DNA of 64,000 bases. Origin: Magnetococcales bacterium WMHbin3 (GTDB taxonomy: Bacteria; Pseudomonadota; Magnetococcia; Magnetococcales; Magnetaquicoccaceae). Numbering within the stretch: position 1 is the stretch's first letter; each line of letters starts with the position of its first letter. Positions 1 to 64,000 of the stretch are shown one piece after another. The stretch is taken from NCBI GenBank assembly GCA_002753185.1, contig PDZX01000003.1:62001-126000 (forward strand), given 5' to 3'. The notes under the pieces were generated by a model. That model was not told the origin of the DNA. It was given only the letters and a program-made list of their open reading frames with translations, and did not search any database. The translations under genes and the position numbers were made by a program.

Positions 1-2
1 TG

Positions 3-641
3 CAACAGGCCGGGTGCCGCAGCATCAGCATGTCCATCGAGTCCGGTTCCGAGGAGGTGCGCAACAAGGTCCTGCACCGCAAGATGAACGACGACATGGT
101 GCGTGGCGCTTTCGCCATTGCCCGCAAGTATCGTTTGAACGCCTACGCCAACACCATCCTGGGGATTCCGGGGACCACCCTGGCCGACGATTACCGTTCC
201 TTCCTGTTTGCCAGGGAGGTCGCGCCGGCCTTTCCGACCTTCTCCATCTTTTCGCCTTTTCCCAAGACTCCCCTGACCAATCATGCCATCGCCATCGGGG
301 CATTGGATCCGCAGGTTGATTATGCGACGATCACCTCTTACGAATCTTCTGCATTGACCAGTTATTCCCCGGAAGAGAAGCGTCAGCAAACCAATTTGTT
401 GTATTTGAGTCAAATTTTTTGTCTGGTGCCTGGTTTCATGTTGCATGCGTTGCCTTGGTTGTTGAAATTGCCTTTGAGCCGTTTTTACAGGCTTTTATAC
501 AGCCTTTCATATACTTGGTTCGCCAGTTCCAGAATTTTCCCCGGTGCTGGGCCGCGCGATGTGCGTGGTATTGCCAAGGCTGTCCTGCGCAGTATTAAGG
601 CGATTTATTTCCCTAATGATAAAAGACGTATCAGTGAGTAG
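3..641 (+). CDS. Radical SAM protein, C-terminal part (cut by window edge)
   Basis: The reading frame is open from base 3, so the gene begins before the window. The visible start (QQAGCRSISMSIESGSEE, then RNKVLHRKM) matches the second half of the radical SAM barrel as found in B12-binding-domain radical SAM enzymes (GxESGSxxV...K). It continues through the LGIPGTT strand and ends in about 80 residues with two hydrophobic stretches. The CxxxCxxC iron-sulfur motif would lie upstream and cannot be seen. Members of this family often modify lipids or sugars in surface-glycan clusters, which suits the genes that follow. The substrate is unknown. The gene is convergent with the SGNH-like gene. Confidence 0.8.
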   Translation, partial: QQAGCRSISMSIESGSEEVRNKVLHRKMNDDMVRGAFAIARKYRLNAYANTILGIPGTTLADDYRSFLFAREVAPAFPTFSIFSPFPKTPLTNHAIAIGALDPQVDYATITSYESSALTSYSPEEKRQQTNLLYLSQIFCLVPGFMLHALPWLLKLPLSRFYRLLYSLSYTWFASSRIFPGAGPRDVRGIAKAVLRSIKAIYFPNDKRRISE

Positions 642-665
642 TTATAAATTAGTATTTTTTAGATG

Positions 666-1589
666 TTAAAATAAAGGCTTAAGCAATTCAAAATATTTTT
701 TGGTGTATTTTTGTTTGAACGCGGGTGCGACATGATTGATGGTGTCGCCAAGTTCTTCAGCCGGAATGGGGATTGGATTGGGATCCAACAAATCAAGTCC
801 TGTACTGGTTACGAGTTTATTTATGTCGTTTATCGTGTCTGCCGATGTTTTTGCGACGGTTTCAAGTGTAGGTCCATGCAAATAAAGGCAACGCAAGCCA
901 GATTCTCGGCATTTTTGCGGAATGGCGCGTAAGGATGCCGCATACCGGTGTGATGCATGGCCTAATTTTTTTGTGATAATATTTTTTTTATTTCTTTCTT
1001 GCTGTTGCTGATAATCATGTGTGAAATTAGGTATCGGTGGAGGCCCGTGCAGAATCACATCAATGCCATAGTTTAAATTTATCAGCGAAATCATCTCTTT
1101 AAGTGCTGATTGCATGAAATCCATGGAATAATTGCTGAGTTGATGCATGAAGAGAGCGGATTCCATACGTAACGTGCGCAGCACGCCGCGCATGGCAATA
1201 TCATATTCTTTATTCTGTCCGTCAATGTCGTAATTTTGCGGGGACATCATAAAAATTAATGTTATTGAATTATGATTTTTTGCGATATGATGTAGCATAT
1301 TATACATGCCCGGAATGTTGAAATTAAAGCCTGTCAGCGCAAGGGATACGGATTTTTTGCCTGACAGCTGTGTAAAGAGGTTGCTGTCCACGGAGTGTCC
1401 AAGCGAACTGTCGCCAAGAAACACGATATCCGTATCGTCAGGAAGGTTGTCGAGTTTGTCGAACTGGTATCGTACCAAGCCGCAGTCTTTCCCTGCGAAG
1501 CATTCCAGGCCGGACCAAAGCGCCACGGGCATGCCAAGAAACGGTATAAAGAGTTGCAACAATAATATAATTTTGATATAATTTTTCAT
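666..1589 (-). CDS. SGNH/AlgJ-like periplasmic protein of an O-acyltransferase pair
   Basis: A 307-residue protein with an N-terminal hydrophobic anchor (about residues 5-25) and an FLGDSS motif at residues 57-62. This resembles the GDS block of SGNH-fold proteins such as AlgJ, AlgX and DltD. The ATG directly abuts the stop of the MBOAT gene, so the two are almost certainly co-translated. In such pairs the MBOAT protein moves acyl groups across the membrane and the SGNH-like protein transfers them to, or removes them from, an exported glycan. The acyl group and acceptor cannot be told from sequence. Both genes are clearly AT-richer than their neighbours. The exact SGNH subfamily is uncertain. 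Confidence 0.6.
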   Translation of the reverse strand: MKNYIKIILLLQLFIPFLGMPVALWSGLECFAGKDCGLVRYQFDKLDNLPDDTDIVFLGDSSLGHSVDSNLFTQLSGKKSVSLALTGFNFNIPGMYNMLHHIAKNHNSITLIFMMSPQNYDIDGQNKEYDIAMRGVLRTLRMESALFMHQLSNYSMDFMQSALKEMISLINLNYGIDVILHGPPPIPNFTHDYQQQQERNKKNIITKKLGHASHRYAASLRAIPQKCRESGLRCLYLHGPTLETVAKTSADTINDINKLVTSTGLDLLDPNPIPIPAEELGDTINHVAPAFKQKYTKKYFELLKPLF

Positions 1590-3089
1590 TTAAAATTGAT
1601 AATATAAAAATAATTTTCCTGGGGAAAAGATGATTTTTGATAGACTAAGTAGAAGAATAACGCCAACAAAAAGTGCAAACGGCGCGGTGGGTTGCCATCT
1701 CCAGAATGCACGGTTTGTGGAGGCGTGTTCGCTTGTCGCACCGGATCTGAACCGTGGAGGAAGGAATGCGTTCGAATCGGACAGAATTTGTTGAGAATTC
1801 GGCAACCACCAGACGACCATCAACAGCAGGGCAATGCTCGCCAAAGCGCCTGGATTGACAGGCAAATCGATTCCGTGCATGCCTGCCATGCCGTTCAGAA
1901 CCCTCCATGCGGATGGCAAATCCTTCGCATAAAAAATCACCCAACCCACGGTAACGCAAATGAACGTCACACTTCTGCCCGTCGCATGCGCCAACCATCC
2001 CGAGGCTGTCCCGTGCCAAGCCCGCCAGAGGTGATTGAGTACCAGTAAGCTACCATGCAACCCTCCCCAGACCAGAAATGTCGCGCCGACACCATGCCAC
2101 AGCCCTCCCAGCAGCATTACGATCATAATGTTAATGTATTTATTGATGTTTCCTTTTTGATTGCCTCCCAAAGGAATGTAAAGATAGTTGCGCAAAAAAC
2201 TGGATAATGTCATATGCCAGCGATGCCAAAAGTCAATGATGCTTGTCGCCTGGTAAGGGGAATTGAAATTCAACGGCATCTTCACTCCAAACAAATAGGA
2301 GAGGCCGATCGCCATGTCGCTATAGCCGGAAAAATCAAAATAAAGTTGTAGCGTATAGGCCAATGCACCCGTCCAGGCAGGGAAAAAAGTCGGCAAAGCG
2401 CCTTTTTCCGCATCTTGAAAGAGAGGTGCGGCATGGGTTGCCAGGCTGTCCGCCAGGAGCACTTTCTTCGCCAAACCAATCGCTATCCATGTGATGCCAA
2501 TGCCGATATATTCGCTCCGCAAGGGTGATTTCAGCATGTCTCGGAATTGAGGCATCATCTCATGGTGATGTATGATGGGACCGGCCATCAGATGCGGAAA
2601 CCAGGTGACGAACAGAAAATAGCTGAGAGGGCTTTTTTCGTGTAATTGTCCGCGTGATATATCAACCAGGTAAGCGATTTGAGTGAAGGTAAAAAATGAC
2701 ACTCCTAAAGGCATAACAGTATGATAATCTTTCTGAAGCATGTCGGGCATGAAAGGTTGAACGGTGTGCAGGTAAATTTCTGACAGCGACCAGCTTTTAA
2801 AATATATAAGTGTAAATATATTGAAACCGATCGCCGTAATTAGAATAAATTTTTTCCAAGCGTGGTTGGATTGTCTGATAATTGCAGCCATGACGAAATT
2901 GATGCATATCGAAATCAGCAAGATTGGTGCAAACCTGATGTCCCAATAAATGTAAAAAAAAACAGAAGCCAAAGTCAGGCCAACGATCCCCTGAGTCGCA
3001 TCAGGACTGGATTCTGGTACAAAAAGGCGGTATCCGATTAGCGTGATCGGTAAGAATAAAAAAATAAAAATAGGATCAGCGAATGACAT
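1590..3089 (-). CDS. MBOAT-family membrane O-acyltransferase (AlgI-like)
   Basis: A 499-residue polytopic inner-membrane protein of normal AlgI/DltB length. The family signature FWHRWHMTLS is at residues 287-296, followed by the RNYLYIPLGGN loop. The conserved catalytic histidine is in GGLWHG (H332), with a second in WGGLHG (H345). The family acylates exported polysaccharides or teichoic acids. It lies directly upstream of the SGNH-like gene with no gap, forming a two-gene O-acylation unit at the edge of a glycan cluster. AT content is higher than in the genes to either side, which may indicate separate acquisition. About 90 bases separate it from the upstream membrane-protein gene. Confidence 0.88.
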   Translation of the reverse strand: MSFADPIFIFLFLPITLIGYRLFVPESSPDATQGIVGLTLASVFFYIYWDIRFAPILLISICINFVMAAIIRQSNHAWKKFILITAIGFNIFTLIYFKSWSLSEIYLHTVQPFMPDMLQKDYHTVMPLGVSFFTFTQIAYLVDISRGQLHEKSPLSYFLFVTWFPHLMAGPIIHHHEMMPQFRDMLKSPLRSEYIGIGITWIAIGLAKKVLLADSLATHAAPLFQDAEKGALPTFFPAWTGALAYTLQLYFDFSGYSDMAIGLSYLFGVKMPLNFNSPYQATSIIDFWHRWHMTLSSFLRNYLYIPLGGNQKGNINKYINIMIVMLLGGLWHGVGATFLVWGGLHGSLLVLNHLWRAWHGTASGWLAHATGRSVTFICVTVGWVIFYAKDLPSAWRVLNGMAGMHGIDLPVNPGALASIALLLMVVWWLPNSQQILSDSNAFLPPRFRSGATSEHASTNRAFWRWQPTAPFALFVGVILLLSLSKIIFSPGKLFLYYQF

Positions 3090-3179
3090 CTTTTTATTTT
3101 TCCGGTAAATTTTTACAATAGATTATGAAGATGATGTAACTTCGGTGAAAAGAAGTCACAGGCAATGTCATCATGGTCT

Positions 3180-5213
3180 TCATGCGCCGGACGGTCGATG
3201 GACAGCTGCCAGCACGGAGCTGCCCGTGTCGTCGAGTACCGTGACCGACCGGATGCCAACCGGCCACAACTCCGCCGACCGGAATGGAATCCGTCGTCGC
3301 CCGTCCTGCGCCTTGGCATCCGCGATGTCGAGGGTGATGCCCTGATCCCACGGCCAACGCAACCCGGCAGGCTCCGGAGGGCCGATGCGCACACCGGTCA
3401 TCAGCACCTCGGATTCGCCGGAAGGAGCCAGTTCCATGGCCTGTCTGGATCCGGTTACCTGCCCGATCTCCCACCACCCCGACCAGCCAGGGGGGAGTTC
3501 CTTTTCCAGGGTCGGCCCGGCATCTCCCGTGGCGGGACGCAGCCGCACGCGCACCGTCGTTTTGTTGGGGTTGTGCAGTCCGACATGCCAGGTGCCGGTC
3601 GTCATGTTGTCCGTCGGGTGCATGAGAATGGGGTGGCGCCGGATGATCGGCAAGCGGCCGTAGTGCTTCCTGACCGGACTCCATGTCACCAGATGGGTGA
3701 TGCCGGTGCGTGAGGCGAGCCAGGCGTTGGTCTCGTCCGATCCAGTGGCGGCCAGCGCTCCGCAGCGATAGGCGCCATGGCTGAGATAATGGACGACCAG
3801 CGTGACATCCGTGTAGAGCACATCCCGGCAGGGAGGGTCTTGCGCGAGCAGCCTGGCGGGCTGGGAGGGGAGCAGGAGATATTCGTGACGGGTCAGATTG
3901 TGTCGCAGAAGTGCCGGGTAATGGTGGATCGTCGTCCGTGCCTGGAAGAGGAACTGGTCGGTCATGGCCAGGGTGAACCCCAGCATGAGCATCAGGACGA
4001 AGAGGTTGCGGAAGGCAGCGGGGGTTTGTGCGGTATTGCGCCATGCCTCCTGGATCAGATGGCCCAGGTGACCACCCCAGTGGTGGATGCCATGGGCGAT
4101 GATCCCGGTCAGCAAGATGAAGAACGGCGTCCATATGCGCAGAAAAAGATGGCCAGGATGCGCGGTCTGGTGATCGATCAGACCAGCGGTCAGCAGTGCG
4201 GCAAACAACAATAACCAAAAAAGCGTATTGTTGCGTTCTTCCAGGGACAAGGAGAAGATGCCGAGGCCAAGTAGGATGGTTAAATACCATGGATGTTTAT
4301 AAAAAACAATCAAATCGTTCAGACTGGAGCGTATCGCGGGCCAATGGAAAGAAAATAATTCCATTGGCGAATGCCCCGTGATGCCGTCCAGGGTGGGAAT
4401 CCCCGTGCCGGAGACCAGCAATGGCGGCAGGAGGAAAGCCAGGACGAGGATGGCCAACGATGCGGTGATCCATCTGGTTTCCGTGCCCGTCAGGGGGCGT
4501 CCCGCAAACCAGGCGAGGACGATCAGGGTGACCACGGACCACATTTTGCCGATCATATGCCAGCCCGACATCAGGAAGATCAGGACAAAGAGCAGCGGCG
4601 CGCTTGCCGCTCCCCGGCGGCGAATTTCCGCCCAGGCCAGCATGCTCAGGCCCAGCGCGCCTTCGTTGGTCACGGAGAGGATCGGCGTCAGGTCCCACTT
4701 GATGGTCAGAAGCAGCAGGGCAATGCCCGCCGGACCAGGACCGAAAGTCACCAACAGCCAGTAACCGATCCCCGACACGAGCAATACGCCATGGACCATG
4801 AGCATCAGGTCGTGGCTGTCCACGAGCGAAAGCCCCAGCCGATGCAGGGCCAGGATCAGCCCGCCTGGCAGGAGTTCGGAAAGAAAGCTGACGCGCGACC
4901 AGATATCCCACAGAGGATAATCCGCCGTGCTCAAAACGCCTGGAAAGGCGGTTGCCTGCTGACGGAGGCTTTCCAGGGCGGCGCACTGCTGGGTGAAGCA
5001 GTGGAGGTTGCGCACCCCCTGGAAGATTCTGGCAAAGCTGTCGTCGGGGTCGATGGGCATGGGGCGTTCCAGAACGACCAGCGCGGTAAAGCCGCACTTG
5101 ATCCCGAACGCGATCAGGCAGGCCAGCAAAAAGAACCTCCAGGCATTTCTGGAACCCTGGGGCGTGGCGTGCAGGGAAGGGCGATGCCGGGCGAGCAGGG
5201 CGCGGAGCGTCAT
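3180..5213 (-). CDS. Large polytopic membrane protein, possible GT-C glycosyltransferase
   Basis: About 677 residues, with roughly ten hydrophobic segments in the first 400 residues and a soluble C-terminal third. An acidic cluster (IDPDDSFAR) follows the first membrane helix, as in the first extracytoplasmic loop of GT-C enzymes, but I cannot assign a family. The ATG at 5213 overlaps the methyltransferase stop as ATGA, so I prefer it to the upstream in-frame start at 5240. It is the last member of the asnB-methyltransferase-membrane protein run. Its likely role is in building or exporting a surface glycan; this is inference from context. Confidence 0.6.
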   Translation of the reverse strand: MTLRALLARHRPSLHATPQGSRNAWRFFLLACLIAFGIKCGFTALVVLERPMPIDPDDSFARIFQGVRNLHCFTQQCAALESLRQQATAFPGVLSTADYPLWDIWSRVSFLSELLPGGLILALHRLGLSLVDSHDLMLMVHGVLLVSGIGYWLLVTFGPGPAGIALLLLTIKWDLTPILSVTNEGALGLSMLAWAEIRRRGAASAPLLFVLIFLMSGWHMIGKMWSVVTLIVLAWFAGRPLTGTETRWITASLAILVLAFLLPPLLVSGTGIPTLDGITGHSPMELFSFHWPAIRSSLNDLIVFYKHPWYLTILLGLGIFSLSLEERNNTLFWLLLFAALLTAGLIDHQTAHPGHLFLRIWTPFFILLTGIIAHGIHHWGGHLGHLIQEAWRNTAQTPAAFRNLFVLMLMLGFTLAMTDQFLFQARTTIHHYPALLRHNLTRHEYLLLPSQPARLLAQDPPCRDVLYTDVTLVVHYLSHGAYRCGALAATGSDETNAWLASRTGITHLVTWSPVRKHYGRLPIIRRHPILMHPTDNMTTGTWHVGLHNPNKTTVRVRLRPATGDAGPTLEKELPPGWSGWWEIGQVTGSRQAMELAPSGESEVLMTGVRIGPPEPAGLRWPWDQGITLDIADAKAQDGRRRIPFRSAELWPVGIRSVTVLDDTGSSVLAAVHRPSGA

Positions 5214-6028
5214 TGGGGTTTGACCCCGCAAACCGACCATGACATCTCGTTGACCCAGACGGAGCGAATCTCGGTCAAGCCGGCTTGCGCGAGCAGTTCC
5301 TCGGCCTCCTGCCGGCGATAGTAGAGGGCGATGCGCGGCAGCATGTGGTCGAAGGTGATATGCTTGAGGTGGGCGAAGGTGGTTTTGCGCAGCAGATCAT
5401 GATACGGCAGGCGTCCCCAGCCGAGGCGCAGCATCACCCACAGCAGGCCGGCCAGCGACCAGGCGAGTCCATTGGTGAGCCGGATGGGCAGACGGCTGAA
5501 GAGATGGATGCGCAGGGGGTTGAAGAGATGCACGATCCAGCCGTTGTTTTCCCGTCCGTACAGCCAGACCAGGACATGGCCGCCGGGTTTGGCCGCCTGG
5601 ACCATGTTGCGTACTGCCAGTTCCGGGTCCTCGAGGTGGTGAATGACCCCCAGGCTGAACACGATGTCGAACGCATCGGTTGCTTCGATGGCATAGGCGC
5701 TCATCCAGCGGACTTGCAGTTGCTCTTGCATGCTGGCGGTGTTGCGCCTGGCGGCGGCCAGGGAGCGTTCGTCCACGTCGATGGCCATGCCGGAGGCCGC
5801 GCCCTGGCGCATGGCCCAGATGGCGTTGCGTCCCATGCCGCACCCGACGTCGAGAAACCGGGCGTCCCGCCAGGCGGTTTTCGGCAGGGCCGCTGTCCAG
5901 CCGGCGCACTGTTCGGCTTGAATCTCGCTCAATTCGTTGAACAGATTCCAGGAATAGCCGAACCGCTCCGCAGAGCCGGAGTGGGGGTCGGGAATGGCGG
6001 AAGCGGGAGATGCGGGATCCTGGTTCAT
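5210..6028 (-). CDS. Class I SAM-dependent methyltransferase
   Basis: About 272 residues. Motif I is FLDVGCGMG (residues 58-66), followed by the acidic strand end AIDVDE and the post-I block FSLGVIHHLEDPE, typical of Methyltransf_11-type enzymes. A C-terminal stretch (LAWSLAGLLWVMLRLGW) is hydrophobic and may associate with the membrane. The start at 6028 overlaps the asnB stop as ATGA, and the 3' end overlaps the next gene in the same way, so the three are translationally coupled. It probably methylates a glycan or lipid intermediate of this cluster. The substrate cannot be inferred. Confidence 0.75.
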   Translation of the reverse strand: MNQDPASPASAIPDPHSGSAERFGYSWNLFNELSEIQAEQCAGWTAALPKTAWRDARFLDVGCGMGRNAIWAMRQGAASGMAIDVDERSLAAARRNTASMQEQLQVRWMSAYAIEATDAFDIVFSLGVIHHLEDPELAVRNMVQAAKPGGHVLVWLYGRENNGWIVHLFNPLRIHLFSRLPIRLTNGLAWSLAGLLWVMLRLGWGRLPYHDLLRKTTFAHLKHITFDHMLPRIALYYRRQEAEELLAQAGLTEIRSVWVNEMSWSVCGVKPQ

Positions 6029-7899
6029 GGCGGTGGGGCGTCCGGTGGTTGAAAAAGGGCCTGCAAGGCGATCCAACTCCAAATGAACAGCCGATCATCC
6101 GCCTGTCTGTTGAGATGTTTCCACCAGCGGTTCATCACCCGGTCGCGATCCATGCCCGGCATGGGGTGCGTGGACGGCACGGCGGGCATGGAGCGCACCC
6201 ATTCGGCGACAGGCACTCCGAAACCCTTCTTGCGGCGATGGATGATCGTGTCCGGCAGCAGACCGGTCATGGCGCGCTTGAGCAGATATTTGCGCACGCC
6301 GCGCCGCATTTTGAGTTCATGGGGCAGGCGTCTGGCGAAGGCCACCACGTCATTATCCAGAAACGGGGCGCGCACTTCAAGCGAAATCAACATGGAGGCC
6401 CGATCCACCTTCATCAGGATGTCGTCCGGAAGGTAGAGGCAGGAAAAATACTCCAGGGATTTGTCCAGCGGATGGACCGTGTCCGAATCGCGCCACACCT
6501 CCAGGGCCTCGCTGTAGAGGCGTTCCGGATCGATGGGCTGGTGCCACAGATCGGCGATTTCGTCCGGTTGCAACGGCGCCATCCAGGTCGGATTCCATAA
6601 CGGCATGGGATGGGAGACCCCGGCCAGGAAGCGGCGCAGCTTGAAATCCAGGCTCATGTTGCGTCCGGAATGGGGCAGAAGGTCCGCCAGACGGCGGAAG
6701 CGCCGATGGAGCGCATCGGGGACCAGGCGGCGATAGATCCGGCCCGCCTCGAGCGCCAGGAACGGGTCGTAGCCCGCGAACAGTTCGTCCCCGCCGTCGC
6801 CCCCCAGGGCCACGGTGACGTGTTCGCGGGTGAAGCGGCACAACAGGTGGGTCGGCAGAATGGAGGCGTCTCCCAGTGGTTCGTCCATGCGGCTCAGCAG
6901 TTCCGGGAGCATGGCCCTGGCCCGCTCCAGGGTCAGGATCGCCTCGTGATGGCGGGAACCGACCCGTTGCGCCTCGCTGCGGGCGTAGGCCGATTCGTCG
7001 TAGGAGGGTTCCTGGAAGCCGATGGAGAAGGTGTGCAGTTGCGACGGGGGGAGATGGCGGGCCGCCAGGGAGAGGATGGCGCTGGAGTCGATGCCGCCGC
7101 TCAGGAACAACCCCAGGGGCACGTCGCTTTCCATGCGTCGTCGCACGGCCTGGGTCAACAGGGCTTGCAACTCCTCGGCCAGTTCCTCTTCCCGGCGTTC
7201 CTTCCAGGCCGGATCGGGGGTGAGGCGGAATTTCCAGTAGGCGCGCAACCGCAAGTCGAACGAGGTCAGATCCAGGGTGAGGCTGTGGCCTCCCGGCAGC
7301 TTGCGGCACTCCCGATAGAGGGCGTTGGGGGCCGGAATGAAGCCGTAGGCGAAGAATTTCTGCAAGGAGAGGGGATCCAGGCTGTCCGGGGTCGCGGGAT
7401 GGAGGCGCAACGCCGACAACTCCGAGGCGAACACGAACCTCTTCTGGTTGTGGTGGTAAAAAAAAGGCTTTTTGCCGAAGCGATCCCTGGCGGCGAACAG
7501 GCGTTTGCGATCCAGGTCGTGAATCACGAAGGCAAACATGCCATTGAGCCGTTCGGGCAACGCCTCGCCCCACTCCCGGTAGCCGTGGAGCAGGGTTTCG
7601 GTGTCGGAATGGTCGGTGAGGAAGCGGTGGCCGCGCGATTGCAGTTCGGCACGCAGTGCGGCGTGGTTGTAGATCTCGCCGTTGAAGACGATGCCGAGCC
7701 GGCGGTCGGCGGTCCACATCGGTTGCCCGCCTCCCGCCAGATCCAGGATGGCCAGGCGGCGATGGCCCAGAAAGACCCGGTTGTCCACATCGGCATGCAG
7801 GCCCGATCCGTCCGGGCCGCGATGCGCCAGGGAGAGGGTCATGCGTTCCAGGTGGTCCCGGTCGCCGCCCTCGCCCGCGAAGCCGCAGATGCCGCACAT
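6025..7899 (-). CDS. asnB: Glutamine-hydrolysing asparagine synthetase-type amidotransferase
   Basis: A 624-residue protein that begins MCGICGF, so Cys2 is the N-terminal glutaminase nucleophile after Met removal. The N-terminal Ntn domain (FNGEIYNH) is followed by the synthetase domain with the PP-loop SGGIDSS at residues 267-273 and GGDGGDELFAGY. Length is normal for AsnB (glutamine-hydrolysing). Such genes inside glycan clusters often amidate sugar carboxylates rather than making free asparagine, so the symbol describes the family only. The ATG shares one base with the upstream glycosyltransferase stop (TGATG). The reading frame stays open for another 266 codons upstream, but that part lies out of frame inside the glycosyltransferase gene. 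Confidence 0.9.
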   Translation of the reverse strand: MCGICGFAGEGGDRDHLERMTLSLAHRGPDGSGLHADVDNRVFLGHRRLAILDLAGGGQPMWTADRRLGIVFNGEIYNHAALRAELQSRGHRFLTDHSDTETLLHGYREWGEALPERLNGMFAFVIHDLDRKRLFAARDRFGKKPFFYHHNQKRFVFASELSALRLHPATPDSLDPLSLQKFFAYGFIPAPNALYRECRKLPGGHSLTLDLTSFDLRLRAYWKFRLTPDPAWKERREEELAEELQALLTQAVRRRMESDVPLGLFLSGGIDSSAILSLAARHLPPSQLHTFSIGFQEPSYDESAYARSEAQRVGSRHHEAILTLERARAMLPELLSRMDEPLGDASILPTHLLCRFTREHVTVALGGDGGDELFAGYDPFLALEAGRIYRRLVPDALHRRFRRLADLLPHSGRNMSLDFKLRRFLAGVSHPMPLWNPTWMAPLQPDEIADLWHQPIDPERLYSEALEVWRDSDTVHPLDKSLEYFSCLYLPDDILMKVDRASMLISLEVRAPFLDNDVVAFARRLPHELKMRRGVRKYLLKRAMTGLLPDTIIHRRKKGFGVPVAEWVRSMPAVPSTHPMPGMDRDRVMNRWWKHLNRQADDRLFIWSWIALQALFQPPDAPPP

Positions 7900-8873
7900 C
7901 AGTGGGGCCGGTCGTCGGGTGGGGGGAGGTTGATGGTTTCGCCGATCTGGTAGGTGCGGCGTCCCTGGGATTCGAAATAGGTCCGGACGAGCATTTCGGC
8001 GACCAGTCCCAGGAGAATGGTGATCACTCCGGTCATGAAGGTCATGACCGCCACCAGAGGGAGCGGGGTGACGATGAAGTGGATGCCCTGGAACAGTTTC
8101 AGGTAGACCGCCCACCCCCCGCTGAGCAGGGAGAGGAATAGCGAAAACAGCCCGAAGCTGCCGAACAGGTAGATCGGTTTGACGAAGTATTTGTCGAGGA
8201 ACGTGACCACGATCAGGTCGAGGATGACCTTGAAGATGCGATTGAGGCCATACTTGGAGTGACCGAACATGCGGGGGTGATGGGTGACTTCCAGTTCGGT
8301 GACCGAGGCCCCCATCCATCGGGCATAGATCGGGATGAAGCGGTGCATCTCCCCGTAGAGCCGGACCCCCCGGAGGACGTGACGGCGGTAGGCCTTGATG
8401 GTGCAGCCGTAGTCGTGCAGAAATACCCCGGAAATGCGCGAGATCAGCCAGTTGGCTGCCCGGCTGGGCAGGGTGCGGATCAGGGGGTTGTCCTTGCGGG
8501 ATTTGCGCCAGCCGGAGACCACGTCGTATCCCTCGTTCAGCTTGGCCAGCAGGCGCGGGATATCCCTGGGATCGTTTTGTCGATCCGCGTCCATGGGGAT
8601 GATGATGTCGCCCTGGGCGAATTCGATCCCCGCCATGATCGCGGCGGTTTGGCCGCAATTGCGCCGGAAGCGGATGACCTTGAAACAGGCGTTCCATGCC
8701 GCCACTTCGCGCAGGCGTTCCTGGGAGCGGTCCTGGCTGCCGTCATTGACCAGAAGGATTTCGAAGGGCTGCCCCAGGGATTCGAGGACTGCAAGCAAAT
8801 CCTTGCATAACGGCAGGATGTTCTCTTCCTCGTTATGGATCGGGATGATGATGGAAAGGGAGAAATCCGACAC
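7899..8873 (-). CDS. Family 2 glycosyltransferase (DPM1/ArnC-like) with C-terminal membrane helices
   Basis: A 324-residue GT-A enzyme. It starts with SIIIPIHNEEENI, has the nucleotide-sugar site LVNDGSQD and the metal-binding DAD at residues 95-97, and ends with two hydrophobic segments (about 235-260 and 270-300). This layout matches bactoprenol-phosphate glycosyltransferases (GtrB, ArnC, DPMS), which load a sugar on undecaprenyl phosphate at the inner membrane. It is the first gene of the minus-strand run with asnB, the methyltransferase and the membrane protein, and shares one base with asnB. The sugar is unknown. Confidence 0.88.
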   Translation of the reverse strand: MSDFSLSIIIPIHNEEENILPLCKDLLAVLESLGQPFEILLVNDGSQDRSQERLREVAAWNACFKVIRFRRNCGQTAAIMAGIEFAQGDIIIPMDADRQNDPRDIPRLLAKLNEGYDVVSGWRKSRKDNPLIRTLPSRAANWLISRISGVFLHDYGCTIKAYRRHVLRGVRLYGEMHRFIPIYARWMGASVTELEVTHHPRMFGHSKYGLNRIFKVILDLIVVTFLDKYFVKPIYLFGSFGLFSLFLSLLSGGWAVYLKLFQGIHFIVTPLPLVAVMTFMTGVITILLGLVAEMLVRTYFESQGRRTYQIGETINLPPPDDRPH

Positions 8874-9141
8874 AATCGACCCGGCGGTGGAAGGAATGGT
8901 GCGTTGCCCTGGATGACGGCCCGGAAAATCATTCCCGGCGTTGGTAACAATTTAGCCATTTTTCGACCGGGAATCCAGAGAAATCTTTCCCGATGCGCCC
9001 GCAGTGGAGAGTGGGGGTCCCGTGCCGCGCCGTCTTGACAATTTTTTTGCGGCGTGGGAGAGTTGCATGCCGTTTTTTTTCAAAATGTGTCCGGTCGCAA
9101 CCGCGTCGGGTTGGTATTTTTCATTCGGCTATCGAAAAAGC
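8874..9141. other. Divergent intergenic region
   Basis: This 268-base gap separates the minus-strand glycosyltransferase operon from a plus-strand transferase gene, so it should carry both promoters. A perfect TTGACA lies at 9035-9040 on the plus strand, but no convincing -10 hexamer follows at 16-18 bases. The reading frame of the downstream gene stays open back to 9004, but codon quality there is poor. No RNA gene or repeat was seen. Confidence 0.4.
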
Positions 9142-10494
9142 ATGCATTCTTTGAAACGCATCATGCTGGTCGCGGGCCGCTACCAGCCTTCCACCCCATA
9201 CCGGGAGTTGCTCGTCAAGCATCGCCTGGAGCGGATGGGGGTGGAAGTTCGTTTCGTCATTCCCGGCAGGGGATTGAACAAGGGCGCGGAGCTGGATATC
9301 GGTGACCATGCCGAGATGTTACGCAAGGAACGAGCCTGGCGCGTGGACGGGGAGTGGGAATTCCGCAAGGCCATGCGTGGTTGCCAGATGGTGGTCTTCA
9401 GCACCTGGCGCAGTTACCTGAAATTGACGCTCATGGCCAGGGCCGAGGGGCGTCCCACCATCAATTTTTGCGCCGCCTCCGGTCAGGATCACTGGTCCCA
9501 TGGCGTGGACCGCTGCCTGATCCGTAGCGCATTCACGAAACGACTTCTCCAGCATCTTCATGAGGAGTTCGGTCATCCAATGCCGGCGGATAGCGATATA
9601 CGTGTCGTCGGCTCCATTCAATACGAATATCCGGAGGGGCAGGACCCGATCGGCTTTCCGGATCGGGAGAGCTTCTGCCGCCACTATGGCCTGCGTCCAG
9701 AGCGTCCCATCGCGGTCTTTTTTCCCAAGGGGATTCAATCGTTCCACAAAAAGGTGGCCCTGTGGTTTCCGGAGTGGGACCAGGAGCGCGTGGACCGTTA
9801 CAATCAGGCCTTTCTGGACAAGTATGCCCAGATATGCGCCCAGGTCAGGGCAGCGGAGTGCAATCTGTTGGTCAAGATGCACCCGACCGCCTACGCCTCG
9901 TACAACTGTGACAGCGGGTTCGAGTTCCGCTACTGGGAACAGTACCCCTGGGCCAAGGTGCTGGACGCGGCGCATACCATGGCCATGTATCGGTACGCCG
10001 ACGTGGGCCTCGGCATCAACTCCCACTCCGCGCTGGACATGGGATACTTCGACAAGCCGTTCCTCTATGTGGATTCCGATCTGCTGCCGCCCCCCAATCA
10101 CCCCGCGTTCGACACCAACAAACTTGGGCGTCTGCCCGTCGGTCCATCGAGCCATTGGCATGTCGGAACCGTCACGGACAATCCCTGGTTCCGCTCCTGG
10201 TTGGGGGCCTTCTGCCGGGTGGAGGAGATTCCGGGATTTTTGCAGAATCCACGGGAATCGTTACCCTATTCCAGGGAGGATTGGCAGGCGTTCATTCAGG
10301 AATACTGGGGCATGAAGGACAACAATGCCTCCGAGCGGATCGCCAACGAGATCCTGGCCTTCGGGGAAGAGTTCCTCGGTTCGTGGCATCGCCGCCTGTC
10401 GGTGCGGCATATGCGCGGGGCGTTCTGGGACGGAGTGGAACGCCTGAAGGGGGGCGCCCCCGTCGGAAAATACGCGGGGAGGCGTACACAATGA
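9142..10494 (+). CDS. Putative GT-B-fold glycosyl/glycerophosphotransferase of surface glycan synthesis
   Basis: About 450 residues from the ATG at 9142. Upstream in-frame ATGs at 9004 and 9067 extend it by a low-quality, cysteine-containing leader. It starts with the Rossmann-like IMLVAGRYQPSTPYRELL. The C-terminal half holds LLVKMHPTAY and, later, YRYADVGLGINSHSALDMG. The order K-x-HP then D-x-G-x-x-S/H is seen in CDP-glycerol glycerophosphotransferases and other GT-B capsule enzymes, where the histidine and serine contact the nucleotide phosphates. The family assignment is by motif layout only. Its stop overlaps the start of the CorA/ZntB-like gene by ATGA. Confidence 0.5.
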   Translation: MHSLKRIMLVAGRYQPSTPYRELLVKHRLERMGVEVRFVIPGRGLNKGAELDIGDHAEMLRKERAWRVDGEWEFRKAMRGCQMVVFSTWRSYLKLTLMARAEGRPTINFCAASGQDHWSHGVDRCLIRSAFTKRLLQHLHEEFGHPMPADSDIRVVGSIQYEYPEGQDPIGFPDRESFCRHYGLRPERPIAVFFPKGIQSFHKKVALWFPEWDQERVDRYNQAFLDKYAQICAQVRAAECNLLVKMHPTAYASYNCDSGFEFRYWEQYPWAKVLDAAHTMAMYRYADVGLGINSHSALDMGYFDKPFLYVDSDLLPPPNHPAFDTNKLGRLPVGPSSHWHVGTVTDNPWFRSWLGAFCRVEEIPGFLQNPRESLPYSREDWQAFIQEYWGMKDNNASERIANEILAFGEEFLGSWHRRLSVRHMRGAFWDGVERLKGGAPVGKYAGRRTQ

Positions 10495-11510
10495 TCGCTG
10501 CGCACCCTCTGGTCCATGCCTGGCGCTTCGATGGTTCCGGCGGGGGGAACTCCATGAGCTGGAACGAACTCCAGTGTACCCCGCCGGGCAAGCTTGCGCC
10601 CTACTGGCTCCACCTGAACCGCAATTCCGAAGCCTCCCTCGCATGGGTCCAGACCCATTCCGGGATGGACGCGAGCGCCGCGCGGGCGTTCCTGGCCGAC
10701 GAAACCCGGCCACGCTGCTCCCGGTTCCAGGATGGCGCGGTCCTGATGCTGCGCAGCGTCAACGAGAACAAAGGTCATGAGTTTCACGACATGGTGGCCC
10801 TGCGCCTGTGGGTGGACGCACGCGGCATCCTTGGCATGCGTGGACGCCGGACGTTCTTCATGGAGGAGATCCATCACGCCATCGAGACCGGGCAAGGCCC
10901 TAAAACCCCGACCGAACTGCTGGTGATGCTCCTGGAACGGATGACCTTGCGCATGGAGCCGATCCTGGAAAATATGCGGGTTCAACTGGAGGACCTCCAG
11001 ACCTATCTCCTCGCCGAGCACGACGCCTACGAGATGCGCCGCCAGGGTTCCCTCATCCGTCAGCGGTTGGGCCGCTTGCGGGTGGCCGCAGTGGCCATGC
11101 GCCGCTATCTCTCCCCCCAGAAGGAGGCCATCGCCAGGTTGATGAACGAGGAGTTCTCCTGGCTCGGTCAGGAATTCCGGCCCCGTCTGCTGGAGGTGGT
11201 GAACGAAATCACCCGTCACATGGAGGATCTGGACGAGATCCGCGATACCGCAGGCGTCATTCAGGATTCGGTGACCAACGCCATCAACGAGGGATTGAAC
11301 GATCTGCTCTTCAAACTCACCATGCTGTCGGCCTTTTTCATGCCGCTCTCCTTTGTGGTGGGATGGTTCGGCAGCAATGTCAGCGGACTCATTCTCAATG
11401 TGGACAGCGCCTGGTTGCCGAGCCGGGACGGCTTCGTCGTGGAGGGGATCCTGCTGCTGGCGATCGGGATGTTCGAGGTGTGGATCTTCAAGAAGCTCAA
11501 GTGGTTGTGA
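10491..11510 (+). CDS. CorA/ZntB-family metal-ion transporter
   Basis: A 339-residue protein with a long acidic/helical cytoplasmic domain and two C-terminal membrane helices separated by a short loop, as in the CorA superfamily. The selectivity signature after the first helix reads GSN (VVGWFGSNVSG) instead of GMN (CorA) or GVN (typical ZntB). The FxxR...EEIHHAI region and overall length fit ZntB-like Zn2+/H+ transporters better than CorA Mg2+ channels. The start at 10491 overlaps the preceding stop (ATGA); the longer upstream open frame is a shadow of that gene. Exact ion preference is unknown. Confidence 0.82.
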   Translation: MIAAHPLVHAWRFDGSGGGNSMSWNELQCTPPGKLAPYWLHLNRNSEASLAWVQTHSGMDASAARAFLADETRPRCSRFQDGAVLMLRSVNENKGHEFHDMVALRLWVDARGILGMRGRRTFFMEEIHHAIETGQGPKTPTELLVMLLERMTLRMEPILENMRVQLEDLQTYLLAEHDAYEMRRQGSLIRQRLGRLRVAAVAMRRYLSPQKEAIARLMNEEFSWLGQEFRPRLLEVVNEITRHMEDLDEIRDTAGVIQDSVTNAINEGLNDLLFKLTMLSAFFMPLSFVVGWFGSNVSGLILNVDSAWLPSRDGFVVEGILLLAIGMFEVWIFKKLKWL

Positions 11511-11513
11511 GCC

Positions 11514-11822
11514 ATGGCCGCGCCCGCTGCACACGACGCCGGAGAGGAAGATGCCGCCCTGTATCGCCGCCGGGCGGTGGCGTTGCGTTATCAGCGCCAT
11601 CGGGATGTCGCCCCGCAGGTCACGGCCTCCGGGCAGGGTCGTATCGCCGAGGCCATCATCCGGACGGCCAGGGAGGCGGGCATCACCCTGATGGAGGATC
11701 CGGACCTGGTCAATCTTCTCGGCAAGGTCCCGGTGGGCGAATCCATCCCGCCGCCCCTCTACAGGGCCGTGGCGGAGGTGTTGGCATACGTCTATCGCGT
11801 CAACAAGATCAATCCTGTTTGA
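11514..11822 (+). CDS. FlhB-like export-switch domain protein without the NPTH cleavage site
   Basis: A 102-residue soluble protein that matches the C-terminal cytoplasmic domain of FlhB/YscU: AVALRYQ, later GITLMEDPDLVNLL, then VGESIPPPLYRAVAEVLAYVYR. In FlhB the autocleaving NPTH loop lies directly before AVALRY. Here the protein begins with a short acidic leader instead and has no NPTH. Stand-alone FlhB-tail proteins (FlhX-like) occur in several flagellated bacteria and can partly replace the cleaved FlhB tail. It starts 3 bases after the CorA-like stop. With motAB 2.5 kb downstream, a role in the flagellar export substrate switch is plausible. Confidence 0.8.
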   Translation: MAAPAAHDAGEEDAALYRRRAVALRYQRHRDVAPQVTASGQGRIAEAIIRTAREAGITLMEDPDLVNLLGKVPVGESIPPPLYRAVAEVLAYVYRVNKINPV

Positions 11823-11840
11823 GGTGGCGGGAGTACGGGC

Positions 11841-12221
11841 ATGGGCAAGGACAGGGAGTTTCGGCCCGTAGGGTGTGGCGCCATCGTCGAGGATATCCAG
11901 ACGCGGCTGGACATGCTCCATCAGCGCCAGGCCAAGCTGGTGACGCGCATGGAGGAACTGGAACGCATGACGCGCGAGCGTCTGGACATCCTGGCCGGGC
12001 GTCTCGACGGACAATTGACCGGACTCCTGGCGCAACAGGAGGAGCTGTTGCGCAAGACCGAGGAGCAGGAAGAGGAGAGCGCGCGGATCTTCATCAACCA
12101 AAACGAGCTGTTGCTCTCCCTCCAGGAGTCGCTGGAGTGGCTCCGTGAAGGGATCAGGCAGTTGTCCGAACGCCACGAGGCCTTGTTGCGACGGGTTGCC
12201 GGATCGATCGAACGCGAGTAG
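11841..12221 (+). CDS. Coiled-coil protein of unknown function
   Basis: A 126-residue charged protein with no membrane segment. From about residue 20 on it is an almost unbroken heptad pattern (leucines spaced within LDMLHQRQAKL and LTGLLAQQEELLRK), so a long coiled coil is expected. It follows the FlhB-tail-like gene by 18 bases and precedes glnS by about 66 bases, so it may be co-transcribed with either. I do not recognise a family. A FliK-, FliJ- or chaperone-like flagellar role would fit the neighbour but has no direct support. Confidence 0.55.
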   Translation: MGKDREFRPVGCGAIVEDIQTRLDMLHQRQAKLVTRMEELERMTRERLDILAGRLDGQLTGLLAQQEELLRKTEEQEEESARIFINQNELLLSLQESLEWLREGIRQLSERHEALLRRVAGSIERE

Positions 12222-12287
12222 AATCTCCGCAATCCAAAAGTGGATTTTTTGTTCGACCCCCGTCCCGATTGCGTTGGAACCCCCTCC

Positions 12288-13979
12288 ATGAACGACACCA
12301 CCACACCCGGCGCGGATTTCATCCGCGACATCATCGCCCAGGATCTGGCCGAGCGTCTCAACGGCGGCAGGCTGCACACCCGTTTTCCCCCCGAACCGAA
12401 CGGTTACCTGCATATCGGTCACGCCAAGTCCATCTGCCTGAATTTCGGGGTGGCGGCGGAGCATCCGGGGGGGCTTTGCAACCTGCGCTTCGATGACACC
12501 AATCCCGAAAAGGAGGATGTGGAGTATGTGGACTCGATCCAGGAGGACGTGCGCTGGCTGGGGTTCGACTGGGAGGAGCGCATCTATTACGCCTCGGATT
12601 ATTTTCCCAGTCTCTGCCGGTTCGCCGAGGCGTTGATCCTGGCGGGCAAGGCCTACGTGTGCGACCTGAGCGCCGCCGAGATGCGCGACTATCGCGGCAC
12701 CCTCACCGAGCCAGGCCGGGAAAGTCCGTATCGTGAGCGGACGGTGGAGGAGAATCTGGACCTCTTCCGGCGGATGCGGGCCGGGGAGTTCCCGGACGGT
12801 TCCAGGGTGTTGCGGGCCAGGATCGACATGGCCTCGCCCAACATGAACATGCGGGATCCGGCGCTCTACCGCATCCGCCGGGTGACCCATCATCGCACCG
12901 GCGACGACTGGGTGATCTATCCCACCTATGACTTCGCCCACGGCCTCTCGGACGCCCTGGAGGGGATCACCCACTCCCTGTGTACCCTGGAGTTCGAGGA
13001 CCATCGTCCGTTGTACGACTGGTTCCTGGACAATCTGGAGGTGCCCGCGCGGCCCCGGCAGATCGAGTTCTCCCGGCTGTCGCTGGAATACACGGTGATG
13101 AGCAAGCGCAAGTTGAACGCCCTGGTGCGGGCCGGGGTGGTGCGCGGGTGGGACGACCCGCGCATGCCCACGATCTCCGGGTTGCGGCGGCGGGGGTTCA
13201 CCCCGGAGTCGATTCGTCAGTTCTGCCGGCTGATCGGGATCTCCAAGTCGCCGAACCGGGTGGAGTACGCCCTGCTGGAGAACTGCCTGCGCACCGATCT
13301 GGATGCGCGCGCGCCGCGTGCCATGGCGGTGCTCAATCCGTTGCGGGTGGTGATCGTCAATTTTCCGGAAGATCGGGTGGAGGAGTTGACCGCCCCCGCC
13401 CATCCCCAGAACGAGGCCATGGGGACGCGTCGGCTTTTCTTCACCAGAGAGATCCTCATCGAGCAGGAGGATTTTCGGGAAAGCGCTTCCAAGGAGTACA
13501 AGCGGCTGGTCCTGGGTGGCGAGGTGCGGCTGCGCAACGGTTATGTCATCCGCTGCCTGGAGGCGGTCAAGAGTGACGCCGGGGAGGTGATCGCGCTCAG
13601 GTGCGAATACGATCCCGCCACGTTGAACGTCAACCCGGTGGGGCGCAAGGTGCGGGGGGTGATCCATTGGGTTTCGGCCAGCCGCTGCGTGGTGGGGGAG
13701 GTGCGTCTGTATGCGCCTTTGTTCCACGTGCCGGAGCCGGACGCCCTGAAGGGGGAGATCGCCGAACAGGTCAATCCCGACTCCATGACGGTGCTGGCCG
13801 ATTGCCACCTGGAACCCGGGCTGGCGGATCCGCGCCGGGATTTCGCCTATCAGTTCGAGCGGCTGGGGTATTTCTTTCGGGACCCGGACTCCACCCCGGA
13901 GCATCCGGTCTTCAATCGTGCCGTGAGTCTGCGCGATACCTGGGCCAAGATCGAGAAGCAGCAGGCCGGAGCCGGTTGA
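12288..13979 (+). CDS. glnS: Glutaminyl-tRNA synthetase
   Basis: A 563-residue class I synthetase that charges tRNA-Gln directly. It contains the [15 protein letters not shown] signature (HIGH at residues 42-45), the GluRS/GlnRS-type [11 protein letters not shown], and a KMSKS loop in the VMSKRKL form typical of GlnRS, followed by the C-terminal anticodon-binding beta-barrels. The ATG at 12288 puts [16 protein letters not shown] at the start, as in the family; an upstream in-frame ATG at 12240 adds 16 residues not expected in the family. Length matches E. coli GlnRS closely. Confidence 0.96.
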
Positions 13980-13984
13980 TCCCC

Positions 13985-14189
13985 CGGCGCATCGCTCCCG
14001 GTCAACGGCAGGCCAATGATGGGCGAGATTGGCGTCGGGATCACGGGCGATGAGGGACATCATTTCTTTCGCCACCTGAAGGACCACCTCCTCCGGGGTG
14101 ACTCCCCGCGCCAGGCCCTGCCGCCGCACAGCCAGATTTGATAAAGCATCATGCCGTGACATGTCCGCCTGGCGCAACAGGCGTTCCAT
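13985..14189 (-). pseudogene. Possible remnant of a small gene antisense to the glnS 3' flank
   Basis: From an ATG at 14189 the minus strand reads about 68 codons with GC-rich third positions and a protein-like composition (TPEEVVLQVAKEMMSLIARD). The frame then runs without a stop into the antisense strand of glnS. It has no good ribosome-binding site and no natural end, so it may be the 5' remnant of a lost gene or a chance frame. The rest of the gap between glnS and motA (13980-14355) should hold the motA promoter, but I see no convincing consensus. Confidence 0.25.
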
Positions 14190-14355
14190 TGCCTATTGAA
14201 AGGGTGGGCTGGGAGTTGCCATCCGGATTTTTCATGACGTTTGCCTGGCCGTGGCAAATGGTCGTCGGCTATGGCTTGAATTTTGCTTCAACCCCCTCAT
14301 CCATGGCTTGGTTGCCAAAAATTTTTGACTCTTGGCTGGGAAAGGTGGTAGCACG

Positions 14356-15111
14356 ATGAAAGTTGATATCTCATCCGTTATTGGTATGGTTATTGCCGTA
14401 TTGATCGTTTTTGGATTGATGGGGCATAATTTGCATATGTTTGGAAGTATGCATGCCTTGATCGTGGTCGTTGGCGGGTTGATTGCAAGTACATTTATTA
14501 AATTTAATATTACAGACGTTATGAACACCATGGGGATCGTCAGCAAGATCTTCACCAATCCCCAGGACCATCCCAAGGAGATCATCGAGCAGATCATCAA
14601 CTGCGCCAACATTGCCCGCAAGGACGGCATGCTCGCCCTGGAGAAGGTGCAGATCCAGAATCCGGTGTTGCAGACCGCGATCACCCTGTGCGTGGACGGC
14701 GTGGATCCGGTCTATCTGCGCGAGATGATGTCCAAGGAGAAGGAGTACATGGAAATCCGCCACCATGTCGGGGTGGTGATGTTCGAGAGCATGGGCGAGG
14801 CCGGCCCGGCCATGGGCATGGTGGGTACCCTGATCGGCATGGTGGAGTTGCTGGCCAACCTGAGCAACCCGGACGCCATCGGACCGGCCATGTCGGTGGC
14901 GCTGCTGGCCACCATGTACGGGGCCATCGTCGCCAACCTGATCGTGATCCCCTTCGGCATCAAGCTGCACCACTACAGCACCCATGAGGGGATCATCTAC
15001 GAACTGGTCATGGACGGGGTGCAGGGGATCCAGCGTGGGGTCAATCCGCGCATCCTGGAAAAGGCCCTGGTTTCGGCCTTGTCCCGCGGCCAACGCGCGA
15101 GCATCGGCTGA
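14356..15111 (+). CDS. motA: Flagellar motor stator protein MotA
   Basis: A 251-residue inner-membrane protein with the four-helix MotA/TolQ/ExbB layout. It starts MKVDISSVIGMVIAV (helix 1), then LIVVVGGLIASTF (helix 2). After a long cytoplasmic loop containing the conserved ARKDGMLALE come GPAMGMVGTLIGMVELLANL (helix 3) and helix 4 up to GIKLHH. These match MotA/PomA subunits that form the ion channel with MotB. The ATG at 14356 follows an AAAGGTGG ribosome-binding site, so I prefer it to the in-frame ATG at 14332. motB follows after 36 bases. Helix alone does not settle whether H+ or Na+ drives it. Confidence 0.93.
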   Translation: MKVDISSVIGMVIAVLIVFGLMGHNLHMFGSMHALIVVVGGLIASTFIKFNITDVMNTMGIVSKIFTNPQDHPKEIIEQIINCANIARKDGMLALEKVQIQNPVLQTAITLCVDGVDPVYLREMMSKEKEYMEIRHHVGVVMFESMGEAGPAMGMVGTLIGMVELLANLSNPDAIGPAMSVALLATMYGAIVANLIVIPFGIKLHHYSTHEGIIYELVMDGVQGIQRGVNPRILEKALVSALSRGQRASIG

Positions 15112-15147
15112 CGACGCGGCGTCATTCTGGCGGAAAGGAGAACGTTC

Positions 15148-15882
15148 ATGGCCAAGCAGTGTCCCACCTGCAAGAAAGGCACCCCGTTGTGGTTCATCTC
15201 ATGGGCGGACATGGCAACGCTTTTGCTATGTCTGTTCGTGATCCTCTTTTCGATGTCAACGGTGAACGCCACCAAGTTCATGAAGCTGCAAGGCACCATG
15301 AAGAACGCCTTCGGCCTCAACCGTTCGCAACAGCTCAATCCGGTGGGCGGGGACAGCCTGGTGGCCGTGGATTTCCAGCAGGAGATCAAGCTGGTGCAGT
15401 TGGTGGAAAAGATTCAGTTGCTGGTCAACAACCTGGTCGATAACGGCGAGGCGGAGATCAAGGAAACCGATGCGGGCATTTATCTGCGGCTGACCCGCAA
15501 GGCGTTGTTCCTGCCCAACTCCCTGGAGTTGCACCCGGAAAGCAAGCTGAAGTTGAGCCAGATCACCATGCTGCTGCAAGGATTGCGCAACGAAATCGAG
15601 GTGATCAGCGATCCGGACGCCAATCCGCCGTCACAACTGGCCAAGCTGAATCCCTGGGCGGCCGGTCTGGTGGAAGGTCAGGCGGTGGCGGCGTTTCTGG
15701 TGAGCGAGGGGGGGGTCGATGCCAGGCGGGTCAGGGTGGTGTCGTATGGCAAGCGGGCCTCGGATTTTCCTGGGGCCACCCAGGACAAATCCCATTTCGC
15801 CCTGGAGATCGGTATCATGAAAACCACGGAGCACAGAGGTGCCGGAGACTCCTCCGCGCCGGTCGATACGGGAGAGAATTAG
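15148..15882 (+). CDS. motB: Flagellar motor stator protein MotB with unusual N-terminus and degenerate OmpA-like domain
   Basis: A 244-residue protein that begins MAKQCPTCKKGTP and then has the single membrane helix with the ion-carrying aspartate D21 in WADMATLLLCLFVILFS. The plug/linker follows, then a C-terminal region laid out like OmpA-type peptidoglycan-binding domains (GLVEGQAVAAFLVSEGGVDARRVRVVSYGKR). The usual GHTDN and NRRVEI motifs are not recognisable; the last strand reads HFALEIGI. The two cysteines (C5, C8) sit on the cytoplasmic side just before the helix. Its ribosome-binding site is GGAAAGGAG. It directly precedes two small membrane-protein genes, the first only 2 bases downstream. 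Confidence 0.88.
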   Translation: MAKQCPTCKKGTPLWFISWADMATLLLCLFVILFSMSTVNATKFMKLQGTMKNAFGLNRSQQLNPVGGDSLVAVDFQQEIKLVQLVEKIQLLVNNLVDNGEAEIKETDAGIYLRLTRKALFLPNSLELHPESKLKLSQITMLLQGLRNEIEVISDPDANPPSQLAKLNPWAAGLVEGQAVAAFLVSEGGVDARRVRVVSYGKRASDFPGATQDKSHFALEIGIMKTTEHRGAGDSSAPVDTGEN

Positions 15883-15884
15883 AC

Positions 15885-16319
15885 ATGGCCACGCCAACCA
15901 CGGCTCGCAACGCGCCACAAGCCAAGGAACCGCCCCCGCCCCGCAAGGAGCGTCGGAAAACGCTTTACAATCCGGCGGGCAATCCCCTGTTGTGGTGCAA
16001 ATGGGTGGGCTTTCTGTTTCTGATCATGGCCGGCTACTTCGCGCAGTCCGCCAAGCCGCCGGATATCGGTTTTTTTCACCATTTGCTGGAAAATACGACG
16101 GTGCGGCACTGGAACCGTGATCTGCTGACCTTGAGCTGGTTGTTTCTGTGGTTGACCATTCTGGTCAACATGGGTGGGTTGGCCCTCAACGCCATGCGCC
16201 TGCGGCGCAAGAACGACCACATCAGCGTGGCGTTGATCGTTCTGCTGCTGATGACCGTCGTGGCCATGGGGGTCATCCCGGCGGGCAACCCGCTTTGGGT
16301 ATTTTTGTCTCATCTATAA
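15885..16319 (+). CDS. Small membrane protein downstream of motAB
   Basis: A 144-residue protein with a basic, proline-rich cytoplasmic head (PPPPRKERRK) and three hydrophobic segments (about 35-55, 82-103 and 115-140). It starts 2 bases after the motB stop, so it is surely in the motor operon. I do not recognise a family. Its position suggests an accessory stator or motor-associated membrane protein; that is inference from linkage. Confidence 0.6.
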   Translation: MATPTTARNAPQAKEPPPPRKERRKTLYNPAGNPLLWCKWVGFLFLIMAGYFAQSAKPPDIGFFHHLLENTTVRHWNRDLLTLSWLFLWLTILVNMGGLALNAMRLRRKNDHISVALIVLLLMTVVAMGVIPAGNPLWVFLSHL

Positions 16320-16338
16320 TTTTAAGGAGTCAAGAGTG

Positions 16339-16488
16339 ATGTCCGGTGTTCGTGCAGGTCAAAAATTGGCGCAAACTTCCAAGATAACCGTCAAAATTCT
16401 GAGTGCGCTCTATGTCGGCGGCGCCTACGGGCTGATCGCGGTCTCGCTGGTGCAGGCCATGATCCTGGTCTCCTGGATCAGACAGTAG
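16339..16488 (+). CDS. 49-residue single-helix membrane protein in the mot operon
   Basis: A short frame starting ATG at 16339 and ending TAG at 16488, preceded by a strong AAGGAGT site at 16324-16330. It encodes MSGVRAGQKLAQTSKITVKI followed by one hydrophobic helix (about residues 20-45) and a WIRQ end. It lies 19 bases downstream of the previous small membrane protein, so motA, motB and the two small genes look like one unit. Its last 11 bases overlap the convergent panE 3' end. No family is recognised; the good ribosome-binding site is the main support for its being real. Confidence 0.65.
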   Translation: MSGVRAGQKLAQTSKITVKILSALYVGGAYGLIAVSLVQAMILVSWIRQ

Positions 16489-17464
16489 TCTTCGTTTCCT
16501 TCGATCGTTCCCTGGTCAAGAGCGTCAGCATTGCGTACAGACCCGACAGGCAGGGTGTCGGGATCCCGTGGCGCTCCCCGTGACGGATGGCCGCCCCCAG
16601 GATGGCTTCGCTTTCCAGGGGGCGGTTGGCCATGTGGTCCAGGGCCATGCTGGTGAGGTAGGGTTCCATCCGGCGGGTGGCCCGCAGATTGTCTGCCACC
16701 GTCGATTCCGGCAGTTCGTGACCTGCCGCGCGCGCCACATCCACGATTTCTTTCATTATTTTTATTATTAATTGTTCGCAAGCCGGCATGGCCAGCATCT
16801 CGGTGGTGGTCGCATGGCCCGCCAGCACCGAGACGGGATTGAAGGCGGCATTCCAGACCAACTTGGCCCAGCGGGCGGCGAGGGGCTGCTCCGTGATTTG
16901 GCAGGGGACGCCACCGGCCTGAAACAGCCGCGCCAGTCGTTGCACCGATTCCGATGCCCCGGAAGGGTACAGGCCGATGGTCACCCGACCGAAACAGAGA
17001 TGCCGGATGCGTCCGGGGGCGATGCGCTGCAGGCAGACGAAAGCCAGCGCAGAAATCAGGGTGTTCTCCGGAAAGGCGCGCGCCACCGGTTCCTCGATAT
17101 CGATGCCGTTTTGCAGCAGCACGATGACGGTTCCGGGTCCCACCGCAGGGCGGATGAGCGCCGGGATATCCAGTTCCGGCAGGGACTTGAGGGTGACCAG
17201 CAGGTACTCCGGCGGGGTCGTGTACTCCCCGGCGTGGCGCAGGACCTCGTGCGGGGTGAAATGAAAGTCGCCGTCGATGCTCTCGATGGCGAAACCCCGT
17301 TGCCGGATCACCTCGAAGTCGGAGCGCTGGACCGTGGCGACCCGCGCTCCCGCCCTGGCCAGTTTCCCCCCGTAGAATCCCCCCACCGCCCCACTGCCGA
17401 CGACCAGAATGGCAGGGGAATCGACTGGCGGATTTTTCGGATTGGGTGTATCGTGTGCGGGCAT
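16478..17464 (-). CDS. panE: 2-dehydropantoate 2-reductase (ApbA/PanE family)
   Basis: A 328-residue NADPH-dependent ketopantoate reductase for pantothenate (vitamin B5) synthesis. It has the Rossmann motif GSGAVGGFYGG near residue 24, the LQNGID block, and the conserved lysine in KLVWNAAFNPVSVL, followed by the helical C-terminal domain. Length is at the upper end of normal, because of a 17-residue proline-rich extension before the Rossmann strand. It is convergent with the mot operon and divergent from the cytochrome gene, with 34 bases between starts. Some family members act on other 2-oxo acids. Confidence 0.88.
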   Translation of the reverse strand: MPAHDTPNPKNPPVDSPAILVVGSGAVGGFYGGKLARAGARVATVQRSDFEVIRQRGFAIESIDGDFHFTPHEVLRHAGEYTTPPEYLLVTLKSLPELDIPALIRPAVGPGTVIVLLQNGIDIEEPVARAFPENTLISALAFVCLQRIAPGRIRHLCFGRVTIGLYPSGASESVQRLARLFQAGGVPCQITEQPLAARWAKLVWNAAFNPVSVLAGHATTTEMLAMPACEQLIIKIMKEIVDVARAAGHELPESTVADNLRATRRMEPYLTSMALDHMANRPLESEAILGAAIRHGERHGIPTPCLSGLYAMLTLLTRERSKETKTTV

Positions 17465-17498
17465 ATTCCATCCTCAATGGTTACGGGAGTTCGGCACA

Positions 17499-17804
17499 AT
17501 GAAGAAAAGTGTATGGATCGGGATCGCCCTGTTGCTGGTGGCGGCCTCCGGGTCGGCGATGGCGGCGGACGCGGCGCGGGGCAAGGAGTTGCACGACAAG
17601 AGTTGCAAGGGGGCCTGTCATGCCTCCAGGGGCAACGGCAATCCGGATGCCTTGTACCAGCGTTCCAATCGCAAGGAGACCCTGGAGAAGTTGAAGGTTC
17701 AGGTCTCCTTTTGCAACCAGCAGGTCCTCAAGTCCGAGTGGTTTCCGGAGGACGAGGCGGATGTGGTGGAGTATCTCAATGCCACGTTCTATCACCTCAA
17801 GTGA
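17499..17804 (+). CDS. Small periplasmic c-type cytochrome with CX3CH haem motif
   Basis: A 101-residue protein with a clear signal peptide (MKKSVWIGIALLLVAAS...AMAA). The mature part starts GKELHDKSCKGACHA. The haem site is C-K-G-A-C-H, i.e. three residues between the cysteines instead of two; the codons TGC AAG GGG GCC TGT CAT are unambiguous. The rest (a further cysteine in VSFCNQQV, then WFPEDEADVVEYLN) resembles small monohaem cytochromes of the LHDxxCxxCH...VVEYLN type. The ATG at 17499 fits the signal peptide. The 3' end overlaps the convergent macrodomain gene by 13 bases. Confidence 0.78.
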   Translation: MKKSVWIGIALLLVAASGSAMAADAARGKELHDKSCKGACHASRGNGNPDALYQRSNRKETLEKLKVQVSFCNQQVLKSEWFPEDEADVVEYLNATFYHLK

Positions 17805-18313
17805 TGTTGCAGGATCTGTTCGTCCGCAGCTGAGAAGGCCACCAGGGTCACGGTCATGCCGGCCTCCGGGAACTGGGTGAAAAACTCCCGGATCGTGGCG
17901 ACGGCGATCCGGGCCGCCTCCTCCTTGGGAAAGCCGTAGACGCCGGTGCTGATGCCGGGAAAGGCGATGCGTCTGGCGCCGTGCTGGTGGGCCAGTTCCA
18001 GGCAGCGGCGGTAGCATTTTTGCAGATTGCCCGCCGGATCCGGATCGGAATGATAAATGGGGCCGGCGGTATGGATTACCATGCGGGTTGGCAGGTTGCC
18101 GCCGGTGGTCACCACCGCCTCGCCGCTGGGCAGGCCGTTCGGGTAGACCTCCTGGCGGATTTTGCGGCACGCTTCCAGAATGGCCGGTCCGCCGGCGCGG
18201 TGGATCGCCCCGTCCACGCCGCCGCCGCCGAGCAGCGAGGCGTTGGCCGCGTTGACGATGGCATCCATGACCAGATGGGTGATGTCGCCGGTCAGGGTCT
18301 TGATGGCGTTCAT
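17792..18313 (-). CDS. Macrodomain ADP-ribose-binding/hydrolase protein
   Basis: A 173-residue stand-alone macrodomain (YmdB/MacroD-like). It begins with LTGDITHLVMDAIVNAAN, then the GGGGVDGAIHRAGG loop and the phosphate-binding FPGISTGVYGFP. These are the ADP-ribose site residues of O-acetyl-ADP-ribose deacetylases and mono-ADP-ribosyl hydrolases. The ATG at 18313 overlaps the mobB stop as ATGA, so it is co-translated with the molybdenum-cofactor genes mobB and moaD. I see no obvious reason for that pairing. Confidence 0.92.
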   Translation of the reverse strand: MNAIKTLTGDITHLVMDAIVNAANASLLGGGGVDGAIHRAGGPAILEACRKIRQEVYPNGLPSGEAVVTTGGNLPTRMVIHTAGPIYHSDPDPAGNLQKCYRRCLELAHQHGARRIAFPGISTGVYGFPKEEAARIAVATIREFFTQFPEAGMTVTLVAFSAADEQILQHHLR

Positions 18314-18834
18314 GGCGTCTCTCCTGGTGTCATCCAATCGCGAATGAATGCCGCCACGGCTTCCGGGTCGTTCAAGGGGAGGCGGGGCAGGTCGGTGGCC
18401 AGTTGCGGGTCGTCGCTGGCCACGGCGATGACGTTGCTCAGTTGGTGGTGGAGGTCGTGGGCGCCGGCCTCTCGCCGATGCACGACGATTTTGGGATGGG
18501 ATTCGTCCTTGTAGCCTTCCACCAGGATCAGGTCGTGGCCGGTCATGTGGAACAACTGTGTTTTCAGGGTCGGTTCCTGGTCCGTGCCGGTCTCCTGGAT
18601 CATGAACCACCGTTCCCGGCATGCGAAGAGCACGCTGGCTGCGCCTGCGGCACGGAAGCGGTGGGTATCCTTGCCGGGGGTGTCGGGGTCAGCCGGGTGA
18701 TGGCCGTGCTTGATGGCCCCCACTCTGATTCCCGATCGGACCAGGCAGGCGATCACCTGTTCCATGAGTGTTGTTTTTCCTGAGCCGCTGGGCGCGACGA
18801 AGCCGACGACCGGGGGGATGGTCATGGGGGTCAA
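18310..18834 (-). CDS. mobB: Molybdopterin-guanine dinucleotide biosynthesis protein MobB
   Basis: A 174-residue P-loop GTPase-like protein with Walker A PSGSGKTT (residues 15-22), IKHGHH, the conserved DTHRFRAAGA segment and LILVEGYKD, all standard for MobB. It assists MobA in attaching GMP to molybdopterin. The start at 18834 overlaps the moaD stop (ATGA) and the end overlaps the macrodomain gene, so the operon is moaD-mobB-macrodomain. Length is normal. Confidence 0.92.
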   Translation of the reverse strand: MTPMTIPPVVGFVAPSGSGKTTLMEQVIACLVRSGIRVGAIKHGHHPADPDTPGKDTHRFRAAGAASVLFACRERWFMIQETGTDQEPTLKTQLFHMTGHDLILVEGYKDESHPKIVVHRREAGAHDLHHQLSNVIAVASDDPQLATDLPRLPLNDPEAVAAFIRDWMTPGETP

Positions 18835-19082
18835 CCTCCGCTGACCGGGGGGAAGAGGGCGATTTCGTCCGTGTCGCTGACCGGGTCTTCCATGCGCGCA
18901 TAGACCTGATTGACCGCCACCCGCAGGTTGGGGTGGGCGATGGCTGCGGCATGCGCCACGTCGATGCCGCGCAGGAAGTCGAGCACCTCCGCCACCTTGG
19001 CCACTTCTGGCGGCAGGGTGAGTTGTTCGGTGGATGCGCCGATCTTTTCCCGCACCCAGGAGAAATAGAGAAAACGGGCCAT
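18831..19082 (-). CDS. moaD: Molybdopterin synthase small subunit MoaD
   Basis: An 83-residue ubiquitin-fold protein that ends in the diagnostic Gly-Gly (PPVSGG), the site that carries the thiocarboxylate sulfur for molybdopterin synthesis. The N-terminal strand FLYFSWVREKIG and the DEIALFPPVSGG tail fit MoaD. It is the first gene of the moaD-mobB-macrodomain operon. moaE, its partner, is not in the window. Confidence 0.92.
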   Translation of the reverse strand: MARFLYFSWVREKIGASTEQLTLPPEVAKVAEVLDFLRGIDVAHAAAIAHPNLRVAVNQVYARMEDPVSDTDEIALFPPVSGG

Positions 19083-19174
19083 GGTGTTAGTAAAACTCCC
19101 TTGGCGAGAGATATCGAAATAGGATGACGTGTGGAATATTCAATGTTCAAGTACCCTGGAAATGTTGATGATCG

Positions 19175-19426
19175 TCACACTGCCACCCGTTTTTGTCCAA
19201 ATGTCATGGGAATCGCGGCACCGATGTGTTTGACGACTTTACGGGTTCCATCGGGAAAAACCTCGACAATCGCGCTGTCTTCCACCACCAGTACGCTGCT
19301 GCCCGAAGCCAGTGCCTGCCAAAAGGCTTGCTGGAATGCAGGCGCGGCCAAGTCAGGGATGTGTTCCTCCAAAAACTGCATGGTCTGTTCTGGCATGGAC
19401 ATGGTTGGCTCCTGTTTGTCATTCAT
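19175..19426 (-). CDS. Small conserved-looking protein of unknown function
   Basis: An 83-residue protein from the ATG at 19426, preceded by a GGGAGG site. It has a helical acidic first half (MQFLEEHIPDLAAPAFQQAF) and a beta-rich second half (SSVLVVEDSAIVEVFPDGTRKVVKHI). No signal peptide or known motif is seen. It lies 92 bases upstream of moaD on the same strand, so co-transcription is possible. An in-frame upstream ATG at 19504 adds a low-quality leader. Confidence 0.6.
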   Translation of the reverse strand: MNDKQEPTMSMPEQTMQFLEEHIPDLAAPAFQQAFWQALASGSSVLVVEDSAIVEVFPDGTRKVVKHIGAAIPMTFGQKRVAV

Positions 19427-19564
19427 ATCAAACGAATCCTCCCGGACAATTACGGCAATGTTACGCGAGAGGCAGGGCGGGTACAAGTCCGATCGAAAGT
19501 GCATCCAGATGGAAAAACCAATACGAATGTCAAGAACAGTCGGATCCCAATTCCGGGCCGAGTG

Positions 19565-19852
19565 CTATTGGGTCGTTCTTCTGGCCGGGGGGCGGCGGTT
19601 GGCGGGTTCCCGTTTCGTCTTGGCGGGATCCCGGTTGGGACTGAGCATGTCGTATTCGCCGCACAGGCGGTCGCTGCGTCCTTGCGTGCCATCCTTGCAG
19701 ACGAATTTCGGGCCGTCGCATTTCAGGAAGCCGCCCTGTTGCGCGGAGCAGGGGGAAGGGGCGCTGCGGGCAGGGGAGGCGGCGCTCGCAATCACGGGGA
19801 GCGCGAACAGGAGCGTGAACAGCGGAACGGCAAGTTTGGCGTCAAGGGACAT
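19565..19852 (-). CDS. Small secreted cysteine-containing protein
   Basis: A 95-residue protein with a signal peptide (residues 1-24, MSLDAKLAVPLFTLLFALPV, cleavage after ASA). The mature domain has four cysteines (PCSAQ, LKCDG, FVCKDG, RLCGEYD), probably two disulfides, followed by a basic, proline/arginine-rich tail. The ATG at 19852 gives a proper signal peptide; the upstream ATG at 19897 would not. It may be exported to the periplasm. No family is recognised. Confidence 0.6.
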   Translation of the reverse strand: MSLDAKLAVPLFTLLFALPVIASAASPARSAPSPCSAQQGGFLKCDGPKFVCKDGTQGRSDRLCGEYDMLSPNRDPAKTKREPANRRPPARRTTQ

Positions 19853-19893
19853 GGCGGTCTCTCTTTCTTGAAAAGTGTCAACCCCGGCAAAGG

Positions 19894-20430
19894 TCAAAAC
19901 GGCTCGAAATCCTCGTCGTGCTTGTCCGGAGCGGCGGGGGCCTCCAGGGCCAGGCGCGGCGCGACCGGCGGGGGGGCGTCCGCCCGGTAGGCGGGGAAGG
20001 GGGGTGGGACCGGTATCAAGGCGCCCGGGTCCGGGACCGGAGTCGGTGGCGGGGGCATGGGTTCCGGCGGCGGTTTGTGCGTCAACGCCTCCTCCACCCG
20101 GCGCCAGGCGTTCTGTTGCGCCTCGCCGCTCTCCCGGATCAGGCGGGTCAGCCGTTTTTCCCGCTCCTCCGGCTGTTCACGGCGGCTGGCGCGCCAGACC
20201 TCCCATCCGATCAGGGCAAAACCGCCCCCCCACGTCACGACCAGCAGATCCAGCAGGGAACCCATGCGTTCCATGGCGGAACGCATGCCGACGATCGCCA
20301 CCGTCGCGTTGCCGGAAGCGTCGGCAAGCATGCCCAGCCACTCCCCCATGCGCGCCAGGGCGCCATAGGCGAAGCCCAGCCCCGCGCCTCCCAAAAGCAT
20401 CAATAAAGCCAAACCGGGCCAGATACGCAT
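19894..20430 (-). CDS. Membrane protein with proline-rich C-terminal tail
   Basis: A 178-residue protein with a hydrophobic N-terminus (MRIWPGLALLMLLGGAGLGFAYG) and a second membrane helix (LLDLLVVTWGGGFALIGWEVW, about residues 58-79). A charged helix follows (REQPEEREKRL...RRVEEAL), then about 50 residues rich in proline and alanine ending DEDFEPF. The function is unknown. It is 41 bases upstream of the small secreted protein gene on the same strand. Confidence 0.55.
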   Translation of the reverse strand: MRIWPGLALLMLLGGAGLGFAYGALARMGEWLGMLADASGNATVAIVGMRSAMERMGSLLDLLVVTWGGGFALIGWEVWRASRREQPEEREKRLTRLIRESGEAQQNAWRRVEEALTHKPPPEPMPPPPTPVPDPGALIPVPPPFPAYRADAPPPVAPRLALEAPAAPDKHDEDFEPF

Positions 20431-20608
20431 GGAGTCAATACCCCCCGGCCATGCCAGGTTGCGCCGATGAACCCATCATCCCGCGTCATCCTCTTTTTTT
20501 GAATTTTTTTTTGTCAACCGGCCGAAAATACCGATGCAAGCTATCGGCCAAACTGGTTTGTGTGTTATCCTGGCCCAAAAGTCAACCTACTCCATTGGAG
20601 AGAGCGGA

Positions 20609-21466
20609 TTGGGCAACCAGACGACAGGCGCGAACTCCGCCAGACAGGGACGCTCGCTGGTGGTGTTGATGATCGGCGACATTTTCGGCAAACCGGGACG
20701 ACGCGCCCTGGCCCGCTATCTGCCGGAGGTCAAGGCCACCCACGGAGTCGATTTCGTCATCGCCAATGGCGAGAACGCCGCCGCCGGCGTCGGCATCACC
20801 CCGGATGTGGCCATGGATCTCCTGGGCGCGGGGGTCGATATGCTGACCACCGGCAATCATGTCTGGCGGCACAAGGAAATCTTGTCTATCATGGAGGATA
20901 ATCGCCGGATCCTGCGGCCCCTCAACTTCCCCCCCGGCACGCCGGGCAGGGGGTACGGGGTCTACCAGAGCACGAACGGGGCGCGGATCGGCGTGATGAA
21001 TCTCCAGGGGCGCGTCTTCATGGAGGCCCTCGACTGCCCGTTCCGCACCGCAGATCAACTGCTGGACCAGGTGCGCCTGGGCCGGGACGTGGATATCTGG
21101 CTGGTGGACATGCATGCCGAGGCCTCTTCCGAGAAAATGGCCCTGGCCTGTCATCTCGACGGCAGGGTGACGGCCATTTTCGGCACCCACACCCATGTCC
21201 CCACCGCCGATCACCGCGTTCTCCGGCAGGGGACGGGGTTCATCACGGATGTCGGCATGACCGGGTGTTACGACTCTGTCATCGGCATGAGCGCCGTGTC
21301 GGTCATGCCCAAGTTCTTGACCAAAATGCCCACCCGCTTCGAGGCGGCCATGGGCGATGCCATGTTGTGCGGCGCGCTCATCCGCGCCGACGCCACCACC
21401 GGACGCTGTTTGGCCATCGCCCCGTTGCGGATGGGCGCCGGGTTGGCGGAGAGTCATTCATTCTAA
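20609..21466 (+). CDS. YmdB-like metallophosphoesterase (TIGR00282 family)
   Basis: About 285 residues of the calcineurin-like fold found in B. subtilis YmdB, a 2',3'-cAMP phosphodiesterase. Metal and active-site blocks are visible: [27 protein letters not shown] and [11 protein letters not shown] favour the TTG at 20609 because GGAGAG precedes it at a good distance; the in-frame ATG at 20534 has no such site, and family members usually begin only a few residues before GDIFGK. The gene is followed by purC after 16 bases. Bacterial homologues affect biofilm and motility decisions. Confidence 0.88.
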
Positions 21467-21482
21467 AGAAAAGGGATGTCAA

Positions 21483-22208
21483 ATGGAAAAAAGAGCGCAG
21501 CTTTACGAGGGCAAGGCCAAGGTGATCTTCGCCACGGATGAATCCAACCAGCTCATTCAGTATTTCAAGGACGACGCCACCGCGTTCAACGGGGTGAAGA
21601 AAGGGAGCATCACCGACAAGGGGGTGATCAATAACATGGTCACCGTCCGGCTGATGACCATCCTGGAGGCGGTGGGGATCCCGGTGCATCTGATCCGCTG
21701 GCTCGCGCCACGGGAACAGCTCGTGCGCAAGGTGAGGATCATCCCGGTGGAGGTGGTGGTGCGCAACGTGGTGGCCGGCTCCATGGCCAGGCGCCTGGGC
21801 CGCCAGGAGGGCGAGTCGCTCCCCCGACCGGTGGTGGAGTTCTACTACAAGGCCGATGCCCTCGACGACCCCCTGATCACCCGCGACCACGCCCTGGTGT
21901 TCGGCTGGGCCAGCGAGGCGGAAATGGATTGGATCCAGGCCACATGCCTGCGCATCAACGATGTCCTGATCGGCTTTTTCGCCAACATCGGGGTGCGCCT
22001 GGTGGATTACAAGCTGGAGTTCGGCCGTCTCGCCGAGGATCCCTCCCGGCTGGTGCTGGCCGACGAGATCTCCCCGGATACCTGCCGCCTGTGGGACATG
22101 ACCACCGGCGAGAAACTGGACAAGGACCGCTTCCGCCGCGACCTGGGCGGGGTGGTGGAGGCCTATCGGGAAGTGGCGCGGCGCATGGGATTGGAATTGG
22201 CGGGATGA
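21483..22208 (+). CDS. purC: Phosphoribosylaminoimidazole-succinocarboxamide synthase (SAICAR synthetase)
   Basis: A 241-residue enzyme of normal length for step eight of purine synthesis (CAIR + aspartate + ATP to SAICAR). It has YEGKAKVIF, the [14 protein letters not shown] nucleotide loop, [13 protein letters not shown] and [13 protein letters not shown]. The ATG at 21483 follows an AAAGGG site. Its stop overlaps the purL start as ATGA, so the two purine genes are coupled. Confidence 0.96.
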
Positions 22209-25200
22209 GCGGTTCGTTGCCCATGGTCTGGCTGGGCGCACCGGCGAGCGACGACGCGGCCGGTCAACCGGTCTGTTTCGTGGACCTGGACGGCCCGCTG
22301 GATGACGACGCCCTCCGCCGGTTGGGCGCCCTGCTCGACGGGGCCGCGCCCGGCGAACTGGCCGATGGCGTCCACTATCGCGTGCCGCGTCCGGGGACCA
22401 TCTCCCCCTGGTCCACCAAGGCCACCGAGATCGCGCGCGGCTGCGGCCTGACCGGGGTGCGGCGGATGGAGCATGGCACGGCCCATGCCATCCCGCCCGC
22501 CCATGACCGCATGACCCAGTCCGTCCTGCATCGCCAGGAGTTGCTGGCGCTCTGGAACCGCCCGGTGACAGCCGGGCCGCTGGTCACGGTGCCGGTCGCG
22601 GAGCTGGAACGGGTCAACCGGGATCTGGGTCTGGCCCTCAGCAAGGACGAAATCGACTATCTGACCGACCACTTCCGCCACATGGGGCGCGATCCCACGG
22701 ACGTGGAACTGATGATGTTCGCCCAGGCCAACTCCGAACACTGTCGCCACAAAATCTTCAACGCCTCCTGGGTGATCGACGGCCAGGAGCGCGCTGCCAC
22801 CCTGTTCGGCATGATCCGCAATACCGAGGCCACCACCCCGGTCCCGGCCCTGTCGGCCTACCGGGACAACGCGGCGGTGATGGCGGGCGGCGAGGCCCTG
22901 CGTTTCGCCCCGGATCCGGAGAGCGGCATCTACCGCCCGGTTCCCGCCACGCTCCACGTCCTGATGAAGGTGGAGACCCACAACCACCCCACCGCCATCT
23001 CCCCCTATCCGGGGGCCGCCACCGGTTCCGGCGGGGAGATCCGCGACGAGGGGGCCACCGGCAGGGGATCGCGGCCCAAGGCGGGCCTGACCGGCTTTTC
23101 CGTCTCCAATCTGCGGCTGCCCGGCGCCTTGCGGCCCTGGGAAAGCGAGGATGTCGGCAAGCCGGAGCGGATCGTCTCGGCACTGGCGATCATGCTGGAC
23201 GGGCCGATCGGCGCGGCCAATTTCAACAACGAATTCGGTCGGCCCAACCTGCTGGGTTATTTCCGTACCTTCGAGCAGCGATTCGCGGGCGCAGTGCGGG
23301 GCTACCACAAGCCGATCATGGTGGCCGGCGGGCTGGGGAGCATCGAGCCGGAGCAGATCGAAAAACGGCCTCTGCCCCCCGGTTCCCTGGTCATCCAGAT
23401 CGGCGGACCGGCCATGCTGATCGGGCTGGGAGGGGGCGCGGCCTCGTCCCAGGCGAGCGGGGCCTCCCACGCCGAACTGGATTTTGCCTCGGTGCAGCGG
23501 GAGAACGCCGAAATGCAGCGGCGCTGCCAGGAGGTGATCAACCACTGCCTGGCCCTGGGCGCGGCCAATCCCATCCTCTCCATCCACGACGTGGGGGCGG
23601 GCGGGCTGTCCAACGCCGTGCCGGAACTCCTGCACGGTGGCGGGGCCGGGGGGCGGCTCGACCTGACGCGGGTCCCCAACGACGATCCGGGCATGTCCCC
23701 CATGGAAATCTGGTGCAACGAGGCACAGGAGCGCTATGTCCTGGCCATCGCCCCGCAAGACGAGGGTTCTTTCACCACGCTTTGCATCAGGGAGCGCTGT
23801 CCCTTTGCCGTGCTGGGGAGCGCCACCGACGACCAGCGGCTCCTGCTGACGAATGGCCGCGATGGCACCACGCCGATCGATCTGCCCATGGAGGTGCTGC
23901 TGGGCAAGCCGCCCCGCATGATCCGCCACGCCAACCACCCCAGCGCACGACCGGAGGAATGGGATACCCGATCCATCGACCTGGCGGAGGCCGCCGAACG
24001 GGTGCTGCTCCATCCCGCCGTGGGCGACAAGGGGTTTCTGGTCACCATCGGCGACCGCACCGTCACCGGCCTGGTCCATCGGGACCAGATGGTGGGTCCC
24101 TGGCAGGTCCCGGTGGCCGACGCCGCCGTCACCTTGCGCGATTACACCGGCTTCGCCGGCGAGGCCATGGCCATGGGGGAACGCACCCCGCTGGCCCTGC
24201 TCGACGCGGCGGCCGCAGCGCGCATGGCCGTGGGCGAGGCGTTGACCAATCTGGTTTCCGCCCCCATCGGGCCTTTGGAAACGGTCAAACTCTCCGCCAA
24301 CTGGATGGCGGCCGCCTCCCATCCCGGCGAGGACGCCCTGCTGTTCGACGCCGTCGCCGCCGTGGGGCTGGAGTTGTGCCCGGCGCTCGGCATCGGTATT
24401 CCAGTGGGCAAGGATTCGCTCTCCCTCAAGACCGTCTGGGAACAGGATGGCGAACAACGGGCGGTGATCGCCCCGGTCTCGCTGATCGTCTCCGCCTTCG
24501 CCACGCTGGACGATGTCCGGGGCGCCCTCACCCCCCGTTTGCGCACCGATTGCGGGGCGACCACCCTGCTGCTGGTGGATCTGGGGGATGGCCAGAACCG
24601 TTTGGGGGGATCGGTCCTGGCCCAGACGCATGGCCGGATGGGCGCCACCCCTCCAGACCTGGACGATCCGGCCCGCATGCGGCGGTTTTGCGAGGTCATG
24701 CGGGATCTGCACCGGGAAGGCACGTTCCTTGCCTATCATGACCGGGGTGACGGCGGATTGTTCGTCACGCTATGCGAAATGGCCTTCGCCGGCAGCGTCG
24801 GGGTGACCGTCTCCCTGGACGGCGCGGGCGATCCCCTGGCCGCCCTCTTCGCCGAGGAGTTGGGCGCGGTCCTGCAAGTGCGCGCCGATCATGCCGAGGC
24901 GGTGCGGGAGCGGTTCCGGGGGGTTGGTCGGGTGGCCATTCTGGGCGCGCCCGACGACGGGGAGCATATCCGCTTCGTCGCCGGGGAGCGGGTGGTGCTG
25001 GAGGCTTCACGGGTCCATTATCGCCGCCTCTGGTCCGAGACCGGCTGGCGTATGCGCGCCCTGCGCGACAACCCCGCCTGCGCGGATCAGGAATACGACG
25101 ACCTGCTGGACGCCAGGGATCCCGGCCTGTCGGTGCGGGTGAATTTCGTCGATCCCCCCGCCATCGCCGTCGGCGCGCGGCCCAAGGTGCTGATTCTGCG

Positions 25201-25939
25201 CGAACAGGGGATCAACGGCCATGTGGAGATGGCTGCGGCGTTTTACGCGGCCGGTTTCGACCCGGTGGACGTGACCATGACCGATCTGGCGGCGGGCCGC
25301 GTCCGGTTGACGGATTATCGTGGCCTGGCCGCTTGTGGCGGCTTTTCCTATGGGGACGTGCTGGGAGCGGGGCGGGGTTGGGCCGGCTCCATCCTCCACA
25401 ACGAGCGGTTGAAGGAGGCGTTTCAGGGCTTTTTCCATCGTTCGGATACCTTTGCCCTGGGGGTGTGCAACGGCTGCCAGATGTTGAGCGCCCTGGAGGA
25501 ACTGATCCCCGGCGCGCAAGGCTGGCCTCGCTTCACGCGCAACCGGAGCAACCGCTTCGAGGCGCGGCTGGTCGGCGTGGAGATCGCCGATACCCCTTCC
25601 GTGCTGCTGGCGGGGATGGCCGGATCCCGGCTGCTGGTCCCCTGCGCCCACGGCGAGGGCCGGACGGTCATGGCCAGCCAGGATGCCACCCTGATCGCCC
25701 TGTGCTATATCGACAACCGTGGCAAGGTGACCGAACGTTATCCGGCCAATCCGAACGGTTCCCCGTGGGGGGTCGCCGGGGTGACCAGCCGCGATGGCAG
25801 GGTGACCATCATGATGCCCCATCCGGAACGGGTCTTCCGCAGGGTGCAGCACTCCTGGTACCCGGAAGGCATCACCAGGGAGGATGGCCCCTGGCTGCGC
25901 ATGTTCCGCAATGCCCGTCACTGGCTGGACAGGACCTAG
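22205..25939 (+). CDS. purL: Phosphoribosylformylglycinamidine synthase, large single-chain form
   Basis: A 1244-residue FGAM synthase that fuses the PurS-like N-terminus, the two synthetase halves and the PurQ-like glutaminase. Visible motifs are [50 protein letters not shown] and YHDRGDGGL, and in the amidotransferase end GVCNGCQM with nucleophile C1088 and [10 protein letters not shown]. This gamma/betaproteobacterial and eukaryote-like form differs from the three-subunit PurSQL used by most alphaproteobacteria. The true start is the ATG at 22205 overlapping the purC stop; upstream in-frame sequence lies inside purC. It is slightly shorter than the E. coli enzyme (about 1295). Confidence 0.96.
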
Positions 25940-25972
25940 GGGACCTTTTTTTCACTTGTCGCGGGTGGAGAC

Positions 25973-26611
25973 ATGGAAGAGGAAGAGAGCACGCAAGAGG
26001 AACAGCCCAAGCCCAGGAACAAGCTGCTGCTGGTGGCCGCGATCCTGGTCGGGGTCGTGTTGCTGGCGGGGGGGGGCTGGCTGATCGGCAGAAAGATGGG
26101 TTTTCTGGCCGGTGGCAACGAGGCCGAACAGGTCCATCGCGAACCGTCCGAGGTGGAAAAACGGGCCGCAGAGGCGCGCAAAATTCCCACGGTCCACCCC
26201 TTCAAGGAGTCGCCCCGCCCCGAACAGGAGGAGCGCAAGGCGGATCCCGTGCAGATCGCCCCCGTGCGCGGCCCGGATCAGGCGGAGGTGAGCCTGGATC
26301 AGGTGACCGTGGTGGTCGCGGAGAACGGGGAACGCCGCGTGCGGGGGCGCCTGTTCAACCATGGTCCGCGCAAACTGACCGGGGCCGAGGTGCGGATACA
26401 GTTCCTGGATACCAATGGCCAGGTCATTTTTTCCCGGTCGGTCAATCCCCTGGTGGTATCGGGTGGGCTGTTCGGCGATCTGTCCGAGGCCCTGCCCGTG
26501 GGGAGTGGGCGTCAGTTTTATGTGTTGGCCGACGATACCCCGGTCGGCTGGTCCGGTCGGGTGGACGCAAAGCTCATGGGGCTGCGTTTCGGTTCCGGCC
26601 AGGGGGAGTGA
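25973..26611 (+). CDS. Membrane-anchored protein with FxLYD-like extracytoplasmic domain
   Basis: A 212-residue protein with an acidic, glutamate-rich cytoplasmic head, one membrane helix (about residues 18-40, LLLVAAILVGVVLLAGGGWL), a charged linker, and a C-terminal beta domain (RGRLFNHGPRKLTGAEVRIQF). That domain resembles FxLYD/DUF3426-type folds, in which differential conservation of a beta strand follows a zinc-ribbon or anchor. It is 3 bases upstream of the REC-GAF-GGDEF gene and is probably the first gene of the signalling operon. Confidence 0.6.
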   Translation: MEEEESTQEEQPKPRNKLLLVAAILVGVVLLAGGGWLIGRKMGFLAGGNEAEQVHREPSEVEKRAAEARKIPTVHPFKESPRPEQEERKADPVQIAPVRGPDQAEVSLDQVTVVVAENGERRVRGRLFNHGPRKLTGAEVRIQFLDTNGQVIFSRSVNPLVVSGGLFGDLSEALPVGSGRQFYVLADDTPVGWSGRVDAKLMGLRFGSGQGE

Positions 26612-26614
26612 GTC

Positions 26615-28159
26615 ATGATCAGTATTATTCTTTTTGTGGGACAAAATCAGGAAACGTGTGATGCGTTCCGCCAGGATTATCCATCTTCTGAATACGATAT
26701 TTATCATGCTTCCACCCCTGAAAAGGCGTTGGAAGTATTGAAAAGCCATTCGGTCGATATCATGGTGACCGATTTCGAACTGGCCCAGATGGACGGCCTG
26801 GAGTTGACCCGGCAGGCCCAGGCGTTGCAGAACACCTTGCAGGTGATCCTGCTGACCGGCCCCAGGGATCGGCCTTCCGTGATGCAGGTCATTGCCCATC
26901 ACATCGCGGTCGAACTGGAAAAGCCGGTGCATCGGGAAGAACTGCGCATCTACGTGGAGAGGTGCCGGGAGATCAAGCGCATCCGGGAAGAGTTGCGGCG
27001 CAAGGAGGAGTTGCTCAAGAGCGAAGTGGGTGTCCGCGAGCAGGCGGAATTCGAGGCCAATCGCGCGCTGGCGACGCGCATCGCCATCACCGCCCTGCTG
27101 GAAACCAGCCTGGAGCGTCTTTCGTTCGCCAAACAGGTCGAGGTGATCCTGGATGTCATCCTGAACATTCCCTGGTTCTTCGGGCAGCGCAAGGGGGCGT
27201 TGTTCCAACTGGACGAAACCGGGCCTCACCTTACCCTGGTCGGTCACAAGAATCTGGATGGCGAGGTCACGGGGGTCTGCGACCGGGTGGAAATCGGGCA
27301 CTGCCTGTGCGGCCAGGCGGCCCAGACACGCCAGATCGTCTTCGCCGACCGGGTCGATGGCGCGCACACGACCCGCTACGAGGGGATGCCACCCCATGGC
27401 CATTACTGCGTGCCCCTGGTCAACCAGGATGCGCTGCTGGGGGTGTTGTGCCTCTATCTTGCGGAGGGGCACCAGCCCGCGCCGGACGAAGAGGCGTTGC
27501 TGAGCACCCTGGGCGCCACCCTGGCCCGCATCCTGGAACATCGCAAGACCGAGGGCGAACTCAAGCAGGCCGAGGAACAACTGCGTTTCATGGCCTATCA
27601 CGACCCCCTGACCGGTCTGCACAACCGTCAGTTCTTCGATCAGACCTTCAACAAGCTGTTCATGGCCTTGCAGAATCCCTCGCGCCGGCACAACGAGGCT
27701 CCCTTTCAGGGGGCATGCCTGGCGCTTTTCGATATCGATCATTTCAAGAAGGTGAACGACACTTACGGCCATCTGATCGGGGACGAGGTGTTGGTGCTTT
27801 TTGCCCGCAAGATGACCGAGTGCTTCCGGGAAAGGGACGCGACGTTTCGTTTCGGGGGCGAGGAGTTCGTGGTCCTGCTGCACGATGTCACCCCGGAAAT
27901 CGCCGAGACGGTGCTGAACCGTTTTCGCCAGTCCATCGATTCCTATGCCTTTCCCCAGGTGGGCCAGGTCACGGTCAGCATCGGGGCGGTGCGGGTCGAG
28001 GCGGGAGAGTTGGCGGCTTCCTTGATCGAAAAGGCCGACAAGGCGCTCTATTTCGCCAAGAGCAATGGCAGGAACCAGGTCCATTTTCATCATGTCCTGG
28101 TTGCCGCCGGGCAGATCGAGGATGTGGAACGGGATCCCGGAGAGGTGGATTTGTGGTGA
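26615..28159 (+). CDS. REC-GAF-GGDEF response regulator (diguanylate cyclase)
   Basis: A 514-residue soluble protein. Residues 1-120 form a receiver domain with phospho-acceptor D53 (MVTDFE), then a coiled-coil linker, a GAF domain (about 150-320, including CLCGQAAQTRQIVF), and a GGDEF domain whose active-site loop reads GGEEF at residues 414-418 with DIDHFKKVND before it. All catalytic residues for c-di-GMP synthesis look intact. No RxxD inhibitory site is seen directly before the GGEEF. It sits in an operon with a histidine kinase and an HD-GYP regulator, which could be its partner and its antagonist. Confidence 0.9.
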   Translation: MISIILFVGQNQETCDAFRQDYPSSEYDIYHASTPEKALEVLKSHSVDIMVTDFELAQMDGLELTRQAQALQNTLQVILLTGPRDRPSVMQVIAHHIAVELEKPVHREELRIYVERCREIKRIREELRRKEELLKSEVGVREQAEFEANRALATRIAITALLETSLERLSFAKQVEVILDVILNIPWFFGQRKGALFQLDETGPHLTLVGHKNLDGEVTGVCDRVEIGHCLCGQAAQTRQIVFADRVDGAHTTRYEGMPPHGHYCVPLVNQDALLGVLCLYLAEGHQPAPDEEALLSTLGATLARILEHRKTEGELKQAEEQLRFMAYHDPLTGLHNRQFFDQTFNKLFMALQNPSRRHNEAPFQGACLALFDIDHFKKVNDTYGHLIGDEVLVLFARKMTECFRERDATFRFGGEEFVVLLHDVTPEIAETVLNRFRQSIDSYAFPQVGQVTVSIGAVRVEAGELAASLIEKADKALYFAKSNGRNQVHFHHVLVAAGQIEDVERDPGEVDLW

Positions 28160-28743
28160 GCGGGATGACGTCGCTGGTGTTGGCTTCCACGTCCGTGTAC
28201 CGGCGCGCGCTGTTGGAGCGTCTGGGTTTGCCCTTCGTCGCGCGCGCTCCCGATGTCGAGGAGGGCCGCCTGCCGGACGAGACACCGGAGGCCATGGTCC
28301 GGCGTCTGGCCGAGGCGAAGTCGCTGGCGGTGGCCGGGGAGTTCCCCGGGGCGGTGATCATCGGATCGGATCAGTGCGCGGTGATCGACGGCCAGGTGCT
28401 GGGCAAGCCGGGCGATTTCGCCGCCGCTGCGGCGCAATTGCGTCTTGCCTCCGGTCGCGAGGTGCTCTTTTTGACCGCTTTGTGCGTGGCGGGTCCCGGC
28501 CCGGATCGCATGCAAGGCGCGGTGATCCCGTTTCGCGTCGCCTTCCGCGCCTTGTCCGAGGAGCGGATCCGCAACTACCTGGAACGGGAACGCCCGTTCG
28601 ATTGTGCGGGGAGCTTCAAGTCCGAGGGGTTGGGCATCGCCTTGTTCGCGCGCATGAGCGGTGATGACCCCACGGCGTTGATGGGCCTGCCCCTGATCGC
28701 GCTGACCGGCATGCTGGAGCAGGCAGGGGTGACGGTGGTATGA
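28156..28743 (+). CDS. Maf-family nucleotide pyrophosphatase (YceF-like)
   Basis: About 195 residues. It has the Maf signature LASTSVYRRALL, IIGSDQCAV and LGKPGDF; the SDQ form and overall pattern resemble E. coli YceF, a 7-methyl-GTP pyrophosphatase, more than YhdE. It may clear modified nucleotides. A GTG at 28156 overlaps the GGDEF stop (GTGA) and has GGAGAGG 10 bases upstream; an ATG at 28165 is the alternative. The 3' end overlaps the histidine kinase start by ATGA, placing a house-cleaning enzyme in the middle of a signalling operon. Confidence 0.86.
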   Translation: MSGMTSLVLASTSVYRRALLERLGLPFVARAPDVEEGRLPDETPEAMVRRLAEAKSLAVAGEFPGAVIIGSDQCAVIDGQVLGKPGDFAAAAAQLRLASGREVLFLTALCVAGPGPDRMQGAVIPFRVAFRALSEERIRNYLERERPFDCAGSFKSEGLGIALFARMSGDDPTALMGLPLIALTGMLEQAGVTVV

Positions 28744-30728
28744 GGGTTTTGGAACGGCTGGTGACCCTCGCGCGCGGGTTGCGGGCGCATTTCGACCATT
28801 GGCGTCAGGGCGCGCCTCTGACCTTGCAGGCCCTGCTGATCACCGGGGCCGCCGGGATTCTGTTCTGGTTCGTGCAGGATCGCATCCATACGCAGCGCAT
28901 CGGTGAGATCTTCCAGAATCACCTGGTCCGTTCCCTCACCGCCGAGGCCGGTCAGCACTGGCGGTTGATGGACGAACGGTTGCGTTCCCAGGATCGGGCG
29001 GTGCAACTGCTCATCGACCGCAAGGCGTTCGTGGAATACATCGAACGGCAGGAAGCACTGGACTGGTCGGCGCAGGGGAATGCCACCCCGATCGTCTATC
29101 CCGACGCGCCCGCCTGGTTGCCGGGTCAGGCCGTGATGCGGGGCTTCGTCCATGCCACCCATGTGGTGTTGGCGGACGGCAGGGGCAGGGTCCGGGAGGT
29201 GTACGGCCTGCGGGACAAGCCCTTGCCCATGTCCCTCCTGGAACAACTCCCCAGGCAGTGCGCCGTGGACGCCAGTTTGAGCGACATCCACGAGTGGCAA
29301 GGCGCTCCCCTTTTTCTGACGCGGGCGGCGTTGCGCGACAAGGATGGCCGCCTGCGGGCGATCCTGGTTTTCAGTACGCCCCTGGATCACGAGTTCCTGA
29401 TCTCCTTGCACGTCAACCATGTCGCGCAAGAGATCTTCGTCCTGTTGAACGAAAGCAGTGACCAGGTGGTCGCCAGCAGCCGTCCCGACATGATCCCGGC
29501 CGGGGCGTCGCTTGCGGATCTGGAACGGGAGTATCTGGTATCCGGCAAGGACTTCACGGGGTATGGGGGCGCGGCCGAGTTTTTCTTGCATTTTGCCACC
29601 CTGATCCCCCGGAGTCTGCTGGCCGATCTGTCGCTGCCCATTGCCGGAGAGGGACGAACCCAGCGCGCGATCGGCCATTTTCTGCTGATCCTGTTATTCA
29701 TCGGCATCGTCTACTGGGTCGGGGGGCGGATGCGGACCCTGACGCGCCGGATGGTGAGTTTTGCCCAGGAACGGCTCGGCCTGCCGCTATCGACGGCCCC
29801 GGGGGCCAACCCCCTGGAGCAGATGGAACAGCAGTTCGCCCTGCTGGCCAGGGAGATCGAGGAGGCGAGGCAGCGGGAGGCGGAGTACGCGATCCGTCTG
29901 ACCAACACCAATCGCGAACTGGAATCCTCCCTCAGCCTGGTGAAGCGGACCCATGTCCAGTTGCTGGCGTCGGAGAAGATGGCCTCTCTGGGCGGGCTGG
30001 TGGCGGGGATTGCCCATGAGATCAACAATCCGGTGGGCATCGGCGTGACGGCGGCCTCTTATCTGGAGGGCAAGACCAGGGAGTGCAGCGCCAGTTTTCA
30101 GGAGGGGACCCTGGCGAAGGCGGAGCTGGCGACCTATTTTCAGGACGCCCTCGAATCCTCCGGCATGATCCTGTCCAATCTCAAACGGGCGGCGGACCTG
30201 GTGCGCAGCTTCAAGCAGGTGGCGGTGGACACCAGCAGCGAGGCGAGTCGCCGGTTCGATTTCGCCACCCTTTTGCATCAGATCCTGCACAGCCTGCATC
30301 CCCATCTGAAAAAAACCGGTCACCAGGTCCTGGTGCAATGTCCGGAAGGATTGTATCATTTTGGTCGCCCGGATGTTTTTTCCCAGATTGTGACCAATCT
30401 GGTGCTCAACTCCCTGCAACACGGTTTCGACGCGGGCCAAACCGGCGAGATCCGGATCGAGGTCGTCCCGCTGGGAGAGGAGGAGATGCTGTTGCGCTAC
30501 GCGGACAACGGGCACGGCATGACCGACGAGGTGCGGTCGCGGATCTTCGAGCCTTTTTTCACCACGGCGCGCGGCAAGGGGGGGAGCGGTTTGGGGATGC
30601 ATATCGTCTTCAATCTGGTGACGGCCACCCTGGGGGGTGAGATCCATTGCCATGGCGCGCCTGGCAACGGGGTGTCGTTCTCGATCCGGTTTCCGATCCG
30701 TCACGCACAAGGAGGGGAGCAGCCATGA
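28740..30728 (+). CDS. Membrane sensor histidine kinase
   Basis: A 662-residue kinase with membrane helices at about residues 27-47 and 312-332 flanking a large periplasmic sensor region. A coiled-coil linker (EEARQREAEY...) follows, then a HisKA box with H426 in GLVAGIAHEINNP. The HATPase domain has NLVLNSLQH (N box), DNGHGM (G1), FEPFFTTARGKGGSGLGMH (F and G2). There is no receiver domain, so it should phosphorylate a separate regulator, most likely the HD-GYP protein that overlaps it by ATGA or the GGDEF protein upstream. Confidence 0.9.
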   Translation: MRVLERLVTLARGLRAHFDHWRQGAPLTLQALLITGAAGILFWFVQDRIHTQRIGEIFQNHLVRSLTAEAGQHWRLMDERLRSQDRAVQLLIDRKAFVEYIERQEALDWSAQGNATPIVYPDAPAWLPGQAVMRGFVHATHVVLADGRGRVREVYGLRDKPLPMSLLEQLPRQCAVDASLSDIHEWQGAPLFLTRAALRDKDGRLRAILVFSTPLDHEFLISLHVNHVAQEIFVLLNESSDQVVASSRPDMIPAGASLADLEREYLVSGKDFTGYGGAAEFFLHFATLIPRSLLADLSLPIAGEGRTQRAIGHFLLILLFIGIVYWVGGRMRTLTRRMVSFAQERLGLPLSTAPGANPLEQMEQQFALLAREIEEARQREAEYAIRLTNTNRELESSLSLVKRTHVQLLASEKMASLGGLVAGIAHEINNPVGIGVTAASYLEGKTRECSASFQEGTLAKAELATYFQDALESSGMILSNLKRAADLVRSFKQVAVDTSSEASRRFDFATLLHQILHSLHPHLKKTGHQVLVQCPEGLYHFGRPDVFSQIVTNLVLNSLQHGFDAGQTGEIRIEVVPLGEEEMLLRYADNGHGMTDEVRSRIFEPFFTTARGKGGSGLGMHIVFNLVTATLGGEIHCHGAPGNGVSFSIRFPIRHAQGGEQP

Positions 30729-32278
30729 CATCCGACCGATTGATCTTTGCCGATGATGCGGCCCCCGGTCAGGTTCCGGTCCAGGAGCCGGATCCCTGGA
30801 TCCTCATGGTCGTCGATGACGACCGGGACGTGCATGCCTTGAGCCGGCTGGTGCTGCGCAATTTCCGCTTCGAGGGGCGCGGCCTGCGCTTCATCGAAGG
30901 CTACTCCGGGGCGGATGCGATGCGGCTGATTCGGGAACACCCGGACACGGCGGTCCTGTTGCTGGACGTGGTGATGGAGACCGATCAGGCCGGGCTGGAG
31001 GTGGTGCGTTTCATCCGCGAGACGTTGCGCAACCGCCTGGTGCGGATCATCCTGCGCACCGGACAGCCGGGCTTCGCCCCGCAGCAGCAGGTGATCATGG
31101 ATTATGACATCAATGACTATAAAGAGAAAATCGATCTGACCGACCTGCGTCTGGTCACGGCGGTGATCACCTCGCTGCGTTCGTTCCGGGATCTGATGAT
31201 CATCGAGCACAGCCGGCAGGGACTCAGGAAGATCATCCACGCCACCGGCAGCCTGTTCGAGGTCCGTTCGATCAAGACCCTGGCCACCGGGGTGTTGACG
31301 CAACTGGTCTCCATTCTGGGTCTGGACGAAAGCGCGCTCTACGCGCAGGCATCGGGCTTCGCGGTCAACGGCGAGTCGGGCCGCATGAGGCTCTATGCCG
31401 GAACCGGACGGTTCGCCGCGTGCGAGGGGCAATCCCTGGAGGAGGCGGTGGACGAGGGGATCCTGGGGCAGGTCCGCCAGGCCCTGGAACGGGAAGAGAG
31501 CCTGTTTTTCGGCAACGCCTACGTGGGCTGTTTCCGCACCATGCAAGGATCGGTGAATCTGCTTTATCTCAAGGGGATCGTCGATCTCGGGGAGTGGGAT
31601 CAGGAGCTGATCCGGCTGTACGCCGCCAATGTGGGGCTGGCGTTCGACAATCTGCTCATGCATCGGGAGATCTTCGAGACCCAGCAGGATTTGACCTTTA
31701 CCCTGGGCGAATTGATCGAGGCGCGCTCCAACGAGACCGGCAATCACGTCCGGCGGGTGGCCGAGAGCGCCCGCGCACTGGGCCGGCTGGCGGGGATCAA
31801 GGGGGATGAATTGGACCTGCTGTGGCTCTCTGCGCCGTTGCACGACCTGGGCAAGATCGGCATCCCGGAGGAGATCCTGAAAAAACCGGGCGAGCTGGAG
31901 AACGGGGAGTGGACGGTGATGCGGGAACATGCGATCCTGGGCGCCCAGTTGCTCAAGGATTCCAATCGACGGATTCTGCGCATGGCGGGCACCATCGCTG
32001 CGCAGCATCACGAGCGTTGGGATGGGGCCGGATATCCGCAAGGGTTGCGGGGCGAGGAGATCCATCCGTTCGCCCGGATCGTCTCGCTGGTGGAGGTGTT
32101 CGACGCCTTGTCCCACGAGCGGGCGCACAAGAAGGCTTGGCCTCTGGAGAGCAGCCTGGAGTTCATTCGCAGTGCTCGTGGCAAGCGTTTCGATCCCCGG
32201 CTGGTGGATCTGTTTTTGGACAATCTGGACGAATTTCTGGCGATCCGGGACCGTTACGAGGACCGGCAGGCCGATTGA
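30725..32278 (+). CDS. REC-DUF3369-HD-GYP response regulator (c-di-GMP phosphodiesterase)
   Basis: A 517-residue protein with an N-terminal receiver (VVDDDRDVHAL; acceptor aspartate in LLLDVVMETD), a central DUF3369-like sensor region (VRSIKTLATGVLTQL) and a C-terminal HD-GYP domain. The metal site HDLGKIGIP and the signature HHERWDGAGYPQGLRG are intact, so hydrolysis of c-di-GMP is expected. The start at 30725 overlaps the kinase stop (ATGA). Together with the upstream GGDEF protein the operon encodes opposing c-di-GMP activities. Confidence 0.92.
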   Translation: MTSDRLIFADDAAPGQVPVQEPDPWILMVVDDDRDVHALSRLVLRNFRFEGRGLRFIEGYSGADAMRLIREHPDTAVLLLDVVMETDQAGLEVVRFIRETLRNRLVRIILRTGQPGFAPQQQVIMDYDINDYKEKIDLTDLRLVTAVITSLRSFRDLMIIEHSRQGLRKIIHATGSLFEVRSIKTLATGVLTQLVSILGLDESALYAQASGFAVNGESGRMRLYAGTGRFAACEGQSLEEAVDEGILGQVRQALEREESLFFGNAYVGCFRTMQGSVNLLYLKGIVDLGEWDQELIRLYAANVGLAFDNLLMHREIFETQQDLTFTLGELIEARSNETGNHVRRVAESARALGRLAGIKGDELDLLWLSAPLHDLGKIGIPEEILKKPGELENGEWTVMREHAILGAQLLKDSNRRILRMAGTIAAQHHERWDGAGYPQGLRGEEIHPFARIVSLVEVFDALSHERAHKKAWPLESSLEFIRSARGKRFDPRLVDLFLDNLDEFLAIRDRYEDRQAD

Positions 32279-32302
32279 GCAGCGAGGAGAAGGGAGGCGA
32301 TT

Positions 32303-33133
32303 ATGGAGGATCGGGGATGGTTCGTGGGGACGGCCTGGTTGCGGGAGCGTCTGGGGGAGGCGGGCTTGCGCGTGGTGCAGGTGGGCGGGGATACCCATTA
32401 TGCCCGGATGCATGTACCGGGCGCGGTGTTTTTGCCCTATGGGGATCTGACGGTGATGCGGGACGGGGTGCCGGGCATGCGTCCGGATGCCGGGCATCTG
32501 GCGGGGTTGTTCGGGCGGCTCGGCATCGGGCCGGAGACGGCGGTGTTGGCCTATGACGTCTCTGGCGGGACGGATGCCGCCCGTCTGATCTGGACCCTGG
32601 CCAGCATGGGCCATCGCGGGGGTTTGGCGATTCTGGATGGCGGACTGGCCGTCTGGGTACACGAGGGCCACCCCACCGAGGCGGAGTCGCCACGGATCGA
32701 CCCGGTTGGCTTCACCCCGCATCCGGATGCCGGCTGGGAGGCGGATCGGGAGCGGGTATTGGCGCTGGCCGAAGGCCGGGAGAGCGGGCTGCTGCTGGAT
32801 ACCCGCAGCCGCAACGAATATGTCGGAATGACGTTGCGGATGCCGCGTGGTCACATTCCCGGTGCGCTGCATCTGGATTGGATGGATCTTCTGGTGGGTC
32901 GTCACGATCCCCGGTTGCAGGATGTCGCCGCCATGCGTGCCCGTCTGGCCGCCATCGGGCTGGACGATCCGGGGCGCGAGGTGATCCTCTATTGCGAGTC
33001 CGCGCACCGGGCCTCGCACACCTGGGCCGTGTTGCGGCATTTGGGGTGGGAGAAGGTGCGGTTGTACGACGGATCCATGGCCGAGTGGCGGATGAGCGAC
33101 GGGCCGGTGGTCTTTGGTGAAACTCCTCGATAA
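32303..33133 (+). CDS. Tandem rhodanese sulfurtransferase
   Basis: A 276-residue protein with two rhodanese domains (about 1-130 and 145-270). The first has lost the active cysteine (YDVSGGTDAARL); the second has the catalytic loop CESAHRAS after REVILYC. This loop differs from both thiosulfate (CRKGVT) and 3-mercaptopyruvate (CGSGVT) sulfurtransferases, so the sulfur donor is not predictable. It starts 24 bases after the HD-GYP gene and ends 17 bases before ffh. Confidence 0.86.
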   Translation: MEDRGWFVGTAWLRERLGEAGLRVVQVGGDTHYARMHVPGAVFLPYGDLTVMRDGVPGMRPDAGHLAGLFGRLGIGPETAVLAYDVSGGTDAARLIWTLASMGHRGGLAILDGGLAVWVHEGHPTEAESPRIDPVGFTPHPDAGWEADRERVLALAEGRESGLLLDTRSRNEYVGMTLRMPRGHIPGALHLDWMDLLVGRHDPRLQDVAAMRARLAAIGLDDPGREVILYCESAHRASHTWAVLRHLGWEKVRLYDGSMAEWRMSDGPVVFGETPR

Positions 33134-33150
33134 GGCGGGAATGCGCGATC

Positions 33151-34575
33151 ATGTTCGACTCCCTTTCGGAACGTCTGGAAGCGGTATTCAAGACCCTGAA
33201 GGGTCATGGCACCCTGAACGAGAAGAATGTCCGCGAGGCCATGCGCGAGGTGCGGCTGGCCCTGCTGGAGGCGGATGTGCATCTGGATGTGGTCAAGGCC
33301 TTCGTCGCGCGGGTGCGGGAGAAGGCGATGGGGCAGGAGGTGATGAGTTCCCTGTCCCCTGGTCAGCAGATGATCCATGAGGTGCACAAGGAGTTGGTGC
33401 ATGTCATGGGGGGGCACAACGAGCAGTTGCAGTTGGCCGCGCAGCCGCCGGTGGTGGTGATGCTGGTGGGTTTGCAGGGATCCGGCAAGACCACCACCAC
33501 CGCGAAGCTGGCCAAGCGGCTGTTGGAGAAGGAGCGGCGCAAGCCGTTGCTGGCCTCTCTGGACGTCTATCGGCCTGCGGCCATGGATCAACTGGCGACC
33601 ATCGGGGTGGCTGCCGGGGCCAAGGTGCTGCCGACGCATCCCCAGGAGAACCCGCGCGACATCGCCACGCGGGCGGTGCAGGCGGCGCGCAACGGCGGGC
33701 ATGACGTATTGTTGTTGGATACCGCCGGCCGGTTGCACGTGGACGAGAACCTGATGACCGAGTTGGTGGATGTGGCCGCGCTGGTCAAGCCGACGGAGAT
33801 TCTGTTGGTGGTGGACTCCATGACCGGTCAGGACGCGGTGAACGTGGCGCGCAGTTTCGATGCCCGGCTGACCCTGACCGGGGTGATTCTCACCAAGACC
33901 GACGGCGATGCCCGTGGTGGGGCGGCGCTTTCCATCCGGCACGTCACCGGCAAGCCGATCAAGTTCCTGGGGATGGGGGAGACCCTGGACGGGTTGGAGC
34001 CGTTTCATCCCGACCGGGTCGCCTCGCGGATTCTGGGGATGGGGGACATCCTGTCGCTGGTCGAGAACGTCATGGAGAAGGTGGATCTCAAGGAGACGGC
34101 CAAGATGCAGGAGAAGTTGCTCTCCTCGTCGGCCTTCACTTTGGAGGATTTTCTCGCCCAGATGCAGCAGGTCAAGAAGATGGGTCCGTTGGGGGATTTG
34201 ATGTCGATGATTCCCGGCGTCAAGCAGGCGATGAAGGGGCGGGACATGCAGGTGGAGGAGCGGCATCTGAAGCGGGTGGAGGCGATTATATTGTCCATGA
34301 CCCCATTGGAGCGGCGCAAGCATCAGATTCTCAACGCCTCGCGCAAGCGGCGCATCGCCATGGGTTCCGGCACCACGGTGCAGGAGGTGAATCAATTGTT
34401 GAAACAGTTCGTGCAGACCCAGACCTTGATGAAGCGGTTCGGCAAGATGGGCAAGAGTTTTCTTAGGGGTGGGATTCCCGGTCTGGGGGGAGGTGGCATT
34501 CCTGGGCTGGGGGGAGGTGGGTTCCCTGGGGCGGGACTGTTCGGTGGCGGCAAGCCGCCGGGGATGCCGTCATAA
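33151..34575 (+). CDS. ffh: Signal recognition particle protein Ffh
   Basis: A 474-residue SRP GTPase that targets membrane proteins to FtsY/SecYEG. It has the helical N domain, the G domain (Walker A GLQGSGKTTTTAK, DTAGRLHVDENLM, TKTDGDARGGAALS) and the methionine-rich M domain (MSMIPGVKQAMKG...RIAMGSGTTVQEVNQLLKQF). The tail carries a glycine-rich repeat (GIPGLGGGG twice). Start ATG at 33151 fits the family MFDSLSERLEAVF beginning. Confidence 0.97.
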   Translation: MFDSLSERLEAVFKTLKGHGTLNEKNVREAMREVRLALLEADVHLDVVKAFVARVREKAMGQEVMSSLSPGQQMIHEVHKELVHVMGGHNEQLQLAAQPPVVVMLVGLQGSGKTTTTAKLAKRLLEKERRKPLLASLDVYRPAAMDQLATIGVAAGAKVLPTHPQENPRDIATRAVQAARNGGHDVLLLDTAGRLHVDENLMTELVDVAALVKPTEILLVVDSMTGQDAVNVARSFDARLTLTGVILTKTDGDARGGAALSIRHVTGKPIKFLGMGETLDGLEPFHPDRVASRILGMGDILSLVENVMEKVDLKETAKMQEKLLSSSAFTLEDFLAQMQQVKKMGPLGDLMSMIPGVKQAMKGRDMQVEERHLKRVEAIILSMTPLERRKHQILNASRKRRIAMGSGTTVQEVNQLLKQFVQTQTLMKRFGKMGKSFLRGGIPGLGGGGIPGLGGGGFPGAGLFGGGKPPGMPS

Positions 34576-34678
34576 GGTTGTTGTGAAGACGCAAGTCCGT
34601 GCGCCTATCGCGTACCAACATGCTGACCGTGGTCGCATTGCAGGATTTGATGAATCGTATCGGGCAAGGAGATCCGCC

Positions 34679-35812
34679 ATGAGATTCACACTGCGAGATC
34701 CGGAAGTATTAAAAAAATTGAGTCCGTTGGAGGTTGTCGCCTATTTGCGTACCACCGGTTGGACTCAGCAGCGGAGCGTGGAAGGGAAATGGTCCATTTG
34801 GGAAAAGAATGGCAATGAGGAGATTCTCCTTCCCTTGCATCAGGAGTACGCGGATTTTGCCTTGCGCATGAGCGAATTGTTGCGGGTGTTGGAACATGCG
34901 GAGCAGAGATCCCGTTTGGAAATTTATGGAGATCTGTTGACCACGGGCACGGATCTGATTCGGGTGCGGCTGGTAGCTCCGGATTTGGATGATGGCAGCA
35001 TGGGGATCGAGGAGTATACGGGCATTGCCAGACATGCCAGGGAGATGATGTTGTCGGCGGCTTGCGCGGCTGTGCAGACCAGGGCGGTGTTGCCGGCCCG
35101 CAGGCCCACCCAGGCCATGGAATATCTCAAGGGGGTGCGTATCGGACCGAGCGAGCATGGCAGCTACGTCATGACCATTCGGTCGCGTGTTACGCCAGGG
35201 TTGAGAAAAAATGAGCAGATGGTCCTGGATTTGGAAGAACCCTTTCCAAGGCGGGTTGTCGGGAGATTGGCATTGGCCCTGGATGCTCTTCGCCGGGCAG
35301 CGGATCTGTCGGCCATAAACCAGGATTCGCAACCATTCAGTGATGCGATTGACGATGGGGTGAGCGCCAATCTTTGCGATGCGGTGGCCGGATTGTCCGG
35401 GGAAAGGGAGGGACAAACCAGAAAAGTGGAGATCTCGTTCACCTGGTCCCGAAGCCGGCCTCTCGTCCAGGAGATGCCCATGCAGGTGCTGTTTCAGCAA
35501 GGTTGCTTGCCATTCATCGCCGAGGCCGGGCGGTTGTTGCGTGAGAATTCTCCTCTGGAGGAGTATGAATTGCTGGGACCGGTTGTGTTGCTGGATCGTC
35601 CCGAGATCACGGGAGGGGGGAAGATCGCGGTCAGAGGTTTAATTGATGATGATTTGCGTAAAATTTCCATGGATCTTGATGCGGCTGATTATCAAGCGGC
35701 GATCGATGCGCATAAATATGGACAAAATATCCGTTGCTACGGAACGCTCAGGAAGGTGGGGGGCAAGTTTGAATTGCAGTCGGTACGTTCTTTTCGTGTC
35801 GAGCCGGATTGA
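34679..35812 (+). CDS. Protein of unknown function between ffh and rpsP
   Basis: A 377-residue soluble protein with no signal peptide or membrane segment. The ATG at 34679 follows an AAGGAGA site; the frame is open further upstream but overlaps ffh and is of low quality. The N-terminus (LSPLEVVAYLRTTGWTQ...GKWSIWEK) looks like a small helical/hairpin domain, followed by a mixed alpha/beta body (LIRVRLVAPDLDDGSM; YVMTIRSRVTPG; GPVVLLDRPEITGGG) and a C-terminal RNIRCYGTLRKVGGKFEL-type strand pair. Codon use is less GC-rich than in ffh or trmD. No catalytic motif is obvious and I do not recognise a family. Confidence 0.6.
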   Translation: MRFTLRDPEVLKKLSPLEVVAYLRTTGWTQQRSVEGKWSIWEKNGNEEILLPLHQEYADFALRMSELLRVLEHAEQRSRLEIYGDLLTTGTDLIRVRLVAPDLDDGSMGIEEYTGIARHAREMMLSAACAAVQTRAVLPARRPTQAMEYLKGVRIGPSEHGSYVMTIRSRVTPGLRKNEQMVLDLEEPFPRRVVGRLALALDALRRAADLSAINQDSQPFSDAIDDGVSANLCDAVAGLSGEREGQTRKVEISFTWSRSRPLVQEMPMQVLFQQGCLPFIAEAGRLLRENSPLEEYELLGPVVLLDRPEITGGGKIAVRGLIDDDLRKISMDLDAADYQAAIDAHKYGQNIRCYGTLRKVGGKFELQSVRSFRVEPD

Positions 35813-35863
35813 TGGTGTCATTGGTGCGGTGTGCCCCTTTTTTGCAAGCGTGTCGATCAGGGC

Positions 35864-35891
35864 TTGACTGTGGGGGGGAAACCTCTAAAAT
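35864..35891 (+). promoter_or_regulatory. Sigma-70-type promoter of the rpsP operon
   Basis: TTGACT at 35864-35869 and TAAAAT at 35886-35891 are separated by 16 bases. Transcription would start near 35898, giving a leader of about 65 bases before rpsP. This is the best-looking promoter upstream of rpsP-rimM-trmD-rplS. Confidence 0.65.
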
Positions 35892-35964
35892 ATGACGTTT
35901 GCGTGTGACGCGAAAATGGCGTGACACGGATGGAAACCAACAAAGCACTCAGAGGCAAACAACA

Positions 35965-36207
35965 ATGTCGGTACGGATTCGCATGCAGCGCAGGGGTTCC
36001 AAGAAGCGGCCATTCTACGCGGTGGTCGCGGCCGATTCCCAGATGCGCCGGGATGGCCGGTTCCTGGAAAAACTGGGCGTGTTCGACCCCCTCAAGACCA
36101 ATGGGGCGAACCTCAACATGGAACGCATCAACCATTGGATCGGGGTCGGGGCAGTCCCCTCCGATACGGTGGAAAGACTGATCAAGCAGCAGGGCGCCCC
36201 GGCCTGA
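35965..36207 (+). CDS. rpsP: 30S ribosomal protein S16
   Basis: An 80-residue protein starting MSVRIRMQRRGSKKRPFYAV with VAADSQMRRDGRFLEKLG, the standard bS16 sequence. The in-frame ATG at 35899 would add 22 residues unlike the family, so 35965 is chosen. First gene of rpsP-rimM-trmD-rplS(-rnhB), an order widely conserved in bacteria. Confidence 0.96.
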   Translation: MSVRIRMQRRGSKKRPFYAVVAADSQMRRDGRFLEKLGVFDPLKTNGANLNMERINHWIGVGAVPSDTVERLIKQQGAPA

Positions 36208-36211
36208 CACC

Positions 36212-36781
36212 GTGAGCGCCTCCTGGCTGGCCATGGGCCGCGTCAAGGGGGCAAGCGGCGTGCAAGGCGACTTGAGGGTCGTCCCGCTGTCGCCGGATAT
36301 CGCATGCCTGCTCCCCAGCCAGGAACCGCCGTTCCGCTTCCCCGCTGCGCGACTGCTGGAGTTCCCGGTCTGGCGCCTGGGACGGAAACCGCCCGGCGAA
36401 CGGGATCTGCACTGGACGGATGGACGCTCGATCGGTGGCGGAATCCTGGTCCGGGTGCCGGAAATCCCGCGCCGCGAGGATCTGCAACCCCTGGCCGGCT
36501 TGAAAATCTGGCTCCCGGAGAGCGCGCTCCCGGAGTTGCCGGAAGGTCAGTTTTATTGGTTCCGCCTGCTGGGCATGCGGGTGCTGGAGGTGACCGATCC
36601 CGCAACGGTCGTCGAACTCGGCCAGGTGCAGCAGATCCTGGCCACCGGCTCCAACGATGTCCTGGTCGTCGATGCCGGTGATGGGAGCGAAGAACGGCTG
36701 CTCCCCTTCATCCACGACACCGTGGAACGGGTGGACACGCAGGAAGGGATCATTCGCGTCCGGTTGATGCCGGGATTGTGA
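36212..36781 (+). CDS. rimM: 16S rRNA processing protein RimM
   Basis: A 189-residue two-domain protein that helps 30S maturation and binds uS19. It starts with a GTG at 36212, 4 bases after the rpsP stop, giving SASWLAMGRVKGASGVQGDLRV. The C-terminal PRC-barrel is visible (LGMRVLEV, ILATGSNDVLVVD, ERLLPFIHDTVERVD). The N-terminal domain is rather divergent but the block order is right. Confidence 0.92.
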   Translation: MSASWLAMGRVKGASGVQGDLRVVPLSPDIACLLPSQEPPFRFPAARLLEFPVWRLGRKPPGERDLHWTDGRSIGGGILVRVPEIPRREDLQPLAGLKIWLPESALPELPEGQFYWFRLLGMRVLEVTDPATVVELGQVQQILATGSNDVLVVDAGDGSEERLLPFIHDTVERVDTQEGIIRVRLMPGL

Positions 36782-36801
36782 ACCGAGGAGGATTGCCGGG
36801 G

Positions 36802-37581
36802 ATGCGTTTTTCCATCCTGACGCTCTTTCCGGAGATGTTCGCCGGCATTCTGGCAAGCTCGATCCTGAAACGGGCCGCAGAGCGGAGATTCGTCGAGACG
36901 CATCTGGTGCAAATCCGGGATTTCGCCCTCGACAAACACCAGCGCACCGACGATGCCCCCTTCGGCGGCGGACCGGGCATGGTGTTCAAGGCGGATGTGC
37001 TGGAGCGCGCCTTGCAACACGTCCGGGCGCAACAGGATGGACGGGTCATCCTTCTGACACCCCAAGGCGCACGCTTCGAACAGGCGGATGCCCGGCGACT
37101 GGCCGGATACCCCCACCTGATCCTGGTCTGCGGCCACTACGAGGGGGTGGACGAACGGTTCGCCGAACAGGCCGTGGACGAGGAACTCTCCCTGGGGGAT
37201 TTCGTCCTGACCGGCGGGGAACTGCCGGCCATGGTGGTGGTGGATGCGGTTGCGAGGCTTTTGCCAGGGGTGCTGGGCGACGCCGAAAGCGCGGGAACCG
37301 ACTCATTCGGCGCGGGGTTGTTCGATCACCCCCATTATACCCGGCCAGCGGTCTGGCAACCGCTCACGGGCGGGGAGCTGTGCGTACCCGCCACCCTGCT
37401 CTCCGGTGACCACGGCGCCGTGGCCGCCTGGCGCCGCAGAGCGGCCATGTTGCGCACCCTGATCCGCCGCCCGGACCTCCTGCAACGGGTGGCGTGGAGC
37501 AAGCAGGAACGCAGAGTCATCGAGGCATTGGCCAACGACCTGGAGGCCATGGAACACGTTTTGGAAAGAGACAAACAATGA
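36802..37581 (+). CDS. trmD: tRNA (guanine37-N1)-methyltransferase
   Basis: A 259-residue SPOUT methyltransferase that makes m1G37 in tRNAs. It has [13 protein letters not shown], the [12 protein letters not shown] loop and the SAM knot ([29 protein letters not shown]). Start ATG 36802 follows GAGGAGG; an in-frame GTG at 36778 overlaps the rimM stop but adds residues not found in the family. Overlaps rplS by ATGA. Confidence 0.96.
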
Positions 37582-37925
37582 ACGAATTACAGCAGTTTGA
37601 ACAATCCATGGTGACCTTCACCCCCCCCAAGTTCGGGGCCGGGGATACCCTGCGGGTCCACGTCAAGGTGGTGGAAGGGACACGCGAGCGGATCCAGGTG
37701 TTCGAAGGGGTCTGCATCGGGTGCCGCAACGCGGGCTACCGCTCCACCTTCACGGTGCGCAAGGTCTCCTTCGGCGAGGGCGTGGAGCGCACCTTCCCCC
37801 TCTACTCCCCGAAGCTGGACAAGATCGATGTCCTGCGCAAGGGCGATGTCCGGCGCGCCAAGCTCTATTACCTGCGCGATCGCACCGGCAAGGGCGCCCG
37901 CATCCGGGAGAAACGGGACTGGTAG
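37578..37925 (+). CDS. rplS: 50S ribosomal protein L19
   Basis: A 115-residue bL19 protein with [50 protein letters not shown] and the C-terminal [20 protein letters not shown]. The ATG overlaps the trmD stop. One oddity: a cysteine pair (GVCIGCRN) where most members have VVI/ARRN. Confidence 0.96.
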
Positions 37926-37951
37926 CAGGCCACCCCCTGCCAGGGAGCGAC

Positions 37952-38575
37952 CTGGAACAGGAACTGGCCGCCAGCGGTTACCGCGCCGTCTGTGGCGTGG
38001 ACGAGGCCGGTCGCGGCCCCTTGTGCGGGCCGGTGGTGGCCGGTGCCGTGATTCTGCCCCCTGGACCGCTGCCGCTCGCCCTGACCGGCCTGGACGACTC
38101 CAAACGGCTCTCCCGGCAACGGCGTGAACTCTTTGCCGAGGCCATCCGTCGCGAGGCCGTGGCGGTGGCTGTCGGCCTGGCCGAACCGGAAGAGATCGAT
38201 CGCCTCAATATCCGCCGCGCCGCCCTGCTCGCCATGTCCAGGGCGGTCGTGGCCTTGCACGCGCCTGCCGATTTCGTGCTGGTCGATGGCCGCGACCTGC
38301 CCGATAACCTCCCCATCCCCGCGCGCGCCGTCGTGCGGGGGGATCGGATCTCCATTTCCATCGCCGCCGCATCCATTATTGCAAAAACCCATCGGGACGG
38401 CATCATGACCCGTCTGGCCCTCCGCTTCCCCGGTTATGGCTGGGAAGAGAATGCCGGTTATCCAACGGCAAGACATCTCCAGGCCTTGCGTACCCTGGGG
38501 GTCACCGAGGTCCATCGGCGTTCGTTCGGGCCAGTGGCCGCCCTTTTGGCGGGCAAGGATTCCGGGTACGTTTGA
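37952..38575 (+). CDS. rnhB: Ribonuclease HII, probable CTG start
   Basis: About 207 residues that cleave the RNA strand of RNA-DNA hybrids. Catalytic residues are in CGVDEAGRGPLCGPV, the LDDSKRLS loop and AAASIIAKTHRD. Between the rplS stop and the first conserved motif the frame contains no ATG, GTG or TTG. A CTG at 37952 lies 5 bases after AGGGAG and gives LEQELAASGYRAVCGVDEAG, a normal RNase HII beginning. The only in-frame ATG upstream (37721) lies deep within rplS and would add 77 residues of shadow sequence. Confidence 0.9.
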   Translation: MEQELAASGYRAVCGVDEAGRGPLCGPVVAGAVILPPGPLPLALTGLDDSKRLSRQRRELFAEAIRREAVAVAVGLAEPEEIDRLNIRRAALLAMSRAVVALHAPADFVLVDGRDLPDNLPIPARAVVRGDRISISIAAASIIAKTHRDGIMTRLALRFPGYGWEENAGYPTARHLQALRTLGVTEVHRRSFGPVAALLAGKDSGYV

Positions 38576-38639
38576 TTCCCGCCACTCCCTGAGGAGCCGT
38601 CATTTTGGAGAAAGCAGTGGGTTTGGGCAAGTGACCGAT

Positions 38640-39353
38640 GGGTTTGGGAAAACCAGGGGCAGGCACGAGGGGGGGAGCCTGCCCCTGGTGGAGACGACCC
38701 GAACCGGCATCGTCTCAACTTTGTTTATAATTTTAGTGTTCGACGCCCAGGGGGCGTCGAACAACCGGACGGCGACGGGACAAACCGGCGGCGCCTCGGA
38801 TTGAACGGAAAACCAGGGACCGACTCGAGGGGGGAGTCGGTCCCTGGCTGGAGACGATCCGAACCGGCATCGTCTCAACAAAGTGTTGTGATTTAAAAAT
38901 ATCGGACACTCATCACGACGACGGGACAAACCGGCGGCGCGACGGGTTTATTCTTGAAACCAGGGGCCGACCTGAGGGGGGGGGAGTCGGCCCCTGGTTG
39001 AGGCGACCCGAACTGGCATCGTCTCAAAGTCTGGCTATATATAAAGTGTCCGACGCCATGATTTGGCGTCGGACACCCGGACGGCGACGGGACAAACCGG
39101 CGCCGCCTCGGATTAACTAAGAGAAACCAGGGGCCGACCTGAGGGGGGGGGAGTCGGCCCCTGGTTTGGGACGAACCTTGCGGCACCGTCCCAAGCGAAA
39201 CCAAGGGCCGACTCGAGGGGGGGGATGTCGGACCCTTGGTGAAAGGGCGCACTTGAAAAAGAGACGCCCAATGCTTTTTGTTACCCATGCCTCCCACAGG
39301 GGGAGGGGGATCAAGGGCTGGGAATCGGGGAGGGGGTGTCCAGCCCTTGATCC
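38640..39353. repeat. Array of long hairpins with repeated architecture (REP/BIME-like)
   Basis: A non-coding stretch downstream of rnhB with about five related units. Each carries a long stem (type A) whose left arm reads ACCAGGGGCCGAC or a variant, around a purine loop with a run of 6-9 G. Arms: 38652-38664/38677-38689, 38813-38826/38834-38847, 38958-38971/38986-38999, 39124-39138/39153-39167, 39200-39212/39227-39240 (one bulge). Most are followed by a shorter stem B around GAGACGA...TCGTCTC (38691-38716, 38851-38876, 39000-39025; altered at 39166-39194). Stem C occurs at 38737-38748/38752-38763 and 39046-39058/39064-39076. A linker with GACGGGACAAACCGGCG occurs three times (near 38774, 38922, 39087). 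A last unrelated stem is at 39308-39321/39340-39353. Arms co-vary between copies, so structure is conserved. Confidence 0.85.
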
Positions 39354-39700
39354 GGGTTGTCCCGATATTGCCGGGCAACCCATCTTTCGTCCATTGCAAG
39401 AATCCTTTTGCAACCGAGACGTCCGTGTCTCGTGATAATTCTTTCAAATCCTTTGTATCTATATATATCAGGAACCGTGCCATGATGTGTTCAAAAAAAA
39501 ATTTCTATTTAATCATATAGTTGCATAAAAATGTCCGTTGAAGGGGTTGGGGTGGGTGGTGCAAAATTTTGAGCGCTTTTCGGGTGCAAAAAGATAATTG
39601 TAACAAAAAATATCAGAATTTTTTCTTTATTTTCATTCTGTTGTCAAAAAGATGGAGATTTTTTTTACAAAATGTAACATAGTGCAAAAATTTGTCCGGC
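39354..39700. other. AT-rich intergenic region without genes
   Basis: After the hairpin array the composition changes sharply to AT-rich, with homopolymer A and T runs and three GTGCAAAA boxes (near 39569, 39587, 39682). It lies downstream of both rnhB and the minus-strand sigma-54 regulator, so it is a convergent intergenic space. No gene or RNA was recognised. Confidence 0.5.
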
Positions 39701-41155
39701 TCACCTCGGCTGGCCAGGGCGCGTCCCCTGGGAGGTCAAGCCGCTTTTTTTGATCTGCTGCAGGCGGTAGTTGAGGGTCTGGCGGGAAAGCCCCAACAGG
39801 GTCGCGGCCAGGCTCTTGTTGCCCTGGGCGCGTTCCAAGGCCTCCTCGAGGAGAAAGATCTCGGCATCCCGCAGGGTGGGCAGGCGTCCGGCGATCCGCT
39901 TGAAGGGATTCTCTGCGGCGGAATCGATCTGGGGATTGTGCTCGTCGGCATTGGGAAAAACGCTGTCGCGGAACCGTTCCAGAGAGAGGACGCCGGATTG
40001 ATGGCGGGCGACGGCATCGAAGGTGATGGCGCGCAACTCGCGGACATTGCCAGGGAAATCATAGGCGTTCAGGAGATGGAACAGTTCCGGCGGCGGGATG
40101 GGCGCGGACTTGCCCATGGTACGGGCGGACTCCTCCAGGAACTGGGCGGTCAGGAGCGGGATGTCCTCCTTGCGCTCCCGCAAGGGGGGGATGCGCACCT
40201 GATGGGAAGAGAGGCGAAAATAGAGATCGGAACGAAAGGTCTTTTCCGCCATCATGAACTTGAGGTCGCGATTGGTGGCGCAGATGATGCGGGCATCGGT
40301 CTTGAGGTAGCCGTCGGCGCCGAGGGGATAGTACTTGCGTTCCTGCAAAAGGCGCAGCAGCTTGACCTGCGAGGACTCCTTGAGGTCGCCGATCTCGTCC
40401 AGGAAGAGTGATCCCCCTGCGGCGGCGGCGATCAGCCCCTCGCGATTCTCGTTGGCGCCGGTGAAGGCCCCCTTGCGATGGCCGAACAGGGTGTCGGAAA
40501 ACATGTTGTCGTCCAGGCCGGCGACGTTGAGGGCCACGAGGGGACCGTTGCGGTGGCTGACGAGATGGATGGCGTTGGCGAGCAGCTCCTTGCCCACGCC
40601 GGTCTCGCCGATGATCAGCACCGGCTCGGAGGAGGGGGCGATGGCCTCGACATACTGAAAGACCGCCCGCATCTTGCGGCTTTTGGTGATGATGGCGGCA
40701 AAGGCCTCGGCGTGCTGCAACTGGTCCTCCAGCAGATAGTGCTTCAGGGTGCCCACCTCGCGCTGCAGGGAGCGCACCTCCATGGCGCGGCGGACGCACG
40801 AAATGAAACGGCTGTTCTCCGCCGGCTTGATCAGATAGTCGAAGGCGCCGTCCTTCATGCACTGGACCGCGATATTGACCTCCTGCGTGGCGGTCATGAC
40901 GATGACGGGGATCTCCGGGAAGCGCTCGCGGATCTTGGGGAGGATCTCCGTGCCGGAAAGATGGGGCATGACCAGGTCCAACACCACCACCGCCGCGCCG
41001 TTCTCCTCCAGAAAGGGCATCAGCTTGCGGCCATCGGTCAGGGTGATCACCGGGGAGACGTCCGCCGTCTTGAGCAGAATCTTGGAGCTGAACAGCACGG
41101 TCTCCTCGTCGTCCACCAGGACAATGGGGGGATTTTTCTTGACGGGTGGGTTCAT
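39701..41155 (-). CDS. Sigma-54-dependent response regulator (NtrC family)
   Basis: A 484-residue regulator with a receiver domain (VLVDDEE; acceptor D60 in VVVLDLVMP), an AAA+ domain with Walker A GETGVGKE (183-190), the sigma-54 contact loop GAFTGA (229-234), LFLDEIGDL and NVREL, and a C-terminal Fis-type helix-turn-helix (NKSLAATLLGLSRQTLNYRLQQI). When phosphorylated it should activate sigma-54 promoters. The ATG at 41155 overlaps the kinase stop (ATGA), so kinase and regulator are cognate; the frame upstream of 41155 is antisense or out-of-frame to the kinase gene. Confidence 0.95.
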   Translation of the reverse strand: MNPPVKKNPPIVLVDDEETVLFSSKILLKTADVSPVITLTDGRKLMPFLEENGAAVVVLDLVMPHLSGTEILPKIRERFPEIPVIVMTATQEVNIAVQCMKDGAFDYLIKPAENSRFISCVRRAMEVRSLQREVGTLKHYLLEDQLQHAEAFAAIITKSRKMRAVFQYVEAIAPSSEPVLIIGETGVGKELLANAIHLVSHRNGPLVALNVAGLDDNMFSDTLFGHRKGAFTGANENREGLIAAAAGGSLFLDEIGDLKESSQVKLLRLLQERKYYPLGADGYLKTDARIICATNRDLKFMMAEKTFRSDLYFRLSSHQVRIPPLRERKEDIPLLTAQFLEESARTMGKSAPIPPPELFHLLNAYDFPGNVRELRAITFDAVARHQSGVLSLERFRDSVFPNADEHNPQIDSAAENPFKRIAGRLPTLRDAEIFLLEEALERAQGNKSLAATLLGLSRQTLNYRLQQIKKSGLTSQGTRPGQPR

Positions 41156-43932
41156 GGGGCGTCTCCTCGCGTGGGTTCGCCGGCGGCGGGCAGGCTGACG
41201 GTCACCGTGGTGCCCTGATCGGGTCCCGATTGGAACGACAGCTCGCCGGAGTGGTTGTCGATGATGGTCTTGGTGATGGACAGTCCCAGTCCCATGCCGC
41301 CGGTGGCGGTCCTGGTGGTGAAGAAGGGGTTGGTCAGTTTGTCCAGATGTTCCGGATCGATCCCGCACCCCTCGTCGCGCAGGACGACCTGCACGCGGGT
41401 GTTGTCCGCGTGGGGCGCGGTGGAGATGGTCACCCGGTTGGCGCGGCCGCGCAGGGATTGCAGGGCGTTCTGAATGAGGTTGATGAACGCCTGTTCCAGC
41501 TGCTGGGCATTGCCCCGCACCATCAGGGGCGAGGGGTGGGGCATCAAGTGGCAATGGTCCGTGGCCTGCCGCACCTGACTCTGGAGGATCAGAAGCGCGG
41601 ATTGGATCGGTTCCCGGATGTCGAACCGCTGGGTGGGTGGCTCCTTGTCCTGGCGGGCCATGTGTTTCAGGCCGCCGATGATGGTCTGGATCCGTTGCGA
41701 ACTCATGCGGATGCCGTCCAGCAACTGGGGGAGCACCTCCATGGCCTCGTCCATGGGCATGCCGCCCAGGCAGAAGGCGCCGGACCCCTCGTAGGCCCTT
41801 TGCAGAATCGGCAGGGCGTCCTCCCAGATGGCGGTCAGGATCGGAACATTGAACTGAATGGCATTGTTGGGATTGTTGATCTCGTGGGCCACGCTGGCCG
41901 ACAGCACCCCCAGGGAGGCCAGCCGGGCGTTGCGCAGGTTTTGTGCCTGCAAGGTCCGTTTTTCCGTGATGTCCTGACAGACGGCCAGCACCTCGGTCAC
42001 CTTGCCGTCCTGGAAGATCGGGGCCAGTCGTGCCTCCCACCAGGCCTTTTCTCCGTCCGTGAAGGGGTACTCCACGGCCTGCCCGGTTTTGAAGACGGTA
42101 TCCAGCCGTTCCCGCAGATGGGGGATCATCGCATCCGGGAGCAACTCCCTGGGGTGGTTCGGGCCTTGGCGGTTGCTGAAATGGACCGCGCCCTGCCGAT
42201 CCAGGGTCATCAGGCAGTCCGGGGAGTGGTGGAACAGGGTGCGCAGTTTCTCCTCGGAGAGCGCCATGGCCCGCTGGGCGCGGCGCCGCTCCTCGGCCTC
42301 GCGGAATTTGAGTATGCCGAAGGCCAGATTGTTGGCCAGGGTTTCCAGAAGCCGCAGCTCGTCCTGGTCGAAGGCATCGGTTTCGGCGCTGTAGATGTTG
42401 ATGGCCCCCAGGGGCAGGAGGTTGTCGTTGGGCAGGGGCAGGGCGATGGAGGAGGCGTAGCCGCGCCGGGTGGCCTCCTCGCGCCAGGGGGCAAAGTTGG
42501 CATCGGTTCGGATCCGGCGCGCGCAGGTCGGCTGCCGGGTGCGGAAGGCGGTGCCGGTGGGGCCGCGGCCTTTTTCGCCATCTTCCCAGGTGATTTCCAG
42601 TTGTTGCAGATAGCCGTCGTCGAACCCGTACTGCGCGACGGGCAGGATGCGTTTGCTGTCGTCCTGGGCCGGGTATCCCACCCAGACCATGCGGTATCCC
42701 CCCTCCTCGACGATCAGGCGGCAGATGCGTTGCAGCAATTCCTGTTCGGAGGTGGCCTTGATCATGGCCTCGTTGCCGTGGCTCAGGGTCAGAAGGATCC
42801 GGTTGACCCGGTTGATGGCCGTTTCGGTCTGCCTGCGGCTGGTGATGTCGCGGGCGAAGTTGCAGTGGATCTCCTGCCCGTCGATCTCCAGAAAGGTGAT
42901 GTGGATCTCGATGGGCAACAGCCGGCCATCCTTGGTGCAGACCTGGGTCTCCATGCGGCTGCGATGGCGTTGCTTGAGATCGTTCCAGTGGGCGCTCCAG
43001 GCCGTCGGGGTGAGTTCCGGGTTGATATCGGCGACGGTCATCCCCATCATCTCTGTCTTGGAGTACCCCACGGCCTCGCACATGGCCTGATTGACGTACA
43101 GAAAACGGCCTTCGGGGCCGATCCAGCAGACCATGTCCGCCGCCTGATCCACGGAGAATTGGGTCTGTTTCAGTTGCTTGGCGGTCTCTTGTTGGGCGTG
43201 CAGGGCGTTGGCGAACGACTCCATGGCCAGATTGATGAAGTGGGAGAGATGGGCGAGTTCATCCCTTTCGTGACCGGGCGGCAGGGTGAGGGGTTGCCTG
43301 GCCGGGGTCTCCGGGTCCAGCCTGGCGAGCTGTTGACCCAGCATCAGGATGGGGCGCGTCAGGAGGTGGTGAAAGACGATGGTCAGGATGGTGGCCAGCA
43401 GGAAGGCGGCGAACAGGGAAGAAAGCAGCGTGAAACGGGCGCGGCCCAGGAAGTCCCTGGCACTCAGGTAGGGATCCACGGTAATGGTGAGCCGGCCGAC
43501 GGTTCGACCCTCCAGGATCAGCGCGGTGGTGATCTCGTTCATGTCGGAGCGCAGCAGGGAGGCGATCCATTTGACGATCCCGGATTCCGAATGGTGGCGG
43601 TCTTTTTGTCCCAGCAAGGCCCCTGTCGCGCTATCCAGGTGGGCATGGTGGATGGACTTGCATTTGAACAGCCCGTCGAGGACCTTTTCGGCCATCAGCG
43701 GATCGTTCTCCGAAGTGGCGCGGCCGGCGGCGTCGCGGACGACTTCCAGCACCTGGGCGATATTGGCATGGATGCGTGACTGTTCGCGATGGAGGTCATT
43801 GAGCACCTCGCCCAGCCCGAGCAGCAATCCTACCGCCAGTCCCACCAGCACGGCGGCGCGTGCCTGGCGGTAGGAAAGCCGCTTGCGCAAAGGGATGGCG
43901 ATGCCGGGTGGCAGGGTCGATGGCAGGCTCAT
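41152..43932 (-). CDS. Multi-sensor membrane histidine kinase (HAMP-PAS-GAF-PAS-HisKA)
   Basis: A 926-residue kinase. A first helix (about 25-45) and a second (about 172-192) bracket a periplasmic region of about 125 residues. A HAMP domain, a PAS domain (MVCWIGPEGRFLYVNQAM), a GAF domain (about 385-560, SSIALPLPND), and a second PAS (CLMTLDRQGAVHFSN) precede HisKA with H683 in SVAHEINNP and a HATPase domain (NLIQNALQS, DEGCGI, NPFFTTRTATGGMGLGLS). It overlaps the sigma-54 regulator and is divergent from the haem-c diguanylate cyclase. Confidence 0.93.
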   Translation of the reverse strand: MSLPSTLPPGIAIPLRKRLSYRQARAAVLVGLAVGLLLGLGEVLNDLHREQSRIHANIAQVLEVVRDAAGRATSENDPLMAEKVLDGLFKCKSIHHAHLDSATGALLGQKDRHHSESGIVKWIASLLRSDMNEITTALILEGRTVGRLTITVDPYLSARDFLGRARFTLLSSLFAAFLLATILTIVFHHLLTRPILMLGQQLARLDPETPARQPLTLPPGHERDELAHLSHFINLAMESFANALHAQQETAKQLKQTQFSVDQAADMVCWIGPEGRFLYVNQAMCEAVGYSKTEMMGMTVADINPELTPTAWSAHWNDLKQRHRSRMETQVCTKDGRLLPIEIHITFLEIDGQEIHCNFARDITSRRQTETAINRVNRILLTLSHGNEAMIKATSEQELLQRICRLIVEEGGYRMVWVGYPAQDDSKRILPVAQYGFDDGYLQQLEITWEDGEKGRGPTGTAFRTRQPTCARRIRTDANFAPWREEATRRGYASSIALPLPNDNLLPLGAINIYSAETDAFDQDELRLLETLANNLAFGILKFREAEERRRAQRAMALSEEKLRTLFHHSPDCLMTLDRQGAVHFSNRQGPNHPRELLPDAMIPHLRERLDTVFKTGQAVEYPFTDGEKAWWEARLAPIFQDGKVTEVLAVCQDITEKRTLQAQNLRNARLASLGVLSASVAHEINNPNNAIQFNVPILTAIWEDALPILQRAYEGSGAFCLGGMPMDEAMEVLPQLLDGIRMSSQRIQTIIGGLKHMARQDKEPPTQRFDIREPIQSALLILQSQVRQATDHCHLMPHPSPLMVRGNAQQLEQAFINLIQNALQSLRGRANRVTISTAPHADNTRVQVVLRDEGCGIDPEHLDKLTNPFFTTRTATGGMGLGLSITKTIIDNHSGELSFQSGPDQGTTVTVSLPAAGEPTRGDAP

Positions 43933-43981
43933 GGGGGCGTGCTCTTCCGGGACATTGTGATAGGGTTGCGCATATGCTAGT

Positions 43982-44009
43982 ATAATATGCGGATATGGTT
44001 TGTTGTCAA
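43982..44009 (-). promoter_or_regulatory. Sigma-70-type promoter of the kinase/regulator operon
   Basis: On the minus strand a perfect TTGACA (44009-44004) and TATTAT (43987-43982) are 16 bases apart, placing the start near 43975, about 40 bases before the kinase ATG. On the plus strand a perfect TATAAT (43981-43986) overlaps the same site, but its -35 region is poor. Divergent overlapping -10 boxes would make the two units compete. Confidence 0.6.
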
Positions 44010-44036
44010 TCGGATAAGCATCCCTGGCGCGCGCTC

Positions 44037-45803
44037 ATGACCTCTCGGACCATCCTCGACAAGTGGCTTGCCCCGGTCGGCAGGCGTTTCGGCATCTTGA
44101 CGGATCGGCTGGGGGGGCGCGTCCTGCTCCATGGGGGGGTGACCCTGCTGATCGGCTGGCTGGTGCTCTCCCTGCTGGTCTCCCGGATCCACGAACACCT
44201 GGTGATCTCCCAGAACGAAAGGGCGATCCTGATGGTCACCCGCAGCGTCGCCGGGGCCATGAACACCATCATGCTGGCCGGCGACGCGGAGGTGGCGGAG
44301 GATTTCATCGCCAATCTCCAGGGCGTCCCGGAGATGGTCGATTTCCGCATCCTGCGCACCGATGGCAGCGAGGCCTTCCGTGACAACGAAACCATCGGGA
44401 TCGTCAATGGCCGGTTGGGCGGCCAGAGGTTCCCCCTGCGCAAGCAGGCGGTGCCCAGACAGGTGATGGAAAAGGACGCCGAGGCGCTGCGTCAGGCCCT
44501 CGCCCAGAACCGCGAGATCCCGGTCTATGGCCGGGATGCCGCCAGCGGCGGGAAACGCCTCACCTACCTCGCCCCCATTCCCACCCAGGATGCCTGCCGG
44601 GCCTGCCATGGTGACGGCGAGACGCACCGGGGCATCATCAAGCTGACCATGTCGCTGGCCAAGGCCGAGGAGGAGGTCGTCGCCGCGCGCTGGTGGATCT
44701 TCGGCATGGGCGCCCTGATCGGGGTGGTGGTGATGCTGCTGGTCTTCCTGGTGGTGCGGCGCTCGGCCGTGACCCCCCTGGAGCGCATGGCCGCCACCCT
44801 GGGGGATGTCATCGTGCCGGATCGTTTCCTGGAGGTGGAAGGGTGCCAGGAGTTCCGGCAGGTGGCCGCCGCCTTCAACCACATGACCAGCCAGTTGAAC
44901 GCGGCCTGGCACGGCCTCCGCCAGGAACGGGACAAGCTCACCACCATCCTGCTGGGGAGCCGGGAGGGGATCGTGGTGACCGACAGCACGGGAGCCGTGG
45001 CGCTGATCAATCCCGCTGCGGAACGGCTGCTGGGCAAGAGCGCGGATCGGATCCGCGAGGAAGGCTTCCTGACGCTCTTCGACGACCCCGACCACCTGGG
45101 CATGCTCCTCGAGGATCACCGGCACGAACTGCCGGGTCTGGTCTATTACAACGCGCGGATGTTGCAGCTCCATGCGGCTACGATTCGGGACGCGGGCGGA
45201 GAGCCGATCGGTTCGGCGGCGCTCATCCGGGATGTGACCCGCGAAAAGGCCCTGGAGGAGGAGTTGCGGGCGCTCTCCAACAGCGACGCCCTGACCGGTC
45301 TGTACAATCGCCGGCGTTTCGACACCGCGCTGCTGGACGAGTACGATCGCGCCACACGCTACGGACTGGTGCTGGGCCTGCTCATCCTGGACGTGGACCA
45401 TTTCAAGCGGTTCAACGACGAGCATGGGCACGATCAGGGGGATCGGGTCCTGCAGGCCATCGCCGGGGTCATGCGCGGCCATTTCCGTTCCGTGGACTAT
45501 CCTTGCCGATACGGCGGCGAGGAGTTCTGCGTCATCATGCCCAGCACCGGGGTGGCGGGGGTGCTGCGCTCCGCGGAACGGCTGCGCGACAGCGTGGCGA
45601 AGCTCTCCATCGACGGCCTGAACGTGACCGTGAGCATCGGCGTGGCCATCTTCCCGGATGAGGGACGCGCCGGATCGGACGCCCTGGTCAAGGCCGCCGA
45701 TCAGGCGCTGTACGCCGCCAAAAAGGGGGGACGCAACCGGGTATGCCACTTCATCCGGGAGGCGGTGGTTCTGCGGGAGTCGCAATTGGCAGCACCATCC
45801 TGA
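44037..45803 (+). CDS. Haem-c sensor diguanylate cyclase (DUF3365/Tll0287-like-HAMP-PAS-GGDEF)
   Basis: About 588 residues. A first membrane helix (about 31-50) leads into a periplasmic domain that ends with a c-type haem motif CRACH (C187, C190, H191) in TQDACRACHGDG followed by GIIKLTMSLA, as in Tll0287/DUF3365 sensors. A second helix (about 215-238), HAMP, PAS (GIVVTDSTGAVALINPAAE) and an intact GGDEF domain (LDVDHFKRFND, GGEEF) follow. It should couple redox or gas sensing in the periplasm to c-di-GMP synthesis. An in-frame ATG at 43995 is possible but overlaps the divergent promoter and has poor codon use. Its 3' end overlaps the CoA-transferase gene by 53 bases. Confidence 0.88.
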   Translation: MTSRTILDKWLAPVGRRFGILTDRLGGRVLLHGGVTLLIGWLVLSLLVSRIHEHLVISQNERAILMVTRSVAGAMNTIMLAGDAEVAEDFIANLQGVPEMVDFRILRTDGSEAFRDNETIGIVNGRLGGQRFPLRKQAVPRQVMEKDAEALRQALAQNREIPVYGRDAASGGKRLTYLAPIPTQDACRACHGDGETHRGIIKLTMSLAKAEEEVVAARWWIFGMGALIGVVVMLLVFLVVRRSAVTPLERMAATLGDVIVPDRFLEVEGCQEFRQVAAAFNHMTSQLNAAWHGLRQERDKLTTILLGSREGIVVTDSTGAVALINPAAERLLGKSADRIREEGFLTLFDDPDHLGMLLEDHRHELPGLVYYNARMLQLHAATIRDAGGEPIGSAALIRDVTREKALEEELRALSNSDALTGLYNRRRFDTALLDEYDRATRYGLVLGLLILDVDHFKRFNDEHGHDQGDRVLQAIAGVMRGHFRSVDYPCRYGGEEFCVIMPSTGVAGVLRSAERLRDSVAKLSIDGLNVTVSIGVAIFPDEGRAGSDALVKAADQALYAAKKGGRNRVCHFIREAVVLRESQLAAPS

Positions 45804-47613
45804 GTTCCATGGGATCGTCCCCCGGCATGATCCGGAAGGCGAATTTTTCCAGCAGCTTGCGCATCGGTTTGTTGTCCAGGCGCACCACGCAGAGCATCCC
45901 GGCCAGGTTGCGTTGCCGGGCGATGTCGATCATGGTGGTCAGCAGCACTCCGGCCATGCCCTTGGCCCGGCTGGACTCGCGCACCACGAAGCTGGCCTCC
46001 CCCAAGTTGTCGTGTTCCATCCAATAATAGTGGCCCACCGCCAGGATCGTCTCCCGCGGCCCCTTGCGCCGCACGATGCACAGGGCCAGATCGCGGCTCT
46101 GGTTGACATTGACGACGCTGCTGGCCTTCTGCCGCGACATCCCGTCCGGACGGTAACGGTAGCGTTGCAGCACCGTCTCCTCGTCATGGGAGTAGAAGAA
46201 CTCCTGAAAGATCCGTCCGTCGGCGGGGCGCAACGGGCGCAGGAAATAGGTGTTGCCCTTCAGGTTCAACCGGATATCCTGGGGATCGCCCAGCTCCTCG
46301 ACGCGGCTGGGAGGGTTGACGAGGTATTCCGGCACCCAGTGCTGGGTGCGCATCTGGGAGAGCAGTTGATCGCGGAATGCCGGATGGGCCACCTGGATCA
46401 GTTCCAGGGCGCGTTCCCGGATGCTTTTGCCGCGCAGGGTGGCGATGCCGTACTCGGTCACCACGTAATGGACATCCCCGCGCGAGGTCACCACGCCCGA
46501 CCCCTCGGTCAGGAAGGGGACGATCTTGGAGAGGGTCCCGTTCTTGGCGGTGGAGGGGAGGGCGATGATGGGACGGCCCCCCTGGCTCATGGCGGCCCCG
46601 CGGATGAAGTCCACCTGTCCGCCGATGCCGCTGTAGAAGCGCCGGCCCACCGAATCGGAGACCACCTGGCCGGTCAGATCCACCTCGATGGCGCTGTTGA
46701 TGGCGATCATGTTCTGATTGCGGGCGATCACCGTCGGGCTGTTGACGTACTCGGAGGGGTGAAACTCGATGTGGGGGTTTTCGTGTACGAAGTCGTAGAG
46801 CTTCTGGGTGCCCATGCAGAAGGAGGCGATGATCTTGCCGGGGTGGAGGCTCTTGTGCGCGTTGTTGATCACCCCGGAACGGAACAGCTCGATCACCCCG
46901 TCGGAGAACATCTCGGTGTGAATGCCGAGATTCTTGTGGTGGCCGAGGCTGCGGAGCACGGCGTCGGGGATGCGGCCGATGCCCATTTGCAGGGTGCAGC
47001 CATCCTCGATCAGCGAGGCGACGTAGCGGCCGATGCGCAGAGTGGTCTCATCCAGTTCCGGTGGGGCGAGGACCGGCATGGGGATGTCGGCCTCGATGGC
47101 GGCGTGGATCGAACTGACGTGAATGAAACTCTGCCCGTAGGTGCGGGGTACCGAGGGGTTGAACTGGGCGATGACGCAGCGCGCCGACTTCCAGGCCGCC
47201 GAGACGATGTCCACCGATGGCCCCAGGGAGCAGTAGCCGTAGCGATCCGGGGGGGTGACCTGGATCAGGGCCACGTCCAGGGGGAGGACGCCGTTGCCGA
47301 ACAGGCCGGGAATCTCGGAGAGGAAGCAGGGGGTGTAATCGGCGATGCCCGCCGCCACCGCGTTGCGCGTGCCGGGACCGAGGAACAGGGAGTTGACGTT
47401 GAAACTGCGTCCGTACCTGGCGTCGGTCCACGGGTGGGGTCCCAGGATGAGGATGTGGATCATCTCCAGATCGCGGAATGCGCCGGCATTCTTGACCAGG
47501 TCCCCGGTCAGGGCATGGGGACAGGCCGCGTTGGAGCCGATGAAGACCCGGTTGCCGGATTTGAGGTACTTCTTCCAACTGGTGAGTTGCGGGGGCATGG
47601 TGAAGGCGGACAT
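45751..47613 (-). CDS. Acetyl-CoA hydrolase/transferase fused to a GNAT acetyltransferase domain
   Basis: A 620-residue fusion. Residues 1-430 form a family-I CoA-transferase of the 4-hydroxybutyrate/acetate type: MGIGRIPDAVL, INSAIEVDLTGQV with the likely catalytic glutamate, GGQVDFIRGA, and TEYGIATLRGKSIRERA. Residues about 450-605 form a GNAT domain (YFLRPLRPADGRIFQEFFY; VRESSRAKGMAGVLL as the acetyl-CoA loop). Similar fusions occur in proteobacteria, perhaps linking CoA-thioester metabolism to protein acetylation; that role is inference. It is convergent with and overlaps the diguanylate cyclase gene. Confidence 0.88.
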   Translation of the reverse strand: MSAFTMPPQLTSWKKYLKSGNRVFIGSNAACPHALTGDLVKNAGAFRDLEMIHILILGPHPWTDARYGRSFNVNSLFLGPGTRNAVAAGIADYTPCFLSEIPGLFGNGVLPLDVALIQVTPPDRYGYCSLGPSVDIVSAAWKSARCVIAQFNPSVPRTYGQSFIHVSSIHAAIEADIPMPVLAPPELDETTLRIGRYVASLIEDGCTLQMGIGRIPDAVLRSLGHHKNLGIHTEMFSDGVIELFRSGVINNAHKSLHPGKIIASFCMGTQKLYDFVHENPHIEFHPSEYVNSPTVIARNQNMIAINSAIEVDLTGQVVSDSVGRRFYSGIGGQVDFIRGAAMSQGGRPIIALPSTAKNGTLSKIVPFLTEGSGVVTSRGDVHYVVTEYGIATLRGKSIRERALELIQVAHPAFRDQLLSQMRTQHWVPEYLVNPPSRVEELGDPQDIRLNLKGNTYFLRPLRPADGRIFQEFFYSHDEETVLQRYRYRPDGMSRQKASSVVNVNQSRDLALCIVRRKGPRETILAVGHYYWMEHDNLGEASFVVRESSRAKGMAGVLLTTMIDIARQRNLAGMLCVVRLDNKPMRKLLEKFAFRIMPGDDPMELRMVLPIATPAEPPPPG

Positions 47614-47690
47614 GTCGCTCCTTGCCGGACGGGCGGGTCGGGGTTTGCGGGGTGCCTCCCATCATCCCGCAAACGTGTCCGTTTGCCAAG

Positions 47691-47912
47691 TCATCCCGGT
47701 TGCATGTTGCTTTTCTGCAGGGCTGCGGTGGAGATGTTCACCGAATAGGCCTTGGCGGACATGAAATTGGGCAGCGAGTTCTGTTGATTGATCTCCTGCA
47801 GGGTGGTTCCGGAGACGTTGTGGGTCTTTTGGACGATCTGTTTGGTGGCCTGACTGGCACGCACGGAGTTCATGCTGTAGACTTCGGACATGAGGCTGCT
47901 GACGTTGTTCAT
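47691..47912 (-). CDS. Small polar protein of unknown function
   Basis: A 73-residue protein rich in Ser, Asn, Gln and Thr (MNNVSSLMSEVYSMNSVRAS), with no signal peptide and no cysteine. An AAGGA site lies about 10 bases upstream. The composition recalls small flagellar or secreted proteins, but no family is recognised. It lies alone between the CoA-transferase gene and the next small gene. Confidence 0.5.
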   Translation of the reverse strand: MNNVSSLMSEVYSMNSVRASQATKQIVQKTHNVSGTTLQEINQQNSLPNFMSAKAYSVNISTAALQKSNMQPG

Positions 47913-48023
47913 CGGAGCGATCCTTCTTGGTGCAAGAGTGGATTCAGGTTATATATCCTTGCTGGAACCCCCAAGCAAGAATCGCTCCAGGATGAACGGT
48001 GGTCGGGCGAAATCGGGATGTCG

Positions 48024-48410
48024 TCAGGCGTTCGACAGATGGGCCATCCGCCGGGCATGCGGCAAATTCTGCTTGCAAGGCGGCGCGGGCGGCAGGGATT
48101 GGCGTTGGAGGAGGCTCAGGGAGACGGATTGTCTCAGGAGGGCGCGGCGCACGGAATCCGGGGCCATGTCCAGTTGGTGACACACCCAGATAAAGGAGCC
48201 GACGCCATCGCGCCTGGCGGTGATCCATTCGATGGCCGCATTGCGGGTGCGGGTCTCTTGAAGATCGAGGATGGCCCGTTCCATGACGGCGGCCCAGAGT
48301 TTTTTGGCGCTGTCATCCTCCATGGCGTGGCATTCCGGCTGTGCCGCACGGACGAAGGGCCGGGGCGCGAGGGAAGCGATCCGCGGGTGGGGTTTGGATG
48401 AGAGTTGCAT
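48024..48410 (-). CDS. Small putative DNA-binding-like protein
   Basis: A 128-residue protein from the ATG at 48410, which follows AGGAGG at a good distance; the longer open frame to 48575 is not supported. The centre (NAAIEWITARRDGVGSFIWV, then CHQLDMAPDSVRRALL) has the W-I...F-x-x-V/I-C-x-x-L-x-x-x-P-x-x-V/I-R pattern seen in small uncharacterised proteobacterial proteins and resembles a helix-turn-helix. Function is unknown; the C-terminal tail is basic and proline-rich. Confidence 0.55.
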   Translation of the reverse strand: MQLSSKPHPRIASLAPRPFVRAAQPECHAMEDDSAKKLWAAVMERAILDLQETRTRNAAIEWITARRDGVGSFIWVCHQLDMAPDSVRRALLRQSVSLSLLQRQSLPPAPPCKQNLPHARRMAHLSNA

Positions 48411-48544
48411 GATGGTGTCCTCCTGGTGTTGAATAGCGGTTAAACGAAAGCAAGCAGGATGTGTGCCAGCTTTGTTTAACCGCGTCTTGCGCTGCCAGGA
48501 GAGGGGGCGGGTTATGGAAAGCGTCAAAAAGAGGGCACGGTGGT

Positions 48545-49399
48545 TCAGTGGAAGACGATGGTGCGGCCCTGCCACTGCATGACCTTGTGCTCAACGAATT
48601 TGCGCACCGCCGAGGCCAGGACCTGCTTTTCGATATCCGAGCCGAGTTGTTTCATGTCCGCCACCGAGAAGCGGTGGTTGACCCGCGTCACGTCCTGGAT
48701 GATGATCGGTCCTTCGTCCAGTTCCCTGGTGACGAAGTGGGCGGTGGCCCCGATCAGCTTGACGCCCCGGCGATAGGCCTGTTCGTAGGGGTCGTTGCCG
48801 ATGAAGGAGGGGAGAAAGGAGTGGTGGATGTTGATGATCGGCGCGGACACCTGACGCAGGAACTCCTCGGAGAGGATCTTCATGTAGCGGGCCAACACCA
48901 CCAGATCGGGTTGCAGGAGTTGCAGGACCTCCAGTTGGCGGCTTTCGAACGCATGGGCATCGCCCACGGTGGGGATGTGGTGGAAGGGGATCTCCAACTG
49001 CTCGGCGATGGGGGCGATTTCGAGGTGGTTGCTGACGATGGCCAGCAGGGAGATGTTGAGGTCATTGCTCAGATGGCGGGAGATGATCTCCATGGGGCAG
49101 GGGAGGGTCTTGGAGCAGAACATCACCACGCCGGGGCGTTCCATGGGGTCGTGGAAGGCGTACTCCATGTCGAGTTCGGCGGCGACGGCGCGGAATTTCG
49201 CCTGCCAGGTGCGGATGTCCTGCCTGGCCGACTCCTCCCGGCCCACGATGCGCATGAAGAAGCGCCCGTCTTCGGTGTGTTGCGCCAGATCGAGAATATT
49301 GAGATTCTCGTTGGCGAAGAAGTTGGTGATGCGCGCCACCAGACCGACACGGTCCGGGGAGTGGCACAGAAAAACGATGGTGGAAGGTTCGGGACGCAT
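48545..49399 (-). CDS. purU: Formyltetrahydrofolate deformylase
   Basis: A 284-residue enzyme that hydrolyses 10-formyl-THF to formate and THF. An N-terminal ACT domain (FLCHSPDRVGLVARITNFF) is followed by the formyl-transferase fold with NIHHSFLPSF, and then the DEGPIIIQDVTRVNH region. The ATG at 49399 follows AAGGATCC; a TTG at 49414 overlapping the upstream stop is less likely. It is the last gene of the long minus-strand run that starts at hflK. Formate release by PurU feeds PurT-type purine synthesis. Confidence 0.95.
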   Translation of the reverse strand: MRPEPSTIVFLCHSPDRVGLVARITNFFANENLNILDLAQHTEDGRFFMRIVGREESARQDIRTWQAKFRAVAAELDMEYAFHDPMERPGVVMFCSKTLPCPMEIISRHLSNDLNISLLAIVSNHLEIAPIAEQLEIPFHHIPTVGDAHAFESRQLEVLQLLQPDLVVLARYMKILSEEFLRQVSAPIINIHHSFLPSFIGNDPYEQAYRRGVKLIGATAHFVTRELDEGPIIIQDVTRVNHRFSVADMKQLGSDIEKQVLASAVRKFVEHKVMQWQGRTIVFH

Positions 49400-49410
49400 G
49401 GCGGATCCTT

Positions 49411-50079
49411 TCAATACCCGGTGGCGGTCTCATCCAGGTCAGGGCGGCGATTGACCAGGGATTCCAGCAGATACAACTCTTCGTCGGTATGGTTGAGCAT
49501 GGGCGCCTTGACGGGCGCCGAGGAACCGGAGAGATGGCGGGAGGCGTGATGGCGCGACTCCAGGGGGATGACCTCTTCCGGGTTGGCGTGCATGCGGATG
49601 TCGATGCGGCCATAACAGAGGCACAGATAGTCCCGCTCCGGTTCGGCTTGCAGAAAGATGCCCGTGCCGCGAATGCCGATGGTGGCAGTGGGTACTTTCA
49701 GGTTTTTGGGTCCGGGGCCAAAGACCGACAGAATCCTGCCGGAATGCAGGGTGAACCCCGTGCTCGACATGGGCCGGCGGGCGTCGGCGGGCTGGAAGGA
49801 GACACGGGTGTTGGGGCCGATCAGGAAGGCGTCCTCTCCCATCACGACGGTCACCCGGCCCTGCCCGGAGGTGGCGACGGTCTGTCCCGGACGGATGATG
49901 GTCTCCGGGCCAGCCGGTCGTTCATCGACGGTGAGTGCTCCCTCCAGTTGATGAATCTCCTGGCGCAGGGGTTTTTTTGCGCACCCTCCGGCACCCATGC
50001 ACAATGTCAGGCCAAACATGACGCCCCTTTGCAGGAAGTCGCGGCGGTGCATGTGTTCGTGTGGGCGGGAAGGTTTCAT
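49411..50079 (-). CDS. FecR-domain lipoprotein with Tat-like signal
   Basis: A 222-residue protein. The N-terminus has a twin-arginine motif (HRRDFLQRG), a hydrophobic stretch and a possible lipobox ending GAGGC, so export by Tat and lipid anchoring are likely. The body is a FecR-type beta domain (IIRPGQTVATSGQGRVTVVMGEDAFLIG; TIGIRGTGIFL). Other FecR-domain proteins sense or bind cell-surface ligands. The ATG overlaps the DUF4276 stop as ATGA, so it is coupled to the AAA/DUF4276 pair, and purU follows 11 bases later. Confidence 0.78.
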   Translation of the reverse strand: MKPSRPHEHMHRRDFLQRGVMFGLTLCMGAGGCAKKPLRQEIHQLEGALTVDERPAGPETIIRPGQTVATSGQGRVTVVMGEDAFLIGPNTRVSFQPADARRPMSSTGFTLHSGRILSVFGPGPKNLKVPTATIGIRGTGIFLQAEPERDYLCLCYGRIDIRMHANPEEVIPLESRHHASRHLSGSSAPVKAPMLNHTDEELYLLESLVNRRPDLDETATGY

Positions 50080-50627
50080 GGCTGCAAGGAGCGGATTCCG
50101 GAAATCAGGTTGTTGAAACTGACGGATCGATTGGCGACGAGATCGAGATGCGGGGCGATGGCGCGGGATCCTGAGACCTTTTGATAGTATTTGTTGGTCA
50201 GAGCGATCAGTTCCATGGAAGGATTCTCCAGGTGGTCGGGGTCGCGAAATTTGGCTTTATTCTGTAGTGGCGCCAGACCGGTCAGGCCCAATCCTTTCTC
50301 CACGGCTGTCAAGTCGCCAAGATAAAAGCTTTCCAACTCCCGGCAGGCGATCCGGATCAGGGCATCGTTGCGGCCAGCCTGTTCGCAGAGGTTTTGCAGA
50401 TGCACCTTGATTTTCATGCAGTCGCCGGAATCCTGGTCCCTGAGGACGATGAACCGGGAGTCGGGCACAAGCCAGCCGCGTAGTTTGGGGGACAGTTGTT
50501 TTTCCAGATCCTGTTTGCCCTTGAAAACGATGCACAGGAAATCAGTATCCGGCAACAGTCTTGGCATAATGGCCTGCAACATCTCCCTGGCGGAAGGTTC
50601 CTCCAGCAGGAATACCAGCATGGTCAT
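50076..50627 (-). CDS. DUF4276 TOPRIM-like protein paired with AAA ATPase
   Basis: A 183-residue protein with the DUF4276 layout: FLLEEPSAREML (acidic TOPRIM-like first motif), KGKQDLEKQL, VLRDQDSGDC (DxD), and CRELESFYLGDLTAVEKGLG. TOPRIM-type folds cut or bind nucleic acid. The ATG at 50627 overlaps the AAA ATPase stop (ATGA), the usual order for these pairs. ABC-type ATPase + TOPRIM pairs include the PARIS (AriA/AriB), OLD and AbiL anti-phage systems; whether this pair acts in defence is inference. Confidence 0.8.
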   Translation of the reverse strand: MTMLVFLLEEPSAREMLQAIMPRLLPDTDFLCIVFKGKQDLEKQLSPKLRGWLVPDSRFIVLRDQDSGDCMKIKVHLQNLCEQAGRNDALIRIACRELESFYLGDLTAVEKGLGLTGLAPLQNKAKFRDPDHLENPSMELIALTNKYYQKVSGSRAIAPHLDLVANRSVSFNNLISGIRSLQP

Positions 50628-51829
50628 TGAGGATCCGCCTCCGTGAACAGCCCCTGCTCCCACAGCGCTCCCATTTGATCCCCCTGCGCCATGTAGGCGG
50701 AGATCTGGGGGTCTTCTTGTGCACGTTTGACTTGCGTGTATCCGTTTTTTTTGACCAGCCAGAAAACCTCCTCCACACGGGCGGCGTTGAGAAAAGCGGG
50801 GGAGTGGGTCGAAACGAAGACTTGCCCTTCTTTTTTGGTGTGTGCATAAGCGCGAAACTCTTCCGCCAGTTCCCAAAGCAGTTTCGGATAGAGTTGGTTT
50901 TCCGGCTCTTCCACGCACAGCAAGGGGTGGGGTGCGGGGTCGTAAAGCAGCGTCAGATAGGCGAACATCTTGAGCGTCCCATCCGAGACATATTTGTCGA
51001 TGAACGGATCCTGGAACGACCCGTCCTTGAATTTCAGGAGCAGACGGCCATCCCGGGTCTGTTCCGGTTCGATTTCCTCAATGCCTGGGACGCGTCGTTT
51101 CATTCGTTCGATAATCAGAGCAAAGCGGCCATCCTGGTCATTGTTTTCGAACATCCGGTTTGCCACTAGTTGCAGGTTGTCGCCGGTCACCGAAAGATGA
51201 TCGACATAACCGGACGCATCCTTGCTACCCCGCGCGGCCTTGATGTGAAAGTCGGAGATATGCCAGTTTTCGATGAGGCGGCGTAGCGCGTTGGCGGCTT
51301 TGAAACGTTCGAACTGCCCCAACCCTTTCACGGCCAGGATATCGGCCTTGTCGAGCGTTTGGTCTTCCGGTGTTAATTTTTCTTTTGTTTTGTTGAAATC
51401 TTGTTCGTTTGTGACAGCACGCCCACTGCCGTTGGAAAAATCGAGGAAGTGATAGGGAGAACCGTGAACGCCCCGTTTATAACGGAGGATTTCCCGATGC
51501 ACGACGATCTGTCGGTCATGGCGTTTGATTTCCAGCAAATAGGTTACAAGGCGATTTACATCGGTAATCGGCATGCGGAATTGGATTTCGATCCCGATAG
51601 CCTCCTCCTTGTCCACGCCCCGGCTGATGACCTCATCGAAACCGCCACGATTCTGCAATGCCCTGGTAACATTGAACGTCAGGCAATCCTTGAGAAAACC
51701 GAAAAGATCGAACAGCGTGGTCTTGCCGGTTCCGTTGGCGCCCACCAGGATGCAAAATCGTGGCAAGTTGGTCAGGGTGACGTCCCGGAAGGACTTGAAA
51801 TTGCGCAGACGGATCGATTCGATCTGCAT
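50624..51829 (-). CDS. AAA/ABC-type ATPase (AAA_21, OLD/AriA-like)
   Basis: A 401-residue SMC/ABC-like ATPase. It begins IESIRLRNFKSFRDV with Walker A GANGTGKT (residues 30-37). The signature YVSDGTLKMFAYL, Walker B LLCVEEPENQLYP and the switch STHSPAFL follow. There is no transmembrane or nuclease domain in the same chain; the TOPRIM-like partner is the next gene. Its ATG lies one base after the fabH stop (TGAGATG), so it is translated as part of the hflK-fabH operon rather than from a separate unit. Confidence 0.88.
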   Translation of the reverse strand: MQIESIRLRNFKSFRDVTLTNLPRFCILVGANGTGKTTLFDLFGFLKDCLTFNVTRALQNRGGFDEVISRGVDKEEAIGIEIQFRMPITDVNRLVTYLLEIKRHDRQIVVHREILRYKRGVHGSPYHFLDFSNGSGRAVTNEQDFNKTKEKLTPEDQTLDKADILAVKGLGQFERFKAANALRRLIENWHISDFHIKAARGSKDASGYVDHLSVTGDNLQLVANRMFENNDQDGRFALIIERMKRRVPGIEEIEPEQTRDGRLLLKFKDGSFQDPFIDKYVSDGTLKMFAYLTLLYDPAPHPLLCVEEPENQLYPKLLWELAEEFRAYAHTKKEGQVFVSTHSPAFLNAARVEEVFWLVKKNGYTQVKRAQEDPQISAYMAQGDQMGALWEQGLFTEADPQ

Positions 51830-51830
51830 C

Positions 51831-52799
51831 TCACCACCTGACCAGCGCCGACCCCCAGGTGAAACCGCCGCCGAAGGCGACCATCAGGACCCGGTGGCCG
51901 GGTTGGATGCGCCCGGCGCGCACCACCTCGTCCAGGGCCAGGGGCACGCTCGCCGCCGAGGTGTTGCCGTGGCGCTCCACGGTCACCGCCACCCGCTCCA
52001 TGGGCATGCCCAGCCGCCTGGCCGTGTTCTGGATGATGCGGATGTTGGCCTGATGCGGCACCAGCCAGTCGATCTGCTCCTTGGTGAGGCCGTTGGCCTC
52101 CAGACATTCGTCCACACTCCCTTCCAGCGCCCTGACCGCCTGCTTGAACACCTCGTTGCCCAACATGCGGATCGTCCCCAGATTGCCCTTGGAAACCCCG
52201 CCGCTGGTGTACAACAGATCCGCCTGGGAGCCGTCGGCGTGCAGATGGGTGGAGAGAATGCCACGCTTGCCGTCCTTGTCCGCCTCCAGAACCACCGCCC
52301 CAGCCCCGTCGCCGAACAGGATGCAGGTCCCCCGGTCGTTCCAGTCCAGGATGCGCGACAGGGTCTCGGCGCCGATCACCAGCACCCGCTGACAGGCGCG
52401 GGTGCGAATGAACTGATCGGCGATCGACAACGCATAAATGAACCCGGAACAGACCGCCTGGATGTCGAAGGCGGGCATGCGGCTGGTGCTGCCACCCAGC
52501 TTGTGCTGCACGATGGTGGCGGTGGAAGGGAAGATCAGGTCCGGCGTGGTGGTGGCCGTCAGGATGAGATCCAGATCGCCCACCTTCAAATCTGCCGCCT
52601 CCAGGGCATTGCGGGCCGCTTGCGTCGCGAGATCCGAGGTGGTCTCCCCCTCGGCGGCCATGCGCCGCTCCACGATCCCGGTCCTCTCCCGGATCCACGC
52701 GTCGGAGGTCTCCACCATCCGCGCCAGATCGTGATTGGTCACCCTTTTTTCCGGCAAGTAGGATCCGGTTCCCGTGATCCTCGCCCTGGGCATCGTCAT
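51831..52799 (-). CDS. fabH: Beta-ketoacyl-ACP synthase III
   Basis: A 322-residue enzyme that starts fatty-acid chains from acetyl-CoA and malonyl-ACP. The catalytic triad is visible: C117 in AVCSGF, His in VPHQANIRI and Asn in HGNTSAAS. Start overlaps the plsX stop as ATGA. plsX-fabH linkage is classical; here the next gene is an AAA ATPase instead of fabD. Confidence 0.96.
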
Positions 52800-53821
52800 G
52801 CCGTATTCCCCTCGTCCGCAGCGAGCGCCTGGGCCTCTCGCCGGATCTTTTCGTTGACACGGTTCTCCGCCAGACCCACCGCCTTGCCGATGGCCCGGCT
52901 GAACGCAAACGGATCGGCGGAACCGTGGCTCTTGACCACGATTCCGTTGAGTCCCAACAGGATGGCGCCGTTGTACTTGCGCGGGTCCACCCGGTCACGG
53001 AAGGCGCGCAGGGCGGGACGCGCCGCCAGATAACCGAGCCGGGTCCAAAGGGAGGCCCCGAAGGATTCGCGCAGGAAATGGGTCAGCAGACGCGCCAACC
53101 CCTCCGTGGTCTTGAGGCTCACGTTGCCCACGAAGCCGTCGCACACCACCACGTCCACATCGCCCATGAAGATGTCCGACGCCTCGACGTTGCCCACGAA
53201 CCGCTCTCCGAGCCGGTTGCGCAGAATCTCGGCCGCCTCCTTGACCACCTCGTTGCCCTTGATCTCCTCCTCGCCGATGTTGAGCAGGCCGATCCTGGGA
53301 CGCGGCAGTCCCAACACCGCCGTGGCATACACCTTGCCCATCATGGCGAACTGACCGAGATGCTCTGCGGTGCAATCCACGTTCGCGCCCACATCCAGCA
53401 TCAGGGTCTGCCCCTTGATGGAAGGGAGCATCCCGGCGATGGCGGGACGATCCACGCCGGGCAGGGTCTTGAGTACATAACGGGCCGTGGCCATCAGGGC
53501 GCCGGTGTTCCCGGCGGAGACGAAGGCATCCGCCTCCCCCGCCTTGACCAGATTGGCCCCCACCCGCATGGAGGAGTCCTTCTTGGTGCGCAGGGCCACG
53601 GAAGGCTTTTCCGCCATCCCCACCACCTCGCTGGCCGGATGGATCCGCAACCGGCGTCGCTCCTCTCCGTGACGGGCCAACTCCGTTTCGATGGCGTAGG
53701 GCTTGCCGACCAGGATGAACTCGACCTCCGGGTGTTCGCGCGCGGCGAGGATGGCGCCCTCCACCGGCGCGCCGGGGGCGTTGTCACCCCCCATGGCATC
53801 CAGGGCGATGCGGACGAGCAT
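52796..53821 (-). CDS. plsX: Phosphate acyltransferase PlsX
   Basis: A 341-residue enzyme that makes acyl-phosphate from acyl-ACP for phospholipid synthesis. It begins [12 protein letters not shown] and contains [22 protein letters not shown], and [12 protein letters not shown]. Length is normal. It is 25 bases downstream of rpmF and overlaps fabH. Confidence 0.96.
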
Positions 53822-53846
53822 GATGGCGGGTCCGGCGCTGGGAGTC

Positions 53847-54032
53847 TCAGGCGTTACCCTTGACCGTCATTACTTCCTTGCCCTTGTACCAGCCGCAGTG
53901 CGGGCAGACCCGATGCGGGGGGCGCGGCTCCTGGCAGTTGGGGCACAAGGCGAGGGAGGGGGTCTTCAGGGCGTTGTGGGAACGCCGGAGACCGCCACGC
54001 GCGGACGAGGATTTCTTCTTGGGAACTGCCAT
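53847..54032 (-). CDS. rpmF: 50S ribosomal protein L32
   Basis: A 61-residue bL32 with MAVPKKKSSSARGGLRRSHN and a complete zinc ribbon (C30-x2-C33 and C43-x2-C46). The four-cysteine form is the zinc-binding type. It lies between DUF177 and plsX, the conserved bacterial order. Confidence 0.96.
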   Translation of the reverse strand: MAVPKKKSSSARGGLRRSHNALKTPSLALCPNCQEPRPPHRVCPHCGWYKGKEVMTVKGNA

Positions 54033-54042
54033 GGTTCGCTCC

Positions 54043-54663
54043 TTAAACTTTGTAGAATTGGCTCAGCACGGCGAATGGGCCTGACGGTTTCGCCTTGTGA
54101 CAAGCACAGGGGGTTTGGTTCAAATCCGCGCCGCAACCGGCGCACAACCCGGCGCACGTCTCCATGCACAGGGGATTCATGGGCAGGGTGAGCAGCAACT
54201 CCTCCTCCACGAGGTGTTTCATCTTCAGAACGCCATCCGGCAGGAATACCACATCTTCCTCGATTTGCCACCGTTTGTTCTTCATCGCCGGGTCCTGGCC
54301 GGCGGCGAAGCAGGCGTCGATGGTCGCCTCCAGGTCGAGGGGGAATTCCGTCAGGCAGCGCGAGCAGGCCAGTCGCATCCGGCACCAGCCCCGGCCCAAC
54401 ACCCGGATGCGGGGTCTGCTCTCCCGCATGATCGGCGTGGCCATCACATGCAACTCCACCGGTCCCTCCACCGTGCCGGCCTCTCCCAGTTCCACGAGGG
54501 AGGCGGGCGGGACGATCCCGTGGGCGGTCCAGGGGGTCGAACGGTGGGCCAGGGAAGCCAGTTCCAGGGCCACGCCGCTCAGATCCCGCGGCTCCTCTCC
54601 GCGAAAGCCGCGGGTCAGGGAGTGGAACGGGTCGGTGAAATCCATCGGATAGCCGGTTTCCAT
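54043..54663 (-). CDS. DUF177/YceD family protein, 23S rRNA accumulation factor-like
   Basis: A 206-residue protein with the DUF177 layout: GRGWCRMRLACSRCLTEF, DLEATI, and a C-terminal cluster CAGLCAGCGADLN. The five or more cysteines suggest a metal site, as in many YceD proteins. YceD helps 23S rRNA accumulate. The start at 54663 is placed 5 bases after the DUF2065 stop; longer in-frame starts overlap that gene. It is followed by rpmF after 10 bases. Confidence 0.88.
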   Translation of the reverse strand: METGYPMDFTDPFHSLTRGFRGEEPRDLSGVALELASLAHRSTPWTAHGIVPPASLVELGEAGTVEGPVELHVMATPIMRESRPRIRVLGRGWCRMRLACSRCLTEFPLDLEATIDACFAAGQDPAMKNKRWQIEEDVVFLPDGVLKMKHLVEEELLLTLPMNPLCMETCAGLCAGCGADLNQTPCACHKAKPSGPFAVLSQFYKV

Positions 54664-54668
54664 GCGTG

Positions 54669-54854
54669 TCAACCTCTTGCCAGCCAGATCACCAACAAGC
54701 CGATGGCCATGAGCGCGAATCCGGTGCGCCGCAAGATCGCATCCGGCAGTTCGACGATTTTGATCACCCACAGCCGCATGCGTTCGGGCGCCACGAAATA
54801 GGGCATCCCTTCCATGATCAGCATCAGGCCGAATGCGCTCAGAAACGCTTTCAT
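54669..54854 (-). CDS. DUF2065 small membrane protein
   Basis: A 61-residue protein with two membrane helices (GLMLIMEGMPYFVAPERMR and TGFALMAIGLLVIWLA). The G-L-x-L-x-x-E-G-x-P-Y pattern is diagnostic for DUF2065, usually found next to hflC. Function is unknown. It sits 13 bases downstream of hflC. Confidence 0.88.
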   Translation of the reverse strand: MKAFLSAFGLMLIMEGMPYFVAPERMRLWVIKIVELPDAILRRTGFALMAIGLLVIWLARG

Positions 54855-54867
54855 GGCGTCCGTTTCT

Positions 54868-55746
54868 TTAGCGACCGACCGGTCCCGCCCCTTGTTGAAG
54901 GTAACGGAAGAAGCCCGACGGTTCCAGGACCAGGGTGGTGGTCTCCTGGCCGAGCGTCTTGGAATAGGCCTCCAGGGTGCGCGTGAACTCGAAGAAGCGC
55001 GGATCCTGACGATAGGCGTCCGCATAGATCCTGGCCGATTCCGCGTCCCCGTCGCCCCGGACTTCCTGGGCGGAGCGGTAGGCCTCGGCGAGCAGGATCT
55101 CCCGCTCTTTGGCGGCCTTGGAGCGGATCTTGACCGCCTCCTCCTCGCCCTCGGCGCGGTACTGCTTGGCCTGCCGTTCCCGTTCCGTCTGCATCCGCTT
55201 GTAGACCGCCTTGGAGTTTTCCGCCGGCAGGTCGGTGCGTTTGATGCGCACGTCCACAATTTCGATGCCGTACTTGGTGGCCTGTTCGTTGGCCTGCTCG
55301 CGAATCCGCTGCGTCAGATCGGAGCGGGATCCGGAGACGATCTCCATCATCTTGAACTGGCCGAGCACCTCGCGCAGATTGGAGTAGATGATGTCGTTGA
55401 GACGGTCGGTGGCGCCGTTTTCGTCCCGCACGGTCTGATAGAACTTCAAAGGATCCACGATCCGCCAGCGGGAGTAGCTGTCCACCTTGAGGTTCTTCTT
55501 GTCGGCGGAGAGGATCTCCTGGGGTTCCTGGTCGAATTCGAGCATGCGCTTGTCGAAGAAATGGACGTCCTGCAAGAACGGGATCTTGAAGTGCAGGCCG
55601 GGATCGGTGATGGCCGGTTTGACCGGTTTTCCCAGTTGCACCACCAGGGCCTGCCGCCATTGGGCGACGGTGTAGGCCGACTGGGAGAGGAGCAGCGCGA
55701 CGGCCACCACGACAAAGCCGATGCCCTTGGCGAGATTGACGTTCAT
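54868..55746 (-). CDS. hflC: FtsH-modulating SPFH protein HflC
   Basis: A 292-residue SPFH-domain membrane protein with an N-terminal anchor and the sequence YTVAQWRQALVVQLGKPVK, followed by the coiled stalk (MQTERERQAKQYRAEGEEEAVKI...RGDGDAESARIYADAY). With HflK it forms the cage around the FtsH protease. Start overlaps the hflK stop (ATGA). Confidence 0.95.
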   Translation of the reverse strand: MNVNLAKGIGFVVVAVALLLSQSAYTVAQWRQALVVQLGKPVKPAITDPGLHFKIPFLQDVHFFDKRMLEFDQEPQEILSADKKNLKVDSYSRWRIVDPLKFYQTVRDENGATDRLNDIIYSNLREVLGQFKMMEIVSGSRSDLTQRIREQANEQATKYGIEIVDVRIKRTDLPAENSKAVYKRMQTERERQAKQYRAEGEEEAVKIRSKAAKEREILLAEAYRSAQEVRGDGDAESARIYADAYRQDPRFFEFTRTLEAYSKTLGQETTTLVLEPSGFFRYLQQGAGPVGR

Positions 55747-56855
55747 TGGGGATCTCCCTTGGCGCTCTTGGCGGGATGGGGCAGAGGGCCGCCCAACGGC
55801 AGGTAGGGCAGGATGTTGCGGCCCGCCTGGGGATTGACGATCACCTTGTGGACGCCGCCCATGACGTTCTCCATGGCCTCCAGGTAGAGTCGGGATTCGG
55901 TGATCTCCTTGGCCTTGTCGTATTCTTTCAGCAGTGCCAGGAAGCGATGGGTATCACCTTCGGCGCGGGTCACCTTGGCGGTACGGTAGCCTTCGGCCTC
56001 CTGGATCTGTTTGGCGGCTTCGCCTTTGGCCTTGGGGAGGATGTCGTTGGCGTAACCTTGCGCCTCGTTGATGGCCCGTTCCCGGTCTTCGCGGGCGCTG
56101 GCCACGTCCTTGAAGGCATGCACCACTTCCGGCGGCGGGGCCACTTTCTGGAGTTGCACCGTCAGGATCAGGATGCCGCTGTTGTAGCTGTCGAGGATTT
56201 TCTGGATGGTCATCTTGGCGTCGGACTGGATCTTTTCCTTGCCGGCGGTGAGGGCGCTGTCGATGGCGTTGCTGCCGATCACCTGGCGGATCGCCGATTC
56301 CGTGGCGTCGCGCACCACCTTGTGGCGGTCGGTGGGGGGGTTGCGCAGATTGAAGAGATAATTGGCCGCCCCGCTTTCCTTGATGCGGTACTGGACGCTC
56401 ATGTCGATGTCGATGATGTTTTCGTCCCCGGTGAGCATGAGGGATTCTCCGGGCACGTCGATCTCCTCGGAGCTGCCGCGTCCCTCGGAGCGGCCACGGG
56501 TGCGATAGCCGACTTCGATGCGTTCCACCTTGGTGACCTTCGGGTTGAAGACCGTGGCGATGGGGTAGGGCAGGCGCCAGTGGGGGCCGGGTTCGGTGGT
56601 TTCCACATGGCGGCCGAAGCGGACCACCACGCCGTTTTCGTCCGGTCCCACCACGTAGATGCCGGTGGCCATCCAGATGGCCAGGGCGATCGCGATCAGG
56701 ATCGGCCAGATTTTCTGGCTCGACGACCGATGGGGGCCGATGCGGTCCTTGAGCAGGCGGATGATCTGCTCGATGTCCGGTGGTTGGGGGGGGGTGCCGC
56801 CCATGTGTCCCCAGGGACCTTGTCCCCCGCTATTGTCGTTCCACGCCATGGTCAT
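55743..56855 (-). CDS. hflK: FtsH-modulating SPFH protein HflK
   Basis: A 370-residue partner of HflC with a glycine/proline-rich cytoplasmic head (NDNSGGQGPWGHMGGTP), one membrane helix (WPILIAIALAIWMATGIYVV), VGPDENGVVVRFG and the SPFH/coiled-coil body. A good AGGAGAG ribosome-binding site precedes the ATG at 56855. It is the first gene of the long minus-strand operon that continues to purU. Confidence 0.95.
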   Translation of the reverse strand: MTMAWNDNSGGQGPWGHMGGTPPQPPDIEQIIRLLKDRIGPHRSSSQKIWPILIAIALAIWMATGIYVVGPDENGVVVRFGRHVETTEPGPHWRLPYPIATVFNPKVTKVERIEVGYRTRGRSEGRGSSEEIDVPGESLMLTGDENIIDIDMSVQYRIKESGAANYLFNLRNPPTDRHKVVRDATESAIRQVIGSNAIDSALTAGKEKIQSDAKMTIQKILDSYNSGILILTVQLQKVAPPPEVVHAFKDVASAREDRERAINEAQGYANDILPKAKGEAAKQIQEAEGYRTAKVTRAEGDTHRFLALLKEYDKAKEITESRLYLEAMENVMGGVHKVIVNPQAGRNILPYLPLGGPLPHPAKSAKGDPQ

Positions 56856-57081
56856 CTCTCCTGTTTGACTCGGGATGCCGGTCGCCGGCCCTTAACGAAA
56901 CCGTGCTGGCTGAACCACTCATTTTCCCTCAATAACGTCTCCGAGTAAAGGCATGATTTCGATTTTTTCGCGGAGCGCATCCTGGCGTGATCGTCAACCC
57001 TGGCCAAGCGGGTCGAACCGGTCCAAACTGACCGAGAAGCGTGATCCGACGATCCATTTAATGAAGAGCCACGGCCCCATC

Positions 57082-57882
57082 ATGTCCGAAACATTGACCG
57101 TCGAACAAGCCTTGCAGCGGGCGTTGGCGCATTATCGGGCAGGAGAGGTCGCCGAGGCGGCCGCGATTTACCAGGCGATCGTGCAAGTGGCCCCGTTTCA
57201 TCCTGTGGCGCAACGCAATTTGCAGATTTTGTGGCACAACGAGGCGTTGAAAAAGGAGCCGGACCAGGTTTTCCGTGTGTTGCGGCGCTGGCGGGAGGAG
57301 GGGTGGCGTCCGCGCGCACTGCTGGATATCGGCGCCAATCTCGGTGAGTTCACGCAAAAATTCGTGGCATTGTTTCCCGAATGCCGTCCAACCTTGATCG
57401 AACCGAATCCCCATTGTCTCCCGGTATTGCGCGAGACCGGCTATCGGGTGTTGCCGGTCGCGGCCTCCCGGTTGAATGGCACAGCGGAATTGTATTTGAC
57501 CAAGGAGTGGCCGCAATCGACCGGGGCCTCCCTGTATCGCGAAAACACCTCGTTTTTCCGGGACGAAGTCGTGACCACCACGACGATCACCACCGCTCGT
57601 CTGGACGATCTGTTGCCGGACGAGGTCTTCGATTTCATCAAGATCGACGTGCAGGGGTCCGAACTGGACGTCTTGACCGGTGGGGAGTGCCTCGTGGGCA
57701 AGGCCGGCTTCGTCCTGATCGAAGTCTCTCTTGTCGAATACAATCGGGGGTCGTCGCTGCCCGAATTCCTGATCGACAAGCTCGAGGCATTGGGGTTCGC
57801 CTGGTCCCGCCCCGTGCAATTTCACCGCATGGACGAGACCTTGACCCAAATCGATTTCCTGTTCAAGAAGGCGGGGCTGTGA
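57082..57882 (+). CDS. FkbM-family methyltransferase with TPR-like N-terminus
   Basis: About 266 residues. Residues 1-55 form a tetratricopeptide-like helical hairpin (LQRALAHYRAGEVAEAAAIY). The FkbM methyltransferase follows: LLDIGANLGEFT (81-92, SAM motif I), LIEPNPHC (acidic strand 2), and FIKIDVQGSELDVLTGG. FkbM enzymes methylate sugars or small molecules. The ATG at 57082 gives a clean TPR start; ATGs at 56953 and 57061 lie in the leader. The last 20 bases overlap the convergent TOPRIM-like gene. Confidence 0.86.
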   Translation: MSETLTVEQALQRALAHYRAGEVAEAAAIYQAIVQVAPFHPVAQRNLQILWHNEALKKEPDQVFRVLRRWREEGWRPRALLDIGANLGEFTQKFVALFPECRPTLIEPNPHCLPVLRETGYRVLPVAASRLNGTAELYLTKEWPQSTGASLYRENTSFFRDEVVTTTTITTARLDDLLPDEVFDFIKIDVQGSELDVLTGGECLVGKAGFVLIEVSLVEYNRGSSLPEFLIDKLEALGFAWSRPVQFHRMDETLTQIDFLFKKAGL

Positions 57883-58591
57883 GGTTCGGTTCCGGGAGCG
57901 CGGGGTATCCTGGCAGGGTTCCCCCCAGGTCGTGCCATTGATCGAGAAGTCGCTTGAGGGAAGGGAGGTGGGGGGTGGTGGCGACTCGGTCGCATAATTG
58001 GTTAAAATAACTTTTTGGGAGCGCGTCTCTCGGATTAGTTTTGCTGTAACGCATATTGTTTTCTCTGAATATCGCCAAAAGATAGATCATATGCCAAGCT
58101 GCAGGGGAGTTAATAAACTCTTGTGGTATTGGTAACGTCTCGGGATCTTGCAAGTGTACGGGATAGTCGGTTAGATAGGTGCGGAGGAGTTCATTCTGCG
58201 GGTTACGCTTCACGATACGTCGGTTGCCGAGCAACCAAGTTTCGATGCAGCGATTTTGAACGATGATGGAGTAATGAATTCGGCGTTTACCCAAAATACT
58301 CTGGACAATTTGCTCGATATTTTGTTTGCGACAGGTAACGCTTTCTTCTTCGGCATCGGCTATTATGAAGAAATGATCGATGATATTGCTATGAGTGACG
58401 ACATTCTCGACATGTGTTTGTAGTTTGGTACGGGTTGGTGGGTTGCCCTTGTAAGCGAAGATAATAAAATGATTTCCTTGAAGGTCTTCGATTCTTTCGG
58501 CCTGAGTCATTGTTGAAAATACATAAGATATCCATGCTGTGTATATTGCTTTTTCGGTCTGTTCGCCTTCGACGACAAGGTAAAAGTTCAT
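57863..58591 (-). CDS. TOPRIM-like (RloB/DUF4276-like) partner of an AAA ATPase
   Basis: A 242-residue protein. It begins NFYLVVEGEQTEKAIY, the acidic VEG..TE motif of TOPRIM/RloB-type proteins, and has IIADAEEESV as a possible second acidic site, and CIETWLLGNRRIV later. This order matches proteins paired with AAA ATPases (RloB, AbiLii, DUF4276, DUF4435). An AGAGG site precedes the ATG. It is 43 bases downstream of the ATPase gene. Sequence is different from the other TOPRIM-like protein at 50076, so the two pairs are not a recent duplication. Exact family uncertain. Confidence 0.65.
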   Translation of the reverse strand: MNFYLVVEGEQTEKAIYTAWISYVFSTMTQAERIEDLQGNHFIIFAYKGNPPTRTKLQTHVENVVTHSNIIDHFFIIADAEEESVTCRKQNIEQIVQSILGKRRIHYSIIVQNRCIETWLLGNRRIVKRNPQNELLRTYLTDYPVHLQDPETLPIPQEFINSPAAWHMIYLLAIFRENNMRYSKTNPRDALPKSYFNQLCDRVATTPHLPSLKRLLDQWHDLGGTLPGYPALPEPNLTAPPS

Positions 58592-58634
58592 TGCATACCT
58601 CTTTGTTGGTTATGTTATCAAATTGCCAGTCAAT

Positions 58635-59777
58635 TCATTCTATGCCTTTTTCGTATTGTGGGGCGTTAATTAGCAATTCAAATCTTTCAATGGTGGATGC
58701 GGTATTCAATGCGGGTATATCAGATGTGTTGTGAATCGTTACGGTGTTACCGCGCCTTGTCACCAATTTCCAGTTCCTCCAATCGATATTGTTGATCACA
58801 TAGGGATGGTGGCTGGTCAAAATGAATTGAAGATCCCTTTGTCTCAGGTTGACGGAGTCGGCAATTTGAGGAAGGCAGTTAATTCCAAGACTGTTTTCAA
58901 ATTCATCTATAAGAATCAGGGTTCCTTTTGGTGCTAATGCCAGTTCAAGTAAAATTTTTAATGTCTTGAGCATGCCGGTTGAGAGAAGATTTCCGAAAAA
59001 CCATTCATTTTTTTTCATCCCTTTTTCTTTTGCGATGATAGCACAGCTTGCGGGTTTGTTTGGAAAAAAAATATCCTTCGCGAATTTTATTATATCGATT
59101 TTTTCAATAAACGGAAAGGTATCGTAAAATGTCATTTCAACTTCTTTAAAAATTTTTTCAAATTTGGTCTTCAAAATAAATGATTTTACCAAAAGAGGCA
59201 TATTTAATGATTCGCGTAAGTCGTCGATGGTTCTGATATTGTCAAGATTATATTGTGAAATGTCATCCAAATAGCTCCAATTAAATTCATTATTAACGAC
59301 AATAATATGTTTTAAGGAATACATTAACGGCGCAAGTGCTGCTTCGTCTTCAAGTAAACTGAGCGCGCTTTCTGTCCATTTGAGCTGAGGGAGTGTTTTG
59401 TTGTTGTATTTGAATTCACCTGTTTCGTAATCTCTGTCAATAATTGTAATGTTATCTAATAATATTTTTTCATATTTAAAGACAATTCTATCATAATTTT
59501 TTGTTTGATAAATTATATTTGGGTCTGTAGTTGCCTCAATTTTGGCAACGCTTCCTTCCCAGTAATACTCATGTCTGTCTATCTGAAAAAAAATCCTCCA
59601 AGAGCATCCTGCGGCATGATGAGCGCCACTGGTAGCTGCTTTATATATTTTATTAATTATTTCAGTTGTTTTTGTCTTTCCTGCGCCTGAAATGCCGACC
59701 AGTAGCGAGATGTGTCCAAATGATGTTTTGTTTAATTTCCAGTCATTGTCTGTGATTTCAATGGATTTGATCGTCAT
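58635..59777 (-). CDS. AT-rich AAA/ABC-type ATPase (OLD/AriA-like)
   Basis: A 380-residue ATPase with Walker A GISGAGKT (28-35), an ABC-like signature in NLLSTGMLKTLKILLELAL, Walker B TLILIDEFENSLGINCLPQIAD and a histidine switch LTSHHPYVIN. An in-frame ATG at 59825 adds 16 residues before Walker A; 59777 is the first that gives a normal N-terminal strand. The gene is markedly AT-rich, unlike the chromosome around it, which suggests recent horizontal acquisition. It forms an operon with the TOPRIM-like gene downstream. Confidence 0.8.
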   Translation of the reverse strand: MTIKSIEITDNDWKLNKTSFGHISLLVGISGAGKTKTTEIINKIYKAATSGAHHAAGCSWRIFFQIDRHEYYWEGSVAKIEATTDPNIIYQTKNYDRIVFKYEKILLDNITIIDRDYETGEFKYNNKTLPQLKWTESALSLLEDEAALAPLMYSLKHIIVVNNEFNWSYLDDISQYNLDNIRTIDDLRESLNMPLLVKSFILKTKFEKIFKEVEMTFYDTFPFIEKIDIIKFAKDIFFPNKPASCAIIAKEKGMKKNEWFFGNLLSTGMLKTLKILLELALAPKGTLILIDEFENSLGINCLPQIADSVNLRQRDLQFILTSHHPYVINNIDWRNWKLVTRRGNTVTIHNTSDIPALNTASTIERFELLINAPQYEKGIE

Positions 59778-59902
59778 GTTCGGATCTTGCCTTCTATGTA
59801 GTTGATCCACTTTTTTTATATTCAATACAATATTTAATCCTGAATACGCATCTTAGTCAAATTTTTTTTAAATTTTTATCCCCTGGCCAAAATACTGCCC
59901 GC

Positions 59903-60355
59903 TCACATCCTCACCCGCAGTCGCTCCGTGGACTTGTTGAGCCGCTCCACCAACACCTTGATGATGCGGTCCTTGATCTTCTCCCGGATCTCGGAACTCA
60001 GATTGTCCAGCAACTCCTGGCTGATTTTCAATAACAGCGTCTTCTCCATCGCCACCACGTCCGTGGTGCGCGGGGTGTTGGTCAGAAAGGCCATCTCGCC
60101 GAAAAATTCCCCGGCGGTCAGCACGATGATCCCTACATGCTGCTTCTCCACACACACCGAACCGGAAATGATGATGAAAAACGAAGTGTCCCGACTCCCG
60201 GCGATGATGATCCGTCCCCCTGGGGGATAGGTCTCGAACGAGGCGTGATGACCGCAGATCCGCTTTTTTTCGTAGGGGGAAAATTTTGCAAAAAATTCCA
60301 TATTGTCAATAATTTGCAAAATCTCTTCCCTGGATGGCTCGTCCGTTTGTGGCAT
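59903..60355 (-). CDS. Cyclic-nucleotide-binding domain protein
   Basis: A 150-residue CAP/CRP-type cNMP-binding domain without a DNA-binding domain. It has YPPGGRIIIAGSRDTSFFIIISGSV, GEFFGEMAFL and NTPRTTDVVA. The position of the conserved arginine that contacts the cyclic phosphate holds PRTT, so cAMP binding is uncertain; such proteins may bind other ligands or act structurally. It is divergent from prfB, with 106 bases between. Confidence 0.85.
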   Translation of the reverse strand: MPQTDEPSREEILQIIDNMEFFAKFSPYEKKRICGHHASFETYPPGGRIIIAGSRDTSFFIIISGSVCVEKQHVGIIVLTAGEFFGEMAFLTNTPRTTDVVAMEKTLLLKISQELLDNLSSEIREKIKDRIIKVLVERLNKSTERLRVRM

Positions 60356-60392
60356 GCTTTTCGACCTGTGCGCAATAGGGTTGCAGCGAACG

Positions 60393-60421
60393 GTGACGTG
60401 CGGTCACGAGGATGTTATACT
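60393..60421 (+). promoter_or_regulatory. Putative prfB promoter
   Basis: GTGACG at 60393-60398 and TATACT at 60416-60421 are separated by 17 bases. The start would be near 60428, about 34 bases before the prfB ATG. Confidence 0.45.
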
Positions 60422-60461
60422 CGATTTTTCCCGTTTCATACAGTCTCTATCGGTCTGCGCC

Positions 60462-61572
60462 ATGGATGAGAACATTCAAAAAAATTTCGACGCCATCCAG
60501 GAGAAGCTGATTCTCCTGAGGGGGCATCTTTAACTACGATCACGGCAAAAAACGCCTGGAAGAACTGACCGCCATCTCCGAAGATCCGGCCCTCTGGAAC
60601 CAACCCGACCGCGCCAAGGAGGTCATGCGGGAAAAAAGCCGCCTGGAAAACACCATCGGCGATGGAGACCACCTCGACCAGGAACTCCGGGACGCCCGCG
60701 AACTCCACCAAATGGCCTGCGACGAGCAGGAACAGGCCATGCTGGACGAAACCTCGCGCCAGGCCATCGCTATGCTGGCCCGCGTCGAGGGGCTGGAACT
60801 GCAACGCATGCTCTCCGGCGAGGCGGATATCAACAACGCCTTCCTGGAGATCCATCCCGGCGCCGGCGGCACCGAATCCCAGGACTGGGCCGAAATGCTG
60901 CTGCGCATGTACCTGCGCTTCTGCGAATCCCACGGCTTCAAAACCGAAATGAACGACTACCAGCCCGGCGACGAGGCCGGCTGCAAATCGGTCACCGTCC
61001 GCGTGGAAGGGGCTTACGCCTATGGTCGCCTGAAAACCGAAAGCGGCGTCCATCGCCTGGTGCGCATCAGCCCCTTCGACGCCTCGGCCCGGCGGCATAC
61101 CTCCTTCTCCTCGGTCTTCGTCTATCCGGAGGTGGACGAAAGCATCCAGGTCTCCATCGACGAAAAGGACCTGCGCATCGATACCTACCGCGCTTCCGGC
61201 GCGGGGGGGCAGCACGTCAACAAAACCAGCTCCGCCGTGCGCATCACCCATAACCCCACCGGCATCGTCGTCCAGTGCCAGAACGGGCGCTCCCAGCACC
61301 GCAACAAGGACGATGCCATGGGCATGCTCAAGGCGCGCCTCTATCAGCTCGAACTGGACAAGCGCGCCGAGGAGGTCAGGGCGGTCAACGACGCCAAGAG
61401 CGAAATCGGCTGGGGACGCCAGATCCGTTCCTATGTTCTCCACCCCTACCGCATGGTCAAGGATCTGCGCACCGGCGTGGAGAAAGGCGCTGCCGACGCC
61501 GTGCTCGACGGCGACCTGGACGATTTCATCAAGGCGGCCCTGTCGCAACGCATCGGCGAGGGATCGGCCTGA
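60462..61572 (+). CDS. prfB: Peptide chain release factor 2, expressed by +1 programmed frameshift
   Basis: Codons 1-23 (60462-60530, MDENIQKNFDAIQEK...RGHL) are followed by an in-frame TAA at 60531. A +1 shift at CTT resumes in the frame 60532-61572 with NYDHGKKRLEELT, giving a 369-residue RF2. Core features are RISPFDASARRHTSF (the SPF anticodon-like tripeptide) and SGAGGQHVNKTSS (the GGQ motif that triggers peptide release). Without the shift only a 23-residue peptide would be made. lysS follows after 20 bases. The in-frame stop is UAA, discussed separately. Confidence 0.95.
60519..60533 (+). promoter_or_regulatory. prfB +1 frameshift signal
   Basis: The internal Shine-Dalgarno-like AGGGGG (60519-60524), then CAT, the slippery CTT (60528-60530) and the stop TAA followed by C. 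Spacing from AGGGGG to the stop is the same as in E. coli prfB (AGGGGGTATCTTTGAC). The usual stop is TGA; here it is TAA. Confidence 0.9.
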
Positions 61573-61592
61573 TCATTCACAAGGAGCAGTCG

Positions 61593-63071
<1,479 letters not shown>

Positions 63072-63124
63072 TCGGGCATGGAGCGAATCGCCATCGACCC
63101 GACCCCGAAAATTCCTTGGCATCG

Positions 63125-63153
63125 GCGGTTCGCCCACATGCTGGACGAACCGC
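63125..63153. other. Intergenic hairpin after lysS
   Basis: An 8-base stem GCGGTTCG (63125-63132) / CGAACCGC (63146-63153) with a 13-base loop. No T-run follows directly, so it is not a standard intrinsic terminator; it may still help separate lysS from the next gene. Confidence 0.4.
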
Positions 63154-63224
63154 ACCATGCTGTTCTAAAATGTTTTGCCAGTCATGAGCAACGGATGAAT
63201 ATTGAATGAAGAGAGGCGGATGGC

Positions 63225-64000
63225 ATGTTGGGTGAGCGCTACGAATGGCTGATCGGGATCCGTTATTTGCGGGGCAAACGTTCCGAGTTCTTTATCAGCG
63301 TCATCACCTTTCTGTCCATGGGTGGCGTGGCGCTGGGCGTGGCGGCCCTGATCACGGTCCTGGCGGTGATGACCGGCTTCCGCGAGGAGTTGCAAAGGCA
63401 GATCCTGGGGGTGACCAGTTACGTCACGGTGCGGGCCTCTGCGGGCAACCTCCAGGATTGGCGGGAGGTGATGCGCAGGACCGGGGAGACGCCGGGGGTG
63501 ACCGCCGTGTCGCCCTACATCACCAACCAGGCGATGGTCTCCTTCATGGGGCGCTCTTCCGGGGCATTGTTGCGGGGGATCGATCCGGAAGGAGAGGTGA
63601 AGGTCTCCTCGCTGGGCAAGAATCTCAAGCTGGGGAGCCTCGACCGGTTGCCGGGATTCGGCATCGTCCTGGGCAAGCGGTTGGCGCAGCATCTCTATGT
63701 GCAATTGAACGACTCCGTGACCATCACGGTGGCGGTGGGTTCCGTGACGGCGGTGGGCACCCTGCCGCGCATGAAGCGGTTCAAGGTGGTGGGGATTTTC
63801 GATTCCGGCATGTACGAATACGATAATACCTTGGCCTATATTCACTTCGAGGATGCCCAGCGCCTGTTGCGTCTGGAGGAGGTGGTCACCGGCCTGGAGG
63901 TGATGACCACCACCCCGGACACCGCCTTCGAGGTGAACAAACGGTTGAAGGGGGTTCTGGGCGAGAATTACTGGATACAGGACTGGATGGAGATGAACAG
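63225..64000 (+). CDS. Lipoprotein-releasing ABC transporter permease (LolC/LolE family), 5' part
   Basis: The frame from the ATG at 63225 runs off the window end (258 codons seen of about 415). It begins YEWLIGIRYLRGKRSEFFIS and has a membrane helix (GGVALGVAALITVLAVMTGF) followed by a large periplasmic domain, the LolC/E layout. With LolD it extracts outer-membrane lipoproteins from the inner membrane for LolA. Whether it is C, E or the single F form cannot be told from this part. lolD is not in view. Confidence 0.92.
   Translation, partial: MLGERYEWLIGIRYLRGKRSEFFISVITFLSMGGVALGVAALITVLAVMTGFREELQRQILGVTSYVTVRASAGNLQDWREVMRRTGETPGVTAVSPYITNQAMVSFMGRSSGALLRGIDPEGEVKVSSLGKNLKLGSLDRLPGFGIVLGKRLAQHLYVQLNDSVTITVAVGSVTAVGTLPRMKRFKVVGIFDSGMYEYDNTLAYIHFEDAQRLLRLEEVVTGLEVMTTTPDTAFEVNKRLKGVLGENYWIQDWMEMN

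Follow-up and report, generated by a model that had tools for sequence, protein, structure and literature searches.

The window, a 64,000-nucleotide stretch of the genome of Magnetococcales bacterium WMHbin3, contains an intergenic spacer between rnhB (plus strand, ending at 38575) and the gene of a sigma-54 response regulator (minus strand, 39701-41155) which houses an array of hairpins. The question raised by this locus is whether the array is a mobile repeat, a terminator or a structured RNA, and, if it is an RNA, from which strand it would be read and on what it could act.

Architecture of the array

Written on the plus strand, the spacer contains six long hairpins that carry G-run loops, along with five companion hairpins, a third stem at two places and a linker in three copies. 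The long hairpins have stems of 13-15 bp and loops of 6-9 G, with the exception of the sixth (39310-39351) which has a mixed loop. The initial annotation had counted about five units, which is correct and becomes six if this final hairpin is included. It also described the long stems with G-run loops, which recur at the five places listed below as C-loop hairpins 6 to 2, a second stem GAGACGA/TCGTCTC, which or a GGGACG/GGGCG counterpart of which stands beside each of the first five long stems, an occasional third stem around CGACGCC, found twice, and the linker, found three times. Read on the minus strand, a unit consists of a companion hairpin, 2-3 bases, a C-loop hairpin and a U-rich tail. 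The pattern extends beyond 39353 to 39482, where the minus strand also has a 5' hairpin and a promoter, both conserved. The features are as follows.

38653-38688, minus strand: C-loop hairpin 6 (promoter-distal), then TTTTCC on the minus strand; candidate 3' end
38691-38716, minus strand: companion hairpin GAGACGATGCC...GGGTCGTCTC
38737-38763, minus strand: third stem TGTTCGACGCCC/GGGCGTCGAACA
38774-38790, 38920-38936 and 39086-39102, no strand assigned: three copies of the linker element GACGGGACAAACCGGCG
38813-38847, minus strand: C-loop hairpin 5, 14 bp, then TTTTCC
38851-38876, minus strand: companion hairpin
38960-38997, minus strand: C-loop hairpin 4, loop CCCCCCCCCTCA; covariance-model match
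39000-39025, minus strand: companion hairpin
39046-39076, minus strand: third stem GTGTCCGACGCCA/TGGCGTCGGACAC
39127-39164, minus strand: C-loop hairpin 3; covariance-model match
39168-39192, minus strand: companion hairpin GGGACGGTGCC...TTCGTCCC
39201-39239, minus strand: C-loop hairpin 2; top covariance-model match in the genome (68 bits), itself one of the 7 sequences from which the model was built
39245-39269, minus strand: companion hairpin GGGCGTCTC...GCGCCC
39310-39351, minus strand: C-loop hairpin 1 (promoter-proximal), ATCAAGGG...CCCTTGAT form, present in 8 of 9 genomes of the genus
39416-39431, minus strand: conserved 5' hairpin GAGAC-ACGGAC-GTCTC with ANGGA(U/C)G in the loop
39467-39482, minus strand: sigma-54-type promoter TGGCACG-GTTC-CTGAT (TGGCACG-N4-ATGCT in the sister genus)
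39559-39575, no strand assigned: palindrome-like conserved element GTGCAAAATTTTGAGCG, candidate activator (enhancer) site
39651-39669, no strand assigned: conserved element reading TGTAAAAAAAATCTCCATC on the minus strand, candidate second activator site
39701-41155, minus strand: sigma-54 response regulator of 484 aa (Response_reg, Sigma54_activat, HTH_8), which is predicted to activate the array promoter
41152-43932, minus strand: sensor histidine kinase (PAS, GAF, PAS, HATPase), overlapping the start of the regulator gene

The structures are real in the sense that their stability lies far outside chance: the folding z-score of 38640-39353 is -17.7 on the plus strand and -17.1 on the minus strand, and none of 20 shuffles folds as well as the plus strand. 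Since the fold is alike in strength on both strands, folding alone does not decide between them. The array is under selection for structure, as had been proposed initially from compensatory changes in the arms. Among 30 hairpins from nine genomes of the genus, the seven outermost stem positions form standard pairs in 208 of 210 cells, and the same set holds 17 two-sided changes where shuffled sets have a mean of 5.3 and a maximum of 11. The sister genus (g2) has seven pairs with a two-sided change, covering 15 cells, and family f13 has six such pairs; 0 of 500 shuffles score as high in either group. Kinship between the sequences inflates shuffle tests of this kind, but slid controls give 0-1 pairs. 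The small alignment on which the covariance model is based (A6) shows almost no covariation by itself, and two alignments of mixed hairpin lengths that are out of register (A2 and A3) are excluded from the covariation analysis.

Open reading frames that run through the array were dismissed because the C-run length differs between copies (6-9), which shifts the frame. Elsewhere in the window, two separated stretches (27601-27639 and 45284-45322) share a repeat that codes for the motif DxLTGLxNR, which is typical of diguanylate cyclase (GGDEF) domains.

Strand, promoter and distribution

Four lines of evidence agree that the RNA is most likely the minus strand, namely the U-tracts, the non-Watson-Crick pairs, the promoter and a stand-alone gene in family f13 that ends in a terminator. 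Within the 12 nt that follow the hairpins, the mean number of T is 6.1 on the minus strand (with runs of up to T7) and 1.9 on the plus strand. Among the non-Watson-Crick stem pairs, read on the minus strand, G-U exceeds A-C by 10 to 2 in the own genus when the count is limited to the stem (p=0.019), by 40 to 3 in the sister genus and by 88 to 44 when 65 distinct hairpins are taken together (p=8e-5). When the count is not confined to the stem, the own genus gives 12 to 20, or 21 to 23 in a broader count that is likewise unconfined, because the facing C and A that close the loops were then included; as the own-genus counts depend on this limit, the weight of the comparison rests on the sister genus. 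The minus-strand loops are C-runs which read CCUCCCCCCCCUCAA in the own genus, CCCCCCCCUCUA in g2, CCUCUCCCCCCCCCCUCUU in family f8 and CCCCUCUCCCCCCCUCU or GUACCCCCCUUCAUC in f13, and the C-run is lost in two loops of one genome (G009) and one loop of another (G002). While the stems are substituted compensatorily and vary between families, the C-loops persist. The G-runs are most likely the C-run loops of a minus-strand RNA, which makes the G-quadruplex or the pairing of G-runs between units, both raised in the initial annotation, superfluous.

In each of the nine own-genus array regions no sigma-54-type match scores higher than this promoter, which always holds the same place on the minus strand; the chance rate of such a motif is about 0.1 per 300 nt. 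The promoter reads TGGCACGGTTCCTGAT at the window locus; in the sister genus it takes the textbook form TGGCACGNNNNATGCT, in which the -12 GC is that of the consensus, whereas the -12 box of the own genus is YTGAT instead of the usual TTGC. Sigma-54 itself is encoded in the genome. The conserved elements GTGCAAAATTTTGAGC and TGTAAAAAAAATCTCCACC lie upstream of the promoter at the usual distance of activator sites and may serve as such. The response regulator consists of a receiver, a sigma-54 activation and a Fis-type DNA-binding domain, and the position of the promoter directly downstream of its gene appears to be an arrangement of the crcZ type. Paralogous sigma-54 response regulators form a large family with several members per genome which are about 50-60% identical to the regulator of the array (for example G000:C97:8382-9782, C97:28058-29473, C150:16468-17895 and C3:49468-50847), and no further array was found beside them at 15 loci in three genomes (G000, G010, G001). 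A promoter-like box, TGGCACAATTGTTGATA, lies about 279 nt past the stop codon of a 61% identical regulator in family f9 (locus L109, genome G025), is not accompanied by C-loop hairpins and possibly belongs to a different RNA.

A DNA search places the array at a single locus of the 4.6-Mb genome, and every covariance-model match in the genome falls inside it. Diverged homologous arrays are present in 9 of the 11 genomes of the genus, the other two being 57% and 76% complete, and wherever contigs allow they lie between rnhB and the regulator; the named relatives are Magnetococcales bacteria. The order of regulator, promoter and array recurs in the sister genus (six of seven genomes), in family f8 (G041 and G037, with one hairpin and an imperfect promoter in G024) and in family f12 (G028), where the array again comes after the regulator and rnhB was not detected in the locus. 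The conserved 5' hairpin is kept in all nine own-genus array genomes, and its ANGGA motif recurs in G028. Family f13 has a stand-alone gene of about 170 nt with loops of the same kind, in which a sigma-54-type box precedes the first C-loop in six of seven copies and a T-run (T6 to T11) after the last hairpin makes a textbook terminator of it. Most of the genomes compared are metagenome-assembled. Because the order of regulator and array is kept, no rnhB was detected beside the array of G028 and the paralogues have no array, it is this regulator that is the array's partner. Its location downstream of rnhB, by which it had been described initially, is incidental, and rnhB is an accidental neighbour.

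Beyond the genus, a DNA search with the whole array returns mostly chance-level matches, since the stems diverge too fast for it and both the covariance model and the regulator as an anchor are needed. The model matches only Magnetococcales among 299 genomes drawn across the phylum. One built on the own genus gives no match in the sister genus, although the same system is present there with different stems, and negative results of the model therefore do not mean absence. No comparable tandem C-loop array was seen at the Geobacter, gammaproteobacterial and other loci with 50-59% similar regulators, and neither the window nor any of 11 related loci matched an Rfam 15 covariance model at gathering score. 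In the library searched, no paper on small RNAs of Magnetococcales turned up. The array RNA is most likely an undescribed RNA family of this order and, if the reading is true, apparently the first regulatory one to be described there, as far as could be found.

Proposed function and its alternatives

The sequence features suggest that the array is probably a small RNA (sRNA) gene, driven by sigma-54 and activated by the adjacent regulator, whose C-loops pair with G-run and Shine-Dalgarno leaders of mRNAs. On the minus strand it would begin near 39455 and end near 38640. It is proposed that the membrane sensor kinase and the response regulator, which are encoded immediately upstream, activate the promoter at 39467-39482 and that strong hairpins form one after another along the transcript, each exposing a single-stranded C-run loop. 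Since several hairpins are followed by U-tracts, the RNA may terminate or be cleaved between units, which would yield a ladder of shorter RNAs. As the conserved part of the hairpin, the C-loop should also be its working part, and its pairing with G-runs and G-rich Shine-Dalgarno leaders would block the binding of ribosomes. All parts of the presumed switch (kinase, regulator and promoter) are visible in the sequence. The evidence as a whole is drawn from sequence, which shows the strand, the structure, the constant place of the promoter, the link to the regulator and the persistence of the loops, and from which transcription, activation through this regulator, processing and the pairing with leaders are inferred.

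The computed pairing of C-loops with G-runs reaches -20 to -27 kcal/mol; an ordinary GGAGG leader pairs only weakly (-6 to -9 kcal/mol), so that strong pairing needs G-runs. Many genes seem to use such leaders: G8 followed by ATG within 3-9 nt occurs 26-39 times per genome versus 2-9 times for the reversed pattern in five genomes (G000, G001, G002, G005, G010), an excess of about 4- to 16-fold. The reversed control avoids the bias of gene starts that are called from Shine-Dalgarno sequences, although the frequencies of ATG and GTA differ. About half of these sites precede an open frame of at least 60 codons, several of which are probably spurious. No gene with a G-run leader was common to the two species compared, and hence no conserved target emerged. 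A possible target is the gene of a regulator resembling cyclic-nucleotide-binding (Crp-type) proteins, which is preceded by the G9 leader CAGGGGGGGGGAAACATAATG (L308, G000:C97:23301-23318, minus strand). On this evidence, pairing with mRNA leaders appears to be the best supported reading of the C-loops.

None of the 18 genomes of the own family (f1; G000-G017, both genera) has Hfq, and ProQ is missing from this family as well, whereas Hfq is present in 28 of the 30 other genomes of the order, the two exceptions being 65-69% complete. It follows from this apparent family-wide loss that the array RNA works without Hfq in f1 and cannot be an Hfq trap. The Hfq-less family carries long arrays and the Hfq-bearing relatives that were examined have mostly one or two C-loop hairpins, a correlation which rests on one loss event and is therefore a lead and not proof. 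A more far-reaching idea, which is possible but doubtful, is that the family that lost Hfq has a dedicated sRNA system reading G-run leaders throughout the genome, with the C-loop array amplified to 2-6 units under one sigma-54 two-component switch. If true, this would be anti-leader regulation without Hfq under a single such switch, and the system offers a test of how base-pairing sRNAs act where Hfq has been lost.

The main rival to the anti-leader reading is a minus-strand sRNA that acts as a sponge for an unnamed partner, its repeated C-loops trapping a protein, possibly a C-binding one, or a G-rich RNA in the manner of CsrB/RsmZ with CsrA or CrcZ with Hfq. Decoys typically repeat one loop motif on variable stems, as happens here 2-6 times, and the gene order matches that of cbrAB-crcZ (PMC8871633). 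CsrA is encoded in the genome and the 5' hairpin carries an ANGGA loop. This loop resembles the CsrA consensus; the repeated loops, however, are C-runs that hold no GGA and hence no CsrA sites. With Hfq and ProQ both missing from the family, and with no bacterial protein known to us that binds C-run loops, a sponge is rather unlikely.

The remaining explanations are all improbable. Convergence of rnhB and the response regulator gene on the array, together with the U-tracts and the resemblance of single minus-strand hairpins to terminators, would fit a bidirectional terminator cluster, but the plus strand has no U-tracts, arrays occur away from rnhB and as a stand-alone gene, and termination requires neither a conserved promoter-like sequence nor conserved C-loops. 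The same lack of a T-tract and of a constant rnhB neighbour argues against the multi-hairpin terminator of rnhB that was considered initially. Slightly less probable still is a plus-strand RNA formed by the 3' UTR of the rplS-rnhB operon, whose G-rich loops would be the active part, for example as a GGA sponge of the CsrA type or as a G-quadruplex; its fold is equally strong and its loops contain GGGGGGAG, but the U-tracts, the bias towards G-U pairs, the promoter and the constant orientation of the array towards the regulator all favour the minus strand. The imperfect tandem palindromes and their varying number between species recall a REP/BIME-like mobile or DNA-structural repeat that has no RNA function, as the initial annotation had also suggested. 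Both the genome-wide DNA search and the covariance model find one place, however, which is the same in the relatives of the genus, and the promoter and terminator features and the RNA-type covariation with G-U pairs make this the least probable explanation of all. Of the readings put forward at the outset, it is the tandem structured RNA that proved correct.

Relation to known regulatory RNAs

By loop motif and by Rfam the array sRNA is not a member of the SmelA075, LhrC, RepG or CrcZ families, and its best explanation is a mode of action like that of SmelA075, LhrC and RepG, combined with a gene arrangement of the crcZ type. Helicobacter pylori, the host of RepG, has no Hfq, and to our knowledge no sigma-54 promoter is known for this sRNA. 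RepG base-pairs through its C/U-rich terminator loop with homopolymeric G-repeats of an mRNA leader, and its gene adjoins that of an orphan response regulator, but unlike the array it has a single loop and one studied target operon (PMC8295292). LhrC1-5 of Listeria are multicopy sRNAs, strictly dependent on the two-component system LisRK, whose repeated C-rich (UCCC) motifs block the Shine-Dalgarno site; they differ from the array in being separate genes of a Gram-positive organism with non-homologous stems, in binding Hfq and in having no link to sigma-54 (PMC4132741).

The SmelA075/SmelA099 ('cuckoo'-type) RNAs of Rhizobiales and RSs0680a of Rhodobacter consist of several hairpins, each with an identical C-rich anti-Shine-Dalgarno loop, while stems and hairpin number vary; processed forms occur, and several ribosome-binding sites are proposed to be blocked (PMC3927594). 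The array likewise has several hairpins with variable stems and one conserved C-rich loop. Its loops, however, are C6-C10 runs with CU flanks (CCUCCCCCCCCUC, CCCCCCCUCU and similar) from which the CCUCCUCCC of the SmelA075 type is absent, and the available text of that source describes neither a sigma-54 promoter nor an adjacent response regulator (PMC3927594). The SmelA075 type belongs to another bacterial order and has no demonstrated sequence homology to the array, which, if the reading is true, would bring tandem anti-leader hairpins with a different loop to a further lineage.

Unlike CsrB/RsmZ with their many GGA loops, the array has C-run loops on its inferred transcribed strand and ANGGA only in the 5' hairpin. 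CrcZ traps Hfq/Crc through CA-rich motifs, whereas the motifs of the array are C-loops on hairpins in a family that has no Hfq. The closest parallel in gene order is the CbrAB-CrcZ system of Pseudomonas and Azotobacter, in which the genes of a kinase and a sigma-54 response regulator are followed, in conserved synteny, by a separate sigma-54-dependent sRNA gene, just as the array gene lies directly downstream of its kinase and sigma-54 response regulator (PMC8871633).
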